From positions 1 through 25,941 of the IMG/VR virus record IMGVR_UViG_3300025141_000645: a DNA stretch of 25,941 nucleotides; one strand, 5' to 3'. The notes beneath the pieces are model-generated. The model did not search any database and was not told the origin of the DNA. It worked only from the letters and a program-made list of their open reading frames with translations. The translations under genes and the position numbers were made by a program. This document shows positions 1 to 25,941 of the stretch, in pieces (position 1 is the stretch's first letter; each line of letters starts with the position of its first letter). The stretch is from a virus.

Positions 1-31
1 GAGGCAGCAATGGGGGGGCTTGGTTTATCAG

Positions 32-144
32 GTCGCATAATGCGACTTGGTAATTCCAATCATTCCATCCCTTTCCAACCGTTCCATCATTCCGCTTCCT
101 CCCCATAACGGGACATGATAGAAATATTAACTCTAGCAAAAAAC
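32..144 (+). repeat. Noncoding module, copy 1
   Basis: First of four related intergenic modules. In order it holds a 6-bp hairpin (GTCGCA at 32-37, TGCGAC at 41-46), a tract with four TTCCA words, the box ACATGATA at 113-120 and an A-rich GCAAAAAA tract directly before the promoter. The bases to its left (about 12-25, a G run then TT-rich) look like the tail of a terminator from a gene outside the window. Confidence 0.75.
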
Positions 145-173
145 TTGTATACACATAGGTAGTCTGCTATAAT
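145..173 (+). promoter_or_regulatory. Promoter of the first plus-strand cassette
   Basis: -35 TTGTAT at 145-150, a 17-nt spacer and -10 TATAAT at 168-173, preceded by TGC (extended -10). A GCAAAAAA tract lies just upstream. The leader then carries GTGTCTCA twice, at 178-185 and 195-202. Confidence 0.8.
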
Positions 174-212
174 CTAAGTGTCTCAAATAAACAAGTGTCT
201 CAGGAGGACATT

Positions 213-581
213 ATGAAACCTACGGGAATTAAACCATCAGTAATAGATTTTAAAGTGATCTGTTACACATGCCGAGGTACTGGTGATGTATCATCAACGC
301 CTACATTAGGTAAATTAATTGCCTTGATGGATGAGGAAGATGGGCCAAACTATAAAATCAATTTTATTAAACTAATACGATCCCAATGGAGTATGGGATT
401 AAAACAAGCAAAAGAAGTAGCTGAAGCAGCATTAGACTTTAGACTTGCTGTAATGGATGCAGTCAAACGTACACCAAATCACATGCATCGGATTGAAACA
501 GATGCAGTAAAGGTTGGCTTAACTAACATTGAAGCTTTTAATGCAGAATTAGATAATGCGATGTACGTAGAAGAGCAATAA
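213..581 (+). CDS. Small protein with L7/L12 C-terminal-domain-like motif
   Basis: A 122-aa protein of unknown role. Residues 48-71 (KIN..IK..R...-GLKQAKEVAE) closely resemble the conserved helix-turn-helix face of the ribosomal stalk protein L7/L12 C-terminal domain (family pattern KI.VIK.VR...GLGLKEAKDLVE). Near the N-terminus CYTCRGTG (17-24) is a CxxCxGxG motif like half of a DnaJ-type zinc site. The ATG at 213 is preferred over a GTG at 195 because AGGAGG (202-207) lies just before it. It has its own promoter and terminator. The minus-strand gene at 7718-8113 carries the same motif. A link to ribosome or translation-factor binding is inference from motif similarity only. Confidence 0.85.
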   Translation: MKPTGIKPSVIDFKVICYTCRGTGDVSSTPTLGKLIALMDEEDGPNYKINFIKLIRSQWSMGLKQAKEVAEAALDFRLAVMDAVKRTPNHMHRIETDAVKVGLTNIEAFNAELDNAMYVEEQ

Positions 582-587
582 CCCGAT

Positions 588-624
588 CCTAGGGGGTGGT
601 CTTGAGACACCCGCCCCCTTTTAT
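588..624 (+). terminator. Intrinsic terminator
   Basis: Seven bases after the stop of the first gene, an imperfect GC-rich stem pairs GGGGG near 592-596 with CCCCC near 614-618, around a TTGAG loop. TTTTAT follows. Confidence 0.8.
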
Positions 625-742
625 CAGGTCGCATTTTGCGACTAGATAATTCCATTCCTTTCCAATGGTTCCATTCCATCATTCCACCTCTTTCCATCTT
701 CTAAAGTTCCACATGATAAGAGTTGATAAAACTGCAAAAAAA
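622..742 (+). repeat. Noncoding module, copy 2
   Basis: Same order as copy 1: hairpin GTCGCA (628-633)/TGCGAC (637-642), then a tract with about seven TTCCA words (649-706), ACATGATA at 711-718 and ACTGCAAAAAAA up to the promoter. ACATGATA lies 24 nt before the -35 box, exactly as in copy 1. Confidence 0.75.
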
Positions 743-771
743 TAGACTCCTCCCCTGATCTGATGTATACT
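743..771 (+). promoter_or_regulatory. Promoter of the second plus-strand cassette
   Basis: -35 TAGACT at 743-748, 17-nt spacer, -10 TATACT at 766-771, with ACTGCAAAAAAA directly upstream. Confidence 0.7.
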
Positions 772-824
772 GTATACATAAATCGGAAGGGGGCATCCTT
801 CCATAAGTGGAAAAGGAGATTCCA

Positions 825-1094
825 ATGGCAGAAGTAATTGATTTCAAAGACGATGCACATAGGAAGGCAGTACAACTAACGACTCTATTCAGAGCCTTAG
901 TACTGGAAGGAAAGACAGGAATGAAAATGTCCTCCAGAGGTTCTGCTCTATCGACAGCAAAGAAGCTTGGTTTTGCAGGAGATAGAACTAGAATACTGCA
1001 TCAAGTGCATTACACGATTTTAGATTTAGGTTATACCCATAACCCTCCTACTCTTAAATATGACTTAGGAAGGAAATATAAACCAATGCGATAA
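825..1094 (+). CDS. Hypothetical small basic protein
   Basis: An 89-aa protein I do not recognise. It starts MAEVIDFKDDAHRKA and is rich in Lys and Arg, with a helical N-terminal half and no Cys or membrane segment. The start at 825 is chosen because AAAAGGAG lies 6 nt upstream; an in-frame ATG at 807 has no such site. It stands alone between its own promoter and terminator. Single-gene cassettes with strong signals often encode small early host-directed proteins in phages, but nothing in this sequence shows the function. Confidence 0.8.
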   Translation: MAEVIDFKDDAHRKAVQLTTLFRALVLEGKTGMKMSSRGSALSTAKKLGFAGDRTRILHQVHYTILDLGYTHNPPTLKYDLGRKYKPMR

Positions 1095-1103
1095 CAATCT
1101 CCG

Positions 1104-1129
1104 CCCCCCTTATGCCCAAGGGGGGTTTT
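1104..1129 (+). terminator. Intrinsic terminator
   Basis: A perfect 8-bp stem, CCCCCCTT (1104-1111) with AAGGGGGG (1118-1125), a 6-nt loop and then TTTT. Confidence 0.9.
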
Positions 1130-1139
1130 CACCCCAATA

Positions 1140-1272
1140 GATTTATCGAGTCTAACAACGATTAGACCTGATAATTCCGCCTTTCCAGCCGTTTCCAGTT
1201 CCCTTCCAGTTCCCATGCTTCCCATAGTTCGACATGATAGAATTATCAACCCCCGGCAAAACTGCAAAAAAG
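1140..1272 (+). repeat. Noncoding module, copy 3
   Basis: Same order as copies 1 and 2. The hairpin has a different sequence but keeps its place: GTCTAA (1150-1155)/TTAGAC (1162-1167). A TTCCA/TTCCC tract follows, then ACATGATA at 1232-1239 and GCAAAACTGCAAAAAA before the promoter. Here ACATGATA is 33 nt before the -35 box. Confidence 0.75.
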
Positions 1273-1301
1273 TTGACCATAAGGGTGATCTATGGCATAA
1301 T
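1273..1301 (+). promoter_or_regulatory. Promoter of the third plus-strand cassette
   Basis: -35 TTGACC at 1273-1278, 17-nt spacer, -10 CATAAT at 1296-1301, preceded by ACTGCAAAAAA as in the second cassette and two minus-strand promoters. Confidence 0.75.
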
Positions 1302-1348
1302 TAAATAGTTGAAGGAAACAAACAAGCCAACGGACAAAGGAGTTCAAC

Positions 1349-1600
1349 ATGGCAGCTTCCGGTAAGAAAGTAGAGTTTACAGAGGGATTCGGAATTGAGA
1401 CTGACGAGAAATCGGGGAAACGGTGGTTCATTGCAAGGGTAGCCATTGAGGAAGGCGCAACTACCCAATCAGGATTGACTAGGTACTTTACCTGTCAAAA
1501 CTACAACGAAAAGGATCATGAATTGCATGATTCAAAAAAGGATCGGTTGGTGGTTTCAATGACCGCCTACCAAGGAAAAGAGCGAAAAGCTAAGAAATAG
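1349..1600 (+). CDS. Hypothetical small protein
   Basis: An 83-aa charged protein I do not recognise. It starts MAASGKKVEF, contains one Cys and ends in a very basic tail (GKERKAKK). The alternating pattern around residues 20-60 (KRWFIARVAI, TRYFTC, RLVVSMTAY) suggests a small beta-rich fold. AAGGAG lies 8 nt before the ATG. It forms a one-gene transcription unit, like the two cassettes to its left. Function unknown. Confidence 0.8.
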   Translation: MAASGKKVEFTEGFGIETDEKSGKRWFIARVAIEEGATTQSGLTRYFTCQNYNEKDHELHDSKKDRLVVSMTAYQGKERKAKK

Positions 1601-1609
1601 CTTCTCTTA

Positions 1610-1643
1610 CCCCCTAGGTAACCTTCAACCCTAGGGGGGTTTT
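1610..1643 (+). terminator. Intrinsic terminator
   Basis: A perfect 9-bp stem, CCCCCTAGG (1610-1618) with CCTAGGGGG (1630-1638), followed by TTTT. Confidence 0.9.
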
Positions 1644-1917
1644 ATCCCCTCTAGTTTTTATCAAAACTATTATTAAGTCTAATTTATCTTCTCCCTTTCC
1701 AATGCTTCCAAGGGAGGGATCGTTTCCAAGGGGTTCCAGTAATCCTTTCCTCCGCCCCCTGATTAGAGTTGATAATCTCTATCAACCCTATTTCCTTCCA
1801 GTTTCCATCCAGCTACTTTCCTTCCTCCCCTAAAAGTTCTACATGATAAGAGTATAGGCTGCCTTCCTTCATAGGAAAAGGTGACATGATAAGGACTCCC
1901 TGTAAAGTTATCATGTC
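1640..1917 (+). repeat. Noncoding module, copy 4 (decayed, no gene)
   Basis: This copy fills most of a 385-base gap with no gene. It has the hairpin TAGTTTT (1652-1658)/AAAACTA (1663-1669), a longer TTCCA tract (1696-1830) and ACATGATA at 1841-1848. The normal promoter and gene are missing. Positions about 1858-1880 (GCCTTCCTTCATA then GGAAAAGG) resemble the leader of the second cassette (about 794-817), so a gene has probably been lost here. Confidence 0.65.
1883..1917. repeat. Inverted ACATGATA repeat
   Basis: A perfect 10-bp inverted repeat, GACATGATAA (1883-1892) and TTATCATGTC (1908-1917), spaced by 15 nt. It contains the ACATGATA box of the plus-strand modules in both orientations. Confidence 0.7.
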
Positions 1918-1938
1918 GGAAATTAAACAAAAAAATAA

Positions 1939-1971
1939 CCTCACTACTAGGGATTGTTCCTAGTAGCAAGG
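1939..1971. terminator. Bidirectional terminator
   Basis: Stem CTACTAGG (1944-1951)/CCTAGTAG (1959-1966), extended by CCT/AGG. Read on the minus strand it is followed by TTATTTTTTT, and on the plus strand by CTTTTAT. It ends the minus-strand gene array 14 bases after its last stop codon and also closes the plus-strand region. Confidence 0.85.
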
Positions 1972-1985
1972 CTTTTATATTATTC

Positions 1986-2600
1986 CTAGAAGATTTCCTC
2001 TTTTGCCATTCCTATATTCTTTCTATGCTGTACCCATATTATAGCTTGTAGTACATGGACTGGAATTCCCAGTCTTTTAGCTACTACTTTTACAGCATTT
2101 TGGATGCGTCTCATAATCCTCTTACTACCAAATACCTTATTTAATTCTTCCTTAGTAGGAATCTTGCCATAGTAGATTGCTATTATGTGCCTATCTACTA
2201 CTGCTAGAGTATCACCTAGTGGATTTTCTATGGCATGGAAAAAAGCTGTTACTTTTTGTCCGCCCAATATACTAGTAGGTTCAGCACCATTCTTTATTTT
2301 TAAGGCTTTATTATTATTTGTTTTAGTTTGTCGTGGTGAATATCCCTCTAATACTATTCTCCACGCTTCTATAATATTAGAATCCCAGTCCATTTGTGGA
2401 CTCATTACTGCTAGTAGTCCAGCACCCATACTAGTATTACCAGAACCGATCTGTTCAGCAATCATCCTAGCATTAGGATACCAGTCTTTACCTTCTTCTA
2501 TACTAGATTCACTAGCTAGTAGATAGGACATCTCGATATTGTCGGCAGTCCCTTTCACTATATTATCTGACTTGTAGTATCTTCGCTGTTTAGTAGTCAT
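1986..2600 (-). CDS. DUF7178-like phage protein
   Basis: A 204-aa protein resembling a family common in actinobacteriophages (DUF7178, from memory). The shared marks are an AVMSPQ..W..N segment, a GGQKVTAFF segment, a VVDRHI segment and a closing VLQAIIWV..R segment, giving a helical layout reminiscent of helix-hairpin-helix DNA glycosylase folds. No biochemical role is established that I know of. The start at 2600 follows GGGAG and lies downstream of the promoter at 2642-2671. A longer reading to 2696 would translate the promoter itself and is rejected. It is the last gene of the minus-strand array, with the terminator 15 bases beyond. Confidence 0.8.
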   Translation of the reverse strand: MTTKQRRYYKSDNIVKGTADNIEMSYLLASESSIEEGKDWYPNARMIAEQIGSGNTSMGAGLLAVMSPQMDWDSNIIEAWRIVLEGYSPRQTKTNNNKALKIKNGAEPTSILGGQKVTAFFHAIENPLGDTLAVVDRHIIAIYYGKIPTKEELNKVFGSKRIMRRIQNAVKVVAKRLGIPVHVLQAIIWVQHRKNIGMAKEEIF

Positions 2601-2641
2601 TGCGTTTCTCCCGCTGTTGGCTATTTTCTCGACCTGAGAAT

Positions 2642-2671
2642 ATCTTAGCATAGTCATAAAACTCAGGTCAA
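2642..2671 (-). promoter_or_regulatory. Promoter of the DUF7178-like gene
   Basis: -35 TTGACC (2666-2671), 18-nt spacer ending TGC, -10 TAAGAT (2642-2647). AACTGCAAAAAA lies just upstream, and TCGA begins 9 nt after the -10 box. Confidence 0.85.
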
Positions 2672-2689
2672 GTTTTTTGCAGTTTGTGA

Positions 2690-2950
2690 CTACCACGCTT
2701 TTTTATAGTAGTCAGCTATTTCACTCATTAATATCTGACTTCTAGTCTTGGGAGCGGTAGTAGGCTTGGCTTTCCTAATAAACCTATCCAATACACTACT
2801 AGTAACTACCTTAGCCCTACCACTTCTTCCACCCTTACTAGCTATCCTTTGTTTCCCTCTAGCTACTAGATACCCATCCTTACCATTTCTTTTAGGATGA
2901 GGTAGCAGTTCCTGTAAACCATCTAGCTTTGGGTCTATATATTTAGGCAT
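2690..2950 (-). CDS. Hypothetical basic protein
   Basis: An 86-aa, very basic protein (many Lys and Arg, no Cys) that starts MPKYIDPKLDGLQELL and has a Gly/Arg/Lys-rich centre (residues about 31-50). This composition suits nucleic-acid binding, but I recognise no family. CAGGAG lies 8 nt before the ATG. Its own promoter is at 2990-3018. The UP-like tract of the next promoter starts right at its stop codon, so the two units are packed without a gap. Confidence 0.75.
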   Translation of the reverse strand: MPKYIDPKLDGLQELLPHPKRNGKDGYLVARGKQRIASKGGRSGRAKVVTSSVLDRFIRKAKPTTAPKTRSQILMSEIADYYKKAW

Positions 2951-2989
2951 TCCTGAACTCCTGTGTTCACTTGTCTAACCGTTTCCTGA

Positions 2990-3018
2990 ATTGTAGCATA
3001 ACCGTAAAAGCCTGTCAA
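2990..3018 (-). promoter_or_regulatory. Promoter of the 2690-2950 gene
   Basis: -35 TTGACA (3013-3018), 17-nt spacer ending TGC, -10 TACAAT (2990-2995). CTGCAAAT lies upstream. The nearly 190 bases to its right (3019-3209) are AT-rich, and I see only a weak stem (3099-3105 with 3113-3119) there. Confidence 0.8.
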
Positions 3019-3209
3019 CATATTTGCAGACCTTCAGTATATTAATATATCTATTCACTATATATAGGTATATATGTTTAGCATCTACTACATGTTGTAT
3101 CCCTTATTTAGGAAGGGATTAGGGATATATAGGAGAGGTTATTTTGTTTCCCACTTTGATTAGTATTCCTGACTATATCCCTATAGTTTTACTGTAATTC
3201 TATTATATT

Positions 3210-3659
3210 CTATATCCTGTATTCAGCTTTAGTAAGGAATTCCTCATTGGTTACTTCCTTAGTGTTTCCTGTTACATAGTCTTTGTATGTATATGAGATA
3301 CCTGTGTTTAAAGCGCACCGCCCACACTCACAGTTTCTTCCTGTTACTATCTGACAGTAGGAACAGTTACAGGTGAAGTCCTCTTCATTAGGATCATCAT
3401 GATCTACTACTCTATGAGTAAGTTTATCTATCCCTGTTATATTATCTTTGAGGGTTTTGCAATCATAGCATCTCCAACTCCCCCCCATTTCTGCTTGTGT
3501 AGATAGATTGGATTCAACCTGTTTAGCAAAGTCACTCCACTCAGGCATATAGTCTATAACCAAATGTCCGACTGGACTATTAAAATCCATAGGCTTACCT
3601 TCTAGTATAGACAGTAGCAATTCATATTTTTGCGTTTCGTTCAATTCTATTATTTTCAT
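3210..3659 (-). CDS. Cysteine-rich zinc-ribbon-like protein
   Basis: A 149-aa protein of unknown role. The C-terminal half carries three cysteine clusters: C64-x2-C67, C97-x-C99-x2-C102 and C110-x-C112-x2-C115, suggesting one or two zinc sites. The N-terminal 60 residues are helical and acidic and have no Cys. The ATG at 3659 is preceded by GAGGTTAGG and lies downstream of the promoter at 3696-3725. It appears to be the only gene of its unit. It is one of about a dozen small Cys-rich proteins in this region. Confidence 0.75.
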   Translation of the reverse strand: MKIIELNETQKYELLLSILEGKPMDFNSPVGHLVIDYMPEWSDFAKQVESNLSTQAEMGGSWRCYDCKTLKDNITGIDKLTHRVVDHDDPNEEDFTCNCSYCQIVTGRNCECGRCALNTGISYTYKDYVTGNTKEVTNEEFLTKAEYRI

Positions 3660-3695
3660 ATCCTAACCTCTAGGCTTGTTTTCTGACTCCCCCAA

Positions 3696-3725
3696 ATCTT
3701 AGCATGAGGGAAACTTAGTTGTCAA
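3696..3725 (-). promoter_or_regulatory. Promoter of the 3210-3659 gene
   Basis: -35 TTGACA (3720-3725), 18-nt spacer ending TGC, -10 TAAGAT (3696-3701). The -35 box lies inside the last codons of the upstream gene (its C-terminal Leu-Asp-Asn). A near match to the start-site tag (AGTCAGAAAACAAG) follows. Confidence 0.85.
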
Positions 3726-3969
3726 GTTCTTTCTCAAACTTAGTAAATTCTGCATCTAGTCTTTTACCATACTCTAACATTTCTATAATAACAGCTTGCC
3801 CTTGACCTTCACCCACTCCTGTCTTAGTAAGTTCTATAGCAAACCTAAACATCTGTTGCCAGTTAGGTTCTACTATCATAGTCCTAGGGTTTGGATTCTG
3901 TTTTAGTATAGGTTCATCCCTAGCTAATCCAGTCTCCTCATATTCTTTTTCTTTAAAAGATAAAGTCAT
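3715..3969 (-). CDS. Hypothetical protein
   Basis: An 84-aa acidic protein I do not recognise. It starts MTLSFKEKEYEE and its last 40 residues form a probable amphipathic helix (WQQMFRFAIELTKTG onward). The start at 3969 is chosen over one at 4020 because AAGGAG lies just before it and because it falls 2 nt after the stop of the upstream gene, indicating translational coupling. Its last codons contain the -35 box of the next promoter. Second gene of a two-gene operon. Confidence 0.75.
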   Translation of the reverse strand: MTLSFKEKEYEETGLARDEPILKQNPNPRTMIVEPNWQQMFRFAIELTKTGVGEGQGQAVIIEMLEYGKRLDAEFTKFEKELDN

Positions 3970-3970
3970 C

Positions 3971-4240
3971 TTATGCTCCTTCCTGACTAGGAATATTATT
4001 AAATAGTCTACCGCCCCCACAAACTCTACACATCCCTATTGAAGTGACTCCCCTAGTAGGGATCACAAAGTGATGGGTACAATCTTCTGCTAACTCAGGT
4101 AGAGTAAGTCCTTCTACAGACTTAGTGATTTTAGCCAAGACCTTCTCGTCTATATCGTAGTTAATGGCTATAGGCTCGTCTACTTCTTTAATAGGCTCTT
4201 CTACTTTCGCTTGGCTCATAGCTTTTCTTAAAGCATTCAT
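3971..4240 (-). CDS. Small protein with C-terminal zinc-ribbon motif
   Basis: An 89-aa protein with a helical N-terminus (MNALRKAMSQAK). A likely zinc site is made of C54, H56 or H57, C71 and C74 (CTHHF, then MCRVCGGG). Short phage proteins with a C.H...C..CG ending are common, but I assign no function. The start at 4240 has GAGGAG upstream. A longer reading to 4279 would run through the -10 box of its own promoter and is rejected. It is followed at once by the 3715-3969 gene. Confidence 0.75.
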   Translation of the reverse strand: MNALRKAMSQAKVEEPIKEVDEPIAINYDIDEKVLAKITKSVEGLTLPELAEDCTHHFVIPTRGVTSIGMCRVCGGGRLFNNIPSQEGA

Positions 4241-4274
4241 ATCTCTGCTCCTCACTTGTTTTCGATTTGAGTCA

Positions 4275-4304
4275 ATCATAGCACAGGTTAAATTTGCCTG
4301 TCAA
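4275..4304 (-). promoter_or_regulatory. Promoter of the 4240/3969 operon
   Basis: -35 TTGACA (4299-4304), 18-nt spacer ending TGC, -10 TATGAT (4275-4280). AACTGCAAAAA lies upstream, and TCGAAAACAAG starts 9 nt after the -10 box. Confidence 0.85.
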
Positions 4305-4316
4305 ACTTTTTGCAGT

Positions 4317-4901
4317 TTACCAATCTTCAGTTCTAAATATATGAGATGGTGAACCATTCAGTTCAGCTACATATTGTTCTAAATGCATATCTAAAAGTTC
4401 TTTATTAAAAACTATCTTTATCCAATCCCATGCAAATCCAATCTGCCCTAGATCATTATAGTGGACAACTCCACTACCTAACCAATTAAAGAATCCCTGT
4501 ACTCGACCTTCTATATATCCCTCTCCATTTGCATAGGTTTCTGACTCAACCTTTATCCTATTATAGATTCTATCTCCAAAGCCATTCTTATATGCTATAT
4601 AGTTAAGGGCTTCCCCTATAACTTCCTGATCAGGAAATCGGATATCATGGTAAGTAGCATCATCTTCTTCAGGAACAGACTTTAATATAATATCTTGAAC
4701 CTCATGGAGAGCATCATCAACTTCCCAATTAGTAATCTCCCCTAGAAGATATCTACAGAGTCCCCCACCTACACAGTAGTTACCATCAGGAGAATCAAAT
4801 GGAATTGCATCTGCTGATCTAGCATCAGGGTAATAATCCTTTAATGCTTTCATATGTTCTTCTGCTGTTGCTGAAGTAAATGGAAATTTAAGTGTTGTCA
4901 T
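4317..4901 (-). CDS. Hypothetical protein
   Basis: A 194-aa acidic, aromatic-rich soluble protein I cannot place in a family. Near residue 40 it has DGNYCVGGGLCRYLL, a Cys- and Gly-rich stretch, followed by a mostly helical region and a Trp-rich part around 140-160 (FFNWLG, FAWDWI). The start at 4901 is chosen because GGAG precedes it and it lies just after the start-site tag. A start at 4937 would lie inside the promoter. It is a single-gene unit with its own promoter. Confidence 0.75.
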   Translation of the reverse strand: MTTLKFPFTSATAEEHMKALKDYYPDARSADAIPFDSPDGNYCVGGGLCRYLLGEITNWEVDDALHEVQDIILKSVPEEDDATYHDIRFPDQEVIGEALNYIAYKNGFGDRIYNRIKVESETYANGEGYIEGRVQGFFNWLGSGVVHYNDLGQIGFAWDWIKIVFNKELLDMHLEQYVAELNGSPSHIFRTEDW

Positions 4902-4937
4902 TGTTTTCTCCGCTGACTTGTTTTTCGATCTGCCCAA

Positions 4938-4967
4938 ATCTTAACACAGGCTTAAAAACCTTGTCAA
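4938..4967 (-). promoter_or_regulatory. Promoter of the 4317-4901 gene
   Basis: -35 TTGACA (4962-4967), 18-nt spacer ending TGT, -10 TAAGAT (4938-4943). TCGAAAAACAAG starts 9 nt after the -10 box. The -35 box begins only 5 bases beyond the CCA end of the tRNA-like RNA. Confidence 0.9.
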
Positions 4968-4972
4968 GTTTT

Positions 4973-5149
4973 TGGGAGGGCAGAGAGGAATCGAACCTCT
5001 CTTCTTATAGCTCAAAGACTGCCTTGCGTCTCCCACAGCAATTAGAAGCCTAAGTGGAGAACTAGCTGTTCTAGTGACCGTGGTCTAAATGTCTTTCAAG
5101 CACAACCTAGCGTCTACACTAGCATACCATAAGTATCTACCAGTACCCT
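4973..5149 (-). ncRNA. Candidate RNA ending in a tRNA T-arm, acceptor strand and CCA
   Basis: On the minus strand, 5000-4984 is a perfect tRNA T-arm: 5-bp stem AGAGG/CCTCT around the canonical loop TTCGATT. It is followed by a 7-nt acceptor-like strand (CTGCCCT), a discriminator C and an encoded CCA (4975-4973). No normal 5' tRNA half is in the expected place. AGGGTAC at 5149-5143 could pair with the acceptor strand at six of seven positions. The bases between hold several stems: CTAGTG/CGCTAG, AGAAC/GTTCT, TCTCCAC/GTGGGAGA, and GGCAG/CTGCC around the T-arm. It could be a tRNA-like non-coding RNA, a broken or intron-bearing tRNA, or a tRNA 3' fragment kept as an attachment site. The tRNA-like 3' end is clear; the 5' limit is a guess. 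Confidence 0.45.
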
Positions 5150-5153
5150 ACGT

Positions 5154-5360
5154 TTAATATACTAAATCTGTTATATCTGTTTCACAGACTGGACATTCCC
5201 AACCTGTAAATTCATTACATGCACTACACATACCATCTACATGTTCATGCTCATTGTCCCCACAACATCCACTAACTGGATCAGCATGGTAGCCATCAAG
5301 ACAATCTAACATCTGCATATAGTCAGCCCCTTCCTGTTCGTACTCTTCATTAGTCATCAT
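5154..5360 (-). CDS. Small double zinc-ribbon-like protein
   Basis: A 68-aa acidic protein. It has a C-terminal cluster of Cys and His residues (CCGDNEHEH, then MCSACNEFTGWECPVCETD), giving a C..C...C..C ribbon pattern plus extra Cys and His. Function unknown. The start at 5360 is chosen because GGGGAG lies 7 nt before it and the upstream gene stops at 5362, just 1 nt away. The upstream continuation of the frame overlaps that gene entirely. The candidate tRNA-like RNA begins 5 bases after its stop. Confidence 0.75.
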   Translation of the reverse strand: MMTNEEYEQEGADYMQMLDCLDGYHADPVSGCCGDNEHEHVDGMCSACNEFTGWECPVCETDITDLVY

Positions 5361-5361
5361 T

Positions 5362-5685
5362 TTATAACTCCCCTTGTATGTTAGAATATCTGCCGTCCTG
5401 ACTTGCTCCCCCTTGTATACACCAAGCATCAAACTTCTCAGGACTCCCATAGCAAACAACTGGTAATTCATTATAAATAAATGTACATATATTTCTAAGC
5501 CTAAGTATATGATTCCCATCAGCTTTGCCTACAGCAGTCATTAAATCATTCTCTAATACTTTCTGTAAGAATCCACCTGTAGCAATCCCATACTCAAAGA
5601 ATCTTTGGAATGCTCCCTGACAACATCCACACTCTAACATATCGTAATTTAACTTTTCTATATATGTTGGAAAGTTTGTAACCAT
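5362..5685 (-). CDS. Hypothetical protein
   Basis: A 107-aa protein I do not recognise. It has a CGCC motif at residues 19-22, a helical middle and two further single Cys residues, so a metal site is possible but incomplete. GGGAGAT upstream of the ATG at 5685 overlaps the end of the preceding gene (stop at 5689-5691). It lies downstream of the promoter at 5736-5765 and is probably cotranscribed with 5154-5360. Confidence 0.75.
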   Translation of the reverse strand: MVTNFPTYIEKLNYDMLECGCCQGAFQRFFEYGIATGGFLQKVLENDLMTAVGKADGNHILRLRNICTFIYNELPVVCYGSPEKFDAWCIQGGASQDGRYSNIQGEL

Positions 5686-5688
5686 TAT

Positions 5689-5916
5689 CTATCTCCCATG
5701 TTTGAATAGACTTGCTTTCGTTTCGACCTGAGAAAATCTTAACACAGTCTCAAAACTTGTGTCAAGTTCTTTGCTTTTTCGTAACTCTTTTTCTTTTATA
5801 TCTTTAGCTTTCTTTTCTAGGATACGTGAAATGTTACGAACTGATTTTCTATTATCAGATTTAAATGTCTTTCGTTTCCTAAGTCTTCTATCTCTTGATA
5901 GCCAATCTCTAGCCAT
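5689..5916 (-). CDS. Small very basic protein whose end overlaps a promoter
   Basis: A 75-aa protein, strongly basic (runs such as RDRRLRKRK and ILEKKAKDIKEKELRKSK), predicted helical and possibly nucleic-acid binding; no family recognised. AAGGAG lies before the ATG at 5916, which overlaps the last 8 bases of the upstream gene. Its last 25 or so codons (from KELDTSF) run through the -35, -10 and start-site tag of the next promoter, so the C-terminus is dictated partly by promoter sequence. Confidence 0.7.
   Translation of the reverse strand: MARDWLSRDRRLRKRKTFKSDNRKSVRNISRILEKKAKDIKEKELRKSKELDTSFETVLRFSQVETKASLFKHGR
5736..5765 (-). promoter_or_regulatory. Promoter of the 5685/5360 operon
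   Basis: -35 TTGACA (5760-5765), 18-nt spacer ending TGT, -10 TAAGAT (5736-5741), TCGAAACGAAAG 9 nt further on. It lies entirely inside the 3' part of the 5689-5916 gene. Confidence 0.85.
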
Positions 5917-6211
5917 TAGAATCTCCTTCTGTAAATAAACGAGGTAGTCCCTCTGTAGTTGTTAGTACGGCTTCCTGTCCTAAGTCTAACATGTATTGAG
6001 CAAGGTTGCTAATAATTTTAGAATAGTCTGTTGTACTAAATATTTCATGTACACTAACAGACTCTTCTTCCCCTCTCCATACTCCTGTACCTGTATAGAT
6101 AGTCCCACCATTTTGCATGAGTTGCTCATAATACTCATAGTCTTTTAGGCTATCCATTAAAGCTGTTGGAATATAAACTTTATATTGTATTGGAATTATC
6201 TCAACGTGCAT
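5909..6211 (-). CDS. Hypothetical protein
   Basis: A 100-aa acidic protein with no Cys. It has a beta-like start (MHVEIIPIQYKVYIPTAL), a central charged stretch and a helical C-terminal half. I recognise no family. AAGGAG lies 8 nt before the ATG at 6211. Its stop overlaps the start of the basic protein gene 5689-5916, so the two are coupled, and both depend on the promoter at 6254-6283. Confidence 0.75.
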   Translation of the reverse strand: MHVEIIPIQYKVYIPTALMDSLKDYEYYEQLMQNGGTIYTGTGVWRGEEESVSVHEIFSTTDYSKIISNLAQYMLDLGQEAVLTTTEGLPRLFTEGDSNG

Positions 6212-6253
6212 ATACGTTCTCCTTGTTTTGCTTGTTTTGCTCGATTTGCTCAG

Positions 6254-6283
6254 AGTATAGCAAAGTTTTCAGACAGTTGTCAA
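6254..6283 (-). promoter_or_regulatory. Promoter of the 6211/5916 operon
   Basis: -35 TTGACA (6278-6283), 18-nt spacer ending TGC, -10 TATACT (6254-6259), TCGAGCAAAACAAG 9 nt further on. It starts one base after the stop of the small membrane ORF 6285-6365. Confidence 0.85.
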
Positions 6284-6284
6284 G

Positions 6285-6365
6285 TTAGCTACAAATTGCC
6301 CATATAAATATAACTACAAAAAATAGAATGACGGCTGGAAGTACACTAGATTTTCCCTGCTCCAT
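6285..6365 (-). CDS. Very small single-pass membrane peptide
   Basis: A 26-aa ORF: a short polar start (MEQGKSSV), then a strongly hydrophobic stretch of about 17 residues (AVILFFVVIFIWAI) that would span a membrane, ending CS. AAGGGGG lies 6 nt before the ATG. It fits exactly between an upstream reading frame and the next promoter. At this length it cannot be proven coding, and function is unknown. Confidence 0.5.
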   Translation of the reverse strand: MEQGKSSVLPAVILFFVVIFIWAICS

Positions 6366-6402
6366 ATAGCCCCCTTATATTAAATATAATGTCCACACTT
6401 AG

Positions 6403-6456
6403 CTTTCCTATATACTCTTCTGTATGGGGCTTGTAGACCCCTTCATAGCTAATCTA
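6403..6456 (-). repeat. Stop-linked 54-nt element, copy 1
   Basis: It begins with the TAG stop of the 42-aa zinc-ribbon gene, then 9 nt, then GAAGGGGTCT. It matches a second copy at 16335-16388 at about 39 of 54 positions without gaps, counted by eye. GGGG and CCCC can form a 4-bp stem around an 8-nt loop. In frame with the stop it reads on as EGVYKPHTEEYIGK and stays open to 6346. Confidence 0.6.
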
Positions 6457-6582
6457 TTTAACGATCTTTAATTCAAAGTTACAGTTCTCGCAATCCAATA
6501 AGTTCCCTGAGTATTGACTAGGCTTGTCACCTTTAATAGGTTTTTTGTAGTCAGCACAAAACTTATTCATACATTGATACAT
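6454..6582 (-). CDS. 42-aa zinc-ribbon protein
   Basis: A short ORF with the pattern C4-x4-C9 ... C31-x2-C34 (MYQCMNKFCADY near the start, LLDCENCNFEL near the end), a compact zinc ribbon. The 49-aa protein at 15925-16074 has the same C-x4-C...C-x2-C arrangement, so the two may be relatives. The start lies 11 nt after the stop of the 6594-6839 gene, with only a weak purine-rich site. The frame continues past its TAG into the repeated element described separately. Confidence 0.65.
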   Translation of the reverse strand: MYQCMNKFCADYKKPIKGDKPSQYSGNLLDCENCNFELKIVK

Positions 6583-6593
6583 TTTATCGGCTT

Positions 6594-6839
6594 TTACTTT
6601 GACCATGCTTTTTTCACCTCATCAGATACATTGTAATAATCATCAGGAAAATTGTATAGGTTATCTCTAAGATATTTCATGTCTGAAATATTACTGACTT
6701 CTCTATATGGAACTGGAACTTTCTCAAGTTCTTTAATTGCATAATATAAAGCCTGTCCTATAATATAGTTTCCCCTCAAATTCTCTGCGAATGTTCTAGC
6801 TTTGTTTAGTTCTTTTGTACTATCTGTAATTTGTGACAT
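6594..6839 (-). CDS. Hypothetical protein
   Basis: An 81-aa protein, helical and mildly acidic, starting MSQITDSTKELNKAR, with many Tyr in the second half and no Cys. I recognise no family. AAGGAG lies 8 nt before the ATG at 6839. The leader upstream holds the hairpin RNA at 6862-6955, whose closing stem ends 15 or so bases before the ribosome-binding site. Its translation may therefore be controlled by that structure. Confidence 0.75.
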   Translation of the reverse strand: MSQITDSTKELNKARTFAENLRGNYIIGQALYYAIKELEKVPVPYREVSNISDMKYLRDNLYNFPDDYYNVSDEVKKAWSK

Positions 6840-6861
6840 CTGGAATACTCCTTTGTATTAT

Positions 6862-6955
6862 ATGGGCAAGGAACGGTGGCATGGCTCTCTGGCACTCCTA
6901 CCTCACAACTGCCGTCCTTTCCTATTCAGTAAAGTTGCCTTACTGCCTTGCCCAT
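6862..6955 (-). ncRNA. Candidate structured leader RNA
   Basis: A perfect 10-bp stem closes this element: ATGGGCAAGG (6955-6946) with CCTTGCCCAT (6871-6862) on the minus strand. Inside are a 6-bp hairpin CAGTAA/TTACTG with a 7-nt loop and a second G/C-rich arm (GGCA/TGCC). It fills the gap between two genes and ends just before the ribosome-binding site of the 6594-6839 gene. It matches no riboswitch or ribozyme consensus I can recall. A cis-regulator or a free RNA are both possible. Confidence 0.5.
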
Positions 6956-6964
6956 GTATGAATT

Positions 6965-7195
6965 TTAATAGCCTAAAATGTCTTGTGCTTGAGGAATATA
7001 TTCTTCAGCCAATCTATTAGCAGACTCTACTGCATTATCTATATAGTCTAATGCATTCTCCAAAGATGAATTAGCATCTTCTATGTTAGAAATAACATCC
7101 TCTATGTCATCTCTCCTATATCCAAGTTCTTTAACTTGCTCCTCTGCATTCTGTAGAACTTCTCTCAACTCTTCTGCGAAACCATTATAGTCCAT
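6965..7195 (-). CDS. Small coiled-coil protein
   Basis: A 76-aa very acidic protein, almost entirely helical with heptad-like spacing (ELREVLQNAEEQVKEL, then DDIEDVISNIEDANSSLENA), so probably a coiled coil. Function unknown. The start at 7195 has AAGGAG 7 nt upstream and lies after the promoter and tag. The longer reading to 7285 translates the promoter and is rejected. Confidence 0.75.
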   Translation of the reverse strand: MDYNGFAEELREVLQNAEEQVKELGYRRDDIEDVISNIEDANSSLENALDYIDNAVESANRLAEEYIPQAQDILGY

Positions 7196-7236
7196 TTGAT
7201 TCTCCTTATTGAACTTCTCTTTTTCGATCTCGGTAA

Positions 7237-7266
7237 ATCTTAGCATGTGCCTTTCATGCTTGTCAA
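7237..7266 (-). promoter_or_regulatory. Promoter of the 7195/6839 unit
   Basis: -35 TTGACA (7261-7266), 18-nt spacer ending TGC, -10 TAAGAT (7237-7242), TCGAAAAAGAG 9 nt on. The TGA inside TTGACA is the stop codon of the upstream gene. Confidence 0.9.
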
Positions 7267-7724
7267 GCGTAGGCACATTCTCCACATTTCATACCACCAA
7301 ATACTCTATCATCATCAGGTTTGTATTCACTACATTCTATACATATCGTACTTTTAAGATAGTCTGTAATGTCAAACCATTGACTTGTATCTACTATCCA
7401 TTGGTCTACACCTGTACCATTCACATCATCTATGTCTCGTTCTATAGGATAGAGTGTGACTGTCACAATATCTCCACCCTGAGACTCTTCCTCTAATGTA
7501 GAATCCTCTGTGTAGATATTAACATCTATGCAATTACTACAATCATCAGGGTGACTATCATTATGTAGACTGCCCCACCAATCACTTTCCCTACCCTCAT
7601 CTTGCCATCTATCATACTCCCCTACTAGGGCAAGCATATCAATAGACTCAGGCAACCATCCTGTATCGTGTTCTTTTAAATCATAAACATCAGGTAAGTA
7701 TGTATAAGCATTAGTTACTACCAA
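7263..7724 (-). CDS. Acidic protein with C-terminal Cys cluster
   Basis: A 153-aa very acidic protein rich in Asp and Trp. It has CSNC near residue 62 and a closing zinc-ribbon-like set (CIECSEYKPDD, then MKCGECAYA). Function unknown. It starts with TTG at 7724, inside the end of the upstream gene, and AAGGAG lies about 11 nt before it. Its TGA stop is part of the -35 box of the next promoter. Confidence 0.7.
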   Translation of the reverse strand: MVVTNAYTYLPDVYDLKEHDTGWLPESIDMLALVGEYDRWQDEGRESDWWGSLHNDSHPDDCSNCIDVNIYTEDSTLEEESQGGDIVTVTLYPIERDIDDVNGTGVDQWIVDTSQWFDITDYLKSTICIECSEYKPDDDRVFGGMKCGECAYA

Positions 7725-8113
7725 GGTAAATCGTCTCCTTCTTCTACTTGTGCATCACTATAAGTATCTGCATTGTAATCTGTCATAGCTACTTTTTCTA
7801 AAGGTAGCTGAGTACTGTAGCATTCATCATACCTCTCCTCTGTAGCTTTAGTAACAGGACTCTCTACTGGTTCAGTACCTAGAGTCTTAAACTCTATGCT
7901 TGCTAGTTTTCGGATAGCCTTGCTAGTTTCCCATACAGTTTCTACTAGGTCTTTAGCTTCTTTTAAACCAATCCCAAACTCTGCTCTAACATGTTTAATA
8001 GTATTGATCTTGTTGACCATAGCTACATCATGATCTTCTATAAAGCTGTATATCTCAGCAGAAGTTATCTGTGGATAAGTTATAATTACTTCTCTAATGT
8101 CTTGGATAATCAT
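7718..8113 (-). CDS. L7/L12 C-terminal-domain-like protein
   Basis: A 131-aa protein. Residues 33-58 (VNKINTIKHVRAEFGIGLKE, then AKDLVE) closely match the conserved face of the ribosomal stalk protein L7/L12 C-terminal domain, with GLKEAKDLVE identical to many bacterial copies. The first 30 residues are a separate helical part and the C-terminus is acidic, ending DDLPW. The start at 8113 has AAGGAG upstream and lies 2 nt beyond the previous stop. L12-type genes are known in some phages; this one has a single such segment and lacks the usual L12 N-terminal dimerisation region and hinge. Binding to translation factors or to the ribosome is inference. Confidence 0.8.
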   Translation of the reverse strand: MIIQDIREVIITYPQITSAEIYSFIEDHDVAMVNKINTIKHVRAEFGIGLKEAKDLVETVWETSKAIRKLASIEFKTLGTEPVESPVTKATEERYDECYSTQLPLEKVAMTDYNADTYSDAQVEEGDDLPW

Positions 8114-8114
8114 T

Positions 8115-8315
8115 CTAGTTCTCTCCTTGTACTGTTGAATATTTGTTCTCCGAATCAATTGCTGAAAGTATAGCATCCGTAAACTGGTCTTTGCAAGTTC
8201 TGTCTGCACAACAATAAACCATTTCATTATGTAGTTTTATTGTGGTTACTGTTTTCCATGAACAGACTATACACTTACCAAACTTATTGCTAAACATGGC
8301 TGTACCATTTCTCAT
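8115..8315 (-). CDS. Small zinc-finger-like protein
   Basis: A 66-aa protein with C15-x2-C18 (KCIVCSW), a His at about residue 29 and CCADRTC near 35-41, forming a probable zinc site followed by a helical tail. AGGAG lies about 8 nt before the ATG at 8315. First gene of the operon whose second gene is the L7/L12-like protein, with a 1-nt gap. Role unknown. Confidence 0.75.
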   Translation of the reverse strand: MRNGTAMFSNKFGKCIVCSWKTVTTIKLHNEMVYCCADRTCKDQFTDAILSAIDSENKYSTVQGEN

Positions 8316-8359
8316 ATATATTCTCCTATATGAATGTGGGTTTTGCTCGACTCAAGTGA

Positions 8360-8389
8360 ATCTTAGCACACCCTTAATATCGCTGTCAA
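8360..8389 (-). promoter_or_regulatory. Promoter of the 8315/8113/7724 operon
   Basis: -35 TTGACA (8384-8389), 18-nt spacer ending TGC, -10 TAAGAT (8360-8365), TCGAGCAAAAC 9 nt on. Confidence 0.9.
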
Positions 8390-8406
8390 TTAATTTCCTG
8401 TCGTCA

Positions 8407-9051
8407 TTATAGATACCCTGCCATCTCCACACCCTCTTCTCTATAGAACCAACTGATTGATACATCAGGGAACTTGTCTCGTAGGAACTCACAGATAGGT
8501 TCAGGTGGACACCATGCAGTATCAAAATCATATCTTAAAGAATCATATTCATCTTCCAACCAAGTCTCACTAACATCCCATTTAGTTCCCCAATTTTCAT
8601 ATGCCCAATCATACCAGTTATTAAAACCATATGTTTTTATAAGATAGTCTGAATATTCTCTAGTCATGGCTTGTGCCATCATTTGTTTTGCAAATGGACT
8701 ATCAGTTTCATCTTCTCTGCTTTTAATGTATTCATCTATTTCTTCTTGTGATTCATATATTCTAGCAGGAGAACTTGTATGTTCTAACTCTTTAGGCATA
8801 GGTAATATAGAACGGAAACTAAAATGTTGTCGTTGTTTATCACAAGTGTCTAAGAATTCCTCTTCCCCACAATAGTCAGGGTTATCTTTATATTCTCCCC
8901 AAGGGGCTTCCGTAGCATCTTTATTAACTGTCCATATAGATTGATCTCCACACTTGCCATGATACCATTCACCATAACAATACTCTTTAAACTCTTTTAA
9001 CTTATCTTCGTCACCATATACAGAAACTTCATTACTACACCAATTAGGCAT
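8407..9051 (-). CDS. DUF1281/YubB-like ferredoxin-fold protein
   Basis: A 214-aa protein with the hallmarks of a phage and plasmid family (DUF1281, YubB-like ferredoxin fold). These are the N-terminus MPNWCSNEVSVYG, then FRSILPMPKEL, a NWYDWAYENWGTKWD segment and a closing TAWCPPEPICEFLRDKFPD. It has the usual full length. The biochemical role is not known. AAGGAG lies 7 nt before the ATG, which overlaps the stop of the 9044-9280 gene by 8 bases. It belongs to an operon starting at the promoter 9946-9975. Confidence 0.85.
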   Translation of the reverse strand: MPNWCSNEVSVYGDEDKLKEFKEYCYGEWYHGKCGDQSIWTVNKDATEAPWGEYKDNPDYCGEEEFLDTCDKQRQHFSFRSILPMPKELEHTSSPARIYESQEEIDEYIKSREDETDSPFAKQMMAQAMTREYSDYLIKTYGFNNWYDWAYENWGTKWDVSETWLEDEYDSLRYDFDTAWCPPEPICEFLRDKFPDVSISWFYREEGVEMAGYL

Positions 9052-9280
9052 TACTCTTCTCCTTTAATTCAAATGGATCATCTAAATCAATGAACCCATC
9101 TACTATGTCTTGACTATATATTTCTACTGCTACTCTATAACATTTTTGATGGATGAATGTACCTATCTCATCAACAGGACAATCTATCCAACTCTCTTCA
9201 ATCTCTACAGTTGTTAAACCATAGCACTCACCCACTCCTAGTTCTTCATTACACATATCACATACTACACTAATAACCAT
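9044..9280 (-). CDS. Small Cys/His protein
   Basis: A 78-aa acidic protein with C7-x2-C10, another Cys near 19 and H44-x2-C47, a plausible zinc-binding set (VCDMCNEEL, then IHQKCYR). This resembles small zinc-ribbon proteins but I recognise no family. AAGGAG lies 7 nt before the ATG at 9280. It overlaps the DUF1281-like gene by 8 bases, so the two are probably coupled. Confidence 0.7.
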   Translation of the reverse strand: MVISVVCDMCNEELGVGECYGLTTVEIEESWIDCPVDEIGTFIHQKCYRVAVEIYSQDIVDGFIDLDDPFELKEKSNA

Positions 9281-9294
9281 TTACTTCTCCTTTA

Positions 9295-9555
9295 TCAACC
9301 ACTCTTCTCTTCTTTAGTAATAGCGTTGACATATTCATCCCTGCTAATTTCATCATAGTCTGTAAACTCCCAATCTTCGTCAACAGGCTGTACTCCATAA
9401 TCCCACGTTTGATCATAAAAGTCAAATGTCGGAGCATCTATCTTATACCCATCAGGATTACCATCTTCATCAAAGATGTGTGGATGATTATCACTATCTA
9501 CATAACTATAGTAAGTTGCCATACTAGTGGCTCTGATTCTATAATACTTTCCCAT
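9295..9555 (-). CDS. Hypothetical acidic protein
   Basis: An 86-aa protein, Tyr- and Asp-rich (MGKYYRIRATSMATYYSYV at the start, then a D/E-rich half), with no Cys. Family unknown. The start at 9555 has AAAGGAG upstream and lies 2 nt after the previous stop. The upstream extension of the frame only overlaps the neighbouring gene. Confidence 0.7.
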   Translation of the reverse strand: MGKYYRIRATSMATYYSYVDSDNHPHIFDEDGNPDGYKIDAPTFDFYDQTWDYGVQPVDEDWEFTDYDEISRDEYVNAITKEEKSG

Positions 9556-9557
9556 AC

Positions 9558-9770
9558 CTACTCCTTTAATAAATCTAACATGGTATCCATGTCTTCTTCC
9601 CTTTCGGTTTCTTGTAACCAAGAGAGGGCATGGTCTTCTATAGATTCTTCAAAGTCTTGTCTTAGTGCTTCCTGTGTATATTCACCATTAATTAAATCTG
9701 TGATTATTTCTAGGTATTCACTTTCACTAGTAATCCATTCGGCTACTAATTCAGGTGTTGCTTGTACCAT
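9558..9770 (-). CDS. Hypothetical small acidic protein
   Basis: A 70-aa very acidic helical protein starting MVQATPELVAEWITS. The start at 9770 is chosen because AAGGAG lies 6 nt before it; two in-frame ATGs further upstream touch or precede that site. Its beginning overlaps the end of the 9751-9930 gene by 20 bases. Function unknown. Confidence 0.7.
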   Translation of the reverse strand: MVQATPELVAEWITSESEYLEIITDLINGEYTQEALRQDFEESIEDHALSWLQETEREEDMDTMLDLLKE

Positions 9771-9930
9771 GTTCATCTCCTTCTTCATCTAATACTTCTT
9801 TTTTTATATTCATAATTGATTCTATCACTAATCTCAATCTACCCATCCTAAATTCTAAATGTTTTATGTGTCCCTCGATCTCTGTTAGTTCTTCTATAAC
9901 TTCTAAAATTTCAGTCTCGATTGTTTTCAT
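9751..9930 (-). CDS. Small coiled-coil protein
   Basis: A 59-aa ORF starting MKTIETEILEVIEELTEIEG, with Leu/Ile at heptad-like positions through residue 45, so probably a coiled coil. CGGAGG lies 5 nt before the ATG at 9930 and the promoter 9946-9975 is immediately upstream, making it the first gene of the operon that ends with the DUF1281-like gene. Function unknown. Confidence 0.75.
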   Translation of the reverse strand: MKTIETEILEVIEELTEIEGHIKHLEFRMGRLRLVIESIMNIKKEVLDEEGDEHGTSNT

Positions 9931-9945
9931 TCATCCTCCGTTGAA

Positions 9946-9975
9946 ATTATATGACAGTCATTAACGAGCTGTCAA
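9946..9975 (-). promoter_or_regulatory. Promoter of the 9930-8407 operon
   Basis: -35 TTGACA (9970-9975), 18-nt spacer, consensus -10 TATAAT (9946-9951). It lacks the TCGAAAA tag seen after most other promoters. Confidence 0.9.
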
Positions 9976-9977
9976 GG

Positions 9978-10304
9978 TTAGTTAAGAAATTTGCGATAGT
10001 TAGGATAACCTGAATGCCATGCTTTACTTTCACCTGTTCTAAAGTTTATCTCTTCAACCGTCCCCATATTAAAAGGGTCGTTCTCAGCAACTTTCTTTAC
10101 ATCCTTAAATATTTTAAGAGCTTCTTCCGTTGCAAACATATTAAAAAAGGATGCTACTGTAGATTCAACTAACCAGTCAGGTAATCCACTAGGTAATTGG
10201 TTACGGAAAGCACGACAGGCTAAACTGTAATGGTTAGGAAAAAAATCTTTAAGCATCTCAGTCCACTCGCCCATATCATTAAAATCATCCATTTGATAAG
10301 CCAC
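9978..10304 (-). CDS. Hypothetical protein
   Basis: A 108-aa helical protein rich in aromatic residues (WTEMLKDFFPNHYSLACRAF, later PDWLVESTVASFFNMF). No family recognised. GTG at 10304 is preferred because AGGAG sits 6 nt before it; an ATG at 10310 directly touches that site. The same AGGAG-ATG-N3-start arrangement occurs at 9770. The candidate RNA at 10322-10382 lies directly upstream. Confidence 0.7.
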   Translation of the reverse strand: MAYQMDDFNDMGEWTEMLKDFFPNHYSLACRAFRNQLPSGLPDWLVESTVASFFNMFATEEALKIFKDVKKVAENDPFNMGTVEEINFRTGESKAWHSGYPNYRKFLN

Positions 10305-10321
10305 AATCATCTCCTATTTAA

Positions 10322-10382
10322 AGTGGGACTTATACTGCCTGTTGTACTCAAACCCATGCATTGGTACAGTCAGATGCCCACT
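10322..10382 (-). ncRNA. Candidate structured leader RNA
   Basis: On the minus strand, AGTGGG (10382-10377) pairs with CCCACT (10327-10322). Nested inside are TGTAC/GTACA and a small hairpin CCA(ATGCA)TGG. The element fills the gap between the DUF932 gene and the 9978-10304 gene and ends 7 bases before the ribosome-binding site. The arrangement resembles the leader at 6862-6955, but the sequences are not alike. There is no T run, so it is not an ordinary terminator. Confidence 0.4.
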
Positions 10383-10398
10383 ATTATTTTATATTATA

Positions 10399-11454
10399 CT
10401 ACTTAACAAATGAATAAGCAGTTTGAAATGCCCTTGCTTTTGTCTCAGCTCTCATACCAAATAAGGCAGTAGAGGAATCTTTATGCCCTTTCCTATAGTC
10501 TTCTGTCTCTACAACAGCTTGCCATATAGCCCAAGGTGTGTTAGCAAGGTTAGAATGTTCTTCATTAAAAACATGGAACCTATCTTTCGCTCCACTTCTA
10601 ATAGCTTTAACTCTATCTTGCCTTCGCTCCCATTCTTCTACCAAGTCTTTACGATCTAGTAATAAGTTTGTCCACACTTCTTTAGGTACATCATCAGAAG
10701 TAATCTGATTTGATATACTTAGTCTACGTGGCTTAGACGCATCAGGATAAGCACTTGTCAATACCCTCTCTACATCTTTACTCTCTATCTTAACTGTGGC
10801 TAGAGAATCCATCATAGGAATGACAGTCTCTTTAGCTGATGTCATTTTACCAAACAATCCCATGAACCACTCAGCATCTTTTTCAATGTTTCGTGTGTGG
10901 GTTAGTCTGACATTTACTTTAGCAGATGACAGACCTGATGTCAATGTATTCTGACATACTACTCGTACTGGAGTAAATGCCATTTGTAATGACCCTACAC
11001 CTGTTCGGTGATCTGTTACTAAGTAATAGAGATTGTGGTCTTCCCCTGCTATCTTTGACTCCCCTGCATCAAGAGTCATAAATATTTGTTCCCCATATCC
11101 TAACGCTCCTATAGTTTCCACAGGATACTTTTCGGTAATTGGGTCTAGCATTTTAGCTAGTGTTTTAGTTTGTATAGGTGTCCACTCCTTACCTACAATA
11201 GATAGTATCCTATGAATAGGATCATCATCTACAGGTTCTCTGACAACTGCAAAGTTGCCTGTAGGAACAACATCTACAGACCCATCCTCATTTTCTATAT
11301 GAGCATAGGCAGGATGTTTATCAATAGAGAAATCTATCTTTGCTCTCTCTACTGCTTGTGTCATAGTTAGGGGTTCATTAAAGACCTCTCCTAATCTATG
11401 CCATGCGGGTTCTCTTCTACCTAAGAACCTATCTCCAAATATACTTGCTGGCAT
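10399..11454 (-). CDS. DUF932 family protein
   Basis: A 351-aa protein of the DUF932 (phage/plasmid-like, TIGR03299) family. It has the start FLGRREPAWHRLG, a WTPIQTKTLAKMLDPI segment, a DHRTGVGSLQMAFTPVRVVC segment, NTLTSGLSSAK, and a C-terminal helical part ending AETKARAFQTAYSFV. Full family length. The biochemical role of DUF932 proteins is unknown. AAGGAGG lies 7 nt before the ATG. It has its own promoter at 11502-11530 and is one of the few well-conserved genes in this accessory region. Confidence 0.9.
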   Translation of the reverse strand: MPASIFGDRFLGRREPAWHRLGEVFNEPLTMTQAVERAKIDFSIDKHPAYAHIENEDGSVDVVPTGNFAVVREPVDDDPIHRILSIVGKEWTPIQTKTLAKMLDPITEKYPVETIGALGYGEQIFMTLDAGESKIAGEDHNLYYLVTDHRTGVGSLQMAFTPVRVVCQNTLTSGLSSAKVNVRLTHTRNIEKDAEWFMGLFGKMTSAKETVIPMMDSLATVKIESKDVERVLTSAYPDASKPRRLSISNQITSDDVPKEVWTNLLLDRKDLVEEWERRQDRVKAIRSGAKDRFHVFNEEHSNLANTPWAIWQAVVETEDYRKGHKDSSTALFGMRAETKARAFQTAYSFVK

Positions 11455-11501
11455 TAGTACCTCCTTATTTATACGGTTGCCTTCTTTTTTCGACTTGCCA
11501 A

Positions 11502-11530
11502 AGTTTAACGTAATCTTTAAAGTTTGTCAA
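11502..11530 (-). promoter_or_regulatory. Promoter of the DUF932 gene
   Basis: -35 TTGACA (11525-11530), 17-nt spacer, -10 TAAACT (11502-11507), TCGAAAAAAG 8 nt on. The -35 box is within the last codons of the upstream gene (Leu-Asp-Lys-Leu). Confidence 0.85.
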
Positions 11531-11717
11531 GCATCTCATCATTCATTTGTTTTATCTGTTGGGTATCTCTTTTTATCTCTATTGTTTCAACAAGCAAGTC
11601 AACACTTACTTGTAATATATCTTTAGACACTACATATATTTTGTAATTAATCCAACTAACATATATCATTGAAACAAAAGTTATAAATAGTATTATAGTA
11701 ATTAAAAGGTCAGTCAT
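11517..11717 (-). CDS. Small single-pass membrane protein
   Basis: A 66-aa protein with an N-terminal hydrophobic segment (residues about 3-24, MTDLLITIILFITFVSMIYV at the start). A charged, helical cytoplasmic-type tail follows (TIEIKRDTQQIKQ), probably a coiled coil. This resembles small phage membrane proteins and spanin- or holin-accessory-like layouts, but nothing specific supports a role. The start lies 3 nt after the upstream stop, with AAGAG as a weak site. Last gene of its operon. Confidence 0.7.
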   Translation of the reverse strand: MTDLLITIILFITFVSMIYVSWINYKIYVVSKDILQVSVDLLVETIEIKRDTQQIKQMNDEMLDKL

Positions 11718-11720
11718 CTC

Positions 11721-11921
11721 TTATCCATATATATCTATCAACCTCATTGGTTGAGGTCTGCTGTCAGGGTCTATACAATGTAAACTTATATGAACCCAAT
11801 CATCTTCCATCTCAAAGGTATAGTCCCAAGCATCTCCCACTTGTTTTATTAATAACGTATCTAACTTATCTAGAAATTCTGTTAGTTTTGGAGCATCACT
11901 ATCTCTATATTTATCTTTCAT
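11721..11921 (-). CDS. Hypothetical protein
   Basis: A 66-aa acidic protein with a helical first half and a beta-like second half (WVHISLHCID). One Cys, no family recognised. AAGGAT lies 5 nt before the ATG at 11921. It starts 1 nt after the stop of the upstream gene and is followed closely by the membrane protein gene. Confidence 0.7.
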   Translation of the reverse strand: MKDKYRDSDAPKLTEFLDKLDTLLIKQVGDAWDYTFEMEDDWVHISLHCIDPDSRPQPMRLIDIYG

Positions 11922-11922
11922 A

Positions 11923-12255
11923 TTAATCCTTTATATTAACTAACTGGAGTTGTACTCCACGCTGTTCAATTGTCTCATATAGTTTTTGCTCAATAGGATT
12001 TAAATCAAGCCATGTTAGGAAATCTAAATCTTGTGACATCACCAATACATTTTTCCCATAAGCATTAATAGCAGACACATTAAAATCTGAGTCATGCTCA
12101 TAGTCAGGAAATTCATCTACGGACTGTGTTAAAACTAGTAGGGGGAAATGAGTTACATCTAACCATCCTATATCTGACCATACTCCATAATACTCATCTA
12201 CTGATTCATATACAAGAGATCGAGCAAAGACTCTATTTTGTAAGGATTGGCTCAT
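11923..12255 (-). CDS. Hypothetical protein
   Basis: A 110-aa acidic protein starting MSQSLQNRVFARSLVYES, with a hydrophobic, alternating middle (FPLLVLTQSV, NVLVMSQDLDFL) that suggests a small alpha/beta fold. No family recognised. AAGGAGG lies 6 nt before the ATG at 12255. It overlaps the end of the 12233-12703 gene by 23 bases. Confidence 0.7.
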   Translation of the reverse strand: MSQSLQNRVFARSLVYESVDEYYGVWSDIGWLDVTHFPLLVLTQSVDEFPDYEHDSDFNVSAINAYGKNVLVMSQDLDFLTWLDLNPIEQKLYETIEQRGVQLQLVNIKD

Positions 12256-12703
12256 GAGTTTCCTCCTTAGCCTGTGCATCATTAAAAGTCTTTGTTTCTT
12301 GACCTATTCTAAATCTAGCTTTGTCTTCTACAGTCTCCCCGATCTTACGTAGAAATACTGTGTTAGTAATTTTAGAAACACTAGTCTGTAAACCAATGTG
12401 TAAATAGATTTCTGTTAGGGATGGGTTACGATCTGCAACTATGTTACCATCATCAGTTTTCCCACCTGTTAAGAAACATACACCAGCTTCCTCTAACATC
12501 TTATATCGTCTGTGTACATCTGTATAGTTCTTCTTTGTTATTTTACTTACGCCTATAGACATACTACCCCAAATTAAAACATCCGTAATAGGATTGAGTT
12601 TAACTCTGTCAGGGTGAATGATACCTTTCTCATCTATGGTATCAGGAATAAAACATAATTCTTTATAATCTGTGACTTCTTGTAAGTCCCATTGTAATGA
12701 CAT
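12233..12703 (-). CDS. Hypothetical protein
   Basis: A 156-aa protein starting MSLQWDLQEVTDYKELCFIP. It has an IHPDRVKLNPITDVLIWGSM segment early on and a repeated VSKIT motif (residues about 52 and 109). Two Cys, not in a metal pattern. No family recognised. AAGGAGG lies 7 nt before the ATG. First gene of a four-gene operon running to 11517 from the promoter at 12732-12761. Confidence 0.75.
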   Translation of the reverse strand: MSLQWDLQEVTDYKELCFIPDTIDEKGIIHPDRVKLNPITDVLIWGSMSIGVSKITKKNYTDVHRRYKMLEEAGVCFLTGGKTDDGNIVADRNPSLTEIYLHIGLQTSVSKITNTVFLRKIGETVEDKARFRIGQETKTFNDAQAKEETHEPILTK

Positions 12704-12731
12704 TACTATCCTCCTTCTCTTCTCTGTGTCA

Positions 12732-12761
12732 ATTATAACACAGTCTTAAACTAATTGTCAA
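12732..12761 (-). promoter_or_regulatory. Promoter of the 12703-11517 operon
   Basis: -35 TTGACA (12756-12761), 18-nt spacer ending TGT, consensus -10 TATAAT (12732-12737). It has no TCGAAAA tag. Confidence 0.9.
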
Positions 12762-12766
12762 CAACT

Positions 12767-13222
12767 CTATAATTCGGTAGAGATACCCTGTAATAGTTTA
12801 TCGGCTACCTTATCTGTCAAAGACTGTTTGTATGTAGTCTCATGTAAACACTTAGCTATTTTTCTTTTTAAATTAAAACCCACCGGCTCTTCTCCAATCT
12901 TAACATATGACTGAGCCACCTCTCTCATTGCTAATAAATCAGATGTACTCAAAGTCACAACAGCATCTTTACCTTCATTCTCAGGATCAGTTGTAAAGAG
13001 AACTGCATGTCCAATCTTCTCTATGAATTCATATGGAACTGCTATTCCTGCTGATGGAGCTACACCTCTCATAGTAAGAGGGGGTCTTACCTCTGAATCA
13101 ACCTCGATCATTATAGAACAACTATCGTCCAAATACAAGGCTTCGTTTCGTGTCAGAGAAATTTTATGATAGAACTCGGCTTCCATAAAATCTAGTAGTT
13201 CATCATCTGTTAGTTCATCCAT
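12767..13222 (-). CDS. Hypothetical protein
   Basis: A 151-aa acidic protein starting MDELTDDELLDFMEAEFYHK, mixed alpha/beta, with a basic patch near the C-terminus (NLKRKIAKCLHETTYK). No family recognised. GGAGG lies 7 nt before the ATG at 13222, which overlaps the stop of the small zinc-ribbon gene (TAATG). It is the last gene of the operon starting at 14457 or further upstream. Confidence 0.75.
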   Translation of the reverse strand: MDELTDDELLDFMEAEFYHKISLTRNEALYLDDSCSIMIEVDSEVRPPLTMRGVAPSAGIAVPYEFIEKIGHAVLFTTDPENEGKDAVVTLSTSDLLAMREVAQSYVKIGEEPVGFNLKRKIAKCLHETTYKQSLTDKVADKLLQGISTEL

Positions 13223-13359
13223 TAATTTACCTCCGTAATAACAATATCACATACAGCACATCTAAGAGTATCTAATCTTCGATTCTCCCAAACTTCTATA
13301 ACAGTAGCTTTATGTGTCTTTTTTAATTTACAATATAATCTCTTTATAAATTTTCCCAT
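13222..13359 (-). CDS. 45-aa Cys-rich protein
   Basis: A short ORF with C10 and H16 (YCKLKKTH) plus C34-x2-C37 (LRCAVCD), a probable zinc ribbon with a basic N-terminus. It starts inside the end of the upstream gene (16-base overlap) and its TAA overlaps the next ATG, so it is embedded in a coupled series. These overlaps and the Cys pattern are the main evidence that it is real. Role unknown. Confidence 0.7.
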   Translation of the reverse strand: MGKFIKRLYCKLKKTHKATVIEVWENRRLDTLRCAVCDIVITEVN

Positions 13360-13508
13360 TCTAATTCTTCTTGCGCCCTTCTTTGTTTTTTATATTCGGT
13401 GCTACGTTTTTTATGTAGAGAGTCTGTAGACTTCTCTCGGAAAGGTTTGTCATAACTCTTATTCTTTCTTCGCTTATTTGTCTTACGATCTCGTGTTACC
13501 CACTTCAT
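13344..13508 (-). CDS. Small very basic protein
   Basis: A 54-aa protein with about 22 Lys/Arg residues (for example RDRKTNKRRKNKSYDK), with a helical C-terminus. Likely to bind nucleic acid, but no family recognised. Its start at 13508 overlaps the stop of the upstream gene as ATGA. An earlier ATG at 13532 is possible but has no ribosome-binding site. Confidence 0.65.
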   Translation of the reverse strand: MKWVTRDRKTNKRRKNKSYDKPFREKSTDSLHKKRSTEYKKQRRAQEELEWENL

Positions 13509-13735
13509 CTTCGTTTTATAATTTCCTCCCATACTAAATATGCCGTAACCTCAGTCCCCTTCTCTACGGCTTTATGATTGCGACAGTTACCCCAAGTTAA
13601 TTGTTTAACATATCCAACTTCTAATAGAGACTTTAGATGATCAATAAACAAATTGGTGTTGCTTTGATCACGGATTGAAACGTCACATTTAACACAATAA
13701 CTAATCTTTAAAGGTCGTGCTTTCTCGGTTGTCAT
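13505..13735 (-). CDS. Small Cys-containing protein
   Basis: A 76-aa protein with C14-x2-C17 (SYCVKCD) and a later GNCRNH segment, which together could bind a metal. It has mixed helix and strand character, starts MTTEKARPLKI and ends in a basic tail. GGAGG lies 7 nt before the ATG at 13735, which is inside the end of the upstream gene (35-base overlap). Function unknown. Confidence 0.7.
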   Translation of the reverse strand: MTTEKARPLKISYCVKCDVSIRDQSNTNLFIDHLKSLLEVGYVKQLTWGNCRNHKAVEKGTEVTAYLVWEEIIKRR

Positions 13736-13901
13736 TGATAACCTCCGCTCTATTATTATACTCGATCCGTTCAACAATTTCAAGTATTTTTAAGAGGAGG
13801 TCATAAGTCTCTCTATGTTGATTTTTAACTAAGGCTTCTAAAAATTCACTCCGTTGCTGAAACTGTTCAGCATAAAGCATCATCTGTTCTGTTACACTCA
13901 T
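13701..13901 (-). CDS. Small helical protein
   Basis: A 66-aa, mostly helical acidic protein starting MSVTEQMMLYAEQFQQRSEF, with heptad-like Leu/Ile spacing to residue 48, so probably a coiled coil. GGGGAAG lies about 6 nt before the ATG, which overlaps the upstream stop as ATGA. No family recognised. Confidence 0.7.
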   Translation of the reverse strand: MSVTEQMMLYAEQFQQRSEFLEALVKNQHRETYDLLLKILEIVERIEYNNRAEVINDNRESTTFKD

Positions 13902-14272
13902 GCGAATCTTCCCCTGTTTACATTACGTCTCACGTAAGATCGTTTTAATGGTCTATCAGGATCATACCATAATGGTTGTGATCCCCCTAGAAACTGTAAT
14001 AGATTTTTAATATGTCCTAATAATAATTCTCCCTCTGCATCTATTAGTGATGCCCAACCACCAGCATCTACAAACCATTGTTGTACTGTCTTATTATCTT
14101 CAACTGAAACAGTATGTAGAAGGAAAGATTTGTTTCGTCTAAGGTAACTAGTAATCTTCTTCTCTACACTTTTAGTTCTTTTGTGGTTTGGGTTATATTT
14201 TAGTTCAGGCTTAGGAGGAGCATTGTTCATTAACCACTCCTCCCAAGTTGACCAACTATCTTCAGTAGTCAT
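13898..14272 (-). CDS. Hypothetical Trp-rich protein
   Basis: A 124-aa protein with a Trp-rich start (DSWSTWEEWLMNNAPPKPEL), a basic middle (NHKRTKSVEKKITSYLRRNK) and a basic C-terminus. No Cys, no family recognised. Its ATG overlaps the upstream stop (ATGA) and it has only a weak ribosome-binding site, so translation is likely coupled to the 14269-14457 gene. Confidence 0.7.
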   Translation of the reverse strand: MTTEDSWSTWEEWLMNNAPPKPELKYNPNHKRTKSVEKKITSYLRRNKSFLLHTVSVEDNKTVQQWFVDAGGWASLIDAEGELLLGHIKNLLQFLGGSQPLWYDPDRPLKRSYVRRNVNRGRFA

Positions 14273-14457
14273 CTAGGATTATCAGTACCTCTAGCTATTC
14301 GCTTTAAGTCTTCTTTACCTATCTTAACATCATGTAGTAATTGTTTACCGTTACGATCTTTTACTTGTATCCAATACGAGTGGTCGTAAGCACTTGTACG
14401 GTTATCGATGAACTCTATAGTGTATCCATTTGAACCACTATTAACTTCAAACTTCAT
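14269..14457 (-). CDS. Hypothetical small protein
   Basis: A 62-aa protein, beta-rich at first (MKFEVNSGSNGYTIEFID) and helical near the end. No family recognised. GGAGG lies 5 nt before the ATG at 14457. No promoter is visible in the 43 bases to the upstream gene, so it is probably read from the promoter at 14918-14947. Confidence 0.7.
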   Translation of the reverse strand: MKFEVNSGSNGYTIEFIDNRTSAYDHSYWIQVKDRNGKQLLHDVKIGKEDLKRIARGTDNPR

Positions 14458-14500
14458 ATCAGCCTCCTAATACTAAATATATAAAGGATTCATACAGTCA

Positions 14501-14779
14501 TTATATGACAATATATGTCTCTCCGTTTGCCCTTAGTCGAGTAATACCGTCTAAGCTAATCATTCGATAGCCTTTAGCAATCATATCATATACTGGTAGT
14601 AAATCTTTCTCTCTTGCATTATACTTTAATCCTTCACCAGTAATGTATTTAGAAACTCCTACACGAGCCGTCATATTTCTCAACTCGCCAGTAGTTCTTT
14701 TCTTAAACTCTACATTAAAGAATTGACCTTTAGTATTACTAACTATTTCTTTCACTCTATCTCTTGTTATGGTTTGCAT
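14501..14779 (-). CDS. SH3 beta-barrel fold protein (DUF2693-like)
   Basis: A 92-aa protein. Its order of motifs (KGQFFNVEFKKRTTGELRNM, TARVGVSKYI, then LPVYDMIAKGYRMISLDGI, ending ANGETYIV) matches the small phage family annotated as SH3 beta-barrel-containing (DUF2693-like). These proteins are thought to be small beta-barrels and their function is unknown. The start at 14779 has AAAGGAG 7 nt upstream. An earlier ATG at 14815 has no such site. Confidence 0.8.
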   Translation of the reverse strand: MQTITRDRVKEIVSNTKGQFFNVEFKKRTTGELRNMTARVGVSKYITGEGLKYNAREKDLLPVYDMIAKGYRMISLDGITRLRANGETYIVI

Positions 14780-14798
14780 ATTCTCTCCTTTACTTTTC

Positions 14799-14888
14799 TT
14801 ATTTAATTGGTTCACCAGATATAATAGCTATAATACTACCTAATATTATAAATGTAATGAACGCTCCTAATGGATTTGTAATAAATAT
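14799..14888 (-). CDS. Possible small membrane peptide with non-AUG start
   Basis: A reading frame of about 30 codons that would give one transmembrane helix (NPLGAFITFIILGSIIAII, then SGEPIK). A strong AAGGAGGT (around 14897-14902) lies 9 nt before an in-frame ATA, but there is no in-frame ATG, GTG or TTG. It is the first frame after the promoter at 14918-14947. It is either a peptide with a rare start (ATA, or ACG at 14894) or an untranslated leader. Confidence 0.4.
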   Translation of the reverse strand: MFITNPLGAFITFIILGSIIAIISGEPIK

Positions 14889-14917
14889 ATTCGTGTACCT
14901 CCTTCGCTTATGTTGAC

Positions 14918-14947
14918 ATTGTACATCATCTATCTCACCTTTGTCAA
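14918..14947 (-). promoter_or_regulatory. Promoter of the 14779-12767 operon
   Basis: -35 TTGACA (14942-14947), 18-nt spacer, -10 TACAAT (14918-14923). The -35 box is inside the last codons of the SprT-like gene (Leu-Thr-Lys-Val-Arg end). It appears to serve about ten small genes. Confidence 0.85.
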
Positions 14948-15394
14948 AGGGTGAAATACTTTTCTAGCTTTTAATATATCGGATGTTTCGTGCCATCCCC
15001 TATCAGAATGTTTACCACGTTTATAGTTTTTAGGTGAAACAATTTTTAAGGCTATATTAAAACCTCGTCCGTGCCATGTACCTATCTCATCATACTTACA
15101 TAGAAACTGTACTATATGAGCAATCTCATGTCGAACAACTCTCTTAGCTTCTTTATCAGATGCTAGTATCCATTTAGACATTTCAAGGATAGGTATCTCG
15201 TCTGCATATTTACTATTCAACCATATCTGTCCTGCTGTATTTACACCACATGTATCACTAACTAGTATCTCTGGACTCCAGTTCTTCACATTTTTAAAAG
15301 GGAATCGTGAAACATTTTCCTTCAAATACTTTTGAATATGAGGTCTGTAAAATACCTCATCAGCATATTTCTTTAATGTTGTTTGTCGTATCAA
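14930..15394 (-). CDS. SprT-like zinc metalloprotease-fold protein
   Basis: A 154-aa protein with a zinc-protease motif HEIAH (residues 89-93) and a downstream HGRGF (108-112) that supplies the third ligand, the standard SprT-like arrangement HExxH...HG..F. E90 would be the catalytic residue. The C-terminus, HSDRGWHETSDILKARK, lacks the usual SprT Cys zinc ribbon, so this is a short form. Its substrate is unknown. It starts with TTG at 15394, with AAGGAG 9 nt upstream. It has its own promoter, divergent from the HNH gene. Confidence 0.85.
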   Translation of the reverse strand: MIRQTTLKKYADEVFYRPHIQKYLKENVSRFPFKNVKNWSPEILVSDTCGVNTAGQIWLNSKYADEIPILEMSKWILASDKEAKRVVRHEIAHIVQFLCKYDEIGTWHGRGFNIALKIVSPKNYKRGKHSDRGWHETSDILKARKVFHPLTKVR

Positions 15395-15440
15395 ATAATT
15401 CTTCTCCTTTGGAATTAGTCACTCTGCGAGTGCTGAAACA

Positions 15441-15470
15441 ATCATACCACAAAAGAAAAGATCGAGTCAA
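15441..15470 (-). promoter_or_regulatory. Promoter of the SprT-like gene
   Basis: -35 TTGACT (15465-15470), 18-nt spacer, -10 TATGAT (15441-15446). It lies back to back with the HNH gene start region. Confidence 0.8.
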
Positions 15471-15489
15471 ATTTTCTGGTTGGTTTGAG

Positions 15490-15495
15490 TATAAT
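15490..15495 (+). promoter_or_regulatory. Probable -10 box of the HNH gene
   Basis: Consensus TATAAT lies 8 bases before the AGGAGG of the HNH gene. No good -35 box is seen. If it is a promoter, the transcript would be nearly leaderless before the ribosome-binding site. Confidence 0.4.
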
Positions 15496-15514
15496 AATAC
15501 AGGAGGTGCTTAGA

Positions 15515-15898
15515 ATGCGACAACGGAATATAATAAAAGAGGGAGTAAACCCTCGTCCTACAAAATACTCTATTCAACATCTCATTAAAACAAGAGAGAT
15601 GTCCGATTACCTTTCCAATAAGGTTCCAATGCAATCAGATAAATTAAAGATTCGCTTAATAAATGAAGGATACTTAGACCCCGAATGTGATATCTGTCGC
15701 AGATCACTTTGGGTTGGCGAGGACATTCCCTTACAATTAGATCATGTTAATGGGAATAATGATGATAACAGTTTAAAAAATCTTCGTCTACTGTGTCCTA
15801 ACTGTCATGCACAAACACCTCAGTATAGATTAAAGGATGAATTTAAGGACACTACTTATTCCAATAAGGATAAGGAAAATCCAAATACAGATATATAG
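15515..15898 (+). CDS. HNH endonuclease
   Basis: A 127-aa HNH nuclease. It has zinc ligands C58-x2-C61 (CDICRRS) and C94-x2-C97 (LCPNCHAQT), the catalytic LDHVNGN (H77), and the conserved NNDDNSLKNLRLLC linking segment ending before the last Cys pair. It cuts DNA, either as a free-standing homing-type nuclease or as a phage DNA-processing enzyme; no terminase is next to it. The start at 15515 has AGGAGG 8 nt upstream, and an in-frame ATG at 15485 precedes that site. It is the only plus-strand gene between 1986 and the right end, wedged between minus-strand operons, which suggests later insertion. Confidence 0.9.
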   Translation: MRQRNIIKEGVNPRPTKYSIQHLIKTREMSDYLSNKVPMQSDKLKIRLINEGYLDPECDICRRSLWVGEDIPLQLDHVNGNNDDNSLKNLRLLCPNCHAQTPQYRLKDEFKDTTYSNKDKENPNTDI

Positions 15899-15924
15899 TC
15901 AAGTTTAGTAAAGTGGGATTTCGT

Positions 15925-16074
15925 CTAAGCACCCTCCCTTTTATTGTGTGGTTGCCGAGTTATTAATTTGGAACCACAGTTGTGGCATATCTCAGCCCTA
16001 TCTTGATCCATAGTTTGTGACACGTTGTGTACATAACAATACTTATTCGGACATACTAATTCTTTTTCTTTCAT
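15925..16074 (-). CDS. 49-aa zinc-ribbon protein
   Basis: A short ORF with C8-x4-C13 (VCPNKYCYV) and C30-x2-C33 (ICHNCGS), a compact zinc ribbon with the same C-x4-C...C-x2-C plan as the 42-aa gene at 6454-6582. AAGGA lies 7 nt before the ATG at 16074, which is inside the end of the upstream gene (32-base overlap). Its stop lies 27 bases from the HNH stop (convergent genes). Role unknown. Confidence 0.75.
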   Translation of the reverse strand: MKEKELVCPNKYCYVHNVSQTMDQDRAEICHNCGSKLITRQPHNKREGA

Positions 16075-16321
16075 TTTCTATTCCTTTTATTTCTTCTAGT
16101 AGCTTTTCAATTGTTTCTGATAATATTAAACCATTCTTAGTAATGATATGGTTGTTTGTATCAGGACAAGTAACTTTCCATAAACACCCCTCACAACCTC
16201 TCTCCTTCCAATTACTTATAGTAGCATTCCATCGAACCCTAAATAGTTTTTCAATTGCCTGTAAATCTTTTTGCGTTAGTTGAACTCCTAAGCGAAAACG
16301 TTGTGTTTTCTTTCGTATCAT
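16043..16321 (-). CDS. Hypothetical basic protein with CxxC
   Basis: A 92-aa basic protein with a helical N-terminus (LTQKDLQAIEKLFRVRW), a Cys group in the middle (CEGCLWKVTCP) and a charged helical C-terminus. A metal site is possible but has only three Cys. The weak AGGAT before the ATG at 16321 lies at the end of the repeated element 16335-16388. No family recognised. Confidence 0.7.
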   Translation of the reverse strand: MIRKKTQRFRLGVQLTQKDLQAIEKLFRVRWNATISNWKERGCEGCLWKVTCPDTNNHIITKNGLILSETIEKLLEEIKGIENERKRISMSE

Positions 16322-16334
16322 ATCCTATCTACTT

Positions 16335-16388
16335 CTTTCCTCTATACTCCTCTCTACGAGGCGTACAGACCCCTTTAAAAGCATCCTA
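16335..16388 (-). repeat. Stop-linked 54-nt element, copy 2
   Basis: It begins with the TAG stop of the holin-like gene, then 9 nt, then AAAGGGGTCT, exactly as in copy 1 (6403-6456). In frame with the stop it reads on as KGVCTPRREEYRGKK and ends at 16329. The GGGG/CCTC stem of copy 1 is kept with one G-T pair. Confidence 0.6.
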
Positions 16389-16661
16389 ATCCTTGTCCTT
16401 TCCAAATACACTTCCGGTCAGTAAAGCACCAAAAGCTAAGTGGAACAACCCACCACCCTTCAAAGTAAATGGCTCGTGTTGACTAACTAATTTCTTGAGG
16501 TACTCCATTTGGACTAACGGGTCTTCGATGGCTTGTAGATGCGACATGTAATCAGCCAGATCCAATCCCATTCTTGCCACTCCGTAGTACACAGGTACTA
16601 CCATGAAGTCGTAGATACAAATAACGAGGTAGGTTATTAAAGCAGTCCATCGCCACATCAT
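16386..16661 (-). CDS. Holin-like small membrane protein
   Basis: A 91-aa protein with two likely transmembrane helices: residues about 5-28 (RWTALITYLVICIYDFMVVP) and about 68-86 (GGGLFHLAFGALLTGSVF). They are joined by a polar loop (SHLQAIEDPLVQMEYLKKLV). This layout, including WTALI.YLVIC and GGG.FHLAFGA, resembles small phage holins seen beside lysis genes. Holins form membrane pores at the end of infection, and that role is inferred here. No endolysin is in the window. It starts 1 base after the stop of the 16663-16842 membrane gene, and its stop begins the repeated element. Confidence 0.7.
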   Translation of the reverse strand: MMWRWTALITYLVICIYDFMVVPVYYGVARMGLDLADYMSHLQAIEDPLVQMEYLKKLVSQHEPFTLKGGGLFHLAFGALLTGSVFGKDKD

Positions 16662-16662
16662 A

Positions 16663-16842
16663 TTACTTCTTTACCTTATACCAAATTATACGTGCCAATC
16701 CAATTCCTCCTACCACTACTGAAGTCCATGCAACTATCTGTACTGTCAATATATCTTCTCCAAAGCCATGTCGAGAAAGATCAGCCATGACTCCACCAAA
16801 TAGTATTAGGGGGATAGGAAAATAACTTCTTAGATATTTCAT
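16663..16842 (-). CDS. 59-aa two-helix membrane protein
   Basis: A small protein with two hydrophobic segments, about residues 6-20 (SYFPIPLILFGGVMA) and about 31-52 (ILTVQIVAWTSVVVGGIGLA), separated by a short polar loop, and a basic end (KVKK). This holin-like or holin-accessory layout, next to the 16386-16661 membrane gene, points to the lysis group. AAGGAG lies 7 nt before the ATG, which overlaps the upstream stop as TAATG. Confidence 0.75.
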   Translation of the reverse strand: MKYLRSYFPIPLILFGGVMADLSRHGFGEDILTVQIVAWTSVVVGGIGLARIIWYKVKK

Positions 16843-17039
16843 TAAATTCTCCTTACCCTACGCATATAGGGTTCTTCTTTAGGCTTGGTTTCTTTTACAT
16901 CAACAGACACTATATCTTCAGACCGATCTTTTATCCATTGTTCCTTTGCGACTATCTCTGCCCATTGTTTACTAAGTGCTTTAATTGGTATAGACTCTTT
17001 TGCCATGTATTCTATCTCAACAGTGTAATCATAGTCCAT
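16842..17039 (-). CDS. Hypothetical small charged protein
   Basis: A 65-aa protein with an acidic first half (MDYDYTVEIEYMAKESIPIK), a helical middle with Trp, and a Lys/Arg-rich end (MRRVRRI). No family recognised. AGGGGGAA lies before the ATG at 17039. Its stop overlaps the start of the two-helix membrane gene. Confidence 0.7.
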   Translation of the reverse strand: MDYDYTVEIEYMAKESIPIKALSKQWAEIVAKEQWIKDRSEDIVSVDVKETKPKEEPYMRRVRRI

Positions 17040-17079
17040 AATTCCCCCTAAAATAAAACATTATATCTTCTTATCAAGT

Positions 17080-17274
17080 CTAATTTATATACTTATTTTT
17101 GTATTTATCTAAGCAGAATGCATCAGAACCGGGGTTAAATCCCCCCATTCCAAACCCTGAACAGAGATATCGTTGGGTATCAATTACCATCATGGTAGTT
17201 AGTGTCCCACAAATTACGCAGTAACCTTTATTCCCTACGTCCCTATAGGAGCGAAGCCAATCTTTATTACTCAG
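17080..17274 (-). CDS. Zinc-ribbon protein lacking a normal start codon
   Basis: An open frame of 60-odd codons with a convincing protein: NKDWLRSYRDVGNKGYCVIC at the start, then two more Cys (LCSGFG, DAFCLDK) giving C-x2-C...C...C. There is no in-frame ATG, GTG or TTG before the first Cys pair; the frame opens only with CTG near 17274. It overlaps the last codons of the 17267-17500 gene in the +1 frame. It may use a rare CTG start, be joined to that gene by a +1 frameshift near its TAA, or reflect a sequence error. Confidence 0.55.
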   Translation of the reverse strand: MSNKDWLRSYRDVGNKGYCVICGTLTTMMVIDTQRYLCSGFGMGGFNPGSDAFCLDKYKNKYIN

Positions 17275-17500
17275 GGATTTTAATGCCGTCTAACAAATCA
17301 ATTGCTGACTTACTAAACTCTCTTAGTTCTTTCACTACTGCTTTCTTCTCAGCAGCTGTAATCTTTTTATCTTTAGTAGCTGCGGCAATAACTGAAATTA
17401 CATCCATACCCTCTTTAAATACGTATCTAGCTTGGGCAGATTGTCCTGAGTTTAATTTAAAATACATCATTGCCATATTCATTATTGCAACTATGTTCAT
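17267..17500 (-). CDS. Hypothetical small helical protein
   Basis: A 77-aa protein. It has a hydrophobic N-terminus (MNIVAIMNMAMMYFKLNSGQ) and a mostly helical rest with a DKKITAAEKKAVVKELREF stretch that resembles an EF-hand-like or TerB-like turn between helices, without enough match to name it. AAGGAGG lies 8 nt before the ATG, which overlaps the stop of the Cys-rich gene as ATGA. Role unknown; its place among small membrane genes suggests a lysis-region protein. Confidence 0.75.
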   Translation of the reverse strand: MNIVAIMNMAMMYFKLNSGQSAQARYVFKEGMDVISVIAAATKDKKITAAEKKAVVKELREFSKSAIDLLDGIKIPE

Positions 17501-17757
17501 GTTACTTCCTCCTTTATATCAAGTTGTCCACATTGACAATTGCCACCACATGGACATCCGTCTGATCCTTCCGCAAGGATTATATCTTCTTCGTTAACTA
17601 TTAAAAATGTCTGCATGTCATCACAATCTTCACATACACAATCTAATCCACACAAACATTCTTGTAGTGCATAACACATACATTGTCCTTGAATTTTACA
17701 ACTGCATACCTGACGATCTTTCCAATCGTTGTTTGTATCTGGAGTGAAAGAAGTCAT
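17497..17757 (-). CDS. Metallothionein-like cysteine-rich protein
   Basis: An 86-aa acidic protein with 13 Cys in two clusters: residues 18-45 (CSC, CMC, CLC, CVC and C45) and 68-76 (CPCGGNCQC), separated by a Cys-free segment. Six C-x-C pairs are the hallmark of metallothionein-type metal binding, though it matches no specific family I know. The likely role is binding of several zinc or copper ions, by inference. The ATG overlaps the stop of the 17757-17909 membrane gene (TAATG) and has only a weak ribosome-binding site, so it is probably coupled to it. Confidence 0.7.
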   Translation of the reverse strand: MTSFTPDTNNDWKDRQVCSCKIQGQCMCYALQECLCGLDCVCEDCDDMQTFLIVNEEDIILAEGSDGCPCGGNCQCGQLDIKEEVT

Positions 17758-17909
17758 TATTCGTTCTCTAATACTTTCATACCCAGAGCAATTATCCCAC
17801 CAATTGTACCTGTAGCGATCTCTGGATAGTCATTCATCGCTCCAAATCCTGCTAGTATTCCTAATACCATAATTGCTAGAAATATCTGTGGTCTAAGTTT
17901 TCCCATCAT
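17757..17909 (-). CDS. 50-aa two-helix membrane protein
   Basis: A small protein with a hydrophobic segment at about residues 9-24 (IFLAIMVLGILAGFGA), a short polar turn (MNDYPEIATG) and a second hydrophobic segment (TIGGIIALGM). It is another holin-like candidate. GGAGG lies 8 nt before ATG 17909 and about 5 before a second ATG at 17906. It is followed at once by the metallothionein-like gene. Confidence 0.75.
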   Translation of the reverse strand: MMGKLRPQIFLAIMVLGILAGFGAMNDYPEIATGTIGGIIALGMKVLENE

Positions 17910-17929
17910 AGTGCTTACCTCCTAGGCTA

Positions 17930-18079
17930 TTAATACCAACTGTCCTTTTTGTTGAAAGGATCATAGAACCTTTTTGATTTTGGTTTAACGTGTTCGATGG
18001 TTTCCCAATACTCAATAGTATCGTTCCCGTTATAATGGGAGTGTAGCCATCGTCCGATGGTATTAATTATTCGTCTCAA
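17930..18079 (-). CDS. 49-aa basic hypothetical protein
   Basis: A short ORF starting with TTG at 18079, overlapping the TGA stop of the prohead protease gene (TTGA). AAGGAG lies about 11 nt upstream, inside that gene. The product (MRRIINTIGRWLHSHYNGND at the start) is basic and aromatic-rich, with a KPKSKRFYDPF segment. The stop overlap and ribosome-binding site support translation. No family recognised. Confidence 0.65.
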   Translation of the reverse strand: MRRIINTIGRWLHSHYNGNDTIEYWETIEHVKPKSKRFYDPFNKKDSWY

Positions 18080-19608
18080 TCTTTATCTTTCTCCTTATCC
18101 ATCCAATCAAAAAATGCTTTTGTTACTTTAGTATAACCCGGAGAGTCTTCATTTAAACGACTTCCCAAATGTTCTCCAGCTTCGTTAGTAACCCACGGTG
18201 GTTTGTGATGTATAGGTACTCCAAACATATCTGTTTCCACTTCCACAACTGGAGTGTATCGCATTCCTTCAGGCGGTTGCTCTGAAGGGAATCCATACTC
18301 TCTTAGTAACTGATGATGTTCTGCATCCCGTCCCTCATAATTTACGAGTGTCGGAAAAGATGCTCCATCATTAGCATCAGTTTTATATCGATCATCAGCT
18401 TTTGCCACTTTCTTAGGACGTTCTCGATGTCCATACTCTTCCAAATACTCTGGAGAATATGGTTCGTCATCATCTGCCTTTACCAAACCAAAATCTCGTT
18501 GCAATTGCATACCACTACCTTCAGTAGTCCATTCAATATTTGCTTTCATCCAAGCGTCAAAAGACTTTTTAAAATCTATATCACCTTTATCATTTGCCAT
18601 TAGTGTCACCTCAATTACTTTTGTTGGGCCTCTATCATTATTAAATTGATCGGGTGTAGTTTCTTCGTGAGTTGCGTATAATTTACACCACATGTTCTCT
18701 TCAATATTTCCTACTACTATAGAACATCCCTCGCCCGTATAAAATTGGCATGTTCCACATTTGATGTTAGCTTCTAATTCTGGATCAGTAGCATGACGAT
18801 ATCCTGATTCTTCTTGTTCTATCCTTCCACCTTGTTTTTCTATAGATATAAGACAGCTACCGTCAACGCAGGAATGGTTCGGAGTGCTGTGTCCTTTTAT
18901 TATATCGAATCCAGCACTTTGATTAACTCCCTGTTCACAGATAGTTACCTCTGCCAGTTCCATTGCATCTACTTGAAGATACTTTTGTAAACCCTTCTCC
19001 ATATTTTGCGTCTTAGTTGCTGACCCGGCAATGGAATAAGAACGTAACTTACCATCATTAATCTGTTCAGCGACTCGTTTTGATATCTTTGTATCATCTC
19101 TTAATTCAGTAATAAAAAACAATCCTTTATCATCTACACCACTCTTAAAGATTTGTCCACCTTTAGTTATATAGCATGGTAATGCCCATCCAACCTGAAC
19201 ATCGGAATGTAATACCATAGCATTTCGGGTACGGAAGTTACCCATATAATTCTCAAAGGCGTCTTCTAATGCCCCTGTTGTAATCATATGACCTTCCCTA
19301 TCTACAACTTCTACTGATGCTGGGCCACCAACCACAATAACGCTATCAGGATCAAGACCCTTTGCAGCGACTTGAAATTGATCATTATTGGGGAAAGCAC
19401 GAGCCAGCGTAAGAATCTCTCCTTTAGATGCGATCCCAGCTTTAAACAATCGTAAATATTCATCTAATCCTTTTGCAATTTTCTCTAGGGATGTACGTCC
19501 AATTTGTTGTTTTTCCAGTAAAGTAATAGTAGAGTCTTCTTCCATAAATTGATAATAATCAATCCCTTTCTTTGTCGGGAACAACGCTTCTTGAAATAGT
19601 GTTGTCAT
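18076..19608 (-). CDS. Prohead serine protease (XkdF-like, S78_2) with extra Cys domain
   Basis: A 510-aa protein. Residues about 88-236 match the XkdF-like prohead protease fold: SVEVVDREGHMITTGALEDA, then MVLHSDVQVGWALP with catalytic His at 134, and LRSYSIAGSA with the catalytic Ser near 190-192, ending VTICEQGVNQSAGFDII. The enzyme trims head proteins during capsid maturation. Beyond it, residues 284-308 (C284-x2-C287-x7-C295-x12-C308) resemble a high-potential iron-sulfur or zinc-binding insert, followed by a long acidic tail of about 200 residues. AAGGAG lies 6 nt before the ATG. It lies downstream of the capsid gene, not upstream as in most HK97-like phages. Confidence 0.85.
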   Translation of the reverse strand: MTTLFQEALFPTKKGIDYYQFMEEDSTITLLEKQQIGRTSLEKIAKGLDEYLRLFKAGIASKGEILTLARAFPNNDQFQVAAKGLDPDSVIVVGGPASVEVVDREGHMITTGALEDAFENYMGNFRTRNAMVLHSDVQVGWALPCYITKGGQIFKSGVDDKGLFFITELRDDTKISKRVAEQINDGKLRSYSIAGSATKTQNMEKGLQKYLQVDAMELAEVTICEQGVNQSAGFDIIKGHSTPNHSCVDGSCLISIEKQGGRIEQEESGYRHATDPELEANIKCGTCQFYTGEGCSIVVGNIEENMWCKLYATHEETTPDQFNNDRGPTKVIEVTLMANDKGDIDFKKSFDAWMKANIEWTTEGSGMQLQRDFGLVKADDDEPYSPEYLEEYGHRERPKKVAKADDRYKTDANDGASFPTLVNYEGRDAEHHQLLREYGFPSEQPPEGMRYTPVVEVETDMFGVPIHHKPPWVTNEAGEHLGSRLNEDSPGYTKVTKAFFDWMDKEKDKD

Positions 19609-19617
19609 ATAAACTCC

Positions 19618-20553
19618 TTAGAAGTGACTTCCCCAAATAACTCCGTGTACTGCTGGGGTTCCTGACCCAGCTACTATTGATACGTAATCTCGGAAATCCA
19701 AGGCTGGCATTCCAGTTTCAAAAGTAGATGCTCCTGAAACTCGTATACCCGTACTGGTGGATGCCACAGTATCAAATGCTATATATACTGGATCAGTAGC
19801 ATGTTGATTTGTTATTTTAACACCTTTAATGACAGACAAATCTGACTTCTTCTTAGAAACTGAAAGGTTTGTTGTACCTGTCCATGAATAATTTACACCT
19901 AAACTTCCATCTAGGTAAGTAGATAAAGCATTATCATTTCGTACTTCAACCATAATCTTATCGACATAGAAGTTAATATTATGGTTTGCAACGGATAAGA
20001 CTTTCATTAAGTACTGTGTAGTATCTGTTGAAGCTGGAACAGCATAGGTTGCTGTAATCCGTTGGAAACTCGTTGATAAGTTTGTAGTTGCGGATGTTGC
20101 TAAGACTGAATGTGAAGCAGAAACAGCTTCATTATCTGTAATCAGGATAGCCACATCTCCAGAAGCAGAAGCACCCCGTACTTCAGCCTGAACAGTAATA
20201 TATTGAACATCTAGATTAAAGGGAACGTTTGGAATACTCCAATAAAATCCTTCTCCCCCAGCTGAGTTGCCGGGATTTACTAAGAGGGAATTGCTTCCAG
20301 AAGCTGCTTGAGCAGAACTTCTAGCGATTGCTGAACCTACAGCTGTAAATTCACCAACATCAGTTCCTTCAATACTAGGATTTTTAACTAGGTTAACAGC
20401 TGGTAACCCCGCAGACGCTGTTACAAGAGTCTGAGCTGTTGTTGATAGGGTTTCTTGGAAAGGAACGTACCGTGTCATTGGATGAACAGATTGTCTAGTT
20501 GACGAATCTACGTCCCATTCTCTTGCATCAGTATGTCGTATGTTATCACTCAT
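19618..20553 (-). CDS. Putative capsid decoration protein with CBM-like domain
   Basis: A 311-aa Ser/Thr/Ala-rich protein with almost no Cys. Residues about 52-205 (NLVKNPSIEGTDVGEF, then SAQAASGSNSLLVNPG, later a FYVDKIMVE segment) have the layout of a CBM4/9-type jelly-roll carbohydrate-binding module. The C-terminal part (IKGVKITNQHATDPVYIAF onward) looks like a second beta domain. Its place between capsid and protease genes suggests a head decoration or fibre protein. AAGGAG lies 10 nt before the ATG. Confidence 0.7.
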   Translation of the reverse strand: MSDNIRHTDAREWDVDSSTRQSVHPMTRYVPFQETLSTTAQTLVTASAGLPAVNLVKNPSIEGTDVGEFTAVGSAIARSSAQAASGSNSLLVNPGNSAGGEGFYWSIPNVPFNLDVQYITVQAEVRGASASGDVAILITDNEAVSASHSVLATSATTNLSTSFQRITATYAVPASTDTTQYLMKVLSVANHNINFYVDKIMVEVRNDNALSTYLDGSLGVNYSWTGTTNLSVSKKKSDLSVIKGVKITNQHATDPVYIAFDTVASTSTGIRVSGASTFETGMPALDFRDYVSIVAGSGTPAVHGVIWGSHF

Positions 20554-20570
20554 TTAATTAATTCTCCTTA

Positions 20571-20834
20571 TTAATCGCCGAAACCGAAATGGGCTATTCC
20601 TATAAAACTTATCATTACGGCTGACGTATGCAATATAAGAAGTCCAACAGCTACTAGTCCGGTTTTCGCTCCTAATACTTTCGATCTCCAAATCTGCATT
20701 TCGTTTACATTGTCTTGTATTTTTTCTACTCTTCCACTCAATGTTGCATTCAATGTTGTTTGACTTTCTATGTATGCATCCAACCGTTCCATGTAAGTTG
20801 CCAAATTAATGACAACCTCTTTCTCGTTGGACAT
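20571..20834 (-). CDS. Coiled-coil protein with C-terminal membrane segment
   Basis: An 87-aa protein starting MSNEKEVVINLATYMERLDA, with a coiled-coil stretch (residues about 10-47) and a hydrophobic C-terminal part of about 28 residues (GLVAVGLLILHTSAVMISFI). The layout recalls haemolysin XhlA-like small phage membrane proteins, but membership is not certain. GAGG lies before the ATG at 20834; an upstream extension to 20891 would translate the terminator. It follows a terminator, so it may be read by partial read-through from the capsid gene. Confidence 0.7.
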   Translation of the reverse strand: MSNEKEVVINLATYMERLDAYIESQTTLNATLSGRVEKIQDNVNEMQIWRSKVLGAKTGLVAVGLLILHTSAVMISFIGIAHFGFGD

Positions 20835-20866
20835 ATAATTTACCTCGTTGTATTTAAAATGAAAGA

Positions 20867-20896
20867 GAGGGGGAGGGAATTTCTCCCTCACCCCTC
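20867..20896 (-). terminator. Intrinsic terminator after the capsid gene
   Basis: On the minus strand GAGGGGTGAGGGA (20896-20884) pairs with TCCCTCCCCCTC (20878-20867), 12 bp with one bulged base, then TCTTTCATTTT. It lies 11 bases after the capsid stop and would lower expression of genes further on relative to capsid. Confidence 0.8.
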
Positions 20897-20906
20897 AAAG
20901 TTAGTA

Positions 20907-22274
20907 CTAGGATGTGGCGTTCAAATCGCCAATCTTTGACTGTACCCAGATATTCCTGCATCGCATTTCACCCATTGTGTAGAGTAGACCTCTAACAACA
21001 AGTGCATTGGCGGCGAAGTAATCTCTGTTCTCTACATACTGCGTGGGTTGCGCTATGGCAATTTCCATGTAGTCTGTGTCAAGCACATAGATGTTTGAAC
21101 CTAGAACGGTATCAGCCGCTGCTACTGATTTTGGCACATCCGCATCTGGTAGAATTGGTATACCTTGGTAAGTAGCGAGGACTAGTCCAGTTCGTGTACC
21201 GGGGAAAGTTCTTTCAGAACCGACTCCCACTTGATACTCTTCCTGTCCCATATACCTCTGATTGCTGTTAAGCAACCTTTCCAAGTTAAAGTACTGGTCG
21301 TGACCAAGTAGTATTAACTTAGGCTCACCACCATTCTGCCTGATATTCTGAATTGCTGTATCAAGCAAAGTAAGGGTGAGGTTTCGTCCGACACCAGCAT
21401 TCATGCTGACATTAGAAGAAGCGTTCCATTGTCCTGATGCCCTACCTCCAAAGGTAAGGTCGTAGGCTCGGATACCACCATTTGCTGCGAAGTTAGCATT
21501 AGGAGTACCGCCAATAAAGTTTTGACCGTCCTCTGCTACTACGTCATCAAGTGATGTCATTCCAGCCCTACTATATATTGCTACACCGTCACCATCGGCA
21601 AAGGTTGTACCTGTTCCAATTGTTACTGCTCCTGTGGTAGTATTAACAGCCGAAACTGTTCGTCCTACTTCACCGGTGACCCAATTGTCATCAGAATTGT
21701 CGTATTGTGCTACGGTGTCACCAATTTTAAAAGATGATGCCATAGATGCTGGAACTGTAAAGGCTGTTGTTGAACCGGCAGATGTAATCATTGCTGCGGG
21801 GGCTAACAACTCCTCATTAATTTCTTTGATGTGGTCAAGCTGGGCATTCTCATTTTCCAACGCCAACACATCTCCAACGCCACCCTCAAGCTGTGCAGTA
21901 AAGACGGACTTTACCGATGCTCCGAAAGTGGTTGCTACGATACGAGGCAAGCTCGATACCGTTTCAATATTAGAGACATCTACAGTTGGTAGGGTTCCTA
22001 CTTCTGTGACAGGCTGGGATCGTCCAGACCCTCGGTCTGTCCTTACCCTCCAACCAGCTGTGTTTCCCCAGACTGTTCTGGGAATGGCATTGAAGAAACG
22101 AGTTTGGTTATTTAAAGCTTGCCATACTTTTCGTCCATACGTAGTATTAAAAATACCAGTTGCGGTATCGACTGTGAAATATGATTGTTTCATCATATAC
22201 TCAGGGCCAAAAACGCTCTGATACAAACCACGTTGAGACTGTGCTACATATTCACTAAGTGATGGGTTTGACAT
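20907..22274 (-). CDS. Major capsid protein (HK97 fold)
   Basis: A 455-aa protein. The N-terminal region (SVFGPEYMMKQSYFTVDTAT, then RKVWQALNNQTRFFNAIPRT) and the C-terminal segment (LILLGHDQYFNLERLL, then a GIPILPDADVP segment) have HK97-type capsid character. Residues about 165-235 (a Thr/Val/Gly-rich stretch with GDTVAQY, GTGTTFADGDGVAIYS) look like a beta-rich insertion domain, common as a surface decoration on such capsids. It is not cut from a long N-terminal scaffold; a separate scaffold-like gene lies upstream. GGAGG lies 8 nt before the ATG. Confidence 0.85.
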   Translation of the reverse strand: MSNPSLSEYVAQSQRGLYQSVFGPEYMMKQSYFTVDTATGIFNTTYGRKVWQALNNQTRFFNAIPRTVWGNTAGWRVRTDRGSGRSQPVTEVGTLPTVDVSNIETVSSLPRIVATTFGASVKSVFTAQLEGGVGDVLALENENAQLDHIKEINEELLAPAAMITSAGSTTAFTVPASMASSFKIGDTVAQYDNSDDNWVTGEVGRTVSAVNTTTGAVTIGTGTTFADGDGVAIYSRAGMTSLDDVVAEDGQNFIGGTPNANFAANGGIRAYDLTFGGRASGQWNASSNVSMNAGVGRNLTLTLLDTAIQNIRQNGGEPKLILLGHDQYFNLERLLNSNQRYMGQEEYQVGVGSERTFPGTRTGLVLATYQGIPILPDADVPKSVAAADTVLGSNIYVLDTDYMEIAIAQPTQYVENRDYFAANALVVRGLLYTMGEMRCRNIWVQSKIGDLNATS

Positions 22275-22303
22275 TACTCATTCCTCCTATAATTTATTTT
22301 TTA

Positions 22304-23131
22304 TTAGTTTATTAATTCTCTTGGAACTCCATCTGTGTTGCCCATTTCAATATCGGCTTGCAGATTTCTTAGTTCTTTCCAAGAAAGACTCATTAGTTGC
22401 TCAACAGTATCACCGGTTTCAACGGACTTAGCTATAGGCGTAGTTCCATCGACTCCTATACGATCAAGCAGTTTAGGGCCTTGTAGAGAAGTTTCCTCTC
22501 GGAAACCCATTTTACGCAACCTGTCTTCGCTTTCAGTTTGAATGGCTTTTTCCATGTTAGCCTCATATGAAGCAACCTGTTTCTTTAGGTCATTCAATCT
22601 TTTCCTCATCTCTGACATTTCGTCATCATCTTCTTCGTCATCTTCTCCTTCCTTTCTCATCTCTGCTGCTTCTTCTTCATTCTCTTCTTCGTCCAAAGGG
22701 TAATCCTCTTCGCCTTTCTTGGCGTATTTTGCCCCTTCTATAGCTTCTTCGTCCTCTTCTTCTTCATCTTCTTTAAGCATAGCTTGAATAGTTGCCTGAA
22801 CGCTTTCAGTCTTACTATCAATAGCTGCCTTTTTCTCAGAGTCATCGGCATTACCGGCGGACTTTCCAGTACTTGAGGCATTGTTTACCTTAGTACCATC
22901 TACATCCATACCGTTATCTTCCTTGAGTACAGAAAAAACTGCGCTAGCTATCTCTTTAACTAGTGCTGTATGTTCCTCATTAGCTGCTTCTTGTTCAGCT
23001 TTCTGCATTATAGCCTCATCATCGGCTGCAAAGCGAGAATCCATCTTCTGTAATACCTCGGCGACTGCCGCTAAAGCAAGGTTAGTTCCTTCCATTTGCT
23101 TCTCCACTCTTGTCATTATTTCGTCTGACAT
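22304..23131 (-). CDS. Putative scaffold protein
   Basis: A 275-aa very acidic, low-complexity protein. It has long Glu/Asp runs (about residues 120-190, for example KEDEEEEDEEAIEGAKYAKK), a coiled-coil segment after them (MRKRLNDLKKQVASYEANME) and a helical C-terminus. This composition, with the capsid gene 29 bases downstream, is typical of internal scaffolds for head assembly. GGAGG lies 7 nt before the ATG at 23131; an upstream extension to 23185 lacks a ribosome-binding site. The role is inferred from position and composition. Confidence 0.75.
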   Translation of the reverse strand: MSDEIMTRVEKQMEGTNLALAAVAEVLQKMDSRFAADDEAIMQKAEQEAANEEHTALVKEIASAVFSVLKEDNGMDVDGTKVNNASSTGKSAGNADDSEKKAAIDSKTESVQATIQAMLKEDEEEEDEEAIEGAKYAKKGEEDYPLDEEENEEEAAEMRKEGEDDEEDDDEMSEMRKRLNDLKKQVASYEANMEKAIQTESEDRLRKMGFREETSLQGPKLLDRIGVDGTTPIAKSVETGDTVEQLMSLSWKELRNLQADIEMGNTDGVPRELIN

Positions 23132-23233
23132 TGGGTCACCTCCATTTATTGTTGCTCTAACGGTTGGTCTTAGCCATCCGACCATCAGATTATCTTAGAA
23201 ATCTATTTGTGATTTATAGATTAACCACATATT

Positions 23234-23262
23234 ATTATACTATTATTATAGAAAAATCCTAA
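23234..23262 (-). promoter_or_regulatory. Possible promoter of the scaffold/capsid genes
   Basis: -10 TATAAT (23234-23239) with a weak -35 TTAGGA (23257-23262) and 17-nt spacer, in an AT-rich gap upstream of the scaffold gene. It does not resemble the accessory-region promoters and is low confidence. Confidence 0.3.
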
Positions 23263-23264
23263 CG

Positions 23265-23474
23265 TTAATCGTCTATAGGGGGTACTTCCCCTGTCGATAA
23301 ACGTAGTATATCATTCCTAAAGTCATATAAAGGAACTTGAATTAGCTTTTTAAACTTCTCACATTGAGTCCCTTCAGGTAATGATGCCTCTACTAAGTCT
23401 AATACTTTGCCTACCATTCGTGAATGTCTAGCCACAATATATTCCTGTTCTTTTGTTACATTTAAATTCGCCAT
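23265..23474 (-). CDS. Hypothetical small virion-region protein
   Basis: A 69-aa protein, helical with one Cys, starting MANLNVTKEQEYIVARHSRM and ending STGEVPPIDD. It lies between a larger structural-region gene and the scaffold. AGAGG lies before the ATG at 23474. No family recognised. Confidence 0.7.
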   Translation of the reverse strand: MANLNVTKEQEYIVARHSRMVGKVLDLVEASLPEGTQCEKFKKLIQVPLYDFRNDILRLSTGEVPPIDD

Positions 23475-23489
23475 TCTTTTCTTACCTCT

Positions 23490-23981
23490 TTATACTTTTG
23501 TTTGGAAAGTAGTACTAATTAATTCTTTAATGATATTCTGTTCAGAAAACCATTTATTTGCTACGGTTTGCAAAATTGGATTTGCTTGAACCGCAGGAAT
23601 AGTACTTACTATTGCCCAATTTCCATCAGGCATTAAAACAGGTTTCTGGTTTGTATATGTACGTCGATGCTTTCTAACCTTCACATTTCTTGTTGCTGTC
23701 TTTCTTTTATGGCTCTTTACGTTCTGTATATACTTTCCCGTAATTGGTTGAGCGGGCCGTCCTATCTCTAATAAATCCATTTCAGGGTGATTATAACCAT
23801 AATCTAACCCCGAATTTGTTTTATTCTTAAATTCTGATGCTCTTATATCTCGCTTATTATCTGTAGAAAAAGGGGAAGAATTCTCTATCCATTGATTAGT
23901 TTCTCTGATAGCGTTACTTGTTAGTTTATCTATGACTTTTTCCATAGCCATTTTAGCTATTCGTTCTTTAATTTTAGCCAT
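23490..23981 (-). CDS. Hypothetical basic virion-region protein
   Basis: A 163-aa basic protein with a helical N-terminus (MAKIKERIAKMAMEKVIDKL), a very basic central stretch (KSHKRKTATRNVKVRKHRR) and a helical C-terminus. It has no Cys. Its place upstream of the scaffold and capsid genes suggests a head-completion or neck-type protein, but I see no named family. AGGGGGATAG lies before the ATG at 23981. Confidence 0.7.
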   Translation of the reverse strand: MAKIKERIAKMAMEKVIDKLTSNAIRETNQWIENSSPFSTDNKRDIRASEFKNKTNSGLDYGYNHPEMDLLEIGRPAQPITGKYIQNVKSHKRKTATRNVKVRKHRRTYTNQKPVLMPDGNWAIVSTIPAVQANPILQTVANKWFSEQNIIKELISTTFQTKV

Positions 23982-24038
23982 GAAGTATCTATCCCCCTAT
24001 AATATAATTATACTACATAAAGCGAAATTTCCTGTATT

Positions 24039-25337
24039 TTAATTCTTAATCCATACATCAGGTAATACATCCGTAAAAGAATCTTTACTATCGTCATAAC
24101 GGTTTAGGTATAAAACCTCTTTTCCAATACATCCATATTGTGGATGCCAGTATGTTGCAATCTGTTTTGGTCTTGTTATTGCCGTTAATCTTTGTAATGC
24201 AAATTCATCTCCACCCTTCATAGTTCCACATATATGTATCTCACCTGTTCCTATATCTATTTCATCTACTCTATGGAAATGTCCCATCATAACAGAATCA
24301 AAGTTGTCTGGTAAGTCACCTCCAACCCCAAGTTCTTCAGCCAATACTCTTTTATATTCAAACACGGAACGCATCTTTGAAATACTATTAGTGATTGCTG
24401 TGCCTGATCCTGCCCCATTAATTGAATCTCCATGCATAATTAGAACTTTACGATCATACACATTAAAGGTTGTAGCATAACTTTTTGGTATATGGAACTT
24501 AATATTTTTTTGTTCCCTACAAAATGCAGCAACCCATTGATATAACATATAATCCCAATCCATATACTTGTCTTTCATTGGAGGTTTTCTAGTCATACGA
24601 CCATGATTACCTACAACACAAGGAACTTCTATTTCAGAGAAATGTGGAGCAAAGAACATTAAAGCTTGAGATATTAAGTTTGCTCCTCTAATCATCTGCC
24701 CCATACAGTTGTCAATATTACTCCGTGCTAACTCTTCATGTATATCTCCGCTAACCATATCACCTAGCATGGGAATAATTAACTTGTTGATAGGAGATGC
24801 TTTCCTTCTTAATTCAACCAATTGAAGTAGTTGATTAGCCCATCCATATAATCGTCTGTTAAAGATATCTATACTATATTCATTTAATCCGACCATTTGG
24901 TCGAGTTCAACTTTATCACCAACATGTGTATCCGAAAGCGGAGCGACCACAGTTTGCTCCCTGCCCTGTCCTTGAACCTTTCTAGGTTTAGGAATCGCCA
25001 CAGCACGAATTGCGGGAGCAAGATTCCGTATCGAATCATCAAAAACTTCATGTTTAACTTGATTTTTAATTGCTTGTTCATATAGTTTCTTCCAATATAC
25101 CGCTTCTGTTTTAAAAGTTTGAAGCTTTTTATCTAGCTTAATTCTATCTGAACCATCCAAATCATGAACAGCGTCAGCTATTTCTTCTGAAAAGATTTCC
25201 CTGTCGTACCACCTTTGAACCGTGGTTCGATGTACCTCTATTCCATATGTCTCCGCCAACCATCTCGCTATTCCTGTCCATGTCGTCCCTAGTTGTCTCT
25301 TTCTTACGATCTCTGATCTTGCCTGTTCTGGAATCAT
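24039..25337 (-). CDS. Calcineurin-like phosphoesterase with N-terminal helix-turn-helix
   Basis: A 432-aa protein. Residues about 130-360 carry all the usual metallophosphoesterase motifs: SDTH (135-138), LGDMVSGD (191-198), GNHGR (243-247), MHGD (301-304) and GHFH (352-355). The first 45 residues (QLGTTWTGIARWLAETYGIE, then TTVQRWYDRE) look like a helix-turn-helix DNA-binding unit similar to small-terminase or transposase N-termini. The enzyme would hydrolyse a phosphoester, perhaps on nucleic acid; the substrate is not known. AGGAGG lies 7 nt before the ATG. Confidence 0.9.
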   Translation of the reverse strand: MIPEQARSEIVRKRQLGTTWTGIARWLAETYGIEVHRTTVQRWYDREIFSEEIADAVHDLDGSDRIKLDKKLQTFKTEAVYWKKLYEQAIKNQVKHEVFDDSIRNLAPAIRAVAIPKPRKVQGQGREQTVVAPLSDTHVGDKVELDQMVGLNEYSIDIFNRRLYGWANQLLQLVELRRKASPINKLIIPMLGDMVSGDIHEELARSNIDNCMGQMIRGANLISQALMFFAPHFSEIEVPCVVGNHGRMTRKPPMKDKYMDWDYMLYQWVAAFCREQKNIKFHIPKSYATTFNVYDRKVLIMHGDSINGAGSGTAITNSISKMRSVFEYKRVLAEELGVGGDLPDNFDSVMMGHFHRVDEIDIGTGEIHICGTMKGGDEFALQRLTAITRPKQIATYWHPQYGCIGKEVLYLNRYDDSKDSFTDVLPDVWIKN

Positions 25338-25452
25338 AATCCCTCCTAATCTCTAAATAAATAATTTTCCCACATATCATACAAAGTAAATCTTTATCTG
25401 AATTCAAGTACATTGCCCCATTACATTTAGGGCATAAATTATGTGTTATCAT
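25174..25452 (-). CDS. Zinc-ribbon protein overlapping the phosphoesterase gene
   Basis: A 92-aa ORF. Residues 1-30 form a clear zinc ribbon (LCPKCNGAMYL with C7 and C10, then LLCMICGK with C24 and C27). The rest is charged and low-complexity and runs in another frame through the first 164 bases of the phosphoesterase gene, so only the N-terminal part is likely to be a folded domain. It begins inside the end of the upstream gene (14-base overlap), so it is translationally coupled. Role unknown. Confidence 0.65.
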   Translation of the reverse strand: MITHNLCPKCNGAMYLNSDKDLLCMICGKIIYLEIRRDYDSRTGKIRDRKKETTRDDMDRNSEMVGGDIWNRGTSNHGSKVVRQGNLFRRNS

Positions 25453-25939
25453 CTTTTAATAAATGCATTATCTTTTGTATGCTTGTTGTACGACCATGAT
25501 ACACCTCTTCTATGATTGTGTCAAGGTCTTTCTTTAATGATACTGTTGCTGCTGATGGATCGACACTATCAGAGATAGCTGATTCTCTAGAGCGTTTATC
25601 CTTTCGTTCACCATCTTTAAGTTGTTCTACTTGCATTACAAACTCCTGTTCCGCTTCTACAGCCGTGTTATCCATTTCCGATGGAAACTCTGATACTTTA
25701 GGAGTATCGTTTTCCATGTGTCGTTGATCCAACGCCTTTTTAAGGTTGGCTTCATTTGAAGTAGGTGTATTCTGAGAAGGTATAGCTTTTTGTTCATACT
25801 TCTTTTTCTTCTTATTACTACCATAAGTTGGTGTAAAGAACCCTGAATCAGCAGATGTTGCTACAGTTCCACCGAATCCCCCACCATCACCGCCATTCTC
25901 TTTAAATAAAGAACTTATATCTTTAAGTTTTCGTTTCAC
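25439..25939 (-). CDS. Hypothetical structural-region protein, near or at the window edge
   Basis: A 166-aa frame opening with GTG at 25939, two bases from the window end, so the true start may lie outside. It has a Gly-rich patch (ENGGDGGGFGGTVATS), a basic stretch (KKKKKYEQK) and an acidic, partly helical C-terminal half. The low-complexity composition suggests a structural or scaffolding accessory protein of the head region. No family recognised. Confidence 0.6.
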   Translation of the reverse strand: MKRKLKDISSLFKENGGDGGGFGGTVATSADSGFFTPTYGSNKKKKKYEQKAIPSQNTPTSNEANLKKALDQRHMENDTPKVSEFPSEMDNTAVEAEQEFVMQVEQLKDGERKDKRSRESAISDSVDPSAATVSLKKDLDTIIEEVYHGRTTSIQKIMHLLKDDNT

Positions 25940-25941
25940 AT

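Follow-up and report, generated by a model that had tools for sequence, protein, structure and literature searches.

A putative non-decoding RNA with tRNA-like ends, conserved between two viral contigs

Among known RNAs the closest object to the one described here appears, from its layout, to be T4 RNAC (rnaC, species 1 RNA; NC_000866.4:70908-71046, L167:1409-1547), a 139-nt RNA that is expressed in infection, as detected by Northern analysis (PMC9697503), and whose function is unknown (PMC3014915, PMC9697503). The exact T-arm of RNAC (CCGGG TTCGAAT CCCGG) is accompanied by an acceptor strand pairing with the far 5' end at five of seven positions, two hairpins are placed where the D and anticodon arms would be, the 3' end reads UACA without CCA, and tRNA genes adjoin the RNA. 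In the Karamvirus relatives (L168-L170) the RNAC T-stem, acceptor stem and both hairpins covary, with double changes in 12 pairs. Transfer-messenger RNA (tmRNA, SsrA) also has tRNA-like ends, bridged by a long helix at the anticodon-arm position, and mimicry of tRNA by a non-coding RNA is known from the bacterial Y RNA (YrlA).

The window analyzed here is a 25.9-kb IMG/VR fragment (25,941 nucleotides), and its minus strand between 5149 and 4973 is on balance best described as a conserved non-coding RNA of ~177 nt having tRNA-like ends and lacking D and anticodon arms (Table 1). The T-arm carries the TTCRANY loop of a tRNA and is followed by the 7-nt acceptor strand, discriminator base and CCA that an earlier note on this DNA had claimed, all located within 5000-4973. 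The CCA lies, as also claimed there, exactly five bases (AAAAC) from the TTGACA (4967-4962) of the next promoter. A tRNA has a 7-bp acceptor stem at the canonical distance from the T-arm; here both candidate 5' strands pair at six of seven positions, one (AGGGTAC) starting 149 nt and the other (AAGGCAG) 25 nt before the T-stem. The AGGGTAC pairing, which agrees with the note, includes one G-U pair and leaves one C-C mismatch, and this strand starts 4 nt past the stop codon of the upstream gene. ARAGORN run with and without introns finds no tRNA or tmRNA at the element, confirming that the D and anticodon arms are not in place. Rfam gives no match to the element at the gathering level and none to YrlA in searches of the window, the best sub-threshold match being beta_tmRNA (12.5 bits, gathering 84) covering the T-arm only.

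Table 1. Positions of the tRNA-like element and its surroundings in the window; the relative is the 85-kb contig L002
Feature	Position	Strand	Remark
T-arm AGAGG-TTCGATT-CCTCT	5000-4984	minus	exact; same in the relative
3' acceptor strand CTGCCCT	4983-4977	minus	unchanged in the relative
Discriminator C (4976) and CCA (4975-4973)	4976-4973	minus	TTCA in the relative, with tRNA-Tyr starting 6 nt on
AGGGTAC, presumed 5' acceptor strand and presumed RNA 5' end	5149-5143	minus	pairs 6/7 with CTGCCCT; identical in the relative
TGGTAGATA, single-stranded, at D-arm position, contains GG	5134-5142	minus	invariant in the relative; unpaired in consensus fold
P2-like 8-bp helix, 5' strand CTTATGGT	5126-5133	minus	consensus fold
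P2-like 8-bp helix, 3' strand GCTATAAG	5004-5011	minus	consensus fold
Small hairpin CTAGT/GCTAG	5107-5122	minus	consensus fold; loop in the relative differs by indel
Long interrupted hairpin	5033-5083	minus	double compensatory C-G to U-A; another pair C-G to U-G
Hairpin AGAC/GTCT	5016-5031	minus	consensus fold
AAGGCAG, rival near 5' partner of acceptor strand	5025-5019	minus	pairs 6/7; would make a 51-nt mini hairpin
Sigma70-like promoter of next gene, TTGACA-18-TAAGAT	4938-4967	minus	member of repeated promoter family
Nearest upstream promoter, also of this family; the RNA's transcript presumably starts here	5736-5765	minus	motif
Upstream gene, ~68-aa protein with paired Cys motifs	5154-5363	minus	no family match
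Downstream gene, 194-aa protein	4317-4901	minus	no family match

The window RNA and T4 RNAC are alike in being phage-encoded and non-coding, in the exact T-arm, and in a long-range acceptor stem (six of seven positions in the window compared with five in RNAC) with a replaced middle, the internal fold of the window RNA being a working model; just as RNAC adjoins tRNA genes, the relative of the window has a tRNA-Tyr gene beside the element. The differences are the CCA of the window in place of the UACA end, and a single helix-enclosed replacement domain rather than two hairpins. Expression is, of the two, proven for T4 RNAC only. No sequence similarity to RNAC outside the T-arm was found, and no phage record gave a significant hit when searched with the window RNA.

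The individual motifs are of limited weight. A perfect T-arm (TTCRANY, five pairs) is expected ~0.01 times per window by a hand estimate, and another one is present by accident at 20915 (+) within the capsid gene; by itself the motif is therefore no proof. An acceptor partner matching at six of seven positions has a chance of 0.0029 per position, so that ~0.4 such partners would turn up at random over the 140 nt upstream, and the pairing of AGGGTAC alone is thus not significant. The single-sequence fold is no better than shuffles (z -0.27). Because T-arm, pairing and single fold are all weak alone, the case rests on relatives. The position before a promoter is likewise not special by itself, since 111 of 122 sites combining T-arm, CCA and TTGACA, among the matches listed, are ordinary tRNAs.

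It is conservation in the relative, as read from the aligned sequences, that raises the element above chance. The comparison is between two sequences, the window and L002, an 85-kb IMG/VR contig that was the only further carrier found by viral-contig scans, DNA patterns, neighboring proteins and a covariance model; the covariance model built here gives ordinary tRNAs 14-23 bits too, and little can be read into its weak matches. Identity between window and relative is 79-84% across shared blocks, 77.5% and 85.5% in the genes downstream and upstream of the element, respectively, and 72.3% at 1,428 fourfold-degenerate sites of 21 genes. At aligned sites the element itself shows 94.0% identity, and its seven gap positions arise from indels of 2 and 5 nt within its middle. 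No change affects the T-arm, either acceptor strand or the D-loop-like stretch TGGTAGATA, and the upstream ~120 nt are as conserved as the last 51 nt. Absence from relatives, which the earlier note would have taken as favoring chance, is not what this contig shows, and purifying selection would be the simplest reading of the conservation.

The joint fold of the pair, calculated using RNAalifold, predicts the acceptor stem, the T-arm, an 8-bp helix (CTTRTGGT/GCYATAAG) occupying the anticodon-stem position, a small hairpin, a long hairpin and a second small hairpin. All five substitutions at paired positions, which fall in four pairs with one pair changed on both sides, keep pairing and none breaks it; in the P2-like helix the changes from A-U to G-U and from G-U to G-C both preserve pairs. 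The consensus fold has a z of -2.84. Elsewhere in this genome pair 11% of windows score as well, which leaves the internal structure a working model that the statistics do not establish. The single-sequence fold had offered a long-range helix, GCTTGAAAGAC/GTCTTTGAGC, which was rejected, as the window-only fold loses eight pairs in the relative. Better two-sequence fold scores (z -4 to -6) occur in windows 6800-6972, 1520-1692, 11120-11292 and 17120-17292.

The relative differs at the 3' junction. There CTGCCCT-TTCA closes the element, and after six further bases comes an intact tRNA-Tyr(GTA) gene ending CACCCT-ACCA-AAAACTTGACA, whereas the window reads CTGCCCT-CCCA-AAAACTTGACA and has no tRNA-Tyr gene at the corresponding place. 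The CCA and promoter of the window align with the end of the tRNA-Tyr, and therefore the tRNA was lost in the window or gained in the relative; loss would be accounted for by a deletion in the window between the two CCCT stretches, the alternative being a gain in L002. The 5' end of the element, around AGGGT, agrees with the 5' end of the tRNA-Tyr in the relative at 15 of 19 positions; only three of the 170,088 positions of the L002 genome reach this level. This likeness supports AGGGTAC as a probable true tRNA-type 5' end and, together with the conservation, strengthens the suggestion in the earlier note of a new tRNA-like RNA.

The element is best read, with moderate confidence, as a stable tRNA-like RNA that does not decode and would be cut out by the tRNA-processing enzymes of the host, a ~120-nt internal domain between acceptor stem and T-arm taking the place of the D and anticodon arms. 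The layout that it shares with the experimentally known RNAC speaks for this reading. The element forms the 3' end of a unit running from promoter 5765 through genes to the RNA, just ahead of promoter 4967, and no intrinsic terminator was found at its end. Most likely, RNase P of the host would cleave a read-through transcript from promoter 5765 at AGGGTAC, and the host tRNA 3' machinery would trim its 3' side, the CCA being present or added. Excision would give the upstream mRNA an end and leave a stable RNA unable to decode codons. The released RNA may mimic a tRNA and so bind or divert a protein recognizing the acceptor, T-arm or CCA, or may simply serve as a stable end for the transcription unit. 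Counting against the excised, tRNA-like RNA are the comparison of just two sequences, the single-sequence and consensus fold scores given above, the TTCA of the relative, which has no encoded CCA, and the mismatch in both 5' acceptor candidates.

The main rival, possible but rather unlikely, is a decaying tRNA gene, once in tandem with the tRNA-Tyr, which took up an insertion or became fused with a neighbor and kept only its ends. The likeness between the two 5' ends suits such an origin, as does the stretch GGGAGACGC (5034-5026), which looks like the 3' half of the D-arm in phage tRNA-Leu genes and stands at canonical T-arm spacing; the adjoining tRNA-Tyr has itself been lost or gained between the two phages, and the indels in the middle of the element point the same way. 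Speaking against decay are a substitution level of 6% in the element, far under the 28% at silent sites, and the full conservation of acceptor and T-arm in the relative. When the element was treated as a tRNA with an intron or insertion, ARAGORN run over all internal deletions gave many weak hits, which were no commoner than in shuffled controls, and the best triplet at the anticodon position differs between the phages (CTT versus CTA). The earlier idea of a disrupted tRNA thus retains the tRNA-Tyr likeness in its favor but is opposed by the low substitution rate and the deletion scan.

In a smaller alternative, which is improbable, only the last 51 nt matter and AAGGCAG is the 5' acceptor strand of a mini tRNA-like hairpin. 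One A-U pair of this stem has become G-U in the relative through an A to G change and is thus kept, and the size and the position before TTGACA equal those of an element in Korravirus genomes (described below), but the consensus fold forced to the AAGGCAG partner is 10 kcal/mol worse than that with AGGGTAC, and the 120 nt further upstream show equal conservation.

A reduced tmRNA, that is a shrunken or tag-less phage transfer-messenger RNA, is likewise improbable. The acceptor, T-arm and long helix replacing the anticodon arm correspond to the tmRNA layout, the top sub-threshold Rfam match is to a tmRNA model, and another phage contig has a tmRNA-like RNA of 184 nt (L082:422-605; 29 bits, below threshold) with a 7/7 acceptor stem, G3-U70 and CCA, and TTGACA two bases on, its length being far below that of usual tmRNAs. 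Unlike tmRNA, the window RNA is about half the length and has no Rfam match at threshold, none of its possible tag reading frames, which in tmRNA end in a small hydrophobic tail, is plausible and conserved between window and relative, and both sequences have G-C, not the alanine-type G-U, at acceptor pair 3-70. A permuted two-piece tmRNA using GGGCAG after the promoter was also considered and is put down to chance because other promoters of the family differ there. Separately, permuted two-piece tmRNA genes are present on viral contigs L078:1234-1613 and L089:4727-5049 with TTGACA near the acceptor piece. An attachment site bearing a host tRNA 3' end, the remaining suggestion of the earlier note, is highly improbable although tRNA 3' ends commonly serve as attachment cores, as no tyrosine or serine recombinase domain (Phage_integrase or Resolvase) was found in the window or the 85-kb relative and a search for an identical host tRNA end did not find even the 23-nt core in 84,980 prokaryote genomes.

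The Korravirus (Arthrobacter phage) element is intergenic, unannotated and present in about 100 genomes (L033:340-430 in Glenn; L036, L038-L043). It comprises an acceptor stem (GGGACCGG/CCGGCCCC), one hairpin, a T-arm with a TTCGANA loop and two double changes in the T-stem, and a CCA-like end followed by TTGACA; in Glenn and Wayne a longer insert takes the place of the hairpin. It resembles the window RNA in the T-arm, the acceptor stem, the CCA-like end before TTGACA and the lack of a D or anticodon arm, and differs in being ~51 nt in most members. No sequence homology links the window RNA to this element, to RNAC or to the L082 RNA. We tentatively suggest that unrelated phages (the window phage, T4-like phages and Korraviruses) might share a recurrent, largely unannotated class of non-decoding tRNA-like RNAs, combining acceptor stem and T-arm, in which host tRNA-processing enzymes make stable RNAs or RNA ends; T4 RNAC would then be its first-known example. 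If other phage lineages keep the RNAC-like layout, comparison could show which parts matter (acceptor, T-arm or position before a promoter), and tests with RNase P, tRNase Z, the CCA-adding enzyme or EF-Tu gain meaning. The element also shows that a conserved kind of phage RNA escapes tRNA finders. As a separate observation, Bacillus phage BM15 (L034:244-326) has an unannotated tRNA-Trp-like gene in a tRNA cluster that ARAGORN misses and Rfam scores at 29.5 bits.

The promoters on either side of the element belong to a minus-strand family (TTGACA-18-TAAGAT-like) with members at 5765, 4967, 4304, 3725, 2671, 8389 and 11530, which carry a conserved leader, AGRTCGAAAA, after the -10. Elsewhere in the window, the long intergenic stretches 2951-3209 and 6212-6593 are 89% and 86% identical in the relative, respectively. 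A host search by alignment of the DUF932-like protein gave no genome match. The major capsid protein (20907-22274) is nearest to those of haloarchaeal tailed viruses, with 29% identity, and the promoters look bacterial.
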